Below are positions 1 to 50,639 of a stretch of DNA of 50,639 nucleotides, one piece after another. Origin of the DNA: an uncultured beta proteobacterium. GTDB taxonomy: Bacteria; Pseudomonadota; Gammaproteobacteria; Burkholderiales; Burkholderiaceae_C. The DNA lies in contig CAITZZ010000046.1 of NCBI GenBank assembly GCA_903897005.1, positions 1 to 50,639 on the forward strand, in the 5' to 3' direction. The notes under the pieces are model-generated. The model made no database searches, had not been told where the DNA came from, and saw only the letters and a list, made by a program, of their open reading frames with translations. Every line of letters begins with the position of its first letter. The stretch's first letter is position 1. Made by a program: the position numbers and the translations under genes.

Positions 1-92
1 ATGAGTTGCACCGGCGCAAACTGCGCTACGGTCTGGCCACGCTGTGTGTTGGCGGCGGCATGGGCATTGCGACGATAGTGGAGAGAATCTAA
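1..92 (+). CDS. Thiolase (acetyl-CoA acyltransferase), C-terminal fragment
   Basis: The third frame is open from the window edge to TAA at 90-92 and encodes about 29 residues ending in a thiolase C-terminus: a CVGGGMGIA block, carrying the second catalytic cysteine and the glycine-rich active-site loop of the thiolase family, then TIVERI. The enzyme cleaves 3-ketoacyl-CoA in the last step of beta-oxidation. Its stop overlaps the start of the next gene by one base (TAATG), so the two are probably co-transcribed and translationally coupled, as in fadA/fadB-type operons running thiolase first. The rest of the gene lies outside the window, so the exact thiolase subtype cannot be judged. Confidence 0.9.
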   Translation, partial: ELHRRKLRYGLATLCVGGGMGIATIVERI

Positions 93-2251
93 TGAAAACC
101 ATCAAGTACCAACTCGCTGACGGCATTGCCACCATCACCTTCGACGAGCCCAATTCGCCGGTGAACACCATGTGCCTGCAGTGGCAGCAGGACTTAAGCG
201 CCCTGGTGGCCCGGGTCCTGCAGGACAAGGACAGTATCAAGGGCATCATCCTGGCCTCCGCCAAATCGACTTTCTTTGCCGGCGCCGACCTGAAGGGCGC
301 GATGCGCCTGAAGGTCAGCGACGCCAGCGCGATCTTCACGGAGATCGAACTCGTCAAGAAGAACTTTCGCACGCTGGAGACGCTGGGCAAACCGGTGGTA
401 AGTTGTCTGAACGGTACCGCCTTGGGTGGCGGATGGGAAGTGGCGCTCATCGGGCACTACCGGATTGCCATCGATGATCGCAAGACGCAGTTTGGCCTGC
501 CTGAAGTGACGCTCGGCCTGCTCCCCGGCGCCAGCGGCGTGACCAAGATGACGCGCCACCTGGGCCTGATGGGCGCTCAGCCCTACCTGGTCGAAGGCAA
601 GACCTTCTCGCCGCAACAAGCCAAGGGCTTGGGACTGGTGCATGAACTGGTAGCACCGTCTGACAGCGCTGCGGCCGAGATGCAAAGCAAGGCTCTGGCC
701 TGGATTGCCGCCAACCCGAGTGCCCAACACCCGTGGGAGGCCAAAGATTACAAAGTTCCGGGCGGCACGCCGTCCAGCCCCAAGGTCGCGATGATGCTGG
801 TCGTCGCCCCGGCCATGATCAAGAAGCAGACACGTGGCCTGTACCCGGCCCCCGAAGCCATCATGGCCTGCATGGTCGAAGGCTTGCAGGTCGACATCCC
901 GACCGCGCTGCGCATCGAGAGCCGCCATCTGGCCAAGCTCATGACCGGCGCCAACGCCCGCGCCATGATCAACACCTTCTTCTTCAACCTGAACGCCATC
1001 AAGAGCGGTCAGTCGCGCCCCGGCTCGGCGCCACGCTACAAGCCGGCCAAGGTCGGCCTGCTGGGTGCCGGCATGATGGGTGCGGGCATTGCCTTCAGCC
1101 AGGCCAGCAAGGGGATTGCTACCGTGCTCAAGGACGTGAGCCAGGAAAAGGCCGATCTTGGAAAGTCCTACAGCGCCAAGCTGACGCAGGCCCGGGTCGA
1201 CAAAGGACGTATGAGCGCCGACGAGCAGCAAAGAATCCTCGCACGCATCCAGGCCACCGACAAGGTCCAGGACCTGAAGGATTGCGACCTGATCATCGAA
1301 GCGGTGTTCGAGAACCGCGAGCTCAAGGCCGCAGTCACTCGCGAGACCGAACCGATGCTCGCCCCTGGTGGCTTCTTTGCCTCCAATACCTCAACGCTCC
1401 CTATCAGCGGTCTGGCCACCGCGAGCATCGCACCAGAGAAGTTCATCGGTATCCACTTCTTCAGTCCGGTTGACAAGATGCAACTGGTTGAAATCATTCG
1501 TGGCAGCAAGACCAGCGACGAGACCGTGGCGCGCGCCTACGACTACGTGCAGGCCATCGGCAAGATGCCGATCGTCGTGAACGACTCGCGCGGCTTCTTT
1601 ACCAGCCGTGTTTTTGGCACCTTTGTGATGGAAGGCGTGGCGATGCTGGGCGAAGGCCTGCCGGCAGCGGCGATCGAGAACGCTGGCCTGCAGTGCGGCA
1701 TGCCGGTCGGACCTTTGGCGGTGCTCGATGAAGTGGCTCTGAACCTGAGCCTGCATGTGATGGAGCAGACGCGCGCCGACTTTGAGGCTGAGGGCAAGAC
1801 CTATCTCGCCAGCCCCGGTGAAGCCCTGGTTGTCGAGATGGTACGAAAGCATCAGCGGAGCGGCCGCGCCGGTGGCGGCGGCTTCTATGAATACCCGAAA
1901 GAAAAGGGTGCGAAGAAATTCCTGTGGCCACAACTCAAAGCCCTGTATGAAAAAGCGGACGCCCCGTGGGACATCACCGACATGAAGGACCGGATGCTGT
2001 ACCGCCAGGCTGTCGAGACCGCGCGCTGCCTGAGCGAAGGCGTGCTGACCAGCGTGCACGAGGCCAATATCGGCTCCATTTTTGGCATTGGCTTTCCGGC
2101 CTGGACGGGCGGCGTCATGCAATTTATCTACGGCATGGGCATTGACGCTTTTGTCCGACGCGCTGACGAACTGGCGCAGCACTTTGGCGCCGGCTTTGCC
2201 TTGACCGACGAGGTGAAAGCGACCATCCGGCGCTTTGAGCCGGTCTACTGA
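92..2251 (+). CDS. fadJ: 3-hydroxyacyl-CoA dehydrogenase / enoyl-CoA hydratase, FadB/FadJ-type multifunctional protein
   Basis: A 719-residue protein with the usual two-part layout. The N-terminal crotonase domain (about 1-190) carries GTALGGGWE (Glu116) and GLPEVTLGLLPG (Glu138), matching the two catalytic glutamates of FadB-type hydratases. A Rossmann NAD-binding motif GAGMMGAG (about 325-332) opens the dehydrogenase half, followed by the HFFSP catalytic histidine block and a C-terminal dehydrogenase repeat. It hydrates trans-2-enoyl-CoA and oxidises the 3-hydroxyacyl-CoA. ATG at 92 is chosen over an upstream in-frame start at 44, because 92 overlaps the thiolase stop and begins the family N-terminus. 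Assignment between FadB and FadJ is not resolved. It could serve fatty acids or the acyl-CoA products of ring cleavage. Confidence 0.93.
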   Translation: MKTIKYQLADGIATITFDEPNSPVNTMCLQWQQDLSALVARVLQDKDSIKGIILASAKSTFFAGADLKGAMRLKVSDASAIFTEIELVKKNFRTLETLGKPVVSCLNGTALGGGWEVALIGHYRIAIDDRKTQFGLPEVTLGLLPGASGVTKMTRHLGLMGAQPYLVEGKTFSPQQAKGLGLVHELVAPSDSAAAEMQSKALAWIAANPSAQHPWEAKDYKVPGGTPSSPKVAMMLVVAPAMIKKQTRGLYPAPEAIMACMVEGLQVDIPTALRIESRHLAKLMTGANARAMINTFFFNLNAIKSGQSRPGSAPRYKPAKVGLLGAGMMGAGIAFSQASKGIATVLKDVSQEKADLGKSYSAKLTQARVDKGRMSADEQQRILARIQATDKVQDLKDCDLIIEAVFENRELKAAVTRETEPMLAPGGFFASNTSTLPISGLATASIAPEKFIGIHFFSPVDKMQLVEIIRGSKTSDETVARAYDYVQAIGKMPIVVNDSRGFFTSRVFGTFVMEGVAMLGEGLPAAAIENAGLQCGMPVGPLAVLDEVALNLSLHVMEQTRADFEAEGKTYLASPGEALVVEMVRKHQRSGRAGGGGFYEYPKEKGAKKFLWPQLKALYEKADAPWDITDMKDRMLYRQAVETARCLSEGVLTSVHEANIGSIFGIGFPAWTGGVMQFIYGMGIDAFVRRADELAQHFGAGFALTDEVKATIRRFEPVY

Positions 2252-2741
2252 AATCTTGAAGCGCAGACTCACGCTGCGCGAGCCTCAGCCCGGTGACATG
2301 GGCTGGGTCGTTCAGCAGCACGGCGAAATCTATGCCCGCGAATACGGCTGGAACGCTGAATTCGAAGCCATGGTGGCGGACATCGTGGCGCGCTACCTGC
2401 GCCAGCGCCAGCCACTTTGGGAGCGTTGCTGGATTGCAGAGCTGGACGGAGAACGCGTCGGCGCGGCCTTCGTCGTGCGTAAATCCAAAACCATCGCCCA
2501 GTTGCGCATGCTGATCCTGACGCCGGCGGCGCGTGGCCAGGGACTGGGTACGCGCCTGACGGACGAGTGCCTCGCCTTTGCGCGCAGCAAGGGCTACCGC
2601 AAGATGGTGCTGTGGACCAACAGTTGCCTGGACGCGGCGCGTCACATTTATGCCGGCAAAGGCTTTCAGATGGTCAAGAGCGAGCCCTACCACGGCTTCG
2701 GGCACAACCTGGTGGGCGAGACCTGGGAGCTCAAGCTTTGA
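2235..2741 (+). CDS. GNAT family N-acetyltransferase
   Basis: About 168 residues of GNAT fold with the acetyl-CoA pyrophosphate-binding motif RGQGLGTRL (about 100-108). The N-terminal GDMGWVVQQHG and YAREYGWN blocks are typical of acetyltransferases otherwise found fused behind a MarR domain; here the domain stands alone. There is no ATG: TTG at 2235 overlaps the previous gene by 17 bp, and a second in-frame TTG at 2256 would leave a 4-bp gap and still keep the whole domain, so the start is uncertain. The acceptor substrate is unknown. Its stop overlaps the next gene (TTGA), indicating one transcript with the beta-oxidation genes. Confidence 0.88.
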   Translation: MSRSTEILKRRLTLREPQPGDMGWVVQQHGEIYAREYGWNAEFEAMVADIVARYLRQRQPLWERCWIAELDGERVGAAFVVRKSKTIAQLRMLILTPAARGQGLGTRLTDECLAFARSKGYRKMVLWTNSCLDAARHIYAGKGFQMVKSEPYHGFGHNLVGETWELKL

Positions 2742-3652
2742 GGCTGGCCCTGCTGGCCGCTGCCGCGACCGGAGTCCAGGTAGGTGCCGCCATCGTTGCT
2801 TCGCGCATGGTTGTGGCAGACGTACCACCGCTGACACTGGCCATGCTGCGCTATGGGATTGGCTTCCTGTGTCTGCTGCCTTTCGTCTTCAAGCCTTGGG
2901 GCAGTGTCTCTATGGAGGCAAAAACCTGGAGTGCCGTCACCCGCTTGCCTGGTGCCGACGTGCTGGCGATGGCGGCGCTGGGCCTGGGCCAGTTTGCGAT
3001 TCTGATCGCCCTGCTCAACTTTGGCCTGCAGCACATCGGTGCTGCGCAGGCGGCGCTGATCTTCAGCCTGTTCCCCCTGCTCACCCTGCTGCTCTCAGCC
3101 GTATTGGGGCGCGAACCCATCAGTACCCGACTGCTGCTGGGCGTCTTGCTGTCGATTGCCGGAGTGGCACTGTCCATGGCACCCAAGCTGAGTCATGTCA
3201 GCAGCGGCCTCTGGTGGGGCGAACTCGCCGTACTTGCCAGTGCCTGCGTCGGCGCGATTTGTAGTGTCTTCTACCGCCCTTACCTGCAGCGCTACCCAAC
3301 GCTCAACGTCAGTGCCTTTGCCATGCTGGCTTCGGTGCTGTTCCTGGCCGCGCTGGCGCTGCAGGAAGACTGGCCGGCACGCGTGCCCAACCTGCTGGCG
3401 CAGACTTGGGCCGTGGTGACCTTCATCGGAGCTTCCAGCGGTATCGGTTACTTTCTGTGGCTCTATGCGCTCAAGCACGAGTCACCCACGCGGGTCACGG
3501 TTTTTCTGGCACTCAATCCACTGACTGCGGCGCTGCTGGGCGCCCTGCTGCTGCATGAAATGCTGGATGGTTGGCTGATGGGAGCCATTGCCCTGATCGG
3601 CGCCGGTCTTTGGCTGGCAACCAGACTCCCTGCGGATGCAGAACGGCCATAA
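2738..3652 (+). CDS. EamA/DMT-family permease
   Basis: A 304-residue, very hydrophobic protein with about ten predicted membrane segments in two EamA repeats, including LTLAMLRYGIGF early in repeat one and LWLYALKHESPTRV plus NPLTAALLGALLLHE in repeat two. This is the drug/metabolite transporter layout, inner membrane, substrate unknown. The open frame extends further upstream, but that part is a shadow of the GNAT gene. TTG at 2738 is the best start because it overlaps the GNAT stop by four bases and begins just before the first membrane segment. Confidence 0.88.
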   Translation: MRLALLAAAATGVQVGAAIVASRMVVADVPPLTLAMLRYGIGFLCLLPFVFKPWGSVSMEAKTWSAVTRLPGADVLAMAALGLGQFAILIALLNFGLQHIGAAQAALIFSLFPLLTLLLSAVLGREPISTRLLLGVLLSIAGVALSMAPKLSHVSSGLWWGELAVLASACVGAICSVFYRPYLQRYPTLNVSAFAMLASVLFLAALALQEDWPARVPNLLAQTWAVVTFIGASSGIGYFLWLYALKHESPTRVTVFLALNPLTAALLGALLLHEMLDGWLMGAIALIGAGLWLATRLPADAERP

Positions 3653-3659
3653 TCGCCGT

Positions 3660-4283
3660 ATGCCCGAGAGTCTCACCTCAAGCCCAAGCGCACCCGCTCC
3701 GGAGCCACACCCGCATCCACAATCGCCGACCGATCTGTTCTGGTCATTCACCTGGCTGGCACTGCAGGGTTTTGGTGGTGTACTGGCCATCGTGCAGCGC
3801 GAAATGGTCGAAAAAAAACAGTGGCTGACACGCGAAGAATTCATTGAAGACTGGGCCGTGGCACAAATCCTGCCGGGACCCAACGTCGTCAATCTCTCCC
3901 TGATGATTGGCGACCGCTACTTTGGGCTGCGCGGTGCCCTGATGGCACTGGCCGGCATGCTGACTTTTCCGCTGATGATCGTCCTGGCGCTGGCTGCCAT
4001 CTTTACCGGCATGGCCGATTCACCCGCTGTGGCCGGTGCGCTGCGCGGCATGGGCGCAGTCGCCGGCGGGCTGATCGCCGCCACGGGTCTGAAGCTGATC
4101 GCCGCGCTGCAAACCAATGTCATGGGACGCCTGGCTTGTGGCGTTCTGGCGACCGTCACTTTTGTCGCCATTGCGCTGTTTCACGTCACACTGGCCTGGG
4201 TCCTGCTGAGCATTGGCGGACTGGCCTGCATCTGGGCCTACCGGCAACTCGGTCTGGCAAGCAGGCCGGGAGCCACGCCATGA
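3660..4283 (+). CDS. chrA: Chromate transporter, first half (short-chain ChrA)
   Basis: A 207-residue membrane protein of the CHR family. The diagnostic blocks are present: FTWLALQGFGGVLAIVQRE, then EEFIEDWAVAQILPGPNVVNLS, then several hydrophobic segments. CHR proteins export chromate, or exchange it with sulfate, in the inner membrane. Long ChrA proteins are internal duplications; this is the two-gene version, followed at once by its partner with a 4-bp ATGA overlap. ATG at 3660 is preferred to 3636, which would overlap the permease gene and add a non-conserved leader. The N-terminus has a Pro/His-rich tail of about 25 residues. Confidence 0.9.
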   Translation: MPESLTSSPSAPAPEPHPHPQSPTDLFWSFTWLALQGFGGVLAIVQREMVEKKQWLTREEFIEDWAVAQILPGPNVVNLSLMIGDRYFGLRGALMALAGMLTFPLMIVLALAAIFTGMADSPAVAGALRGMGAVAGGLIAATGLKLIAALQTNVMGRLACGVLATVTFVAIALFHVTLAWVLLSIGGLACIWAYRQLGLASRPGATP

Positions 4284-4876
4284 TCATCACTCTCTCTAAC
4301 GCCGACTGGTTGGCCCTGCTGACGCATTTCCTGTCGCTCTCGCTGCTGGCGGTGGGCGGTGCGATCACGACCGCACCAGACATGCACCGCTTTCTGGTGA
4401 CGCAGCAGCACTGGTTGAGCGACAGCCAGTTCACATCTTCCATCGCTCTGGCGCAGTCGGCGCCGGGTCCCAACGTGCTGTTCATTGCCTTGTTCGGCTG
4501 GAATGTTGGCATGAACGCTGGCGGTGGCGTGGCGGCTGGCTTGGCTGCCTGGCCCTACGCTGCGCTAGGTGTGCTGCTGGCCATGATAGGCATCCTGCTG
4601 CCCAGCACCACCCTGACCTTTGCGGCCGCGCGCTGGGGTCACCAGAACCGCGAACTGCGCGCCGTGCGTGCCTTCAAGCAGGGCATGGCACCGATCGTGA
4701 TTGCGCTGCTGATTGCCACCGGCTGGATTCTGGCCGCCAACAACGGCAATGCGGTGAAAAGCTGGCCTTTGTGGCTGCTTACCGCCGTCACCGCCCTGCT
4801 GGTCTGGCGCACCCGGATTCACATGCTGTGGCTGCTGGGAGCGGGTGGGTTGCTGGGCTGGTTTGGCCTGGTTTGA
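4280..4876 (+). CDS. Chromate transporter, second half (short-chain ChrA)
   Basis: A 198-residue CHR-family membrane protein, homologous to but diverged from the preceding half. It has LTHFLSLSLLAVGGAI in the first segment and the signature FTSSIALAQSAPGPNVLFIALFG, the APGPN variant of the LPGPN motif seen in the partner. It starts with ATG inside the partner stop (ATGA), which implies translational coupling and a heterodimeric transporter. It ends the + strand run; the next gene converges from the other strand about 100 bp away. Confidence 0.9.
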   Translation: MIITLSNADWLALLTHFLSLSLLAVGGAITTAPDMHRFLVTQQHWLSDSQFTSSIALAQSAPGPNVLFIALFGWNVGMNAGGGVAAGLAAWPYAALGVLLAMIGILLPSTTLTFAAARWGHQNRELRAVRAFKQGMAPIVIALLIATGWILAANNGNAVKSWPLWLLTAVTALLVWRTRIHMLWLLGAGGLLGWFGLV

Positions 4877-4975
4877 GGTTGCGGGACAGACCGCGGCCAC
4901 ACGCAGTGGGCAAGCTCTGTCCTCAACACGAAACGGGGTGTTGGGAGGTCATACCGACCGACACTACGTCGGCGT

Positions 4976-5419
4976 TCAGCGTGGCTCGGACAACTGGCCC
5001 TGTGCTGCCGCATTGGGAGCAAGGGGCACAGAAGTCGGCTGCGGCAAGGGGCTGTCCAGAACTTCCCGCACGGACGCCACAAAGTACTCGGTTTCACCGA
5101 AGCACGATGACGGAATGAAACGGTGCTGCGCGTAGTTGAGCACCACCCGCTTGCCGGCCAGCACATTGATTCTCTGCGCCACGGCATCGTCCCGCACGGT
5201 GAACTCAAATTTTTCAGGAATGGCACCGGGCATGGTCACCATGGCGATTTCACCCTCCCAGGTCTTGCACAACCAGCCCTTTTTGGATAGCTTTTGCACA
5301 TAGCCGGCGCGCTCACCCTGCGAGTAGCTCCAGTTCAGGGTAAGCCAGAGCCAGCCACCGGCAAGCAACAGCAGCACGATGAGCGCGACCAGAAGAAGGC
5401 GCAGAATTTTCGATTTCAT
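4976..5419 (-). CDS. Conserved membrane-anchored protein of unknown function
   Basis: A 147-residue protein with one N-terminal hydrophobic segment (about residues 5-28, Leu/Val-rich after MKSKILR), then a soluble part predicted to face the periplasm and a Pro/Ala-rich tail. Two cysteines (in KGWLCKTW and PSSCFGE) could form a disulfide outside the cytoplasm. I do not recognise a characterised family, though similar short proteins occur in Comamonadaceae. It lies 41 bp downstream of rlmB on the same strand and may share its transcript. No function is assigned. Confidence 0.75.
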   Translation of the reverse strand: MKSKILRLLLVALIVLLLLAGGWLWLTLNWSYSQGERAGYVQKLSKKGWLCKTWEGEIAMVTMPGAIPEKFEFTVRDDAVAQRINVLAGKRVVLNYAQHRFIPSSCFGETEYFVASVREVLDSPLPQPTSVPLAPNAAAQGQLSEPR

Positions 5420-5460
5420 GGCAGGTTTGACTTGATGTTGAAGAGATTTTGCAGGAGGAA

Positions 5461-6228
5461 TCAGCTGCGCTGTCGCACGGCTTCATAAAGGCAGACGCCA
5501 CTGGCCACCGAGACGTTCAGACTCTCGACCGCGCCGCGCATCGGAATGCTGACCAGTTCGTCGCAGGTCTTGGCCGTGAGCGCGCGCATGCCGTCGCCCT
5601 CCGCCCCCAGCACCAGCGCCACCGGACCTCGCAGGTCTGCCTGGTACAGCGTCCTGGGCGCAAGATCGCTGGTACCGATGATCCGGATATTGCGTTCCTT
5701 GAGTTCGTTCAGGGTCCGCGCCAGATTGGTCACCATGAAGTAAGGCACGGTCTCGGCCGCGCCACTGGCGACCTTGGCCACCGTGGCGTTGATGCCGGCG
5801 GCGTGGTCCTTCGGCGCAATCACGGCGTGCACACCAGCGCCGTCAGCCACGCGCAGACAGGCGCCCAGATTGTGCGGATCGGTCACGCCGTCGAGCACCA
5901 GAATCAGCGGGGCCACGCGCTCGGCCATTGGCAGCAGCGCCTGCGCCGCTTCGAGTTGTTCCAGCAATTCGTCGAGCGACTTCACCTGAGTCAACTCCTG
6001 CACACGCGCCGCCACGCCCTGGTGGCCATGACCGCCGCAAAGTTTCGCCAAGCGGATGCCGTCAGCCTCGATCAGGCGCACGCCCGCTTCATTGACCTTG
6101 TCGAGAAACTGGCGCATCCGGGCGTCACGCCGGGTCGGCTCAAAATAGATCTCAACGATGGACTTGGGTGCGGTTTTGAGACGGACACCGACGGCATGAA
6201 AGCCAAACAGGACTTTGGGGGAAGACAT
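5461..6228 (-). CDS. rlmB: 23S rRNA (guanosine-2'-O)-methyltransferase RlmB
   Basis: A 255-residue SpoU/TrmH-family (SPOUT) methyltransferase. An N-terminal substrate-binding domain (FGFHAVGVRLKT, GHQGV) precedes the knotted catalytic domain with motif 1 DPHNLGACLR, motif 2 LGAEGDGM and motif 3 IPMRGAVESLNVSVASG. The family uses S-adenosylmethionine to 2'-O-methylate G2251 of 23S rRNA in the peptidyl-transferase P loop. The length is normal. The upstream 218 bp hold a palindromic repeat region. Confidence 0.95.
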   Translation of the reverse strand: MSSPKVLFGFHAVGVRLKTAPKSIVEIYFEPTRRDARMRQFLDKVNEAGVRLIEADGIRLAKLCGGHGHQGVAARVQELTQVKSLDELLEQLEAAQALLPMAERVAPLILVLDGVTDPHNLGACLRVADGAGVHAVIAPKDHAAGINATVAKVASGAAETVPYFMVTNLARTLNELKERNIRIIGTSDLAPRTLYQADLRGPVALVLGAEGDGMRALTAKTCDELVSIPMRGAVESLNVSVASGVCLYEAVRQRS

Positions 6229-6327
6229 GGACTGATTATCGCGGGTTGTCTTGGGCTTGTTGGTAGGCAGGTGGACCGGGTATCCGTTCTCTGGCCCCCA
6301 CCCTTGCCATCACGGCCCCGCCTGTGC

Positions 6328-6445
6328 TTGTCATTGCGGACCTGATCCGCAATCCAGTGGTGGTGTGGCACTGGATCCCGGATCGAGTCCGGGATGACAA
6401 CTGCCGGGGTCGGGATGACAACTGCCGGTCCCGGATGACACCAGT
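6328..6445. repeat. Cloverleaf-like palindromic repeat followed by short direct repeats
   Basis: Three abutting 21-nt hairpins: 6333-6353 (8-bp stem, 5-nt loop), 6354-6374 (6-bp stem CCAGTG/CACTGG, 9-nt loop) and 6375-6395 (8-bp stem, 5-nt loop). An outer inverted repeat TTGTC (6328-6332)/GACAA (6396-6400) closes them, giving a four-way-junction fold. Hairpins one and three share the frame AT..CGGA-N5-TCCG..AT with compensating inner pairs. The right end GGGATGACAACTGCCGG is repeated directly at about 6391-6407 and 6412-6428, with a partial third copy to about 6440. This looks like a dispersed REP- or MITE-type intergenic element; copy number cannot be seen from one window. Confidence 0.8.
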
Positions 6446-6446
6446 G

Positions 6447-7121
6447 TCAGGCAGCCGCCACCTGCCCGGCCTCAATCGTAATCCGCCTATCACAGCGATC
6501 GGCAATCGCGCTGTCGTGTGTCACCAGAACCAACGTCGTGCCCTGCTCGCGGTTCAGGTCGAACATCAGTTCCATTACTTTCTCGCCGGTGGCAAAGTCC
6601 AGGCTGCCGGTCGGCTCATCGGCCAGCAGCACGGCCGGTTTGACGACAAAGGCGCGCGCTAGCGCCACGCGCTGCTGCTCGCCACCGCTAAGCACCTTGG
6701 GATAGTGACCCAGGCGCTCCGAGAGCCCCACCCGCGCCAGCATCTCGGTAGCAGTTTGACGGGCATCGCGCCGATCCGCCAATTCCAGTGGCAGCATGAC
6801 GTTTTCCAGCGCCGTCAGATTGGCCAGCAACTGAAAGCTCTGGAACACAAAACCGACTTTTTGCGCCCGCAGGGCAGCGCGTTCGTCCTCGCTGATGGCG
6901 AACAGGTCCTGGCCCGCCAGCCGCACCGTGCCAAGCGTGGGGGTATCGAGACCGGCGATGATGGACAGCAGCGTGCTCTTGCCGGAACCGGAGGCGCCGA
7001 CAATGGCCACGGTCTCGCGCGCATTCAAGGCAAAATCGATATCGCGCAGAATGTCGAGCGTACCGGTCGAATCTGTCACCGACTTGAAAACGTGCTCGAC
7101 AGAAATAATTGAATCAGACAT
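6447..7121 (-). CDS. ABC transporter ATP-binding protein (LolD/YbbA type)
   Basis: A 224-residue ATPase with Walker A GASGSGKST (42-50), Q-loop VFQSFQLL, signature LSGGEQQRVA, Walker B LLADEPTGSLD and the H-loop histidine in VTHD. This sequence class belongs to the MacB/LolD/YbbA group, which works with FtsX-like permeases. No permease gene adjoins it. Its ATG (7119-7121) is preceded by AAAGAAAG on the minus strand and shares two bases with the divergent esterase ATG. In E. coli ybbA is likewise divergent from tesA, which supports a YbbA-like assignment, though there ybbP follows. Confidence 0.92.
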   Translation of the reverse strand: MSDSIISVEHVFKSVTDSTGTLDILRDIDFALNARETVAIVGASGSGKSTLLSIIAGLDTPTLGTVRLAGQDLFAISEDERAALRAQKVGFVFQSFQLLANLTALENVMLPLELADRRDARQTATEMLARVGLSERLGHYPKVLSGGEQQRVALARAFVVKPAVLLADEPTGSLDFATGEKVMELMFDLNREQGTTLVLVTHDSAIADRCDRRITIEAGQVAAA

Positions 7122-7764
7122 GGAACTTTCTTTGTATCGACGACACTTTATCGCGACTTCTTTACTTGCATCCGTTGGTGGGTTAACGCATGCCACCACG
7201 CCAGGCGGTCGGACCATTCTGGTACTGGGCGACTCGCTCAGCGCCGAGTATGGCCTGAAACGCGGCAGTGGCTGGGTTGCCTTGCTCGAACAGCGCCTGA
7301 GCAAGCAAAAGATTGTTGCCACTGTCGTCAACGCGAGCATCAGCGGCGACACCAGTTCCGGCGGACGTTCGCGACTTTCCGCCCTGCTGACGCAACACCG
7401 ACCCAGCCACCTGATCATTGAACTCGGCGGAAACGACGCCTTGCGTGGCTTGCCGCTCGAAATGACCAGGGAGAATCTGAACCAGATGACGCGCGCCGCG
7501 CAAACAGCCGGTGCCCGGGTGCTGCTGCTGGGCATGCAGATGCCGCCCAACTACGGCCGCGATTACAGCGAACGCTTTACAGCCATGTTTGCAGAGGTGG
7601 CCAAGGCCAACAAAGCGACGCTGGTGCCTTTTCTGCTCAAAGGCATTGCTGACACTAGCGACAGCCTGCGCCTGTTTCAGCCGGACCGGATTCATCCGAC
7701 TGCCGAAGCGCACCCGCAGATGCTGGACAACGTCTGGCCGGAACTGCAGAAGTTGCTGAAATGA
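7120..7764 (+). CDS. tesA: Exported SGNH/GDSL-type esterase (TesA-like arylesterase)
   Basis: A 214-residue SGNH hydrolase with block I VLGDSLSAEYGL (nucleophile Ser39), block III GGNDALRG and block V DRIHPTAEAH (Asp/His). The leader contains RRHFIATSLLA and ends near THA, so it is a signal peptide, with the twin arginines giving a possible Tat signal; location is periplasmic. TesA-family enzymes hydrolyse short esters, acyl-CoA and lysophospholipids. ATG at 7120 overlaps the divergent ABC gene start by 2 bp; a TTG at 7132 is an alternative start that leaves the signal intact. The 3' end overlaps selU by 4 bp. Confidence 0.9.
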   Translation: MELSLYRRHFIATSLLASVGGLTHATTPGGRTILVLGDSLSAEYGLKRGSGWVALLEQRLSKQKIVATVVNASISGDTSSGGRSRLSALLTQHRPSHLIIELGGNDALRGLPLEMTRENLNQMTRAAQTAGARVLLLGMQMPPNYGRDYSERFTAMFAEVAKANKATLVPFLLKGIADTSDSLRLFQPDRIHPTAEAHPQMLDNVWPELQKLLK

Positions 7765-8822
7765 GCCTGGTCACACTGAGCGCGAGCGAACTGCTGGGCC
7801 GTTTTGGCGAGTTTGACAGCATCATTGACGCCCGCAGTGAAGATGAGTTTGCGCTGGACCACCTGCCCGACGCCGTCAACTGGCCGACACTGAACAACGA
7901 GGAGCGACGTGTCATCGGTACCATGTATGTGCAGGTCAATCCGTTCGAGGCCAGAAAGCGCGGCGCGGCCATGGCGGCGCGCAATATCGCAGCCCACATT
8001 GAGCGCGAACTGATCGACATGCCGAAAGACTGGAAGCCGCTGGCCTACTGCTGGCGCGGTGGCCAGCGCAGCGGCGCGCTGGCACTGATCCTGGCGCAGA
8101 TCGGCTTTCGGGTCACGCTGCTGGAGGGTGGCTACAAGGCTTTCAGGGCGGCTGTCGTGCAGGACATCGGGCTTTGGGTGAACCGGTTTGACTGGCGGGT
8201 CGTCTGTGGCACCACGGGTTCTGGCAAGACGCGACTGCTGCAGGCCCTGGCAGCACAAGGGGCCCAGGTGATGGACCTGGAGGCGCTGGCCAATCACCGC
8301 AGCTCCGTACTCGGCGCCATTCCCGGACTGGCGCAGCCAACGCAGAAGCGGTTCGACAACCTGATCTGGCAGGCTTTGCGCCAATTTGACCCGGCGCGGC
8401 CCGTGTTCATCGAGAGCGAAAGCAAGAAGGTCGGCAACGTGGCGCTACCGGTATCGCTGGTCGAAGCCATGCACGCGGCACCCTGTCTGAACCTGGTATT
8501 GCCCGACAGCGAGCGCGTGGCACTGCTGCTGGAAGACTATGACTTTTTTGTACGCGACGTCGAGAGTTTCTGTGAACGGTTGCAGGTATTGGCCACGTTT
8601 CTGGGCAAGGCACTGGTCGACGACTGGCAGGCGTCGGTACGCAGCGGCGACATTGCGCCAGTGGTGCAGGACCTGCTCACTCGGCACTATGATCCGGGCT
8701 ACCTGCAATCGATGCGGCGCAACTTCCGGCATTTTGAGGACGCCAGAATCATTGAACCCACCGATCACTCACCCTGCGCCATGGCCGTGCTGGCGCAACA
8801 ACTGATAGGGCAGACAACATGA
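7761..8822 (+). CDS. selU: tRNA 2-selenouridine synthase SelU/MnmH
   Basis: A 353-residue protein with an N-terminal rhodanese domain whose active-site cysteine lies in YCWRGGQRSG (Cys97), and a C-terminal P-loop domain with GTTGSGKTRLL (about 150-160). This two-domain order is that of SelU, which converts 5-substituted 2-thiouridine to 2-selenouridine at the tRNA wobble position through a geranylated intermediate, using selenophosphate. Selenophosphate synthetase (SelD) is not in the window. ATGA overlaps at both ends tie it to the esterase and the next gene in one operon. Confidence 0.94.
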   Translation: MSLVTLSASELLGRFGEFDSIIDARSEDEFALDHLPDAVNWPTLNNEERRVIGTMYVQVNPFEARKRGAAMAARNIAAHIERELIDMPKDWKPLAYCWRGGQRSGALALILAQIGFRVTLLEGGYKAFRAAVVQDIGLWVNRFDWRVVCGTTGSGKTRLLQALAAQGAQVMDLEALANHRSSVLGAIPGLAQPTQKRFDNLIWQALRQFDPARPVFIESESKKVGNVALPVSLVEAMHAAPCLNLVLPDSERVALLLEDYDFFVRDVESFCERLQVLATFLGKALVDDWQASVRSGDIAPVVQDLLTRHYDPGYLQSMRRNFRHFEDARIIEPTDHSPCAMAVLAQQLIGQTT

Positions 8823-9916
8823 AAACAGCAGCTTCCATCGTCGGCGCCGTGCTACTGGCGCTGCTCGCCTACTTGAGCCTGTGGCCGGTGCCCATTGAGC
8901 CGGTCAGCTGGAATGCGCCCGCAGCGCCCGGCTACAGCGGGCCACACACACCGAACCGTCTGTTGGCCAACCTGAAAATGATTTCGCTCGGCACTGAAGA
9001 AGGCCCGGAGCACATTGTGCTGGCCAGGGACGGCAAGCTCTACACGACGGTGGCCAGTGGCAACATCCTGCGCATGAATCCGGATGGCAGCGGCCAGGAA
9101 GTGTTTGCCAATACAGGGGGGCGTGTCTTGGGCTTTGACTTTGATGCCAGCGGTAACCTGATAGCAGCGGACGCGGTCAAGGGATTGCTGGCCATCAGTC
9201 CGGACAAGAAAGTCAGCGTGCTCGCCGACAAGGTTGATGGCGAAGCCATTCTTTATGCCGATGCCGTCATCGTTGCCAGCAACGGCAAAATGTACGTGAG
9301 CGACGCTTCGGCCCGCTTTGCCCCAGCCAAATGGGGTGGCACTTTTGAGGCCAGCGTGCTCGACATTCTGGAGCAGTCATCGACCGGCCGGATTCTGGAA
9401 TACGATCCCGCAAGCAAGGTAACGCGGGTCGTGGCCAAGGGCTTCAGTTTTGCCAACGGCGTGGCGCTGAGTCAGGACGAAAAGACGCTGTTCGTCAACG
9501 AGACCGGCAAATACCGCGTCTGGAAGATTTCAACGCAGGCCAGCAAACTTGACATCGCGCAGCCTGGCAAGGACGCCAGCGTCTTGTTTGACAATTTGCC
9601 GGGCTATCCCGACAACCTGATGCGTGGCACGGACGGCAAGATCTGGCTGGGATTCGCCAAGCCGCGTAATCCGACCATCGACAAGTTGGCCAACCAGCCT
9701 TTCATGCGAAAGCTCACCTTGCGGCTACCGCGTTCGATGTGGCCCATTCCCAAAGCCTATGGCCATGTGATGGCCTTCACCGAAGACGGCAAGGTGCTGG
9801 CGGACTTGCAGGACCCGAGCGGCGCCTACCCCGAAACGACCGCGGTGACGGAAACAAAAGACCGACTCTACATCCAGAGCCTGCACGCCAAGGGTCTGGG
9901 CTGGATGCAGAAATAG
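8819..9916 (+). CDS. SMP-30/gluconolactonase/strictosidine-synthase-like protein
   Basis: A 365-residue protein with one N-terminal hydrophobic segment (about residues 5-24), acting as a membrane anchor or uncleaved signal, followed by a six-bladed beta-propeller. Propeller blocks include GPEHIVLARDGKLYTTVASG, FSFANGVALSQDEKTLFVNETG and PGYPDNLMRGTDGKIWLGF, the pattern of strictosidine-synthase-like and SMP-30 proteins, which bind a divalent metal and often hydrolyse lactones or esters. The substrate is unknown. It is the last gene of the tesA-selU operon, coupled by an ATGA overlap, and ends 3 bp from a convergent gene. Confidence 0.85.
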   Translation: MKTAASIVGAVLLALLAYLSLWPVPIEPVSWNAPAAPGYSGPHTPNRLLANLKMISLGTEEGPEHIVLARDGKLYTTVASGNILRMNPDGSGQEVFANTGGRVLGFDFDASGNLIAADAVKGLLAISPDKKVSVLADKVDGEAILYADAVIVASNGKMYVSDASARFAPAKWGGTFEASVLDILEQSSTGRILEYDPASKVTRVVAKGFSFANGVALSQDEKTLFVNETGKYRVWKISTQASKLDIAQPGKDASVLFDNLPGYPDNLMRGTDGKIWLGFAKPRNPTIDKLANQPFMRKLTLRLPRSMWPIPKAYGHVMAFTEDGKVLADLQDPSGAYPETTAVTETKDRLYIQSLHAKGLGWMQK

Positions 9917-9919
9917 GAA

Positions 9920-10108
9920 TCAGAGCGCTGGTGGCGGTGTCTGCGACCCGTCAGCGCCCGGCACTTCGGGGGCGGACTCATCGCTTGACCCATCGGGCGC
10001 ACCCTCGCCGACCTTGCGCTCGGCCTTGTGCTTGAGTTTTTCCTCTTTCTTCTTCTTCTTCGCCAGTTCTTTCTGACGCTTTTCGTATCCGTAGTTGGGT
10101 GTAGCCAA
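9920..10108 (-). CDS. Small Lys/Glu-rich conserved protein
   Basis: A 62-residue protein that begins MATPNYGYEKRQKELAKKKK and continues as a highly charged helix followed by a Pro/Ser/Asp/Glu-rich disordered tail. Start is TTG at 10108, with GAAAG at a suitable distance on the minus strand. Short proteins of this kind are common in Burkholderiales and have no known function. The charged helix suggests nucleic-acid or ribosome contact, but that is only a guess. Confidence 0.7.
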   Translation of the reverse strand: MATPNYGYEKRQKELAKKKKKEEKLKHKAERKVGEGAPDGSSDESAPEVPGADGSQTPPPAL

Positions 10109-10183
10109 GATATGCTTTCAAGTTATTGGAGACACTTTACCATTTCACACTGCAGCGCCAGCGCCGACAAGGCATTATTGCTC

Positions 10184-11392
10184 TCATGCCAGCGTTGACT
10201 CCAGCGCTTGCTGCAGGTCGGCCTGCAGATCAGCCACCGCTTCCAGACCCACTGAAAAGCGCACCAAAGTGCCTTGCTGCAAGTGAGCCGGCCAGCCACT
10301 GCGCATCGACGCCAGGTCGTAGGGAACGACCAGACTCATCGGGCCGCCCCAGCTGTAGCCCAGCTTGAACAGCTTGAGGGCATTGCAAAATGCATCGACC
10401 TGTGCCTGACTGCGCTGCGCTGGAAAAATCACGCTGAAGAGTCCTGCCGCACCGCCGAGGTCCTGCTTGCACAGCGCGCGCCAATGCGCGTGGCCCGGCG
10501 AGTCGGGCAGCGCCGGGTGCAGTACCTGGGCAAATTCAGCTCGGGTCTGGCACCACTGTGCCAAGGCACGCGTTGCCTCGTCGTGGGCGCGGTACCGCAA
10601 TGCCATGCTGGGCAAGGCGCGCAACACGGCTTCTGCATCGTTCGCGCCGACGCCCGAGCCTAGCCGCATGTGCGTGAGCTTGAGTTTCATGTGCAGTGAT
10701 GGGTCGCGCGTGATGACACTGCCCATCAGCACATCGCCACCGCCGCTGGGGTATTTGGTCAGCGCATGCACCGAGATGTCGACGCCCAGGGATTCTTTGC
10801 CCCCGGGCTGCAAATCAAAGGGAGCGAAGGCCAGCCCGGCGCCCCAGGTATTGTCCAGCGCGCACCAGACTCCGCGTTCCTTGCAGACACGCACCAATTG
10901 GCACAAATCAGGAAATTCCAGCGTCACCGAGCCGGCTGCTTCAAGCCAGACGAGGCGTGTTTGCGGACTGATCTTGGCTGCAAGATCCTGCGCGTCCATC
11001 GGGTCGTAATAGCGATGGCTGATGCCCCAGGCCATGAGTTCACCCTGCGCCAGCACCTTGTTCGGGCCATAGGCATTGTCCGGAATCAGCACCTCATCGC
11101 CGCTGCGCAGCAGCGACAGCGCCACATTGGCTATGGCGGCGAGTCCGCTGGGCAGCAACAGGCATTGCAGTCCGCCTTCCAGCGTGCAAAGGCGCTCTTC
11201 CAGCGTGTAGGTCGTGGGCGTGCCGTGCAGGCCGTAGGTGTAGGCGCTCTTGTCTTTCCAGTCAAAGTTGCGCATCGCGGCAACATGGGGAAAGATCACC
11301 GTCGATGCCTTGAAGACGCCCGGCTGCGGCGCGGCGAACCCTTCAGGCGGGCAATAGGGATGATGTATCAGTGTGGTGTTGAGCTCGGTCAT
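10184..11392 (-). CDS. metC: Cystathionine beta-lyase (PLP-dependent Cys/Met metabolism enzyme)
   Basis: A 402-residue fold-type I PLP enzyme of the trans-sulfuration family. The Schiff-base lysine lies in HALTKYPSGGGD (Lys213), the pyridine-nitrogen aspartate in CALDNTWG (Asp180), and YGLHGTPTTYTLEERL near residue 53 fits the phosphate-binding/substrate region. The family cleaves cystathionine to homocysteine, pyruvate and ammonia; gamma-lyase or synthase activity cannot be excluded. Start at 11392 (MTELNTTL) is preferred over 11419, which would overlap the upstream gene. It closes the long minus-strand run. Confidence 0.88.
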   Translation of the reverse strand: MTELNTTLIHHPYCPPEGFAAPQPGVFKASTVIFPHVAAMRNFDWKDKSAYTYGLHGTPTTYTLEERLCTLEGGLQCLLLPSGLAAIANVALSLLRSGDEVLIPDNAYGPNKVLAQGELMAWGISHRYYDPMDAQDLAAKISPQTRLVWLEAAGSVTLEFPDLCQLVRVCKERGVWCALDNTWGAGLAFAPFDLQPGGKESLGVDISVHALTKYPSGGGDVLMGSVITRDPSLHMKLKLTHMRLGSGVGANDAEAVLRALPSMALRYRAHDEATRALAQWCQTRAEFAQVLHPALPDSPGHAHWRALCKQDLGGAAGLFSVIFPAQRSQAQVDAFCNALKLFKLGYSWGGPMSLVVPYDLASMRSGWPAHLQQGTLVRFSVGLEAVADLQADLQQALESTLA

Positions 11393-11406
11393 GGTGCCTT
11401 GCGCGC

Positions 11407-11931
11407 TCAAACGCTCCACTTTTGCAGCAGTTGTTCAGGGCTCAGCGCATCGTAGCCTTCGAAAGGTTGATGAATCCAGGGATTGCTCGGCAGGAACTCG
11501 ACCGAATAATCGGCCTGGAAACTCGACAGTGCCTTGGTCCAGAGCACCGCGCTGCGCAGCTCGGTAATCGGCTTGTAGTTGGTCTTGAGTTGATTGATGA
11601 CAGCGCGCAGGGTGTGACCGGAGTCTGCCAGGTCATCTACCAGCAGCACCCGGCCGGCGATCTCGCCTTTCGGGGTTGTGATGAAGCGCGCGATGTCGAG
11701 CACGCCTTGCACCGTGCCGGCGTCCGAACGATAGGAACTGGTTGACATGATGGCCAGCGGCTTGTCAAAAACACGCGACAGGATGTCCCCGGGGCGCATG
11801 CCGCCACGCGCCAGACACAGAATGGTGTCGAACTGCCAGCCCGACTGGTGAATCTTGATCGCCAGCTTTTCGATCAGGTTGTGATATTCGTCGTAGCTGA
11901 CATACAAGTGTTTTCCGTCTTCCGTCAACAT
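11407..11931 (-). CDS. Purine-type phosphoribosyltransferase
   Basis: A 174-residue type I PRTase with the PRPP-binding signature VLLVDDLADSGHTL (95-108) and an upstream CLARGGMRPGD loop. Similar proteins are annotated as hypoxanthine, xanthine or guanine phosphoribosyltransferase. Lying 15 bp downstream of purA on the same strand, it fits purine salvage: base plus PRPP gives the nucleotide. The base specificity cannot be read safely from sequence alone. Confidence 0.88.
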   Translation of the reverse strand: MLTEDGKHLYVSYDEYHNLIEKLAIKIHQSGWQFDTILCLARGGMRPGDILSRVFDKPLAIMSTSSYRSDAGTVQGVLDIARFITTPKGEIAGRVLLVDDLADSGHTLRAVINQLKTNYKPITELRSAVLWTKALSSFQADYSVEFLPSNPWIHQPFEGYDALSPEQLLQKWSV

Positions 11932-11946
11932 GGGTTCGCTCCTGAA

Positions 11947-14482
<2,536 letters not shown>

Positions 14483-14539
14483 GTGATTTAGGCGAGCTGT
14501 TAAAACCCCGATTTTACCGGGCTAAAACGCCGGAAACCT

Positions 14540-14728
14540 TTACAGGAGCAGCCAAATCAACAGCAATCCGGCCGATATGCTGCACATGCCGAAAAAACGC
14601 AGCTGACCGTCCTGCAAGCGCAACACCTGGGCAAACATGCGGCGCCAGCCGGCGGGTGACAGCATGGGGAAAAGGCCCTCGATGACCAGAACCAGGGCCA
14701 GAGCCAGCCAGAAAGTGTCGCTGTCCAA
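14540..14728 (-). CDS. DUF2065 small membrane protein (YjeT family)
   Basis: A 62-residue protein with two hydrophobic segments (about residues 6-22 and 45-62) separated by a short polar loop SPAGWRRMFAQVLRLQDGQLR. This matches the YjeT/DUF2065 family, which in E. coli also lies between hflC and purA. Start is TTG at 14728, 3 bp after the hflC stop, so it is co-transcribed and probably coupled with hflKC. The function is unknown. Confidence 0.9.
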   Translation of the reverse strand: MDSDTFWLALALVLVIEGLFPMLSPAGWRRMFAQVLRLQDGQLRFFGMCSISAGLLLIWLLL

Positions 14729-14731
14729 GGT

Positions 14732-15637
14732 TTATTTCTTGCCGGGAGTGGGGGTGCCCGTGACATTGCCACGGAAAACCTTGAAAAACTCCGAGGATGA
14801 TGGGTCTACCACCATCACATCGGTCTTCTTGCCGAAGCTGGCCTTGTAGGCGTCCAGACTGCGGTAAAACTGGGCGAACTGGGGATCACGCCCAAACGCC
14901 TCAGCATAGATTCGGGCTGCTTCAGCATCACCCTCACCCTTGATCTTCTGCGCATCGCGGTAAGCATTGGCAACGGCCACTTCACGCTGTCGATCGGCAT
15001 CGGCCCGGATTTTTTCCCCTTCGGCGGCACCGGTGGAACGCAGCTCATTGGCGACCCGCTTGCGCTCGGCCTCCATGCGCCGGTAAACCGACTCGGTGAT
15101 GGTGTCGACGTAATCGGCGCGCGTAATGCGTACATCGACCACGTCCACGCCCCAGGGCTTGGCGCCCTTGACCTTGTCGAGCACCTCGGCCTTGACGTCG
15201 GCGGTAATAGCCTCACGCTTGGTTGACAGCAGTTCCTTGACGGTGCGCTTGTTAATCTCTTCCTGGAAGGCATTGCGCACCACGCGATTGAGCTGGTTGG
15301 CACCTTCGGTCTCGGTCAGACCAACATTGCGGATGTATTCAGAAGGTTCCGAAATGCGCCAGCGCACATACCAGTCGACCACGACACGTTGCTTCTCGGC
15401 CGTCAGCATCGGTTCGGTGTCACTGGTTTCCAGCGTCAACAGGCGCTTGTCAATGTAGGACACATTCTGGAACGGCGGCGGCAGTTTGAAGTTCAAACCG
15501 GGTTCGGTAATGACTTCCTTGATTTGTCCGAGGGCATAGACCACGCCGAACTGGCGCTGATCGACGACAAACAACGTGGAACTGGCAAGCGCGAAGACTA
15601 CCAGCAGCGAAGAAAAAATAAATCCGAGCCTGTTCAT
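14732..15637 (-). CDS. hflC: Protease modulator HflC (SPFH/band 7 protein)
   Basis: A 301-residue SPFH-domain protein. One N-terminal membrane segment (about 5-24) is followed by the SPFH core VVDQRQFGVVYALGQIKEV, a long coiled coil rich in Glu/Arg/Ala (about 185-260: RRMEAERKRVANELRSTGAAEGEKIRADADR region), and a short Gly/Pro tail. HflC pairs with HflK in the large periplasmic cage around FtsH, limiting degradation of membrane substrates. The gene follows hflK by 9 bp. Confidence 0.96.
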   Translation of the reverse strand: MNRLGFIFSSLLVVFALASSTLFVVDQRQFGVVYALGQIKEVITEPGLNFKLPPPFQNVSYIDKRLLTLETSDTEPMLTAEKQRVVVDWYVRWRISEPSEYIRNVGLTETEGANQLNRVVRNAFQEEINKRTVKELLSTKREAITADVKAEVLDKVKGAKPWGVDVVDVRITRADYVDTITESVYRRMEAERKRVANELRSTGAAEGEKIRADADRQREVAVANAYRDAQKIKGEGDAEAARIYAEAFGRDPQFAQFYRSLDAYKASFGKKTDVMVVDPSSSEFFKVFRGNVTGTPTPGKK

Positions 15638-15646
15638 TCTGTGCTC

Positions 15647-17041
15647 CTAGCGTGTATCGCGTTCACGGGTACGTGCAGCGTCGCGGACCCGCGCATCCGG
15701 GGTCGGAACCGGCGACGCTGGCGCTGCGGCCGGCAGCGCAGGCTGCGGACTCACGGCGACTGCCGAGACGTCGGCGCCCTGTGCGCTCATCTGCATGATC
15801 TTGTCCAGTGGCAAATACAGGAGGTTCGATCCCTGTTTGGAATCCACCATCACTTTGGTGACATTACTGTAAATTTGCTGCATGGCATCGAGGTACATGC
15901 GCTCGCGCGTCACCTGGGGTGCCTTTTGATACTCACCCAGAACTGACTTGAAGCGTTGCGCGTCGCCCTGCGCCTGAGCCACAATCCGGGCTTTGTAGGC
16001 ATCGGACTCTGCTTTCAGGCGTGACGCGGAACCGACGGCGCGCGGCACCACATCGTTGGCGTAGGCCTGCGCCTCGTTCTTGGCGCGTTCACGTTCCTGT
16101 CCGGCCTTGAGCACATCGTCGAATGCCGCCTGCACCTGCTCGGGTGGACGCACACCACCCTGCTGCAGATTGATGCCAACGACCTCGATACCGACCTTGT
16201 AATGATCCAGAATCTTTTGCATCAGGGTGCGCACCCGCGGTGCAATCTGATCGCGCTCTTCGGACAGCGCGCTGTCCATGCGCATCTTGCCCACCACCTC
16301 ACGAACCGCGGTTTCGGCTGCCTGCACCACCGCTTCGCCCGGGTTCTTGCTCTCGAACAGGAAAGCTCTCGCATCGCTGAGCCGGTACTGAACGGCAAAT
16401 TTGATTTCGACAATGTTTTCGTCTTCCGTCAGCATGGCGGACTCACGCAGGCCGGTGGCCTTCATGACGGTGTCGCGACCAACGTCAACCGAGCGAATCT
16501 GGGTTACGAAAATCAGTTCATGGCGCTGAATGGGATACGGCAGACGCCAGTTGAAGCCGGCGCCGACCGAGGAGCGGTATTTTCCGAACTGGGTAATGAC
16601 CGCCTGTTGCCCTTCCTGGACAATGAAGAAGCCGGTGCCCAACCAGATCAGCAGCACCACGCCGGCAATCAGCCCGATCCCAATGCCGGTACTTTTCATG
16701 TCCGGCTGAAAACCACCACCTGAACCACCGCCGGTGCCACCCGCGCCACCGCGGCCGGCATTCTTCAATCCGCCAAACAGACCGCCGAGCTTGCGGTTGA
16801 AATCACGCCACAGTTCGTCCAGATCGGGCGGCCCCTGATTGGCGCCGCGCCGCGGTCCGCGCTCGCCGCCGTTCTTGACGGGTGCCGCAGGTTCATCCGC
16901 CTTCGGCGTTTCTGCATCCGCTTTATCACCGTCAGGCGTTTTGTCCTCACTGCGACCCCAGCGTGAATCATTGAGGTTGAACATACCTCTGACCCGACCC
17001 AGCAGTTGCGCCCAGTCCGGGCTGCGTAAATGAAGTTTCAT
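15647..17041 (-). CDS. hflK: Protease modulator HflK (SPFH/band 7 protein)
   Basis: A 464-residue HflK with a long cytoplasmic N-terminus rich in Gly/Asn/Pro (about 85-115 is a Gly-rich linker), one membrane segment (about 117-140), SPFH core (FIVQEGQQAVITQFGKY), coiled coil and a Pro/Ala/Arg-rich tail. It forms the FtsH-associated HflKC complex. ATG at 17041 has GAGAAG at good spacing; an internal Met at codon 20 (MFNLNDSRWG) matches the start commonly seen in relatives but has its purine stretch too close. The C-terminal tail is longer than in E. coli. Confidence 0.95.
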   Translation of the reverse strand: MKLHLRSPDWAQLLGRVRGMFNLNDSRWGRSEDKTPDGDKADAETPKADEPAAPVKNGGERGPRRGANQGPPDLDELWRDFNRKLGGLFGGLKNAGRGGAGGTGGGSGGGFQPDMKSTGIGIGLIAGVVLLIWLGTGFFIVQEGQQAVITQFGKYRSSVGAGFNWRLPYPIQRHELIFVTQIRSVDVGRDTVMKATGLRESAMLTEDENIVEIKFAVQYRLSDARAFLFESKNPGEAVVQAAETAVREVVGKMRMDSALSEERDQIAPRVRTLMQKILDHYKVGIEVVGINLQQGGVRPPEQVQAAFDDVLKAGQERERAKNEAQAYANDVVPRAVGSASRLKAESDAYKARIVAQAQGDAQRFKSVLGEYQKAPQVTRERMYLDAMQQIYSNVTKVMVDSKQGSNLLYLPLDKIMQMSAQGADVSAVAVSPQPALPAAAPASPVPTPDARVRDAARTRERDTR

Positions 17042-17062
17042 TTCATCTTCTCTTGTGTATCG

Positions 17063-18211
17063 TTACCGGATTGTGCCTAAGTTCGAAGCCGAAACCATGC
17101 GCGCCAACTGTCCGCGCAAAGCCGCCACCCCCTCGCCCTGTAGGGCACTCAAGAATACTCTGGGCGTCTGAATCCCAGCCAGATCAAAACTATCTTCCAG
17201 TTGCAGGGGTCGGCGCCCGATTTCAAGAGCGTCGAGTTTGTTAAATACCAGCACCTGTGGAATCTCTGCCGCACCGATCTCGGTCAGTACACGCTGCACT
17301 TCGGCCATCTGCTCCAGGAAGTGCTCACTGGAAGCGTCCACCACGTGCAACAGCAAGTCCGCGTCCACCGCTTCCTGCAAGGTAGCCTGGAACGCATCGA
17401 TCAAGCCGTGCGGCAAATCGCGGATGAAGCCCACCGTATCCGACAGCGAGACGGAACGCGCCGCCTCACCCAGATAAAGCTGGCGCGTCGTGGTATCGAG
17501 CGTCGCAAACAATTGGTCAGCGGCGTAGGCACGGGCCTTGACCAATGCATTGAACAGCGTGGTCTTGCCGGCGTTGGTGTAGCCTACCAGGGAAATATTG
17601 AAAGCATCACGCCGCTCACGCTGACGGCGTTGCGTCTGGCGCTGGCGCTTGACCTTTTTCAGCCGCTCCTTGACCTTCTTGATGTTCTCGCCAATCATGC
17701 GCCTGTCAAGTTCGATCTGGGTTTCACCCGGTCCGCCACGCATACCAATGCCACCGCTCTGGCGCTCCAGATGCGACCAGCGTCGCACCAGGCGCGTACT
17801 GAGGTACTGCATTCGAGCCAGTTCGACCTGCAGTTTTCCCTCGTGACTGCGCGCCCTCTGACCAAAAATTTCCAGAATCAGGAGGGTGCGATCGTTCACC
17901 GGCAGTTCCAGATGACGTTCCAGATTGCGCTGTTGCGCGGGACTCAGATTTTGATCGAACAAAACCTCAAGCACCCCATGCTGGGTCGCCAGCAGTTTGA
18001 TCTCATCGGCCTTGCCACTACCTACAAACAGCGCGGCATCAGGCGCCTTGCGTTTGCAGGTCAGGCGCGCGACCGGATTCAGACCGGCCGTCTGCGCCAG
18101 CAAGCCAAGTTCTTCGAGGTCGGCATCGAAATTCGGCAATCCAAAATCGACCCCGACCAGCAGGGTGGGGGCGCGCTGAAGATCAGGCGGCAGTTTCGTC
18201 ACCCTCGCCAC
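17063..18211 (-). CDS. hflX: Ribosome-associated GTPase HflX
   Basis: A 382-residue GTPase with the HflX N-terminal nucleotide-binding domain, the GGPGETQIE family motif (159-167), a basic coiled coil (about 175-200), P-loop GYTNAGKTT (210-218), DTVGF (G3) and NKLD (G4). HflX splits stalled 70S ribosomes and acts in heat and antibiotic stress. The start is uncertain: GTG at 18211 overlaps hfq by 29 bp and another in-frame GTG lies at 18202; neither has a strong ribosome site. Order hfq-hflX-hflK-hflC is the conserved one. Confidence 0.94.
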
Positions 18212-18428
18212 TTGCGAAGTTCACCGCACGGCCCGGCACAATGGTCGAGATGGCATGCTTGTAAACCATTTGGGTGACGGTGTTGCGAAGCAACACAACG
18301 TACTGGTCAAAAGATTCAATCTGACCTTGCAGCTTGATCCCGTTGACCAAATAGATTGAGACCGGTACATGTTCCCGACGCAGGGCGTTGAGAAAAGGGT
18401 CCTGAAGTAACTGACCTTTGTTGTTCAC
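18183..18428 (-). CDS. hfq: RNA chaperone Hfq
   Basis: An 81-residue Sm-like protein with [13 protein letters not shown] at the N-terminus, the Sm1 block [20 protein letters not shown] and the Sm2 block [11 protein letters not shown] (YKHA motif). It forms a hexamer that pairs small RNAs with mRNAs. The start is GTG at 18428, read from a good ribosome site GGAG six bases upstream; no ATG is available. The C-terminal tail after the Sm core is short and acidic. Gene order der-hfq-hflX gives cotranscription with hflX. Confidence 0.97.
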
Positions 18429-18498
18429 GATATTCTCCGTGTTCAAGAATTGATAAGAGGTTGACGATACCACAGCGGCGTGACACGGCGGGCGCCCG

Positions 18499-19839
18499 TC
18501 AAACAGCCTTGTCGGCGTAGGGGTTGCTGGAAGTCTTGAATTCGATGCGCATCGGTGTCCCGACCAGATCAAATTCCTTGCGAAAACGCCCTTCCAGAAA
18601 GCGTTTGTAGGCGTCCGTCACGTGCTCCAGAGAGTTGCCGTGAATCACGATCACCGGCGGATTCATGCCGCCCTGGTGCGCGTAACGCAACTTGGGCCGG
18701 TACATCCCCGAGCGCTTGGGGCTCTGAAACTGCACGGCTTCCAGCAGCAGACGGGTCAACACCGGCGTTGACATCTTGCAGTTGGCGGCCTTGAAAGCCT
18801 GAGCAATGGAAGCCCAGAGCGGCCCCAGACCTTGCCGCTTGGTGGCTGAGATCAGATGCGTGGCAGCAAACTTCAAGAAGGGCAATCGGGTTTCGATGGA
18901 ACGTTTGACCAGTTCGCGCTGGTATTCATCGACCGCGTCCCATTTATTGACCGCCAGCACAACGGCGCGACCATTCTCCAGAATATAGCCGGCAATATGC
19001 GCATCCTGGTCGGTCACGCCCTGGGTTGCATCGATCAGCAGCAACACCACATTGGCCGATTCAATGGCCTGCAGCGTCTTGACGACGGAGAACTTCTCGA
19101 TTGCCTCGAACACCTTGCCACGGCGGCGCAAGCCTGCGGTATCGACCAGCTCAAACTTTTGTCCATTGCGCTCGAACGGCACCGAAATCGCATCGCGCGT
19201 CGTTCCCGGCAAGTCGAAGGCGACCAGACGTTCTTCGCCCAACCAGGTATTGATCAGCGTGGACTTACCAACGTTCGGGCGCCCCGCTACCGCCAGTTTG
19301 ATGACAGAGGGATCGTGTTGTTCCAGGGCTTCATCCGGGTCCTGCAATTGCAGCGGTGCCAGTGCCAGTTCCACCATGTCATGCATACCCTGTCCGTGCG
19401 CAGCAGAAACCGCATGCACCTCGCCCAGACCCAACTCGAAAAATTCGACCAGTTGCGCACTTGCCAGCATGCCCTCAGCCTTGTTCGCCACCAGCACACA
19501 GGGTTTGCCCAGACGACGCAGGTACTTGGCAATTTCGTGGTCCTGCGCCGAGATACCTTCTCTGGCATCAACGACAAAAATCACAACATCCGCTTCAGCC
19601 ACGGCCTGTCGTGTCTGCTTTGCCATTTCCTTGAAAATGCCGCTGGCTGCGTCGGGCTCGAAGCCGCCGGTATCGATCACGATGAATTCGTGCTTGCCCT
19701 GTCGGCCGTTGCCGTAATGGCGGTCTCTGGTCAGGCCGGCAAAATCGGCAACGATGGCATCGCGGGACTTGGTCAAGCGGTTGAAAATCGTCGATTTACC
19801 AACATTGGGACGGCCGACGAGGGCCAGAACAGGTTTCAT
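18499..19839 (-). CDS. der: Ribosome biogenesis GTPase Der
   Basis: A 446-residue protein with two tandem GTPase domains, each with GRPNVGKST (about residue 9 and about residue 180), DTGGF or DTAGL (G3) and NKxD-type G4 motifs, then a KH-like C-terminal domain ending in TSSNPYADK. This double-GTPase order is unique to Der/EngA, essential for 50S subunit assembly. It lies 19 bp downstream of the outer-membrane bamB gene and 70 bp upstream of hfq; a 10-bp GC palindrome sits at 18488-18497 just after its stop. Confidence 0.97.
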
Positions 19840-19857
19840 CAGGGACGGTCCGGCAGC

Positions 19858-20997
19858 CTACTCGGGCTTGAACCCAAAGATATTGCCATTGCGTGTGACA
19901 ACAATCAGCGTCCCATTAGCCAGCACCGGACCGGCAACCAAGGCCGAGCCATCGGTAGCCATGCGCGTCAGGATGGACCCGTCGTCACGCGACAACCAGT
20001 GCACCAGACCAGCCTCGTCGCCGACCACGACCGAGCGCCCGACCGCCAGTGGCGCCGTCAGGTTGCGATAAAGCAGGCGTTCGGAAACCCAGGCACGATC
20101 ACCGTCCCCGCGGCGCCACGCAATCATCTTGCCGTCGCTCTCGACACCGAAAACATACTTTTCGTCGCCATGCACACCGATCGAACCGATTGCAGGCTTG
20201 CTCCAGAGCAGGCTACCGCGCGCCGTATCAACACAACCCACAGCAGCCTGGAAGGCGCGCGCGCAAACCACCGCCCCATCGCGTGCGACGCGTCCCACCA
20301 AGTCCACCAGGCGCTCGATATCATTGGTTCCGCGTGGGGTGGCGATGGCCGCCTCCCAGCGAATCGAACCATTGCCTGGATTGAGTCCTGCCAGGCGACC
20401 TCCCATCCCTGCGACCAGCGTGTCCCCTACCGCCAGCAAGACACCGGCTTGCCGCAGCACGAGGGATTCGCCCGGGCGTTGCTGGTTCCAGAGTTTGCGC
20501 CCCGAACTGCCATCAAAGGCAGTGACCGAACGATCTGCCGCCAACACAAATACACGGCCGCCAGCGACCAGCGGCGCAGTAAAACTCGGTGCCAGCAATT
20601 TTTGTCGCCAGAGCTCGCGCCCGCCATCGAGTACCAGCAAGTCGTTGGCACGCGTCACCGCCGCGGTGAATTTGCCGTCGCTACCGACACCGGCCGCAAT
20701 GGGAGCGCCCAACGCAGCGCGCCACAACTCGGCGCCGGTCGCTGCGTCGAAGGCCGCCAGCACCCCTTCCGAATTGACAACCGTCACCATCGTCCCGCTG
20801 ACTTTGGTATCCATTGCAGAATCGACCGCGCCAACCTTGGCCGTCCATGCCAGTCGCACGCCAAGCAGACCTGGGTTAGGCGCCAGTTCCGTCGGCTTGG
20901 GCTTCTGCGGTCCGCTGGAGCAAGCGGCCAGCAACCCAAGCACAACGAAAACAAGGACCACCCTGGTGGCCACGGTCGAACCAAAATGGAGCTTCAC
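19858..20997 (-). CDS. bamB: Outer membrane protein assembly factor BamB (lipoprotein)
   Basis: A 379-residue PQQ-repeat beta-propeller with a lipoprotein signal: hydrophobic stretch then LLAAC, giving lipid-modified Cys26. Repeated blocks such as AFDAATGAELWRAALG, AFDGSSGRKLWNQ and DTARGSLLWSKP are the blades. It belongs to the BAM complex that inserts beta-barrel proteins into the outer membrane; bamD is in this window at 30.8 kb. Its start overlaps the yfgM stop by 4 bp. Not to be confused with the unrelated benzoyl-CoA reductase subunit of the same name discussed at 45 kb. Confidence 0.95.
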   Translation of the reverse strand: MKLHFGSTVATRVVLVFVVLGLLAACSSGPQKPKPTELAPNPGLLGVRLAWTAKVGAVDSAMDTKVSGTMVTVVNSEGVLAAFDAATGAELWRAALGAPIAAGVGSDGKFTAAVTRANDLLVLDGGRELWRQKLLAPSFTAPLVAGGRVFVLAADRSVTAFDGSSGRKLWNQQRPGESLVLRQAGVLLAVGDTLVAGMGGRLAGLNPGNGSIRWEAAIATPRGTNDIERLVDLVGRVARDGAVVCARAFQAAVGCVDTARGSLLWSKPAIGSIGVHGDEKYVFGVESDGKMIAWRRGDGDRAWVSERLLYRNLTAPLAVGRSVVVGDEAGLVHWLSRDDGSILTRMATDGSALVAGPVLANGTLIVVTRNGNIFGFKPE

Positions 20998-21671
20998 TTT
21001 TTCCCTTCCGTCGCTGCGGCATCGCTAATTTGTGGATCAACCCCCAGCGAGTTCAATTTGACCTCCACCAGGCGTCGGTATTCGGCGCTTTCGTCAAAAC
21101 TCTTGTAGGCCTTGCGGTACTCAGCCAGAGCCTCCGACTTCTTGCCCTGCAGCATCAGGATATCGCCTTTTCGATCGGCCACCAGGGCTTCGAAATTGGC
21201 CGGGTAAGAGCCGGCCAGCTGTTTCAAGGCTTCGTCATAGCCCTTGGAATCCATCAGCACCGAGGCCAGGCGCAACTTCGCCAGGGCCTGATAGCCCGGA
21301 TCCGAAGCGTTCTCGGCGACCCAGGTCAAAGCAGCCTGGGCGCCCATCGCATTGCCAGCACTGTAGTACTGTCTGGCAACCAGCAGGCCGGCTTGCTGCG
21401 CGTAAGTGGTAGAGCCGAACTTGCTCTTGATGTCGCCGAAAACACGATCAATTCTTGCCGGGTCAGCCGACTTCACGACTCGTTCCACTTCATCAAACAT
21501 GGCAGCGGCCTGGGTTGCCTGACTGCGCTGCCAGTACTGGTAGAAGTTCCAGCTTGCGAAGGCACCAAGAATCACAATCAGGGCCCACGTGATGGCGTCT
21601 CCGTATTGCTTCCAAAAATGCTTGAGCTGATCGAGTTGCTCTTGTTCTTCGAGATCGAGTTGATTTGCCAT
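20994..21671 (-). CDS. YfgM-like tetratricopeptide membrane protein
   Basis: A 225-residue protein with an acidic, coiled N-terminus (LDLEEQEQLDQLKHFWKQYG), a single membrane segment (about 27-45) and a periplasmic TPR_21 domain. In E. coli YfgM lies in the same place between hisS and bamB, binds the SecYEG/PpiD translocon and helps hand over periplasmic proteins. The layout and neighbours match. It overlaps bamB by 4 bp and lies 13 bp downstream of hisS. Confidence 0.92.
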   Translation of the reverse strand: MANQLDLEEQEQLDQLKHFWKQYGDAITWALIVILGAFASWNFYQYWQRSQATQAAAMFDEVERVVKSADPARIDRVFGDIKSKFGSTTYAQQAGLLVARQYYSAGNAMGAQAALTWVAENASDPGYQALAKLRLASVLMDSKGYDEALKQLAGSYPANFEALVADRKGDILMLQGKKSEALAEYRKAYKSFDESAEYRRLVEVKLNSLGVDPQISDAAATEGKK

Positions 21672-21684
21672 AGGAATTCTTTAA

Positions 21685-22998
21685 TCAGGTGGGAGATTGT
21701 AGGGTCGGCGCCCAGGTACCGATCTCAGCCAGCGATCGGATGGTCTGCGCCACTGTGGCGTCGCGCAGCGCTTTGACCGTCACGGCATTTTGCGTCAGTT
21801 CATCATCACCAAAAATGAGGGCATAACGGGCCCCGCTGGCATCGGCTTTTTTGAACTGCGACTTCATGCTGTTGGAGCCCTCAGCCAGACCGGCATGCAT
21901 CTGCACGGCAACGCCAGCAGCGCGCAAAGTCTGTATCGTTTGCATGGCAAGAGGCAAAGCGGCGGCATCGGGAATCACGGCATAAACATCGGGAACGGGC
22001 GCGGCCGGCGTCTGGCCCTGCTCCTTCAGGAGTTCCAGGACACGCTCCAGGCCCATTCCCCAGCCGACTGCCGGCGTGGCTTTGCCGCCCAGCAGCTTGA
22101 ACAGGCCGTCGTAGCGTCCACCACCGCACAGCGTGCCTTGGGCACCCAACTCGTCGGTAACGAATTCAAACACGGTATGACTGTAGTAATCCAGGCCGCG
22201 CACCAGCCGGGGATTGACGCTCCATTGGACGCCGCACGCTGACAGCAAGGTCTTGACCGCATCGAAGTGCTTGAGCGATTCATCACCGAGGTAATGCAGC
22301 AGTTGCGGTGCGTTCTGCACCAGGGCTTGCATGGACGGATTCTTGGTATCCAGAATGCGCAGCGGGTTGCTGTACAGACGGCGCTGCGACTCGGCGTCGA
22401 GTTGTTCCAGATGCGCTTCAAAATATGCCAGCAAGGCCAGGCGATGCGCCTGCCGCTCGGAGGGAACCCCCAGACTGTTCAACTCAACGCGCACATTGCG
22501 CAGACCCAGCGTCGCAAACAACTGGTGCACCAGCAGCATCAGTTCTGCATCGACCTCGGGCCCGGCGAATCCGAGCGCCTCGGCACCCAACTGGTAAAAC
22601 TGCCGATACCGGCCACGCTGTGGCCGCTCATGCCGAAACATCGGCCCCATGTAGTACAGGCGTTTGCCGCCGTCGTAGGTGATGTTGTGCTCAATGGCGG
22701 CACGTACCACGCCGGGCGTATTCTCGGGTCGCAGCGTCAAAGCTTCGCCGTTGAGCTTGTCCTCAAAAGAGTACATCTCCTTCTCGACGATATCGGTGGT
22801 CTCGCCGGTGCCTCGCACGAACAGGGCCGTCGGTTCGACGATAGGTGTGCGAATGTTGCGGTAGCCATAGAGCCCCATCAGCGCTCGCACCTTGTCTTCC
22901 AGATATTCCCAGCGCGCGGAATCGGGCGGCAGAATATCGTTCATGCCTTTGACGGCGCTGATTTTCTCCAGCTTCGGCGTTGCTTCTTTTTCACTCAT
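21685..22998 (-). CDS. hisS: Histidyl-tRNA synthetase HisS
   Basis: A 437-residue class II synthetase: motif 1 near [12 protein letters not shown], motif 2 [20 protein letters not shown], the HisA loop [12 protein letters not shown] and motif 3 [13 protein letters not shown], then an anticodon-binding domain. It attaches histidine to tRNA-His. The presence of the full anticodon domain separates it from HisZ at 13.3 kb. Genes on both sides (ispG 8 bp upstream, yfgM 13 bp downstream) share the strand. Confidence 0.97.
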
Positions 22999-23006
22999 GA
23001 CTTGAC

Positions 23007-24278
23007 TCAGGACGCGTTAGCCGCAGCCGTGCCATAGCGCGTCGCAACATAGTTTTCGACAATTTTCTGAAACTCCTGGGCGATAGCGTCACCGCGCAAG
23101 GTCATGCGCTTTTCACCATCGATAAAGACCGGCGCCGCCGGCGCCTCGCCGGTGCCGGGCAAACTGATGCCGATGTCGGCGTGTTTGCTCTCACCCGGGC
23201 CATTCACGATGCAGCCCATCACGGCCACTTTCAGTTTTTCAACGCCCGGATACTTCTCGCGCCACACCGGCATCTGCGAGCGCAAGAAGTCCTCGATACT
23301 CTTGGTCAACTCCTGAAAGGTCGTGCTGGTCGTGCGACCGCAGCCGGGACACGCTGTCACGCTTGGAACAAAGGACCTGAGTTCCAGCGCCTGCAGAAGG
23401 TCGCAGGCAACGGTTACTTCCTGGGTTCTTGCCTCGCCTGGTTGGGGTGTCAGTGAAACACGGATCGTGTCGCCAATGCCTTCCTGCAACAAAATGGCCA
23501 GGGCGGCAGCCGAAGCCACGGTTCCCTTGCTGCCCATACCTGCTTCGGTCAAGCCCAGGTGCAACGGGTAGTCGCAACGTCTGGCCAGTTCCCGGTAAAC
23601 AGACACCAGATCCTGGACGCCACTGACCTTGCAGGACAGAATGATCTGGTCCGGATTCATGCCGATTTCAACAGCGCGGCGCGCCGACTCCATGGCCGAA
23701 CTGATCAGTGCCTCGTACATGATCGGCTTAAGTTGCCAGGGCGGCGTGCGACGGCTGTTCTCATCCATCAGCGCGGCCAGCAGTTCCTGATCCAGGCTGC
23801 CCCAGTTCACCCCAATGCGCACCGGCTTGTCCCAGCGCAGCGCAGCTTCGATCATGAGGGCGAATTGCCGGTCGTGCTTGTCCCCTTTGCCAACATTGCC
23901 AGGATTGATCCGGTATTTGGACAAGGCCTGCGCACAATCCGGAAAATCGGTCAGCAGACGATGTCCGTTGTAGTGAAAATCTCCAATCAGGGGGACATCG
24001 ATTCCCATCCGGTCCAACTGCTCCCGAACACGGGGAACTGCCGCTGCGGCCTCCGGTGTATTGACAGTCAGCCTGACCAATTCGGAGCCGGCCAGCGCCA
24101 GTTCCTTGACCTGGATAGCTGTGCCGATGACATCGACCGTGTCGGTGTTGGTCATCGACTGGATCCGCACCGGCGCATCCCCGCCAACAGTGACGCGTCG
24201 TCCAGCCCAGGTCACACTGGCCTGCCTGCTGCGACGCGCTTTGGGCGCCGCAGATGCAATAGGCACAAGCCCTTCCAC
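23007..24278 (-). CDS. ispG: 4-hydroxy-3-methylbut-2-enyl diphosphate synthase IspG
   Basis: A 423-residue enzyme of the MEP isoprenoid pathway. An N-terminal TIM barrel ([11 protein letters not shown], then the INPGNVG loop) is followed by a C-terminal domain with [4Fe-4S] ligands in [11 protein letters not shown] and [11 protein letters not shown]. It reductively opens MEcPP to HMBPP. The start is GTG at 24278, sharing one base with the rodZ stop (TAGTG), so the two are coupled. Betaproteobacterial IspG is longer than the E. coli form, as here. Confidence 0.96.
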
Positions 24279-25147
24279 TACTTCACCTCAAAACGGGCAA
24301 CATTGTCTCGCGCGACGGACAACAAATCAAAAGCCTGGCCGCGCACCAGCACCTGCGTGGTATCGGACCGCCCGACCACCACCATGAGCGGCAAGCTGCC
24401 GGAAACACCGACGGTCTCCCCCGCTGCCATATTGCGTCGCACCTGAACCACGCCAGCAGCGTCTACGACCTCGACCCAGGCCATCGCCTGCGCCTTGAAG
24501 ACAACGATGCCGCTGGTAGCGCCAGACCCTGCCACCTGGACCGGTTCTGGGGCCGCACTCGTCACGGCGCTGGCAGCCAGCGTCAAAGTCTGCGCTGAAA
24601 GCAGCGTGCTGACTTCCACCGCGGGCGCCACCATCGGGGGCTGCGCACTGCCCTCAGGCGCTACCGATTTTGCATCAGCAGCAACTTGCGCTTGCCGTGT
24701 AAAGGGAAAGAACAGCAGCAGCAAAGCGCCGGCCAGCAGCACCAACACCGCCATCACCATGGGCTTGGAAAGTTGCTCCCAAAACTGGCGCAATGAACCC
24801 CCACCGGCCGAACGAAAGGGAACATTGATTCCGGCGCCCGAATCTTTCAGTTGGGGTGCCGTCGTATGCGGCAGTTTTTCCAGTATCGGGCCTGGCGCAA
24901 TTTTCAGTACCCGGCAAATACTGGAGGCCAGGGCACGAATGAAAACGGTATCAGGTAACAGGTCAAAGCGGTCGGCTTCCAGCGCTTCGAGCTTTTTCAC
25001 AGGAACCTTCAGAGAAACCGCCAGTGCACCGATGTGCAGGCCCATGGCCTCACGGGCCTGACGCAGCATCGCACCGCTGGTCATCGGTGCGCCCGTGAGT
25101 GGACTCGGCGCTGTCGGTTCGGAGCCGGTCAACAAAGGATCACTCAT
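24278..25147 (-). CDS. rodZ: RodZ-like cytoskeletal helix-turn-helix membrane protein
   Basis: A 289-residue protein with an N-terminal Xre-like helix-turn-helix (about 25-95: [17 protein letters not shown]), one membrane segment (about 127-148), an Ala/Pro/Val-rich periplasmic linker and a C-terminal DUF4115 beta-domain ([26 protein letters not shown]). RodZ links MreB to the elongation machinery for rod shape. The order pilF-rodZ-ispG-hisS is conserved in proteobacteria. It overlaps pilF by 8 bp and ispG by 1 bp. Confidence 0.92.
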
Positions 25148-25976
25148 CGAAAGCGCCCCGCTGATAGGCCTCGGCCTCGCGTGATTTTGGAAAACGCTTG
25201 CTCAACTGTCCAGCCAATTGCATCATCGCCTCACGATTTTCCATCCGCCGCTCGACCTTGATGCCAAGCCACAGAGACTCGGCATTGGCCAGTTCGCTGT
25301 TATTGAGTCGGCGCACATAGAACTGCGCTCGGGCAAAATCGCTGCGCTGAAAAAGCAATGAGGCCAGGTTGTAGGAAGTGACCGGATTGCCGGCATCAAA
25401 CTCATAAGACTTGAAAAGACTTTGTTCCCCTTCAGCCAACTGCCCGGCTCTGACCTGGCACAGGCCCTGCGCGCGCCAGGTCTTGGCCCGTTCACCGTAT
25501 TGAGGGTTTGCCAGCGCCTGGGAAAACAGTTGCTGCGCCTGCGCGTACCGGGCCTGCTGACAATAGAGCCAGCCCAGGTTGTGCATGATGTTTGAATCTC
25601 GCGGATTGAGGGTCAAGGCCCGCTTGAAACTATCTTCTGAGAGCCGGAAGTCGTTGAGTCGCATGTAAATGAGGCCGCGCAGGCTATAGGCTTCAGCGTA
25701 GTTGGAGTCCGCCGTAATCGACTGCTTGAGCTCATCCAGAGCAATGGCAGTTTGACCGTTTTCAAAATAACCAAGCGCCAACTCCAGCCGGATCCTTGCG
25801 CGCCTGCGCGCGTCCGGCTCATCCGACTCGGTCACCATTTCAGCCTCACCGCCCGTAGCTGACAAGCCATCAAATCTGGAAGCGCAGCCAGAAACGCCAG
25901 CCAGCCCGAGCAGCATCAGACCGGCTGCCAGCAGCCAGTACCTGAGCGTCATGCCCTGTCCTGCGTTTCTATCCAT
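25140..25976 (-). CDS. pilF: Type IV pilus biogenesis lipoprotein PilF/PilW
   Basis: A 278-residue lipoprotein: hydrophobic leader, lipobox VSGC (Cys31), then at least four TPR units, with blocks such as LELALGYFENGQTAIALDELKQ, YAEAYSLRGLIYMRLNDF and NIMHNLGWLYCQQARY. PilF (PilW in Neisseria) is the pilotin for the PilQ secretin in type IV pili. A second Met at residue 9 could be the true start and leaves the signal intact. It follows rlmN by 3 bp, the usual order. Confidence 0.9.
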   Translation of the reverse strand: MDRNAGQGMTLRYWLLAAGLMLLGLAGVSGCASRFDGLSATGGEAEMVTESDEPDARRRARIRLELALGYFENGQTAIALDELKQSITADSNYAEAYSLRGLIYMRLNDFRLSEDSFKRALTLNPRDSNIMHNLGWLYCQQARYAQAQQLFSQALANPQYGERAKTWRAQGLCQVRAGQLAEGEQSLFKSYEFDAGNPVTSYNLASLLFQRSDFARAQFYVRRLNNSELANAESLWLGIKVERRMENREAMMQLAGQLSKRFPKSREAEAYQRGAFDE

Positions 25977-25979
25977 GCC

Positions 25980-27128
25980 TCAAGTCTCCTGAACTGTCCG
26001 TTTGTGCAATGCCACTGGTTTGAGCATGATCGTGCGCTGGCGCGCGATTCTCTCGCCGACACGGGTTCGGTCCATCACATCGCCTGCCAGTTGCCCACAG
26101 GCAGCATCGATATCATCCCCTCGCGTCTTGCGTATTGTCGTCACAATACCAGCATCACTCAAAATCCGTGCAAAGACCAGGGTTTGCTGCGTCGACGACC
26201 GGGTCAAACCTGACTGCGCAAACGGGTTGAATGGAATCAGGTTGAACTTGCACCAGGCGCGTGCGCCACCGTAGCCGCGCACGAGTTCGACCAATTGACG
26301 CGCATGTTCTGGCTGGTCATTGACCCCGTCGAGCATGCAATATTCGAAAGTGATGAAGTCCCGCGGCGCAAACTCCAGATAGCGCTCGCAGGCCGCCATC
26401 AACTCAATCAGAGGGTACTTCTTGTTCAACGGCACCAGGTTGTCACGCAGAGCGTCGTTCGGCGCATGCAGCGAGACTGCCAACGCCACCGGACAGTCTT
26501 GCGACAACAAATCCATCTTCGGCACGATGCCAGAGGTGGAAACAGTGACGCGGCGTCGCGACAAACCATAGGCATGGTCGTCCAGCATGGTGCGCAGTGC
26601 CGGCAGCAATTCCGCGTAGTTCTGCAGCGGCTCGCCCATGCCCATCATCACGACATTGGAAATCACGCGCTCCTCGCGCTGCAGATGCCGACGCAAGAAT
26701 CGCTCCGCAAACCAGAGCTGGGCGATGATTTCTCCGCTGCTGAGGTTGCGGCTGAAACCCTGATGCCCGGTGGAGCAAAAGCGGCAGCCCATGGCGCAGC
26801 CGGCCTGCGAGGAGATGCACAGCGTGCCCCTATCGTCTTCCGGAATGAAAACCGTCTCCACGGCGTCACCGCCGCCAACGTCAAACAGCCACTTGATGGT
26901 GCCGTCCGATGAGATTTGCTGCGACAGCACCGCCAACGCCTTCACCTGGGCCGAGCTTTTGAGCTTTTCTCGCAAGGACTTGGCAAGATCGCTCATGGCG
27001 TCAAAATCAGACGCTCCCTTTTGGTGAATCCAGCGAAACAACTGGACCGCGCGGAAGCGCTTTTCACCCAGCCGCTCGCAAAACCCGGTCAGACCTTCGA
27101 GATCAAAATCGAGCAGGTTGGCCGTCAT
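25980..27128 (-). CDS. rlmN: Dual-specificity RNA methyltransferase RlmN
   Basis: A 382-residue radical-SAM enzyme with the CX3CX2C cluster motif CAMGCRFC (Cys111, Cys115, Cys118), the GMGEPLQN block and a C-terminal catalytic cysteine in [11 protein letters not shown]. It methylates C2 of A2503 in 23S rRNA and A37 in some tRNAs. The order ndk-rlmN-pilF is standard. The 85 bp to ndk hold a weak GC hairpin (27140-27155) and an 8-bp palindrome, GGCCGGCC, at 27167-27174, neither followed by a T-run. Confidence 0.97.
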
Positions 27129-27213
27129 CGCAGCGGCAAGGGGCCGGGACGCCCCGTGTGCGCAATGGCCGGCCCGATTGGCAGCAAAACGCAGCGGAGC
27201 GTGGGAACCATGT

Positions 27214-27639
27214 CTATTTGGAGTAGACGTTCATGCCGGGGAAGAAGAAACTGACTTCCACGGCGGCGGTTTCAGGCGCATCGGACCCATGCACTGCATT
27301 GGCATCAATGCTGTCGGCAAAACTGGCGCGAATAGTGCCGGCTGCTGCCTTCTTGGGATCGGTGGCGCCCATCAGGTCGCGATTCTTGAGTACCGCGTTT
27401 TCACCTTCAAGCACCTGAATCATCACTGGACCGGAGATCATGAACTCAACCAGATCCTTGAAAAAGGGGCGTTCCTTGTGAACCGCGTAAAACGCTTCCG
27501 CTTCACTGCGCGCCAGACGAACCATCCTGGCAGCAACGATTTTCAAACCAGCGGCCTCAAAGCGCGCGTAGATTTGACCAATCACGTTTTTGGCAACCGC
27601 ATCGGGTTTGATAATGGACAGAGTGCGTTCGATAGTCAT
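27214..27639 (-). CDS. ndk: Nucleoside diphosphate kinase Ndk
   Basis: A 141-residue enzyme with the N-terminal [12 protein letters not shown], and the active-site block NAVHGSD with phospho-accepting His117. It transfers phosphate between nucleoside di- and triphosphates through a phosphohistidine. Length and sequence are fully normal. It leads the rlmN-pilF-rodZ run, separated from rluB by about 70 bp that may hold its promoter. Confidence 0.97.
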
Positions 27640-27708
27640 GAGTACTTCCTGAGCTGGTAATTATGGATATTCGCCCAACGGGCAAAGGGTTGGATTTTAT
27701 CGTGAAAG

Positions 27709-29043
27709 TCAGCGGCCGCGGCCGCCGCGGCGCTGTCCGCCAGCGGGCCCGCCACCGCCACTGCGACGTTGCCCCTGATCCTGCCGCTGCCGGGTAAAAC
27801 TGTCGGCGCCGATGTAGCCGAAGGCTGTCTTCATCGGGTCGGGCTGCGCGGCATTGCCGCTGCGATCACCCGACTCACCACGGTTCTTGCGACCTGCACT
27901 GTTCGCATAGCCCTGCCCGGTGTCCTGCGCGCCGCCCGCCGATGGTCTGCGCGGACCATTACCCGAACTGCGCGGACCGTTGCCACGCGCACCCCGACGC
28001 CGATTGCGCGGACCCGACTCAGGAGCGCCCTCCTCGCGTCGTGGCTGGGCACTGCCACTGTTCTCGCCGTGCTCGCGCGGGGAACGGGATCCGGCTGCCT
28101 GCACCAGCAGTTGGATGTCCGATGCATCAAGTTCCATCCATGCGCCGCGCCGCAAGCCGCGCGGCAAGACCATGGCGCCATAGCGGATGCGTATCAGGCG
28201 ACTCACCGCGTGGCCCACCGCTTCCAGCATACGCCGGACTTCACGGTTTCGACCTTCACTGATGGTGACGCGATACCAGCAGTTCGAGCCCTCACCGCCG
28301 CCCTCTTCAATCGAACCAAATTGGGCCAAGCCATCGTCCAGTTTGACGCCTTCAAGCAGTTTCTGTTTTTCTTCCTTGCTCAGGGATCCCAGCACCCGTA
28401 CGGCATATTCCCGCTCCAGACCGAAACGGGGGTGCATCAGATTGTTGGCCAATTGCCCTGAACTCGTGAACAGCAGCAAACCTTCGGTATTGAGATCAAG
28501 ACGTCCGACCGATTGCCACTTCCCCTGAAACAACTTGGGCAAGCGGCGAAACACGGTCGGTCGATTCTGCGGATCATCGTGCGTCACCACTTCGCCAGCG
28601 GGCTTGTGGTAGGCAATAACCCGCGCCGGTGGCGCGTCGATGCGGAACTTGATCGGTTTGCCGTTGACTTTGACGTGGTCACCAAACTGGATGCGCTGCC
28701 CGATATGAGCCGGTTCATTGTTGACCGTGATACGGCCTTCCATGATCATCTGTTCCATCTCCAGGCGCGATCCCATCCCGGCCTGAGCCAGCACCTTGTG
28801 CAGCTTGGGTGTTTCCGCCTGCGGTGCCAACACGCGTTTTACCGCAAGCGGCTCGACGCTCTCCTGCTCGGCGTCGAATTGCCCCGACACCACCTCGTCA
28901 AAGCGACTCTCGGATGCTGCCGGCTGCAACACTTCGGCTTGAGTCAACTCTGTGGCAACTGCCCGTGGTTCCGAAGGCTCCAGCTCCGGCACAACGCTGG
29001 GCGGCTCCGGTTGAATCGGCGTGTCGTCAATGATTGCGCTCAT
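27709..29043 (-). CDS. rluB: 23S rRNA pseudouridine synthase RluB, with disordered N- and C-terminal extensions
   Basis: A 444-residue protein. The middle (about 80-310) is a normal RsuA/RluB enzyme: S4 domain LHKVLAQAGMGSRLEMEQMI, catalytic block VGRLDLNTEGLLLFT (Asp nucleophile) and NREVRRMLEAVGHAVSRLIRIR. RluB makes pseudouridine 2605 in 23S rRNA. Two extensions stand out: an acidic Pro/Glu-rich N-terminus of about 75 residues and a C-terminus of about 120 residues rich in Arg/Gly with RGG and GRGR units, likely RNA-binding. The start overlaps the scpB stop by 4 bp. Confidence 0.93.
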   Translation of the reverse strand: MSAIIDDTPIQPEPPSVVPELEPSEPRAVATELTQAEVLQPAASESRFDEVVSGQFDAEQESVEPLAVKRVLAPQAETPKLHKVLAQAGMGSRLEMEQMIMEGRITVNNEPAHIGQRIQFGDHVKVNGKPIKFRIDAPPARVIAYHKPAGEVVTHDDPQNRPTVFRRLPKLFQGKWQSVGRLDLNTEGLLLFTSSGQLANNLMHPRFGLEREYAVRVLGSLSKEEKQKLLEGVKLDDGLAQFGSIEEGGGEGSNCWYRVTISEGRNREVRRMLEAVGHAVSRLIRIRYGAMVLPRGLRRGAWMELDASDIQLLVQAAGSRSPREHGENSGSAQPRREEGAPESGPRNRRRGARGNGPRSSGNGPRRPSAGGAQDTGQGYANSAGRKNRGESGDRSGNAAQPDPMKTAFGYIGADSFTRQRQDQGQRRSGGGGPAGGQRRGGRGR

Positions 29044-29681
29044 GGTGGAGTTCCCGTCAAGAAAATAGGTTTGCCGTCGGCATCAACAGTTTGGACCGGC
29101 GCCATGTCAAGCTCGGCTTGCAAATCGGACACATGTCCAGCCAGCGCCTGCACGGCGCCAAGTTGCTCGCCGGGATTGTCCATCGGGGGTAGCTGATCGA
29201 GTGAGGCAAGTCCCAGATCATCCAGAAAATGCCGGGTTGTGGCAAACAGGGCTGGGCGTCCAACGGTGCTGCGGTGGCCAATCACCTCGATCCAGCCGCG
29301 GTCTTCAAGCTGTTTGAGCAACAGCGAATTGACTGTCACACCCCGAATGTCCTCTATGTCACCGCGTGTTACTGGTTGCCGGTACGCAATGATGGCCAAA
29401 GTCTCCAGTGTGGCCCGGCTGTAGCGCGGTGGCTTTTCGGGATGCAGCAGGTCCAGATACTGGCGCATTTCTGGTCGGCTCTGGAAGCGCCAGCCACTTG
29501 CCAATTCGACCAGTTCAACGCCACGCCCGACCCAATCGTGCTGCAGCTCCAGCAACAATTCCTTAAGCGTGTCTGGCGTCAGGCTGTCGTTGAACAACAC
29601 AGTCAACTCTGCTGCCAGCAAGGGTTGCTGCGAGCAAATCAAGGCGGTCTCTAATACGCGCTTGGCATCCGCCGTATTCAT
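29040..29681 (-). CDS. scpB: Segregation and condensation protein ScpB
   Basis: A 213-residue protein with two winged-helix domains, including YSRATLETLAIIAYRQPVTR and DIEDIRGVTVNSLLLKQLEDRGWIEVIGH, the ScpB signature. ScpB joins ScpA and SMC in the bacterial condensin. The scpB-rluB order is widespread; scpA is not in the window. The 134 bp between it and rluD contain two short perfect hairpins (29706-29720 and 29752-29769) but no clear terminator. Confidence 0.94.
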   Translation of the reverse strand: MNTADAKRVLETALICSQQPLLAAELTVLFNDSLTPDTLKELLLELQHDWVGRGVELVELASGWRFQSRPEMRQYLDLLHPEKPPRYSRATLETLAIIAYRQPVTRGDIEDIRGVTVNSLLLKQLEDRGWIEVIGHRSTVGRPALFATTRHFLDDLGLASLDQLPPMDNPGEQLGAVQALAGHVSDLQAELDMAPVQTVDADGKPIFLTGTPP

Positions 29682-29815
29682 GGTCTTGCAATGCTTCCGG
29701 GACGAGCACCATCAAGGTGCGAAATCAGTGTGGTTCTTTGCGGCGCGGCAGGCAGATTGATGAATCTGCAGCGCCTTGCCCCCGGCTGCCGGCCGAGGTG
29801 CTGGCTTTCACGCCA

Positions 29816-30826
29816 TTAGCCGTGAGTATAACTGAGGCCCCACTGGGTCAGTGCGTCACTCAGATCTTGCGGTAACTCGGAGAAAAATACCAGCGCTTGC
29901 TGTGTCACCGGGTGCGTCAGGGAAAGTCTAAAGGCATGCAAAGCCTGCCTCTGCATGCCAGCGGCGGCGACGCCACCATAGATCTCATCGGCCACCAGGG
30001 GATGACCGATGGCTGCCATGTGCACCCGAATTTGGTGTGTGCGACCCGTGTGCAATGTACATCGCACCAGGCAGCCCCGATCTCCATTCTGCAGAAGATC
30101 AATGTCTGTGCGTGCCAGTTTGCCGGCGTTCTTGCCAAGATCGACCACAGCCATGCGCAGACGGTTGCGCGGATCGCGGCCGATGGGTTGATCGACCAGG
30201 CGGCTGCTGCTGCCGGTCCACGGGTGGTGTGCCAGTGCCAGGTACTGGCGGCCGACCTCGCGCGCAGCGATGGCACGAATCAGGGCATCCATCACGAGCC
30301 GGCTGCGCGCCACCACCATCAGGCCGCTGGTGTCCTTGTCCAGTCGATGCACAATTCCGGCGCGTGGCAAATTCACGGCCTGGGAGTCGAAGGCCAGCAA
30401 ACCGTTGAGCAAGGTACCGCTCCAGTTACCGGGCGCCGGATGGACCACCAGGCCAGCCGGCTTGTTGATGATCAGCAAGTGCTCATCCTGGTAGACCACT
30501 TCCAGTTTCATGAGTTCGGGTTTGAAGGCCTGGCTTTGCGGTGTCGGCCGCAGTTCGATGCTCCCTCGATCCGCCGCCTTGACACGCGTCGACGCCTTGC
30601 AAGCCCCCGGCCGCTCCAGCTTGACGGCACCGCACTGGATCAATTGCTGCAAATAGCTGCGCGAAAACTCCGGCACCATCTCCACCAGTGCCTGATCAAG
30701 ACGCAAGCCGTGCTGGGCTGGCCCAAAAACCAGCGGCCGCAACTCGAACTCTGGCTCGGTGTCGACGCGATCCTCCAGATCCTCGCTATCATGACCGCTC
30801 GATATAATCAATCCGGAATTTTTCAA
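29816..30826 (-). CDS. rluD: 23S rRNA pseudouridine synthase RluD
   Basis: A 336-residue RluA-family synthase: S4 domain (LRLDQALVEMVPEFSRSYLQQLIQCG), the catalytic GIVHRLDKDTSGLMVVA block with its aspartate, and HTGRTHQIRVH. RluD makes pseudouridines 1911, 1915 and 1917 in helix 69. The start is uncertain: TTG at 30826 has AGGA eight bases upstream; another in-frame TTG lies at 30811. It diverges from bamD with only 14 bp between the start codons, a pairing conserved in betaproteobacteria. Confidence 0.94.
   Translation of the reverse strand: MKNSGLIISSGHDSEDLEDRVDTEPEFELRPLVFGPAQHGLRLDQALVEMVPEFSRSYLQQLIQCGAVKLERPGACKASTRVKAADRGSIELRPTPQSQAFKPELMKLEVVYQDEHLLIINKPAGLVVHPAPGNWSGTLLNGLLAFDSQAVNLPRAGIVHRLDKDTSGLMVVARSRLVMDALIRAIAAREVGRQYLALAHHPWTGSSSRLVDQPIGRDPRNRLRMAVVDLGKNAGKLARTDIDLLQNGDRGCLVRCTLHTGRTHQIRVHMAAIGHPLVADEIYGGVAAAGMQRQALHAFRLSLTHPVTQQALVFFSELPQDLSDALTQWGLSYTHG
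30803..30808 (+). promoter_or_regulatory. Probable -10 element for bamD inside the rluD coding region
   Basis: A perfect TATAAT lies 32 bp before the bamD ATG, within the 5' part of the divergent rluD gene. No good -35 hexamer is seen at 16-18 bp spacing, so activation or a weak -35 is likely. With only 14 bp between the two start codons, the bamD promoter must lie within rluD sequence. Confidence 0.5.
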
Positions 30827-30840
30827 GAAAGTTGTCCTAC

Positions 30841-31647
30841 ATGCTTCGAGCCAAATTATCGGTTGTCTGCACCTGGTCGCTGGCGAGTGCCCTCATGCTG
30901 CTGACAGCTTGCTCGTCCGCCCCGCAGGACAAGGAAGCCAACTGGAGCCCCAGCAAGCTTTACGCGGAGGCCAAAGACGAGTTGGCCGCAGGTGGCTACG
31001 AAAAGGCGATCTCGCACCTGGAAAAACTCGAAGGCCGCGCTGCCGGAACGCCACTGGCGCAGCAGGCGCAGCTTGACAAGGCCTACGCCCAGTACAAATC
31101 GGGTGAAACAGCGCAAGCCGTGGCGACGCTGGACCGCTTCATGAAGTTGCACCCCGCGAGTCCCGCCATGGACTATGCACTCTATCTGAAGGGTCTGGTC
31201 AACTTCAATGACGATCTGGGCTTTCTCTCTTACATTGCACGCCAGGATCTGGCGGAACGTGACCAGAAGGCGTCGAAGGAATCTTTTGAGGCATTCAAGG
31301 AACTGACCACGCGCTTTCCAACGTCGCGCTACGCCGCCGACGCCAGCCTGCGCATGACCTACATCGTCAATTCTCTGGCCAGTTACGAGTTGCACGTAGC
31401 GCGCTACTACCTGAGCCGCGGCGCTTACGTGGCTGCCATCAACCGGGCCCAACTGGCGATCTCCGACTACCAGGATGCACCGGCAACAGAAGAGGCTCTC
31501 TTCATCATTATCAAGGGCTACGACGCACTGGGCATGACACAACTGCGTGACGATGCCAGGCGTGTACTTGACAAGAACTATCCCAACTCGGAGTACCTGA
31601 CCCGCGGCTTCAAGACCAATGAGAATCCATGGTGGAAGTTCTGGTAA
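30841..31647 (+). CDS. bamD: Outer membrane protein assembly factor BamD (lipoprotein)
   Basis: A 268-residue lipoprotein: short basic start, hydrophobic stretch, lipobox LTAC (Cys24), then five TPR-like repeats, including SKLYAEAKDELAAGGYEKAI and SRYAADASLRMTYIVNSLASYELHVARYYLSRG, the BamD (ComL) family signature. BamD is the essential lipoprotein of the BAM complex and docks BamA. ATG at 30841 is chosen over an in-frame TTG at 30832, as it starts directly before the signal peptide with GAAAG upstream. Its 3' end overlaps the convergent helicase gene by 38 bp. Confidence 0.95.
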   Translation: MLRAKLSVVCTWSLASALMLLTACSSAPQDKEANWSPSKLYAEAKDELAAGGYEKAISHLEKLEGRAAGTPLAQQAQLDKAYAQYKSGETAQAVATLDRFMKLHPASPAMDYALYLKGLVNFNDDLGFLSYIARQDLAERDQKASKESFEAFKELTTRFPTSRYAADASLRMTYIVNSLASYELHVARYYLSRGAYVAAINRAQLAISDYQDAPATEEALFIIIKGYDALGMTQLRDDARRVLDKNYPNSEYLTRGFKTNENPWWKFW

Positions 31648-33622
31648 GAGCATTCAGGGCCTGCGCAAACTCCTGCTCCGAATCCAGTTTTTTCATCGCT
31701 GGCAGCGCCGCCAGCAGTCGCTTGCCGTAGCCCATTTGTGCCAGTCGGGTGTCACAGATGACCAGCACACCCTGATCGGTTTCGCGCCGAATCAGGCGAC
31801 CCGCACCTTGCTTGAGAGCCACCGCTGCTTCCGGAATGAAGTAGTCGTTGAAGACACTGCGCCCATCGGCCTCCAGTCGTTTGGAACGCGCCTCCACCAA
31901 AGGATCGTTCGGTGGCGGAAACGGCAGTTTGTCAATGACGAGCAGTTGCAAGGCATCGCCCGGCACATCAAAGCCTTCCCAGAAGGAGGCCGAAGCCACC
32001 AGCACACAACCGGCCCGCCCGCCCTCGGCGCCGAGACGAAAGCGGTCCATCAATTGGCGCTTGGACTGCTGCCCCTGAACCAGAATTTCCAGGGAATTGG
32101 CAGTCGCGAATTTACGCTGCAGCGCTTCGCTGACAGTGCGCAGGGCACGCAGCGTGGTTGTAAGTACCAGTGTGCGTCCGCCAATCGTTGCAGCGGCTTT
32201 GGCTACCAGTTCGGCGACCTGCAGGCTGTGTTCCGGAGCGCCCGGTCTGGCAAGTTGCATGGGCACATAGACGGCGGCCTGTCGCTCATAGTCAAACGGA
32301 CTTTGCACTTTCAGTATTTCAGCCTCAGTCAAACCGCAGGACTCGGTAAACCACTTCAAGCGCGCATCTTCTCCCAGGGTTGCCGAAGTAAAGATCCAGG
32401 AACGCTGCGAGTGCGGCTCACTGCTTGAACTCAACAGACGCGTCCGAACCGTCTGCGCGATGTCCAGCGGCGACTCCACCAGGATCAGTTGCGAGCCGAC
32501 ATCGAGCCAACGCACCGACTCTTGTGCGCACAGCGCGCCAAAGAAATCGATCCGCTCGACCAAGCCGCTGGCACGTTCGCACAAGCGCGCAAGATCGGGT
32601 TCTGCCTGGCCGACGGCGCTGAGTGCGTCAACGGCCTGGCTACAGGATGCTTTCACTGCAAGCAGGCCCTCGTGCCACTGTGCTTCATCCAGCAGCTCCG
32701 GGGCAAGGCCAAGCCAGCGCAGTTTGCTGCCCGACAATGATTTTCCAACCAGCAGCCGCAAGTCGCGCGCGGCGCGCTCGACCGCGCTGGCGATCATCTG
32801 CCAGTCTGCCAGACCGCGCGCATGCTGCAAGCCGCTGGCCAGCAGATCGCGCGCGAAGTCAAGCAACTGCCCGGTGCTCAACTGCTTGCCAAGAAACTGA
32901 ACGCCGGTCTCATTGAGCTGATGCGCTTCATCGAAGACCACCGTGCGCACCGTTGGTAACAATTCAGCCATGCCTGACTCGCGAACCGCGAGATCGGCAA
33001 AAAACAGGTGATGGTTGACAACCACAACATCGGCCGCCAATGCTTCACGCCGCGCCTGATTCACATGGCAAGCACGAAACTGCGGACACTGCGCGCCCAG
33101 GCAGTTCTCCCGCGTCGATGTCACCAGGGCAATCAGCGGAGAGCGTTCATCCAGCCCGGGCAGTTCGGCCAGGTCGCCGGTACCTGTCAGCAGCGCCCAA
33201 CTTTCGATTTTGGCCAGAGTCCGCAAGGCGCCATAGGCGGCAATGTTGTGCTGTTGCCGCGCCACCTGCAGACGCTGCAGACAAAGGTAGCTGCCGCGCC
33301 CCTTGAGCAAGGCGCTGCGCAGCGGCAGGCCCAATGCTCTGAGCAGGAGAGGAAGGTCGCGACCGAACAGTTGATCCTGCAAGGTCTTGGTTGCCGTGGA
33401 GAGCAGGACTCTGGTGCCACTGAGCAGCACCGGCACCAGGTAGGCAAAAGTCTTTCCAATACCGGTGCCCGCCTCGACCACCAGCACACCACCGTCATCG
33501 ATAGTACGGGCAATCGACCCTGCCATCTCGGTTTGTCCATCTCTGGACTTGAACTCCTGGACCGTGCGCGACAACAAACCGGCCGGCGCGAAAACCTCGC
33601 GCACACGGTCTTCAAGACTCAT
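31610..33622 (-). CDS. DinG/YoaA-family Fe-S ATP-dependent DNA helicase
   Basis: A 670-residue superfamily 2 helicase of the XPD/DinG group. Walker A is EAGTGIGKT (about 50-58), the Walker B box is DEAH (231-234), and four cysteines (114, 174, 179 and 185) sit where the [4Fe-4S] cluster of this group belongs. QGAGRLIRRETDQGV is helicase motif VI. The length fits YoaA more than E. coli DinG. Such helicases work 5' to 3' on forked or R-loop DNA in repair and replication restart. The gene ends within bamD (convergent, 38-bp overlap). Confidence 0.92.
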   Translation of the reverse strand: MSLEDRVREVFAPAGLLSRTVQEFKSRDGQTEMAGSIARTIDDGGVLVVEAGTGIGKTFAYLVPVLLSGTRVLLSTATKTLQDQLFGRDLPLLLRALGLPLRSALLKGRGSYLCLQRLQVARQQHNIAAYGALRTLAKIESWALLTGTGDLAELPGLDERSPLIALVTSTRENCLGAQCPQFRACHVNQARREALAADVVVVNHHLFFADLAVRESGMAELLPTVRTVVFDEAHQLNETGVQFLGKQLSTGQLLDFARDLLASGLQHARGLADWQMIASAVERAARDLRLLVGKSLSGSKLRWLGLAPELLDEAQWHEGLLAVKASCSQAVDALSAVGQAEPDLARLCERASGLVERIDFFGALCAQESVRWLDVGSQLILVESPLDIAQTVRTRLLSSSSEPHSQRSWIFTSATLGEDARLKWFTESCGLTEAEILKVQSPFDYERQAAVYVPMQLARPGAPEHSLQVAELVAKAAATIGGRTLVLTTTLRALRTVSEALQRKFATANSLEILVQGQQSKRQLMDRFRLGAEGGRAGCVLVASASFWEGFDVPGDALQLLVIDKLPFPPPNDPLVEARSKRLEADGRSVFNDYFIPEAAVALKQGAGRLIRRETDQGVLVICDTRLAQMGYGKRLLAALPAMKKLDSEQEFAQALNALTRTSTMDSHWS

Positions 33623-33625
33623 TCG

Positions 33626-33829
33626 TCAGGCAGGCTCGTCAGGGTTCAACTGTCGCTCAATTCGAGCAATTTCATCGCGCAGGCTCAAACGTTTCTTCTT
33701 GAGTCGGCGCATCAGAAGTTCATCCAGCGGTACTTCGCCGCTGGCGCGGTCTATCATGGCATCAAGATCTCCATGCTCAATACGCAAGTCGATCAGCCGA
33801 CGTTCGGGAGAATGCAGGTTAGAGTCCAC
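33626..33829 (-). CDS. DUF465 (YdcH-like) small coiled-coil protein
   Basis: A 67-residue, charged protein of the DUF465 family: RRLIDLRIEHGDLDAMID, then LMRRLKKKRLSLRDEIARIERQL, predicted as a helical hairpin. Start is GTG at 33829. The gene lies 3 bp upstream of the helicase on the same strand and is probably co-transcribed. Its function is unknown across the family. Confidence 0.88.
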   Translation of the reverse strand: MDSNLHSPERRLIDLRIEHGDLDAMIDRASGEVPLDELLMRRLKKKRLSLRDEIARIERQLNPDEPA

Positions 33830-33944
33830 GGCTTCAGTAGTTAAAAATGATCGAAGTAATTGATCGGGATTTGTTCTTGTGTAGGTCGATAATACGACTA
33901 AATTGAAACGATAAATTCAGGCATCCCCTCCTTCAGCACCGAAC

Positions 33945-34706
33945 ATGTCCAAAGGCTACCGACTCAGCGCCTCCACAGGCATCCACAAAGGCGACCGCGA
34001 GTACCAGCAGGATCAGGTGACCCTGCTGAGCCACAAGCGTGTCTCCGGCTGCCTGTTGGCCGTGGTGGCCGATGGCATGGGTGGACGCAGCGGTGGTCGC
34101 AAGGCGTCCGATCAAGTCATGCTGACCGCCAAACAGTTGTTTGAGCGCTACTCGCCCACCATAGATGATGCACCGGCAACCCTGCTGCAGTTGGTAAGGG
34201 AGGCTCACACCGTCATCAAGTTGACCGCCATCTCTTCGGAAGAAGAACCGCACAGCACGCTGGCAGCCTTTCTGATCAATCCGGGCGGTGACTGCTACTG
34301 GGCGTACTCGGGCGATTCACGCATCTTCCATTTCCATGCTGGCAAACTGGTCAAGCGTTCGACCGATCATTCCTATGTTCAGACCCTGGTCGACAAAGGT
34401 GAGTTGACCGAGGAACAGGCCAATGACCATCCGAAGTCGAATATTCTGGTTGGCTGTCTGGGAACCGAAAAGGAGCCGCCGGTGGGCGTCCATTTCATCC
34501 CCCAATTGCGCGCTGGCGATGTCCTGATGGCTTGCAGCGACGGCGTCTGGCACTACTTCAGCAATGCTGAAATCGGATCGGTGCTGGCCAGTCTGTCGCC
34601 GCGCGAAGCGACTGAATTCCTGATAGAAAAAGCACGGTCGCGCGGTCGCGGCGGCGGTGACAATCTGTCGCTGGTGATCGTCAAGCTCGAAGCGCTGGAT
34701 TCCTGA
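33945..34706 (+). CDS. PP2C-family Ser/Thr protein phosphatase
   Basis: A 253-residue PPM phosphatase with the metal-binding motifs REYQQDQV (Asp23), VADGMGG (Asp43), SGDSRIF, SDGVWHYF and GGGDNLSLV, all intact. It should be a Mn/Mg-dependent cytosolic phosphatase. No kinase or FHA-domain gene is adjacent, so its partner is unknown. It ends inside zapE (26-bp convergent overlap). The 115 bp upstream, shared with DUF465, are AT-rich and hold the likely promoter, though no clean -35/-10 pair is seen. Confidence 0.92.
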   Translation: MSKGYRLSASTGIHKGDREYQQDQVTLLSHKRVSGCLLAVVADGMGGRSGGRKASDQVMLTAKQLFERYSPTIDDAPATLLQLVREAHTVIKLTAISSEEEPHSTLAAFLINPGGDCYWAYSGDSRIFHFHAGKLVKRSTDHSYVQTLVDKGELTEEQANDHPKSNILVGCLGTEKEPPVGVHFIPQLRAGDVLMACSDGVWHYFSNAEIGSVLASLSPREATEFLIEKARSRGRGGGDNLSLVIVKLEALDS

Positions 34707-35802
34707 GCGTCAGGCTGGTGTCGACCAGACGTCGCGGCAGCGCCAGGAATTCGCGCGACTGCATTTCATGCAGACGGGACACCGTGCGGACAAACTCATG
34801 CGCCAGCGGCCCGGCTGTGTACAACTCCTGCGCCGGCACGGCCGCTGACATGATCAGTTTGATATGACGGTCGTACAGTACGTCGACCAGCAAGGTAAAG
34901 CGGCGCGCCTCGGAAGCCATCTGATCAGACATACGGGGCACATCGCTGAGCAGCAAAGTATCAAAGTGCGCAGCGATTTCGAGGTAGTCGTTTTGTGACC
35001 GCGCGCCCGCGCACAGCGTCCGGAAATCAAACCACACAAGAGAGCCGGCCCTGCGCAAGGCCGCCAGCACGCGCCCCTCGATCAGCAACAGGGGGGCTTC
35101 GTCTGTCGTGTCTGCCAGTGAGTCAAATGTGTTGACCAGGGCCGAGTGCGTCTGTGCACTGTGTGGCCAGTGGTAATGCTGCACCTGGGTCAAGCTTTGG
35201 TGACGGTAGTCGGTGCCGTTGTCAACGTTGATGACTTCGAGATTCTTCTCTAGCAATGCAATCGCCGGCAGAATTCTTTCGCGGTGCAGACCATCCGGAT
35301 ACAGCTGATCGGGCTTGAAATTCGACGTTGCGACCAGGCCCACGCCATTGTCGAACAGAGCGCGCAGCAGGCGATGCAGGATCAGAGCGTCAGTGATATC
35401 GGAGACATGAAACTCGTCGAAACAGATCAGTCGATATTTTCTGGCAATCCTCCGGGCCAGCACATCCAGCGGGTCAACGGTGCCTTGCAGTGCCACCAGT
35501 TCGCGATGAACCTCCCGCATGAACTCGTGAAAATGCAAACGGGTCTTGCGTTTCAGTGGAACCGCCGCAAAGAAGCAGTCCATCAGAAAACTCTTGCCGC
35601 GGCCAACCCCGCCGTACAGGTAAACCCCAGGCGGAAGGCTGGGTCGGTTGATCAACTTCTTCAGCGCGCTGGAGCGCTTGCTCTTGTAGGAAGCCCATGC
35701 CAGAGCGCAGCGCTGCAGCGCCTCGACGGCTTGCAGCTGGGCCGGGTCGGCCAGATAGCCGCGCGCGGCCAGCTGTGCTTGATAGGCCTGCTTGACGCTC
35801 AC
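34681..35802 (-). CDS. zapE: Cell division ATPase ZapE (AFG1-like)
   Basis: A 373-residue AAA-type ATPase with Walker A GGVGRGKS (64-71), Walker B LICFDEFHVSDITDA and the TSNFKPDQLYPDGLHRERILP block, the ZapE/AFG1 signature. ZapE destabilises FtsZ polymers at the septum in E. coli, especially under low oxygen or high temperature. It lies 6 bp downstream of lpd, the end of the sucAB-lpd cluster, an order common in betaproteobacteria. Confidence 0.94.
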   Translation of the reverse strand: MSVKQAYQAQLAARGYLADPAQLQAVEALQRCALAWASYKSKRSSALKKLINRPSLPPGVYLYGGVGRGKSFLMDCFFAAVPLKRKTRLHFHEFMREVHRELVALQGTVDPLDVLARRIARKYRLICFDEFHVSDITDALILHRLLRALFDNGVGLVATSNFKPDQLYPDGLHRERILPAIALLEKNLEVINVDNGTDYRHQSLTQVQHYHWPHSAQTHSALVNTFDSLADTTDEAPLLLIEGRVLAALRRAGSLVWFDFRTLCAGARSQNDYLEIAAHFDTLLLSDVPRMSDQMASEARRFTLLVDVLYDRHIKLIMSAAVPAQELYTAGPLAHEFVRTVSRLHEMQSREFLALPRRLVDTSLTLRNPALRA

Positions 35803-35808
35803 GTCGAA

Positions 35809-37236
35809 TCAGAAATTGAGCGTGCGTTTTTCCACCGCCAGTGCCGCTTCCTTGGTCGCTTCACTGAGCGACGGATGGGCATGGCAGATGCGCGCAATGT
35901 CTTCGCTGCTGGCTCTGAATTCCATCGCCATCACGCATTCGGCGATCAACTCGCTGGCCATGGGGCCAACGATATGCACGCCCAGAATTTCGTCGCTTGT
36001 CGCATCAGCCAGCATCTTCACCATGCCGGTGGTGTCGCCCAGCGCGCGCGCCCGACCATTGGCCAGGAACGGAAAGGTTCCCGCCTTGTAGGCGCGACCG
36101 GCCGCCTTGAGCTGCGCCTCGGTCTGCCCAACCCAGGCAATCTCGGGACTGGTGTAGATCACCCAGGGGATGGTGTTCAAGTTGACGTGACCGTGCTGAC
36201 CAGCCATACGCTCGGCTACCGCAACGCCCTCCTCCTCCGCCTTGTGTGCCAGCATGGGGCCGCGCACCACGTCACCCAACGCCCACACTTTGGGCAGGTT
36301 GGTTCTGCACTCACCATCGACGACGATGGCGCCACGCTCGTCAAGCATCAGACCTACCGCTTCGGTGTTCAGGCCAACGGTATTGGGCGTACGGCCAATC
36401 GACACAATCAGCTTGTCCACCTCCAGCAATTGGGCCTCGCCCTTGGCATTGGTCCAGGCCACGCTCACACCCTTCTTGCCGACCTTGATCGCACCGACAG
36501 TCACGCCGAGTTCGATCTTGAGTCCTTGCTTGACGAAAGCCTTGTGCGCTTCCCTGGCAATCTGCTCGTCCACTGCACCCAGGAACGCAGGCAAGGCTTC
36601 CAGAATCGTCACATCCGAGCCCAATCGCCGCCAGACCGAACCCATCTCAAGCCCAATCACGCCCGAGCCAATCAAGGCAAGTCTCTTTGGCACAGCGACT
36701 ATGCGCAAGGCGCCGTCGTTCGAGAGCACCATCTGCTCGTCAAACGGCGTGCCGGGCAAGGCGCGCGCCGTCGAGCCGGTCGCAACGACGACCTGCTTGC
36801 CCACCAGTGTTTCCTCAGCCGTGCCGCTGACCTTGATCTCGTAGGAACCGTCTGCCGCCTTGACAAAAGAGCCACGACCATGAAAAAAGCTGACCTTGTT
36901 CTTCTTGAACAGATACAGAATGCCGTCGTTGTTCTGCTTGACCACCGCGTCCTTACGCGCCACCATCTTGCCCACGTCCAGGCTCAGACCCGTCACGCCA
37001 ATGCCGTGTTCGGAAAAGTGGTGTGCTGCCTGGTCAAAGTGCTCGGACGATTGCAGCAAGGCCTTGCTCGGAATGCAACCAACGTTGGTGCAGGTGCCGC
37101 CCAGCGCCGGTCCACCCTGCTTGTTTTTCCACTCATCAACGCAGGCAACTTTCATTCCGAGTTGCGCTGCACGAATGGCTGCGATATAGCCACCAGGGCC
37201 GGCGCCGATGACGATGACATCAAATTGTTTGTTCAT
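35809..37236 (-). CDS. lpdA: Dihydrolipoyl dehydrogenase (E3 of 2-oxoglutarate dehydrogenase)
   Basis: A 475-residue FAD disulfide oxidoreductase: FAD motif GAGPGGYIAA (11-20), redox disulfide GGTCTNVGCIP (Cys49/Cys54), NAD motif GSGVIGLEMG, and the C-terminal ICHAHPSLSEA block with the catalytic His-Glu pair. It reoxidises the lipoyl group of SucB. The gene is the third of the sucA-sucB-lpd set but is separated from sucB by 387 bp of structured repeat DNA. Confidence 0.96.
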   Translation of the reverse strand: MNKQFDVIVIGAGPGGYIAAIRAAQLGMKVACVDEWKNKQGGPALGGTCTNVGCIPSKALLQSSEHFDQAAHHFSEHGIGVTGLSLDVGKMVARKDAVVKQNNDGILYLFKKNKVSFFHGRGSFVKAADGSYEIKVSGTAEETLVGKQVVVATGSTARALPGTPFDEQMVLSNDGALRIVAVPKRLALIGSGVIGLEMGSVWRRLGSDVTILEALPAFLGAVDEQIAREAHKAFVKQGLKIELGVTVGAIKVGKKGVSVAWTNAKGEAQLLEVDKLIVSIGRTPNTVGLNTEAVGLMLDERGAIVVDGECRTNLPKVWALGDVVRGPMLAHKAEEEGVAVAERMAGQHGHVNLNTIPWVIYTSPEIAWVGQTEAQLKAAGRAYKAGTFPFLANGRARALGDTTGMVKMLADATSDEILGVHIVGPMASELIAECVMAMEFRASSEDIARICHAHPSLSEATKEAALAVEKRTLNF

Positions 37237-37260
37237 GATTGTTCAGAGTTCCGTAATTCG

Positions 37261-37300
37261 CGGCACCGTTCCAGCCCTACGTGAGTGACGCTCGGTGCCG
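37261..37300. repeat. Short inverted repeat in the lpd-sucB intergenic region
   Basis: CGGCACCG (37261-37268) and CGGTGCCG (37293-37300) form a perfect 8-bp stem with a 24-nt loop. It lies just upstream of lpd on the lpd transcript strand (minus), so it could affect lpd expression or be a remnant of the structured repeats that follow. Confidence 0.55.
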
Positions 37301-37330
37301 TCGCAAATCCGCGCCTCAGGTTCGAGTGGG

Positions 37331-37422
37331 CCGAGGGCGCGGCAGTGGGTGATTCCGCGAATGTCCCCCGCCCTGCGGGCTCCTCCTTGATTTCGCTGCA
37401 TCACCCACTGCCACACCCTCGG
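37331..37422 (-). ncRNA. Structured element, copy A (candidate RNA; sense strand minus)
   Basis: Two 23-nt arms (37331-37353 and 37400-37422) pair around a 46-nt core. On the minus strand all 23 positions pair, two as U-G; on the plus strand these would be C-A mismatches, so minus is the likely sense strand, the same as sucB-lpd. Inside the core (sense), GCGAA pairs with TTCGC, then GCCC pairs with GGGC over a 3-nt loop. Unpaired AAGGAGGA and GGGGGACA flank the apical stem. Copy B has the same design with compensatory changes. It may be an RNA, an mRNA leader or processing structure, or a folded-DNA mobile repeat. Confidence 0.7.
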
Positions 37423-37470
37423 CAACGAGCATCTGTGGTTTGCGCTACTCGCACACCAAGAATGCTTGCA

Positions 37471-37566
37471 GGATCTGGTTGACGGGGCGCTCAGCGCAGC
37501 GGCATAAAGGAGGAGTCCGAAGGACGGGGGACAGCCGCGGAGCTGAGTGCCCCGGCGACCGGATCC
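37471..37566 (+). ncRNA. Structured element, copy B (candidate RNA; sense strand plus)
   Basis: An inverted second copy. The 25-nt arms (37471-37495 and 37542-37566) pair at 24 of 25 positions on the plus strand, three as G-U, with one A-G mismatch. The enclosed core is again exactly 46 nt, and 38 of its 46 bases match copy A. Of the 8 differences, six make three compensated base pairs (two in the outer core stem, now GCGGC/GCCGC; one in the apical stem, now GTCC/GGAC) and two fall in unpaired sites. A further GCTTGC/GCAAGC pairing (37464-37469/37572-37577) may extend the stem. The arm sequences are unrelated to those of copy A. Confidence 0.7.
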
Positions 37567-37623
37567 ACCCAGCAAGCTCAAGTGACTCAGGCTTGTCATC
37601 ATTTCAGGCAATGTCAGTAGTAC

Positions 37624-38913
37624 TTAAATGTCAAACAGCAACCGCGCCGGATCTTCCAGCGCTTCTTTCATGGCCACCAACCCCAGCACCGCTTCGCGGC
37701 CGTCGATGATGCGGTGGTCGTAGCTCATGGCCAGATAGTTGATGGGGCGCACCACGACCTGACCGTTTTCCACTACCGCACGGTCCTTGGTTGCGTGCAC
37801 ACCCAGAATAGCCGACTGAGGCGGATTGATGATGGGCGTGGACAGCATCGAGCCAAAAGTGCCGCCATTGCTGATGGAGAAGGTGCCGCCCGTCATCTCC
37901 TCGATGCCAAGTTTTCCGTCACGCGCCTTGGCGCCGTACTCGGCAATCTTCTTCTCGATGTCGGCAAAACTCATCTGATCCGCGTTACGCAGAATCGGCA
38001 CCACCAGACCGCGCGGCGAACCCACGGCAATGCCGATGTCGAAATAGCCGTGGTAGACGATGTCGTTGCCATCAACCGACGCGTTGAGCATCGGAAATTT
38101 CTTCAGCGCATGCACCGCCGCCTTGACGAAGAAGCTCATGAAGCCGATCTTGACGCCGTGTTCTTTCTCGAACTTGTCCTGGAAGCGCTTGCGCATTTCC
38201 ATCACTGGCGCCATATTGACTTCGTTGAAAGTCGTCAGGATGGCATTGGTCGATTGCGATTGCAGCAGGCGCTCGGCGACGCGTGCCCGCAGGCGACTCA
38301 TCGGCACGCGCTGCTCCGGGCGCTCACCCAGGAAGGGTGTCGTCACCGCCACCTGCGGCAGAAAGCTTGCAGCGGGCCTGGCAGCTGGCGTCGGCGCGGC
38401 CACCGTCTTGGGCGCAGCGGCAGACGCCACAGCGGCCAGCACATCCCCCTTGGTGACGCGACCATCCTTGCCGCTGCCAGCGACCGAGCCAGCGCCAAGC
38501 TGATGATCCGCCATCAGCTTGGCCGCAGCCGGCATCGCAACGCCGGCCATGGAAGCGCTCGCCGGCACAGCCACTGATGGCGTCGGGGCAAGCGGTGCAG
38601 CGCCGGCGGCGGGCGTCGGGGCAAGCGGTGCAGCGCCGGCGGCGGGCGTCGTCGCCACAGCGCCCGCCTTGCCTTCGGTGTCGATCCGCGCAATCAGCTG
38701 TTCCGCCGCAACCGTCTCGCCGTCCGCTGCCACCAGTTCCACCAATACACCTGCGGCGGGCGCGGGCACTTCCAGCACCACCTTGTCAGTTTCGACTTCA
38801 ATCAATATCTCATCGACTGCGATCGCATCACCGACCTTTTTCTTCCACTGCAGCAATGTGGCTTCGGCCACCGATTCCGACAGCTGCGGGACTTTCACTT
38901 CTACGATAGCCAT
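37624..38913 (-). CDS. sucB: Dihydrolipoamide succinyltransferase SucB (E2)
   Basis: A 429-residue E2 of 2-oxoglutarate dehydrogenase: lipoyl domain with [11 protein letters not shown] (lipoyl-Lys44), an Ala/Pro linker, a peripheral-subunit-binding domain (about 127-162), a second linker and the catalytic domain ending in [10 protein letters not shown] (His400, Asp404). Start at 38913 ([10 protein letters not shown]) is the family start; the frame is open much further upstream but that part is antisense-like filler over sucA. The first linker holds an exact 11-residue tandem duplication. Confidence 0.97.
38579..38646 (-). repeat. 33-bp perfect tandem duplication in the sucB linker
   Basis: The 33-bp unit beginning CGTCGGGGCAAGCGG (plus strand, 38581) is present twice without change (38581-38613 and 38614-38646). 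It encodes two copies of an 11-residue Ala/Pro unit in the flexible linker between the lipoyl and subunit-binding domains. The absence of differences suggests a recent event. Confidence 0.9.
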
Positions 38914-38965
38914 ATCAAATTCTCCGGATTTTGCGGGACAGATCTTCAGCTCTGCCCCCAACTGA

Positions 38966-41866
38966 TTACTTGGACAGAACAGCACCCTTGAGCTTGCCGA
39001 AGGCACCTTCGACCAGCGCCTTTTGCTGTTCCTGGTGCAAATGCGAATAACCCACCGCCGGTGAGGCGGAAGCAGCGCGACCGGAGTAACCCAGTTTCTG
39101 CCCATCGACCATGTTTTCCAGAATGTAGTGCTGGACAAAGAACCAGGCCCCCTGGTTCTGCGGTTCGTCCTGACACCAGAGCAGTTCCCCGACAAGGGGG
39201 TACTTCTTGAGTTCGGCAGCGAAGGCCTTGTGCGGAAACGGATAGAGTTGCTCAACCCGCAGGATCACGACGTCATCCACACCCTTCTCCTCACGCTTCT
39301 TGACCAGATCGAAGTAAACCTTGCCGGAACAGGCCACCACGCGCTTGACCTTGTCCGCCTTCTTGATGATCTCTTCCTTGCTTTCCGGAATCACAGTCTG
39401 AAAGCAGCCCTTGGTGAATTCCGAAAGAGGAGATGCAGCGTCCTTGGCCCGCAGCAAGGACTTGGGCGTCAGGATGATCAGCGGCTTGCGCAGATTGCGA
39501 ACCATCTGGCGACGCAGGATATGGAAAATCTGGCTGGCGGTTGTGGGTTGCACCACCTGCATATTGGTGTCTGCGCTGAGTTGCATGAAGCGCTCAAGGC
39601 GCGCCGAACTGTGCTCCGGCCCCTGCCCCTCGTAGCCGTGCGGCAGCATCAGCGTGATGCCGTTAACGCGACCCCACTTGACCTCGCCCGAGGCGATGAA
39701 CTGGTCAATCACCACTTGGGCACCGTTGGCAAAGTCACCAAATTGCGCTTCCCAGATCACCAGCGTGCTCGGGTCATTGGAGGCATAGCCATATTCAAAA
39801 CCGAGCACCGCTTCTTCCGAAAGAATGGAGTCGATCACAACAAAGGGCGCCTGGCCATCGGCCACGTTTTGCAGTGGCGTGTAGGTACCCTCGTCAAACT
39901 TTTCACGGTTCTGATCGTGAATCACAGCGTGCCTGTGGGTGAAGGTGCCGCGCCCGCAGTCCTCACCACTCAGACGCACCGGGTAACCACCGGCAACCAG
40001 GGACGCGAACGCCATGTGTTCACCCATGCCCCAATCGACCGGAATATCACCGCGCCCCATGGCAGCGCGGTCGGCATAGACCTTCTTCACCAATTGGTGC
40101 GGCGTGATGGAAGGCGGCAACGTGGTGAGCCGCTCGGCCAGGCGTTTCCACTCGGCCGGCGGCAGCGCCGTGTCGCCGGCGTCGGTCCACTTCTTGCCGA
40201 TGTAGGGAGTCCAGTCCACTGCGAATTTGCTCTTGAAATTCGTCAGTACCGGGTTAAAGGTGTTCTGGCCCGCGTCCAGCGCGGCGCGCGTGGCCTTCAC
40301 CATGTCCTCGCCCAGCGTGGCACCCAGGCCCTGCGCTGCGAGCCGCTCGGCGTACAACCTGCGTGTGCCCGGATGCTGCGCGATCTTCTTGTACATCAGC
40401 GGCTGGGTTAACGCCGGCGTGTCCTGCTCGTTGTGGCCAAGCTTGCGAAAGCACACGATGTCGACCACCACGTCTTTCTGGAACTCCATGCGGTACTGCA
40501 GCGCAATCTGTGTTGCCAGCACTACCGCCTCCGGGTCGTCGCCGTTGACGTGCAGCACCGGTGCCTTGATCATTTTGACAATGTCGGAGCAATAGATCGA
40601 CGAGCGGGTATCACGCGGATCACTGGTGGTAAAGCCGATCTGGTTGTTGATCACGATATGCACCGTGCCGCCCGTGCAGTAGCCCCGTGTTTCGGCCAGC
40701 GCCAGCGTCTCCATCACCACGCCCTGACCGGCAAAAGCCGCATCTCCGTGCACCAGAATTGGCAACACCTGCAAGCCTTTGGGGTCGGAGCGACGGTCCA
40801 TGCGGGCGCGCACGGACCCTTCCACGACGGGATTGACGATTTCAAGGTGCGAGGGGTTGAAAGCCAGGCTCAAATGCACCGGGCCACCCGGCGTGGCCAC
40901 ATCCGAGCTGAAGCCCTGATGATACTTGACATCACCGCTGGACAAGTCTTCTGGCGCTGTGTGATCAAACTCGGCAAACAGATCGGCCGGCATCTTGCCC
41001 AGGGAGTTGACCAGCACATTCAGGCGTCCGCGGTGCGCCATACCGATCACGATTTCCTGCAGGCCGATAGTGCCGCCGCCCTGAATCAACTCATCCATCG
41101 AAGCGATAAAACTCTCGCCACCCTCGAGCGAAAAACGTTTCTGCCCGACGTACTTGGTATGCAAAAAGCGCTCCAGTCCTTCGGCCGCCGTCAGACGATC
41201 AAGGATGTGCTTCTTCTTTTCCGGACTGAAATCGGGTTTGGAGCGAATGCTCTCGAGCTTTTGCTGCCACCAGCGCTTCTGATTCTGGTCGGTGATGTAC
41301 ATGTACTCGGCACCGATGGTGCCGCAGTAGGTCTGACGCAGCGCGTTCATCAACTCGCGCAGACTCATCGACTCTTTGCCAAAGAAGGTGTTGCTGGTGT
41401 TGAACACGGCTTCCTGATCGGCGTCGCTGAAACCGTAGAACGTGGGATCGAGCTCAGGAATCTTGTCGCGCTCGGTCCGTTTCAAGGGGTCCAGATCGGC
41501 CCAGCGCGAGCCCACCGTGCGGTAGGCCGCAATCAGCTGCTGTGCCGCCGTTCTCTTGCGCCCCATTTCGGCGTCACTGCTGGCCAGCACGACCCGGGTT
41601 CCGCCATGCTTGGCACGATCGGCAAAAGCGTTGATGACGGGAAGGTGGGGCACATCCTTGCTGCTGCTGCCATCGAGCGCGGGGACATGCTGCAAGGCAT
41701 CAAAATAGTCGCGCCAGCTGTCGGTCACACTGCCCGGGTCGGCCAGGTAGTTTTCGTACATTTCCTCAACGTACGGTGCGTTGCCGCCAAACAGATGGGT
41801 ATTGGCCTGGTAGGCCTGATAAACCGACGAAGTCGGCCCTGTCCCTTGGGACCTGGTCTCAATCAT
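38966..41866 (-). CDS. sucA: 2-oxoglutarate dehydrogenase E1 component SucA
   Basis: A 966-residue thiamine-diphosphate enzyme. It has the N-terminal SucB-binding region ([19 protein letters not shown]), the TPP site with [10 protein letters not shown] and [18 protein letters not shown], and the C-terminal [21 protein letters not shown] block. It decarboxylates 2-oxoglutarate and passes the succinyl group to SucB. ATG at 41866 is preceded by a strong GGAGGT nine bases upstream. The leader region is structured (next entry). Confidence 0.97.
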
Positions 41867-41875
41867 TTTCCGCTG

Positions 41876-41960
41876 ACCTCCGTTTCCCTGCAGGAAACAT
41901 TAGCTGGTTAAAGCTGCTTGTTGGATAACCTTCCGTGTTCCGGCTGCACCGGTCAACGGA
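41876..41960 (-). promoter_or_regulatory. Structured sucA 5' leader, candidate sucA RNA motif
   Basis: On the sucA strand the leader can form three hairpins. 41932-41960 pairs TCCGT/ACGGA and CCGG/CCGG with a symmetric 3x3 internal loop and a 5-nt apical loop. A short AGCT/AGCT stem is at 41902-41915. A 6-bp stem GTTTCC/GGAAAC (41882-41898) directly abuts the ribosome site (41876-41881). A 'sucA RNA motif' upstream of sucA is known in Burkholderiales; position and lineage fit, but I could not compare it with the consensus. Confidence 0.4.
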
Positions 41961-41966
41961 CGCGAA

Positions 41967-41989
41967 GACGGGCCCGGTTCGGACCCGTC
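41967..41989 (-). terminator. Hairpin between the CoA-ligase gene and sucA
   Basis: Ten-bp arms GACGGGTCCG and CGGGCCCGTC (minus strand, one G-T pair) with a 3-nt loop lie 80 bp after the ligase stop and just before the sucA leader. Position suggests a terminator for the ligase transcript. There is only a TT after the stem, so intrinsic termination would be weak. Confidence 0.4.
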
Positions 41990-42068
41990 TTGGGGGGCGA
42001 TTCTGCCACCAAATGGAAAACCGCGCGCGCAGGCGGTACTTTCACAGAGGGAGCACTGATACGAGCTC

Positions 42069-43682
42069 CTATTTTGGCTCCGTGATTTCCTTCAGTTTGA
42101 AACGCTGCAATTTGCCGGTCTCGGTGCGCGGCAGCTGATCCACGAAGCTGATGACCCGTGGATACTTGTAGGGCGCCGCATTGTTCTTGACAAAGTCCTG
42201 CAGTTCCTTGACCAGTTGGGCATCGCCCTTCCAACCCGCCTTCAAGACCACAAATGCTTTCAGCACCTGGCCCCGATCAGGATCGGGAACGCCGATGACC
42301 CCACATTCGGCGACCGCCGGGTGCTCCAGCAGCACCGACTCAACCTCCGGGCCGGCAACGTTGTATCCCGAGGTAACGATGATGTCATCCACCCGCGCGT
42401 GAAAGTAGTAGTAGCCATCCGAATCGGTGTGATAGGTGTCCCCGGTGATGTTCCAGCCGTTTTTCACATAGTCCGCTTGACGCTTGTCGGCCAGATAGCG
42501 GCAGCCCGTTGGCCCCTTGAGAGCCAGCCAGCCTTCCTTACCGGTGGGCACGGGGTTCATGTCCTTGTCGACCAACATCGCCCGGTAGCCAGGCAGTGGC
42601 TTGCCAAGCGCGCCGACACGGTAATTGTCGGGGTCGGACGCAATGTAGATGTGGATGACCTCGGTACCACCGACACCATCATGGATCTGGATGCCAGTGG
42701 CAGCGCGCCACTGCTCACGCGTCGGCACCGGAAGCGCTTCGCCAGCGGAAACGCATTTCTTGAGTGAACTCAGGTCGTGCTGTTTGACCAGCCCGGTCAT
42801 TTGCCGGTAGCCAGTTGGCGAAGTGATGCAGATGGTGGCATGGTACTTCTCCATGGCGGCGATCAGCGCGTCAGGCGGCAACCTGGGCAGCAGCACGGTG
42901 CTGGCCCGAGCATGCATCGGGAAACACAAGAGCCCACCCAGACCGAAGGTGAAAGCGAGCGGCGGGGTGCCAATGAAGACGTCATCGCGGTGCGGCCTCA
43001 GGCAATGACGCGGGAACACCTCGCACATGGCGAGGATGTCACGATGAGCATGAATGCAGCCCTTGGGTACCCCCGTGGTGCCCGAGGTGAAAGCAACCAG
43101 GGCCGGGTCGTCGGCTGCACTATCGATCGCTGCAAACTCGTCTGACTTGCCAGCCAGACGCTGTCTGAACTCATCGGTATCGTAGAGCTGCACATGTTTC
43201 AACTCGGGACAGTCCGACCGGGCCAGTTCCAGCTCCACAGCCAGTGACGCTTCGCAAAACGCGTGGCTGACGTTGGCCAGATGCACGATCTGCTTGAGTT
43301 CCTTGGCGCGCAGCAAGGGCATCGTGCCGACAGCGACGCCGCCCGCCTTCCAGATCGCCAGCCAGCCCGCTGCGAGCCAGGGAGAATTCATGCCGCGAAG
43401 CAGCACGCGGTTGCCCGGCTGTACGCCGAGATCTTCTGTCAACAGGCGCGCCAGTCGATTGACCTGCTGCTGTAACTCGCGATAGCTCCAGCGGAGCTCG
43501 CCGCTGATGATCACAATGCGCTCGCCGTCTCCATCCGCCACGGCGCGATCCAGCAGTTCTGCCGTCGCATTCATTCGCTGCGGGAACTGCAGCTCCGGCG
43601 TCTCAAAAATGAACTCTGGCCACTGGTTGCGCGGTGGCATGCTATCGAGAATGAAGCGATCAACGTGGGCACTTGTGGTCAT
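42069..43682 (-). CDS. Aryl-CoA ligase, 2-aminobenzoate/benzoate type
   Basis: A 537-residue acyl-adenylate-forming enzyme: A3 motif FTSGTTGVPKG (about 198-208), HDGVGGTEVIH in place of the usual YGxTE, GDTYHTDSDGYY, and the C-terminal lysine in PRTETGK (Lys524). The overall sequence resembles the benzoate/2-aminobenzoate-CoA ligase group, which forms the CoA thioester from the acid, ATP and CoA. The substrate assignment as 2-aminobenzoate comes mainly from the divergent monooxygenase/reductase gene at 47.5 kb. AGAGGGA precedes the ATG at 43682. Confidence 0.85.
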   Translation of the reverse strand: MTTSAHVDRFILDSMPPRNQWPEFIFETPELQFPQRMNATAELLDRAVADGDGERIVIISGELRWSYRELQQQVNRLARLLTEDLGVQPGNRVLLRGMNSPWLAAGWLAIWKAGGVAVGTMPLLRAKELKQIVHLANVSHAFCEASLAVELELARSDCPELKHVQLYDTDEFRQRLAGKSDEFAAIDSAADDPALVAFTSGTTGVPKGCIHAHRDILAMCEVFPRHCLRPHRDDVFIGTPPLAFTFGLGGLLCFPMHARASTVLLPRLPPDALIAAMEKYHATICITSPTGYRQMTGLVKQHDLSSLKKCVSAGEALPVPTREQWRAATGIQIHDGVGGTEVIHIYIASDPDNYRVGALGKPLPGYRAMLVDKDMNPVPTGKEGWLALKGPTGCRYLADKRQADYVKNGWNITGDTYHTDSDGYYYFHARVDDIIVTSGYNVAGPEVESVLLEHPAVAECGVIGVPDPDRGQVLKAFVVLKAGWKGDAQLVKELQDFVKNNAAPYKYPRVISFVDQLPRTETGKLQRFKLKEITEPK

Positions 43683-43983
43683 GGTGTTCCCTCTGAGTTG
43701 GCTTGAAGATTACGCAGCTGCATCGAGTAAAAGGCAAGGCGGAGATGGTGGCCAAGGCCATCAAGCGCTTGCCTGTTCATCAAACTTTTTGGCTTCCGAC
43801 ATTAAAGGGGCTGCCGGTCCGCACGCCAATAGTGCAAACCCCTATACGTCATTCATAATATATACCTAAATAGTTTACACCATGGTATACTTTTTTGACA
43901 TCTTCCTGGCTGATTGCCAGCGGCGCACCCGGCGCGGCTTGATTTCGACGATCCGCCCAGTATGAACAACCGAGGAGCAAGAA
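43683..43983. promoter_or_regulatory. Divergent control region between aryl-CoA ligase and the reductase operon
   Basis: This 301-bp stretch holds no gene. Its middle (about 43840-43900) is clearly AT-rich against a GC-rich background. Towards the + operon there is an extended -10 promoter TGGTATACT (43883-43891), giving a leader of about 85 nt with GAGGAG before the ATG at 43984. Towards the ligase, TATTAT (minus strand, 43855-43860) is a possible -10. A 10-bp palindrome CAAGCGCTTG lies at 43762-43771. Confidence 0.6.
43876..43889. promoter_or_regulatory. Candidate MarR-type operator overlapping both divergent promoters
   Basis: TACACCATGGTATA is palindromic in 6 of 7 base-pair positions and centred on CCATGG. 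It overlaps the extended -10 promoter of the + operon and covers the expected -35 position of the ligase promoter. A further TATACC (43861-43866) is inverted relative to GGTATA (43884-43889). The MarR gene in the same operon is the natural candidate regulator. Confidence 0.45.
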
Positions 43984-44412
43984 ATGAAAGTCAACAAGAT
44001 CGATCACATCTGCATCGCTGTGCGCAACCTCGACGAAGCACGGAGAATCTGGGAGCCGATGCTGGGCAAGAGCGCGCCCGACGACGCCTACGTCGATGAA
44101 CCTGAAAAGATCCGGGTCGCACGCTATTGGCTTGGCGGCGTCGGCTTTGAACTGATGGAGTCGACAACACCGGATGGCGATGTCGCCAAGTTTATTGAAA
44201 AGCGCGGCGAGGGCGTGATGTTGATCAGCTTCAATGTCAACAGCACAGCGAAGGCGGTCGAAGAGATTCAGGCGTTGGGCTATCCGATGATAGGCGGACT
44301 GCGTTCGTTCAGGGACTGCGAATTTGCCTTCGTGCACCCGAAGAAGATGAACGGTGTACTGCTCGAGGTGATCGACTACAAGTGGCGTGAGCTCGACGCC
44401 GCCAACGATTAG
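43984..44412 (+). CDS. VOC-superfamily protein, methylmalonyl-CoA-epimerase-like
   Basis: A 142-residue glyoxalase/VOC fold protein: KIDHICIAVRNLDEA at the start, GFELMEST (Glu56), KRGEGVMLISFNV, and HPKKMNGVLLEVID at the end (Glu128). It is similar to methylmalonyl-CoA epimerases, which bind an acyl-CoA and a metal. His8, Glu56 and Glu128 fit metal-ligand positions, but the usual His of the KRGEGLHH-type strand is replaced by Met/Leu (79-80), so ordinary epimerase chemistry is doubtful. As first gene of the operon before the ferredoxin and tungsten-enzyme genes, it probably acts on an aryl- or alicyclic-CoA. Confidence 0.85.
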   Translation: MKVNKIDHICIAVRNLDEARRIWEPMLGKSAPDDAYVDEPEKIRVARYWLGGVGFELMESTTPDGDVAKFIEKRGEGVMLISFNVNSTAKAVEEIQALGYPMIGGLRSFRDCEFAFVHPKKMNGVLLEVIDYKWRELDAAND

Positions 44413-44420
44413 GTGCAGCC

Positions 44421-44960
44421 ATGGCCCAAGCGAAAAAGATCAGGAAACGCATCACCATCCATGCCAATAAGTGCATCGGCTGCAGGGCCTGCGAGCTCGC
44501 TTGTGCGGCGTTCCACGCCAAGCCGCGCTACAGCAGCATCAACCCGGCACGCTCGCGCATTCAGATCATCAAGGACCCGCTGAAAGATATCTACCTGCCG
44601 GTCTATGCGGGCGAATACACGGCGACCGAATGTACCAGCAGGAACAAGTACATCCTGGACGGTAAGGAATACAGCAATTGCGACTTTTGCCGTGCATCCT
44701 GCCCGTCACGCGACTTGTTCAAGGAACCCGACTCTGGCCTCGCGCTGAAGTGCGATATGTGCGAAGACACACCGCCCCTGAAGCTGCCCAAGTGCGTCGA
44801 GTGGTGCCCCAAAGGAGCGCTGATCTATGAAGAGGTCGAGGAGCATGTCCAGGAGCAGGCGTCGCCATTGGGCGCAATCGAGATCGGCGTCGAATCGATG
44901 ATCGAAAAATACGGGCTCCAGAAGGTGCTGGAAACAGTCGCCAAACTCGCCAGACCCTAG
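44421..44960 (+). CDS. Three-cluster [4Fe-4S] ferredoxin-like subunit, BamC/AorA-like
   Basis: A 179-residue electron-transfer protein with exactly 12 cysteines: 18, 21, 24, 28 (CIGCRACELAC), 71, 87, 90, 94 (CDFCRASC), 111, 114 (CDMC) and 125, 129 (CVEWC). That suffices for three [4Fe-4S] clusters, the number reported for BamC of class II benzoyl-CoA reductase. A C-terminal helical tail of about 45 residues follows. It lies 52 bp before the AOR-superfamily gene and should be its small subunit, passing electrons to or from the tungsten site. AorA of aldehyde oxidoreductase is the alternative. Confidence 0.85.
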   Translation: MAQAKKIRKRITIHANKCIGCRACELACAAFHAKPRYSSINPARSRIQIIKDPLKDIYLPVYAGEYTATECTSRNKYILDGKEYSNCDFCRASCPSRDLFKEPDSGLALKCDMCEDTPPLKLPKCVEWCPKGALIYEEVEEHVQEQASPLGAIEIGVESMIEKYGLQKVLETVAKLARP

Positions 44961-45012
44961 TTCTGGACAAAGCCATCAAACCGGCAAGATAGAAGTATGC
45001 ACAGGAGCACCC

Positions 45013-46944
45013 ATGAAGTACGCTGAAGCCGGAATCAACCTTGAAATTGACCTCGGCACCGGGAACATCGAACGCAAAGCCACTGACGAAAAGTTGACGG
45101 AGCTCCATCTCGGCGGACAGGGTACGGCCGCCAGGATACTCTGGGACCGGGTGCCGCCCGAAGTGGACGCCTTTTCGCCCGACAACCTGCTGATCTTTAG
45201 CACCGGCTTGCTTGTTGGGACACCGGTCATTGGCGCCAATCGCACCATGGTGAACACGATTTCACCTCAAACGGACCGTTATTCCCATTCGATATTTGGT
45301 GGTTTTTTCGGGCCCGAACTCAAATACGCCGGCTACGACAAGATCATTTTGCGGGGCAAGGCGCCAAGTCTGGTCTACCTGTACATCCACAACGACAAGG
45401 TAGAGATCCGCGACGCCGCCCACCTCCAGGGCAAAGGCGCTTCGGAAACAGCGGAGATCATTCAAGCTGAGTTGAAGGACACGCGAATTCAGGTGGCGGC
45501 CATCGGACTGGCGGGTGAAAACAGGGTGTTCATGGCCTCCATCGAGCATGCTAATTCCAGCGCGTCACGCGGCGTTGGCATGATCATGGGCGACAAGCGG
45601 CTCAAGGCCATTGCGGTTCGCGGTACCAAGGATACCTACGTAGCCAAGCCGGCCGAACTGTTTCAAATCTGCAACCGCATGGTGCAGGAAATTCACGACA
45701 ACCCGGACGCTGGCGACACCATGGCGCACGGCGAGGGTGATGAATTTCACGTTAACAATTTTGCCTGGGGCAATGCACGTGGACGGCGCAAGGATTTCTG
45801 GAGCAAGGAACGCGAAGAAGCCTGGCTCTCCCTGGAAAACAAGCTGCGGGTGCGCTGGAATGGCTGTTACAACTGCCCGAAAGATTGCCATCAGGCGATC
45901 AATTATCCGGGCCGGCGCCCCTATTTTCAGAAGTGCTACAGCAAGCTGACCTATGCCATGGCGGCGATGGAGGATCTGGAATTCGACTACGACATCATCG
46001 GACTTACGCAGGAGTACGGCCTGGATGCCTATTCCACGCCGCAAGTGATGGCCTTTGCCATCGAGCTCTATGAAGCAGGCATCTTGACCAGCCAGGATCT
46101 GCCGGATTTTCCCGCCACTGGCGCGGCACGCTTCTTTTACCTTTTGGAAAAAATCGTTCGCCGCGAAGGGATTGGTGACGCGCTCGCCAATGGCGTCTAC
46201 CTGGCCGCGCGCCAGATCGGCAAGGGGGCGGAAGCCTTCGACCACAACACGATGAAGAAGTTTGAGCAGGTGCCGATCAAGCTCTCGATGATCAACTACC
46301 CCTACTTTCTGATGTACGCCACCGGCGAGAAGATGGCCATCAACCAGATAGAAGGCTCCTTTCCGCAGACCCCTATTGCAGACAGGGCCGAGCGTGAGGC
46401 CTATGTCAAGGGCTGGGTTGCCGCGCCCGAGCGATTCAAGAAGTGGCTGATGGAATGGGAACCGCGCACCCACCCCAGCATCGAAGCGTCGGTTCATATC
46501 TGCGACTGGAATGAAACCATGCACTATGTGGATGACGCCATCGGCACCTGTGCCTTCCTGTCGTCTTTTCGTGGCCAGTTTGGTGGTCGACCGCCCTATC
46601 ACATTCACAACCTGCCCGAACTCATATCGCTGGCCACCGGCAAGCCGCTCGACTCGGACGGACTGTGGAAAATTGCCGCCCGTAACCGCAATCTGATCCG
46701 GGCGATCAATATCCGGCGCGGTCTGCGGCGTGTGGACGAAGCGCCCCCGGCTAACCAATGGAAGCACCGCGATCCGCTGGCTGAGAAGCAACTGCTCGAC
46801 GCCTATTACGAATTCAAGGGCTGGAACGACGACGGGATTCCCACTGCCGAAACGCTGGACAGCTTCGACCTGCCCTACGTCAAGGACGATTTCATTAGCC
46901 GCGGAATCCTGGAAAAAGAGCACATGACTCATGACACGACGTGA
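45013..46944 (+). CDS. Tungsten-dependent oxidoreductase of the AOR superfamily, BamB-like (class II aryl-CoA reductase) candidate
   Basis: A 643-residue AOR-family protein. [4Fe-4S] ligands are CYNCPKDC (Cys285, 288, 292) and Cys513 in DAIGTC; pterin-binding regions include GGFFGPELKYAGYDK. Several blocks agree with what I recall of BamB rather than aldehyde oxidoreductases: VYLYIHNDKVEIRDA, NFAWGNARGRRKDFW, the C-terminal RRVDEAPPANQWKHRDP, and FKGWNDDGIPT followed by YVKDDFISRGIL. Residues Glu244, His246 and Cys308 are candidates for the zinc site of BamB. BamB reduces benzoyl-CoA to a cyclic dienoyl-CoA without ATP. The subfamily call is from memory of the family, not a search. AGGAG precedes the ATG. 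Confidence 0.85.
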   Translation: MKYAEAGINLEIDLGTGNIERKATDEKLTELHLGGQGTAARILWDRVPPEVDAFSPDNLLIFSTGLLVGTPVIGANRTMVNTISPQTDRYSHSIFGGFFGPELKYAGYDKIILRGKAPSLVYLYIHNDKVEIRDAAHLQGKGASETAEIIQAELKDTRIQVAAIGLAGENRVFMASIEHANSSASRGVGMIMGDKRLKAIAVRGTKDTYVAKPAELFQICNRMVQEIHDNPDAGDTMAHGEGDEFHVNNFAWGNARGRRKDFWSKEREEAWLSLENKLRVRWNGCYNCPKDCHQAINYPGRRPYFQKCYSKLTYAMAAMEDLEFDYDIIGLTQEYGLDAYSTPQVMAFAIELYEAGILTSQDLPDFPATGAARFFYLLEKIVRREGIGDALANGVYLAARQIGKGAEAFDHNTMKKFEQVPIKLSMINYPYFLMYATGEKMAINQIEGSFPQTPIADRAEREAYVKGWVAAPERFKKWLMEWEPRTHPSIEASVHICDWNETMHYVDDAIGTCAFLSSFRGQFGGRPPYHIHNLPELISLATGKPLDSDGLWKIAARNRNLIRAINIRRGLRRVDEAPPANQWKHRDPLAEKQLLDAYYEFKGWNDDGIPTAETLDSFDLPYVKDDFISRGILEKEHMTHDTT

Positions 46945-47449
46945 TCGAGTAGACAACAAGCAGCCAGTATCTGGCGCAGCGTTGCCTGTCGCTGTCAACG
47001 AAGATGGCCACACGCCCCTGCGGATGTGGGTGCGTCTGGTGGCGTGTTACCACTTGATGGAAATCCGCTTACGCACTGAGTTGCGCAACGGTTTTGACAC
47101 AACCTTGCCACGCTTTGACCTTATGTCCCAGCTCTACCGCTACCCGGAAGGTCTGAAGATGGGGGAACTGTCGAGACTTTTGATGGTGACCTGCGGCAAC
47201 ATCACTGCGCTGACCGATCGTCTGATTGAGGAGGACCTGGTTCAACGGCGCGACGACCCGAATGATCGTCGTGCTTACGCCATCAGTTTGACTCCCAAGG
47301 GCAAGAAACTGTTCCAGAAAATGGCGGTCCAGCACGAACGATGGGTTAGCTCGCTGCTCGGTGATTTTGATCCATCGGAACTTCAGCAACTTAGCAGCCT
47401 GCTGGGTCAGTTGAAACAGGATATCACCAGCCGGTCAAAAACAAGCTGA
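46931..47449 (+). CDS. MarR-family transcriptional regulator
   Basis: A 172-residue winged-helix protein with a helical N-terminus (RMWVRLVACYHLMEIRLR), recognition region MGELSRLLMVTCGNITALTDRL and the wing DDPNDRRAYAISLTPKG. MarR proteins of aromatic pathways (for example BadR, GenR) usually repress and are released by a CoA thioester. Its start lies 14 bp inside the preceding gene, so it is produced with the operon it probably controls, through the palindrome at 43876-43889. Confidence 0.92.
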   Translation: MTRRDRVDNKQPVSGAALPVAVNEDGHTPLRMWVRLVACYHLMEIRLRTELRNGFDTTLPRFDLMSQLYRYPEGLKMGELSRLLMVTCGNITALTDRLIEEDLVQRRDDPNDRRAYAISLTPKGKKLFQKMAVQHERWVSSLLGDFDPSELQQLSSLLGQLKQDITSRSKTS

Positions 47450-47465
47450 ATATTGAAGGGAAATC

Positions 47466-49772
47466 ATGCGTATTGCAGTTCTTGGCGGCGGTCCCGCAGG
47501 TCTTTACTTCTCCCTGCTGATGAAGCAGGCCAACCCGACATGTGACATCACCACGTTCGACAGAAATGCGGCCGACAACACCTTCGGCTGGGGCATTGTC
47601 TTTTCCGACAAGACCATGGACGGCTTCCGCGAGGCCGATGAGAAGGTGGTCAATGAAATCGAAGCCAACTTCCGCCATTGGGATGATGTTGACGTCTTCT
47701 TCAAGGGCCGCAAGATCACTTCCAGCGGTCACGGCTTCTGCGGTATCGCACGGCTCAAGCTCCAGGAAATTTTCCAGAAGCGCTGCGCCGAGCTGGGCGT
47801 GAAGATGGTCTGGGAGACTGAAGTCACCGATCCCGACGAGTACGCCCGCAACTACGACCTGGTGGTCGCCGCCGACGGCGTGTCCTCGACTGTACGCAGC
47901 AAGTACGAGGCACACTTCAACCCCCGTATCGACGTGCGCACGAATCGCTTTATCTGGCTGGGCACCAAGAAGAAGATAGACACTGCTTTCACCTTCGCCT
48001 TCAAGGAAACAGAGTGGGGTTGGTTCAACCTGCATGCCTACCGCTTCAACGACGAGATGTCGACCTTCATCATCGAGACGCCGGAGCCTACCTGGTACCG
48101 CGCTGGTCTGGACAAGAAAGAACCGGCCGAAGCGATTGCCTTCTGCGAAAACCTCTTTGCCGACCTGCTCGATGGCAACAGCCTGATTTCCAACGCGCGC
48201 CACCTGCGCGGCTCCGCCGTCTGGATGAAGTTCAACCGCGTACTGTGCGAGCGCTGGTTCAAGGACAACATCGTACTCATCGGCGACGCCGCCCATACCG
48301 CCCACTTCTCGATCGGCTCCGGCACCAAGCTGGCGATGGAAGATGGCATCGCGCTGACCAAGGTACTCAACAGCAACGAAGGTACCGTGCCCGAGCGTCT
48401 GGCGCGCTACCAGGCCGAGCGCGAAACGGAAGCGCTCAAGCTGCAAAGCGCTGCGCGCAACCGCATGAGCTGGTTCGAGGACATCGAGCGCTACGTCTAC
48501 ATGGAACCGGAGCAACTGGCTTTCGCTGTGCTCACCGGCAGCCAGCGCGTCGGTCATGCGAATCAGAAACTGCGTGACGCCAGCTATGTCGAGAGCGTCG
48601 ACCGGTGGTTCCAGCAGCAGGCCGGTCTGCCCGCTGATCCGGCCAAGCCCGCGGTGCCGCCCATGTTCACGCCCTTCAAACTGCGCGACATGACGCTCAG
48701 CAATCGCGTGGTGGTCTCACCGATGTGTACCTACTCGGCGACCGACGGCCTGCCTGGCGACTTCCATTTCCAGCATTACACGGCGCGCGCTCTGGGTGGC
48801 GCAGCGCTGGTCATGACCGAGATGACCGTGATCTCGGAAGATGGCCGCATCACCCCCGGTTGCACCGGCATCTGGAACGATGCCCAACAGACTGGCTGGA
48901 AACGCATCGTCGACTTCGTGCATGCCAACAGCAGCGCCAAGATGGGTTTGCAGATTGGTCATGCCGGCCGCAAGGGATCGACCAGGCTGGCCTGGGACGG
49001 CATTGACCAGCCGCTCGACAGTGGCAACTGGCCCTTGATCGCTCCCTCACCCCTGCCCTACATCCAGGGCGTATCGCAAACGCCGCGCGAGATGAAGCTG
49101 GCCGACATGGACCGCGTGAAGGCCGACTTCATCGCCGCCACCCGGCGTGCCGACGCTGCCGGTTTTGACCTGGTCGAGTTCCACGCCGCACACGGCTACC
49201 TGATCTCGTCCTTTATTTCACCGCTGACCAATCAGCGCGATGACGAGTATGGTGGCAGCCTGGAGAACCGTTGCAAGTTCCCGCTGGAAGTATTCAAGGC
49301 CATGCGCGCGGTCTGGCCGGCCGGGAAACCGATGTCGGTGCGCATCTCGGCGCACGACTGGGCCGCTGGCGGCATCACGCCGGTTGATGCCACCCAGGTC
49401 GCCAAACTGTTCCAGGACGCAGGCGCTGACATCATCCACGTCTCCTCAGGGCAGGTGGTCAAGGAGGAACAACCGATCTATGGCCGCATGTTTCAGGTGC
49501 CGTTTTCAGAACGTATCCGCAACGAATTGCATGTGCCAACGATTGCCGTTGGCAACATTTTCGAGGCCGATCACGTCAACACGATTGTTGCCGCTGGTCG
49601 TGCTGACCTCTGTGCGCTGGCGCGTCCGCACCTGGCCGATCCGGCCTGGACCCTGCACGCGGCGGCCGAACAGGGTTACACGGGCGTCAACTGGCCAAAG
49701 CAGTACATCGGTGGCAAGGTGCAGCTTGAACGCAATCTGGAGCGCGCCGCTCAACTGGCGCTGAACGCCTGA
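47466..49772 (+). CDS. 2-Aminobenzoyl-CoA monooxygenase/reductase-type bifunctional flavoenzyme
   Basis: A 768-residue fusion. The first 385 residues are an FAD aromatic monooxygenase: GGGPAG (7-12), VVAADG (133-138) and [15 protein letters not shown] (272-286). After a Pro-rich linker (about 385-402) comes an Old Yellow Enzyme-type FMN reductase: [34 protein letters not shown] and [14 protein letters not shown]. This architecture is that of ACMR from aerobic 2-aminobenzoate degradation, which hydroxylates then hydrogenates the ring of 2-aminobenzoyl-CoA. The monooxygenase half also resembles salicylyl-CoA 5-hydroxylase, so the substrate is not certain. AAGGGA lies before the ATG. Confidence 0.92.
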
Positions 49773-50533
49773 TGGGCCTGGCGCGTCACGCACTGGTCAC
49801 GGGCGGCGGCCGCGGCATCGGAGCAGCGATTGCTGCGGCGCTGGTCGCCGCTGGGCACCGCGTGACGATCACCGGGCGCGATGCTGCGCGGCTGACGAGT
49901 GTGGCCGAGGTGCTCGGAGAAAACTGCCAGGCGCTGGGCATGGACGTCACCGAGCGCACGTCAGTGGATGCCGCGCTGGCGCTAGCGCGCCAGCGTTTCG
50001 GCGCCATCGGGATTTTGGTCAACAATGCCGGTCAGGCTGCCAGTGCGCCGTTCATGAAGACCGATGCGGCCGTCTTGCAGGACATGCTGGCGGTCAACCT
50101 TGGCGGTGTTTTCAACTGCACGCAGTCCGTCTTGCCCGACATGATGGCCGCCAACTGGGGTCGCATCGTCAATGTGGCTTCCACCGCCGGGCTGCGCGGC
50201 TACGCCTACGTCAGCGCCTACAGCGCTGCCAAGCATGGCGTGATCGGTCTGACGCGCTCGCTGGCACTGGAGTTGGCGAGCAAAGGCATCACCGTCAACG
50301 CTGTTTGTCCCGGTTACACCGAAACGGATATTGTGAAAGAAGCCATTGCCAATATCATGGCCAAGACCGCACGCTCGGAAACCCAGGCGCGTGCCGAGCT
50401 CGCCAAATCCAATCCGCAGGGGCGCTTGGTGCAGGCCGAAGAAGTCGCCGACGGCGTGCTTTGGCTGGCAAGCGAAGGCGCAATCAGCATCACCGGCCAG
50501 GCCATTGCTGTTGCCGGTGGCGAAGTGATGTAG
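49772..50533 (+). CDS. Short-chain dehydrogenase/reductase, probable 3-hydroxyacyl-CoA dehydrogenase
   Basis: A 253-residue classical SDR: TGGGRGIG (10-17), NNAG (84-87), Ser137, and YSAAK (Tyr150, Lys154). Its ATG overlaps the monooxygenase/reductase stop by one base (TGATG), implying tight coupling. In this pathway it would oxidise a hydroxyl on the reduced ring or ring-opened CoA ester, using NAD(P). Acetoacetyl-CoA or ACP reductase-type activity is the generic alternative. Confidence 0.9.
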   Translation: MGLARHALVTGGGRGIGAAIAAALVAAGHRVTITGRDAARLTSVAEVLGENCQALGMDVTERTSVDAALALARQRFGAIGILVNNAGQAASAPFMKTDAAVLQDMLAVNLGGVFNCTQSVLPDMMAANWGRIVNVASTAGLRGYAYVSAYSAAKHGVIGLTRSLALELASKGITVNAVCPGYTETDIVKEAIANIMAKTARSETQARAELAKSNPQGRLVQAEEVADGVLWLASEGAISITGQAIAVAGGEVM

Positions 50534-50556
50534 TCAGGAATACAAAAGGAGACACC

Positions 50557-50639
50557 GTGTCAGAACTTTCCATGCAAGACAACAAGCGACCCTTCAGGGA
50601 CTACCCGGCGCGCCACTTCAAGTGGTCGTGTGACGGCGA
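50557..50639 (+). CDS. Enoyl-CoA hydratase-family protein, N-terminal fragment
   Basis: GTG at 50557 follows AAAGGAG six bases upstream and opens a frame running off the window edge. The visible 27 residues begin MSELSMQDNKRPFRDYPARH and continue with FKWSCDG, an N-terminus seen in crotonase-fold proteins of the aromatic-CoA type, where the next residues form the first beta strand. It lies 23 bp after the SDR gene, in line with ring-cleavage and beta-oxidation steps. Only the start is visible, so the family call is tentative. Confidence 0.6.
   Translation, partial: MSELSMQDNKRPFRDYPARHFKWSCDG

Follow-up and report, generated by a model that had tools for sequence, protein, structure and literature searches.

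The closest described counterpart of the genes analysed here is BamBC of G. metallireducens (PDB 4z3w-4z40), the core of the tungsten-dependent class II benzoyl-CoA reductase. A 2025 review, in its treatment of this class, assigns it to strict anaerobes, names Cys322 as the tungsten ligand of BamB (a ligand shared by YdhV) and terms the zinc/proton-relay residues Glu251, His255, Glu257 and His260 invariant (PMC12096430). The tungsten aldehyde oxidoreductase AorAB of Aromatoleum aromaticum (8c0z) shares the superfamily and has a ferredoxin partner as well. Anaerobic Azoarcus evansii converts anthranilate to benzoyl-CoA via a ligase and a 2-aminobenzoyl-CoA reductase, for which the passage on this conversion names no gene (PMC4539516). 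The anaerobic indoleacetate (iaa) route of Aromatoleum feeds the same intermediate, and the outline of that route names no 2-aminobenzoyl-CoA reductase either (PMC9613470). An aerobic cluster on S. meliloti pSmeAK21a consists of ligase, MarR, ACMR, SDR, ECH, ACD and RidA genes.

We analysed a contig of 50,639 nucleotides from an uncultured betaproteobacterium (CAITZZ010000046.1; the window). Its last genes have the order of the S. meliloti cluster; however, the window has VOC-bamC-bamB ahead of marR, and the S. meliloti cluster lacks these three. We consider it fairly likely, judging from gene context, that VOC-BamC-BamB is a tungsten-dependent 2-aminobenzoyl-CoA reductase acting by the mechanism proposed below.

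Gene order and protein families of the locus

The operon order is VOC-bamC-bamB-marR-ACMR-SDR on the plus strand, with a divergent aryl-CoA ligase gene opposite (42069..43682, minus strand). The ligase, a predicted 2-aminobenzoate-CoA ligase, matched Pfam AMP-binding and NCBIfam benz_CoA_lig (353.6 bits, below the cut-off of 375). It also adjoins the operon in comparison loci L035 (91%) and L055 (89%), and L012 has a 55% homologue. The 301-bp intergenic region between ligase and VOC genes (43683..43983) is presumed to hold the promoter; a sigma-70 scan of 43600-47500 gave no sites above chance. The VOC gene (43984..44412, plus strand; 142 aa) opens the 43984..46944 span, as a third gene absent from the text of the sequence-only reading, and is followed by bamC (44421..44960, plus strand; 179 aa) and bamB (45013..46944, plus strand; 643 aa), both as given in the ORF list. 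The start of the MarR-family regulator gene (46931..47449, plus strand; Pfam MarR 46.7 bits) overlaps the bamB end by 14 bases. The ACMR gene (47466..49772, plus strand) and an SDR dehydrogenase gene (49772..50533, plus strand; Pfam adh_short 203 bits) come next, the latter presumably for a step of the aerobic 2-aminobenzoyl-CoA route and placed as in the S. meliloti plasmid cluster. An enoyl-CoA hydratase gene start (50557..50639, plus strand), 92% identical over 50557-50634 to the enoyl-CoA hydratase of L010, is cut by the contig end; the gene is complete in L009, L010, L035 and L055. The same operon was seen again in L008, L009, L035 and L055, to the extent that their contigs reach. We predict that this oxygen-using bacterium has an aerobic operon of the anthranilate type, led by a dearomatase pair. 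The G+C content is 55-58% in 43.5-48 kb and 58-65% on the flanks, a weak signal.

The likeness of the 12-Cys ferredoxin and the 643-residue protein to BamC and BamB, proposed from the sequence alone, was borne out. The predicted catalytic subunit matched G. metallireducens BamB (4z3w) at 811 bits, with 57-60% identity across the whole large subunit, and its model superimposed on the whole 4z3w chain with a TM of 0.96 and an rmsd of 1.5. It belongs to the AOR/WOR superfamily (AFOR_N 225 bits, AFOR_C 186 bits, both above cut-off); however, its best aldehyde oxidoreductase match was 224 bits, and AorAB (8c0z) gave 170 bits and TM 0.79. An AorB-like aldehyde oxidoreductase, the assignment that had been named as fatal to the BamBC reading, was therefore rejected on bit scores (811 versus 124-224), fold (TM 0.96 versus 0.76-0.82) and tree grouping. 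The ferredoxin carries 12 Cys (18, 21, 24, 28, 71, 87, 90, 94, 111, 114, 125 and 129) for three predicted [4Fe-4S] clusters, and matched BamC (4z3w_E) at 223 bits, the next best match being 34 bits. The dN/dS values for VOC, BamC and BamB were 0.03-0.15 (window versus L035, L010 and L053). Given these bit scores, the whole-chain fold match of BamB and the low dN/dS, the window genes are not a product of chance.

The pocket of the large subunit is conserved in part. Cys285/288/292/513, the tungsten-ligand position Cys308 and His246 are invariant in 36 of 36 aligned sequences, and two of the three residues singled out by the sequence-only reading held up, Cys308 aligning with Cys322 and His246 with His260 of 4z3w. 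The third, Glu244, aligns with Lys258. Glu251 and His255 of BamB fall in a 9-column gap of the window protein and Glu257 is replaced by Asp243, so that of the four relay residues only His260 is kept. The protein is thus a BamB in a broad sense, with BamB as its nearest match and the Cys322 equivalent present; the loss of part of the relay motif implies that its pocket is not the canonical one. The relay motif is not strict, since a second BamB in the same assembly (contig C57, below) has Val at 255. The subclade of the window protein shows the motif HG[ED]GD[EAQ]FH (KGEGDEFH in L053), which alters the relay segment (19 versus 74 rows compared, L075_m left out, three minus-strand BamBs added after row removal). 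This subclade stands apart from, and not inside, the clade of G. metallireducens and C57 BamB, with 98% and 99% in two trees, one of them built on 51 BamB rows with two AOR outgroups that have very long branches and are rows from these contigs, not AorB. Nine of 100 rows had been dropped before alignment (L057_q, L082_q and L087_q with broken or over-long frames, and six distant or duplicate AORs). Among the listed plasmid-collection matches (84 records matched, best listed 30% identity) there was no BamB of this kind.

The VOC protein matched TIGR03081 at 72 bits, below the cut-off of 115, and its model matches methylmalonyl-CoA epimerases with a TM of 0.86. His8, Glu56 and Glu128 are invariant in 13 of 13 VOC proteins, and in the same 13 the HisHis pair of 3oa4 and 6xbr, which we take to be metal-binding, is replaced by Met/Phe-Leu. 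The protein thus falls short of a methylmalonyl-CoA epimerase on the TIGR03081 score and on the lost pair, the latter being a weak sign as 6bu2, a named epimerase, has GlnGln.

Reductase genes elsewhere in the assembly and in relatives

Contig C57, binned in the same assembly, carries bamA-dch-bamBCD and ends at bamD; its oah (TIGR03200) and dienoyl-CoA hydratase (TIGR03189) are both above cut-off. Four related MAGs contain dch-bamBCDEFGHI together with bamA. The C57 BamB is 57% identical to the window BamB; unlike the latter, it groups with BamB of G. metallireducens and of Burkholderiales L076/L077, and its four relatives have the full D-I set. As C57 BamB is accompanied by oah and dienoyl-CoA hydratase, benzoyl-CoA reduction apparently falls to that second copy, and the window pair is not likely the benzoyl-CoA reductase of the assembly. 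Binning contamination as a source of the bam genes is unlikely: the pair lies on a 50.6-kb contig beside ordinary housekeeping genes, the operon recurs, and C57 BamB shares 95-100% identity with its counterparts in the four related MAGs.

The statement that no BamD-I genes adjoin the pair was correct for the whole window, and the window thus lacks a class II complex encoded as one set. The suggested genome search extended the picture, giving bamBCD elsewhere in the assembly and bamB-I operons in the four close relatives. Of D-I, only BamD (C57) was found in the assembly; BamE was absent at E 1e-60 and BamF gave only a 28-bit match. The L035 and L055 genomes likewise yielded no BamE. In L010 and L014 a D-I set of its own accompanies the module, and part of such a set is visible in L011 and L015. 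HGD-D genes occur in 8 of 11 related betaproteobacterial genomes, and the genome of L010 encodes a complete class I reductase; 2-aminobenzoyl-CoA might be reduced by this enzyme as well. The class II genes in these betaproteobacteria go against the strict-anaerobe rule; tungsten class II operons thus extend to Comamonadaceae-type betaproteobacteria, the L010 genome having both classes.

These data bear on two rival readings. The pair might be an ordinary second benzoyl-CoA reductase, perhaps for another substrate level or redox state, the ACMR adjacency being an accident of acquisition. BamB paralogues are common, with two BamB genes in several comparison loci, G. metallireducens has a second, benzoate-induced bamB2C2 according to the report describing it (PMC1924859), and the fold and cofactor ligands are kept. 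We nevertheless regard this reading as rather improbable, in view of the altered relay motif, the bamBCD already in the assembly, and the association with VOC and with 2-aminobenzoyl-CoA settings of two kinds. The absence of adjoining D-I genes in the window and several relatives had also raised the idea of an oxidising enzyme that passes electrons to ferredoxin while restoring the aromatic ring of a dihydro-intermediate from the aerobic route. This direction found no support and is extremely improbable: deltaproteobacterial loci have BamB and VOC but no ACMR, and the oxidoreductases on their contigs would make, not take, low-potential electrons, and tungsten enzymes of the BamB kind are termed oxygen-sensitive in the review's account of them (PMC12096430).

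Neighbourhoods of the BamB subclade

We compared the 19 loci of the window subclade with 62 other BamB loci. The VOC gene was present in 12/19 versus 1/62, a MarR homologue in 10/19 versus 0/62, and ACMR adjoined BamB in 8/19 versus 0/62. Isatin hydrolase was found in 6/16 subclade genomes tested versus 1/24 of the other BamB genomes tested, the 24 being genomes behind the 62 other loci. Fisher tests gave 8e-9 (VOC), 2e-6 (ACMR) and p 0.011 (isatin hydrolase), values that are overstated as related loci were taken as independent; contig ends truncate many of the loci. BamB had no BamC match beside it in L012 and L013.

The ACMR of the window, a fused FAD monooxygenase/old-yellow-enzyme reductase, scored 1252 bits with NF006101 (cut-off 1078) and is 57% identical to the S. 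meliloti enzyme; we predict the 2-aminobenzoyl-CoA monooxygenase/reductase type. The NF006101 model is named for salicylyl-CoA 5-hydroxylase/oxidoreductase, a name that would suit 2-hydroxybenzoyl-CoA (salicylyl-CoA) or another 2-substituted benzoyl-CoA as substrate of the pair. We hold such a substrate very unlikely, as the isatin hydrolase partners and RidA fit an amino group. RidA genes are found in L009, L010, L012, L035 and L055, and near isatin hydrolase in L132.

The six isatin hydrolase carriers, additional to the eight ACMR loci, are five deltaproteobacterial MAGs and one Rhodoferax MAG. With contigs matched by length, all six genes share the BamB contig, 0.1 to 21 kb away. Kynurenine formamidase was rejected for these cyclase genes (isatin hydrolase 326 and 472 bits versus 25 bits or no match); the isatin-hydrolase family includes other activities, such as a 25%-identical dihydrophloroglucinol cyclohydrolase, in the account of that enzyme (PMC10470551). 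In 5/5 carriers looked at further, 2-oxoacid oxidoreductase genes lie on the same contig. Isatinate is 2-aminophenylglyoxylate, from which oxidative decarboxylation in the presence of CoA would lead to 2-aminobenzoyl-CoA; phenylglyoxylate is a possible alternative substrate of the L040, L013 and L028 oxidoreductases. The ACMR setting and the isatin hydrolase setting both converge on 2-aminobenzoyl-CoA, which suggests the substrate. The gene neighbourhoods of relatives thus favour the earlier guess of an amino-aryl-CoA. Five of the 19 loci (L011, L015, L022, L059 and L064) lack ACMR and have no known isatin hydrolase, which counts against this assignment; two of the five genomes, those of L011 and L022, were tested for isatin hydrolase, with a negative result.

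Proposed reaction and a candidate indole route

In the proposed scheme, the ligase would make 2-aminobenzoyl-CoA (anthraniloyl-CoA), which ACMR and the downstream beta-oxidation-like genes would consume with oxygen and BamBC would reduce without it. The electron donor would be ferredoxin or a Bam D-I complex with genes at another site; the electrons would pass through the BamC clusters and the [4Fe-4S] cluster of BamB to the tungsten cofactor (ligand Cys308), which would attack the aromatic ring of the thioester by proton-coupled electron transfer involving His246. The VOC protein may act on the reduced intermediate, tautomerising the compound or abstracting its alpha-proton, and thereby allow loss of ammonia and formation of benzoyl-CoA, which the ordinary bam pathway would process further. 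The pair would thus probably deaminate 2-aminobenzoyl-CoA to benzoyl-CoA. From formation energies, the reductive deamination of aniline comes to about -64 kJ/mol (E0' about -0.08 V), a rough value that speaks to plausibility only.

Alternatively, BamBC might dearomatise 2-aminobenzoyl-CoA, the product being an enamine, an aminocyclohexadiene-carboxyl-CoA. VOC/RidA-type enzymes would free ammonia on imine hydrolysis and shared enzymes would open the beta-keto ring thioester, with benzoyl-CoA never formed. BamB chemistry normally gives a 1,5-diene, as the 2025 review summarises it (PMC12096430), and RidA occurs in the loci given above. The D-I electron module kept with the pair in L010 and L014 counts against deamination, because a dearomatising complex needs D-I and a downhill deamination would not. 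We still think this course unlikely, though a serious possibility, as no BamA- or DCH-like match lies beside the module in L013, L025, L026, L028, L040 and L053, and the aerobic route explains RidA equally.

Compared with G. metallireducens BamBC, then, the window pair keeps the 12-Cys ferredoxin partner, and differs in its VOC partner, the lack of adjoining D-I genes and its 2-aminobenzoyl-CoA-type neighbours. If 2-aminobenzoyl-CoA reduction is its function, the pair would catalyse the same reaction as the A. evansii activity and supplies candidate genes for it. The 80 best relatives include no record from Azoarcus or Aromatoleum; the A. evansii activity may therefore belong to another enzyme there. 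If BamBC acts on an ortho-amino ring although no bifurcating D-I module is dedicated to it, the enzyme would be a test of how far the ring chemistry depends on that machinery.

The genes are candidates, too, for the anaerobic breakdown of indole, a process whose mechanism was termed a black box in a 2018 review (PMC6221969). We tentatively propose, with less than even confidence, that VOC-BamBC is a dedicated tungsten-dependent reductive deaminase, that the deltaproteobacterial contigs (L028/L133, L013/L134, L026/L132 and L040) encode an anaerobic indole route, and that betaproteobacteria took its last step. An XDH-type hydroxylase, present in L040 and L133, would convert indole to oxindole, and a PadB-like molybdenum enzyme with NrfD would convert oxindole to isatin. 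Isatin hydrolase and then the 2-oxoacid oxidoreductase would yield 2-aminobenzoyl-CoA via isatinate, together with reduced ferredoxin, which BamBC would spend in forming benzoyl-CoA and ammonia. Freshwater betaproteobacteria would have joined the acquired BamBC step to an aerobic anthranilate operon; if so, one operon handles 2-aminobenzoyl-CoA with or without oxygen. PorB is alike at 83-84% in L040, L013 and L028, Por genes lie on the L026 contig, and L053 has an indolepyruvate-oxidoreductase-like pair on its BamB contig.

Identity of the BamB- and BamC-like proteins

Two divergent transcription units fill the last 9 kb of the window. An aryl-CoA ligase gene (42069-43682) lies on the minus strand, while the plus-strand unit starts with a VOC gene (43984-44412), followed by genes for the 12-Cys ferredoxin (44421-44960), the AOR-superfamily protein (45013-46944), MarR (46931-47449), a fused FAD monooxygenase/old-yellow-enzyme reductase (ACMR; 47466-49772), an SDR (49772-50533) and an enoyl-CoA hydratase, of which only the start is present (from 50557). 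The genes from VOC to SDR very probably form a single operon, because their spacings are short (8, 52, -14, 16 and -1 bases). Upstream of the module are 2-oxoglutarate dehydrogenase and other housekeeping genes. The window comprises all of contig C46; the assembly comprises 3.7 Mb in 439 contigs (91.6% complete, 2.7% contamination).

In phmmer comparisons with PDB sequences, the AOR protein matched Geobacter metallireducens BamB (4z3w_A) with 811 bits, compared to 124-224 bits for aldehyde oxidoreductases, and the ferredoxin matched BamC (4z3w_E) with 223 bits (all others ≤34 bits). The predicted BamB structure (mean pLDDT 87.8) superposed on 4z3w_A with a TM of 0.96 and an rmsd of 1.5 Å, and on aldehyde oxidoreductases with TM values of 0.76-0.82. 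The likeness to BamB and BamC proposed in the sequence-only reading was thus borne out by sequence for both proteins and by the model for BamB.

Cys308, Cys285, Cys288, Cys292, Cys513 and His246 are invariant in 36/36 aligned sequences. The accessible text of PMC12096430 gives Cys322 as the W ligand of BamB and Glu251, His255, Glu257 and His260 as its four Zn/proton-relay residues. In our alignment, a gap covers Glu251 and His255, and Asp243 takes the place of Glu257. Among the three pocket residues named earlier, His246 and Cys308 correspond to His260 and Cys322, but Glu244 aligns with Lys258.

The BamB subclade and the D-I module

We analysed the best 80 of 529 relatives of the window BamB (59-98% identity) from a scan of an 84,980-species collection. 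A 100-row tree placed it in a set of 19 rows supported at 98%, of which 13 are betaproteobacterial and 6 deltaproteobacterial by record title, while G. metallireducens BamB and a second BamB of the window's assembly, on contig C57, were in a separate 13-row set (100%). A 53-row mixture-model tree (quick search, support by SH-aLRT only) agreed, placing the window BamB in a 13-row set at 99%. The large subunit therefore belongs to a BamB subclade set apart from G. metallireducens BamB. Betaproteobacterial members were nested among deltaproteobacterial ones in the 53-row tree, which suggests transfer into betaproteobacteria. A search of 300 genomes from the same order as the window gave a hit at E 1e-120 in the window's genome alone. 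The segment HG[ED]GD[EAQ]FH before the relay histidine is common to the subclade (KGEGDEFH in L053, one of the compared loci, L-numbers); Gly240 and Gly242 are fixed in 19/19 subclade rows, compared to ≤10% of other rows not gapped at these positions (74 rows compared).

As noted earlier, no D-I electron-input genes adjoin the pair in the window, where bamC and bamB are adjacent. The same adjacency was found in L008, L009, L035, L053 and L055, and L025, L026, L028 and L040 also carry both genes without D-I. Neither D-I nor BamC matched beside BamB in L012 and L013. In L010 and L014, bamDEFGHI lies between bamC and bamB; the visible part of L011 and L015 agrees with this order, and L064 has bamC-I on the opposite strand. 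BamE was found elsewhere in the genome in 8/11 tested genomes of the compact kind, and not in those of the window, L035 and L055.

Two Burkholderiales MAG loci (L076, L077), and L075 in part, have two BamB genes facing away from each other; in L076 and L077 one is of the C57 type with BamC-H, and the other, from a third clade, has a BamC of its own.

Benzoyl-CoA reductase genes in the assembly and its relatives

The assembly holds two AOR proteins besides the window BamB. The 6-kb contig C57 reads oah/bamA (TIGR03200, 616 bits), dienoyl-CoA hydratase gene (dch; TIGR03189, 384 bits; both above cut-off), bamB, bamC and bamD up to its end. Because C57 carries these genes, the window BamBC is not likely to be the benzoyl-CoA reductase of its own genome. 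Of the D-I subunits, BamD is encoded on C57; BamE was not found in the assembly at E 1e-60 and BamF gave a 28-bit match only. The third AOR protein (L007, 4503-6392; G000:C168) is on a distant branch, beside genes that by eye are XDH-type, amidohydrolase-like and TetR-like.

Four related MAGs (L112, Comamonadaceae; L113, Rhodoferax; L114; L115) contain dch-bamBCDEFGHI, and their BamB shares 95-100% identity with the C57 protein; L113 and L115 have a complete bamA, whereas the contigs of L112 and L114 end within it. No class I HGD-D protein was found in the window's assembly, while 8/11 related betaproteobacterial genomes have HGD-D genes. NCBIfam class I models were run on those of two genomes: in that of L010 all four passed their cut-offs (bcrCBAD), and the pair of the Rhodoferax MAG scored below them. 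The bcrCBAD genes share a 66-kb contig (G305:C76; L138, L010, L114) with both bam sets, dch-bamBCDEFGHI with cut bamA and, ~0.5 kb after it, VOC-bamCDEFGHIB with marR-ACMR. The window's assembly encodes four COX1-family proteins, a family that also includes nitric oxide reductases.

The accessible parts of PMC9765128, PMC5400083, PMC12096430, PMC1924859, PMC2755013, PMC4539516, PMC6221969, PMC9613470, PMC5852087 and PMC10470551 report no such gene sets. In the literature searched, mostly outside subscription journals and seen in part, we found no report of class II BamB sets in Betaproteobacteria, Rhodoferax, Comamonadaceae or Georgfuchsia, nor of such sets for 2-aminobenzoyl-CoA reductase/tungsten, isatin hydrolase with benzoyl-CoA, or anaerobic indole clusters. 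For Rhodoferax ferrireducens (2009), the available text describes moderately similar, unclustered bam-like genes and absence of class I genes (PMC2755013).

Gene settings and a predicted 2-aminobenzoyl-CoA reductase

Neighbouring genes were counted at 81 loci, of which 19 belong to the subclade and 62 do not; many of these loci are truncated at a contig end. VOC was present at 12/19 subclade loci compared to 1/62 others, ACMR at 8/19 compared to 0/62, and MarR at 10/19 compared to 0/62. The genes 3' of bamB are ordered as in the aerobic cluster on Sinorhizobium meliloti pSmeAK21a (ligase, MarR, ACMR, SDR, enoyl-CoA hydratase, acyl-CoA dehydrogenases, thioesterase, RidA, 3-hydroxyacyl-CoA dehydrogenase, thiolase), except that the window has VOC-bamC-bamB before marR. 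This order was seen up to RidA in L009, L035 and L055, and without SDR in L010. Beside the Azonexus BamB of L014, an ACMR homologue (58%; 12008-14134) is interrupted by a stop codon in its matched reading frame and may be broken or misassembled.

Other members have a different setting. In L040 the order is 2-oxoacid oxidoreductase beta, VOC, XDH-type trio, cyclase-family hydrolase, BamB, BamC, and in L053 it is cyclase-family hydrolase, indolepyruvate-oxidoreductase-like pair, VOC, BamC, BamB, MarR. By PDB sequence comparison, the hydrolases are predicted isatin hydrolases (326 and 472 bits); kynurenine formamidase was rejected (25 bits or no match). Relatives of isatin hydrolase can hold other activities, although the example in the accessible text is only 25% identical (PMC10470551). 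Isatin hydrolase occurred in 6/16 subclade genomes (L013, L025, L026, L028, L040, L053), always on BamB's contig, about 0.1 to 21 kb away, compared to 1/24 other BamB genomes (that of L062). Contigs were matched by length and, for L013 and L028, by identical genes as well. The ACMR-type betaproteobacteria tested gave no isatin hydrolase, and the genomes of L011 and L022 gave none either.

Five of the six contigs (all except L025's) were examined closely. Molybdopterin oxidoreductase and Por-type genes (PorA, GltD-like protein) are on those of L013, L028 and L026, with Fe-S, NrfD and PorC genes in L028 and L132, and PorB is 83-84% alike in L013, L028 and L040. The substrates of these oxidoreductases are only inferred, because NCBIfam equivalog models score below cut-off and only generic subfamily models pass. 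Candidate anaerobic indole/isatin clusters in deltaproteobacterial MAGs (L133, L134, L132, L028, L013, L026, L040) combine isatin hydrolase, a PadB-like Mo enzyme (not seen in L040), Por-type genes, VOC and BamB, with XDH in L040 and L133, RidA in L132 and BamC in most.

Isatinate is 2-aminophenylglyoxylate, and its oxidative decarboxylation with CoA would give 2-aminobenzoyl-CoA. As judged from gene content, the ACMR and isatin-hydrolase settings would both make this compound. A review of anaerobic indole degradation names oxindole, isatin and anthranilate among its intermediates and calls the mechanism a 'black box' (PMC6221969). BamBC would put low-potential electrons into the aryl-CoA ring. 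BamA- and DCH-like genes gave no match next to this module at L053 or at the deltaproteobacterial loci counted (all except L022). In the simplest reading, reduction would release ammonia from 2-aminobenzoyl-CoA and yield benzoyl-CoA, to be degraded via the shared bam pathway. In anaerobic A. evansii, according to the accessible text, a ligase and 2-aminobenzoyl-CoA reductase turn anthranilate into benzoyl-CoA (PMC4539516). By rough estimate the overall deamination is thermodynamically easy, which would agree with a module lacking D-I, but L010 and L014 retain D-I.

A role of VOC in this reduction is a guess from its modelled epimerase fold. His8, Glu56 and Glu128 are invariant, and the HisHis pair of some epimerases is missing; which residues bind metal in VOC proteins and epimerases is our assumption.

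A Bacillota locus outside the subclade (L054, 756-5541) has a VOC homologue (55%), BamB, BamC and ligase. In the tree its neighbour is L062, whose genome (G329) carries isatin hydrolase on a different contig; the two may represent another lineage that has acquired this function. Hydantoinase/oxoprolinase-type pairs lie on the BamB contigs of L012 (2-4133; caprolactamase-like, below cut-off) and L055 (upstream of the ligase; 36% and 27% alike), and perhaps open an oxindole-type lactam.
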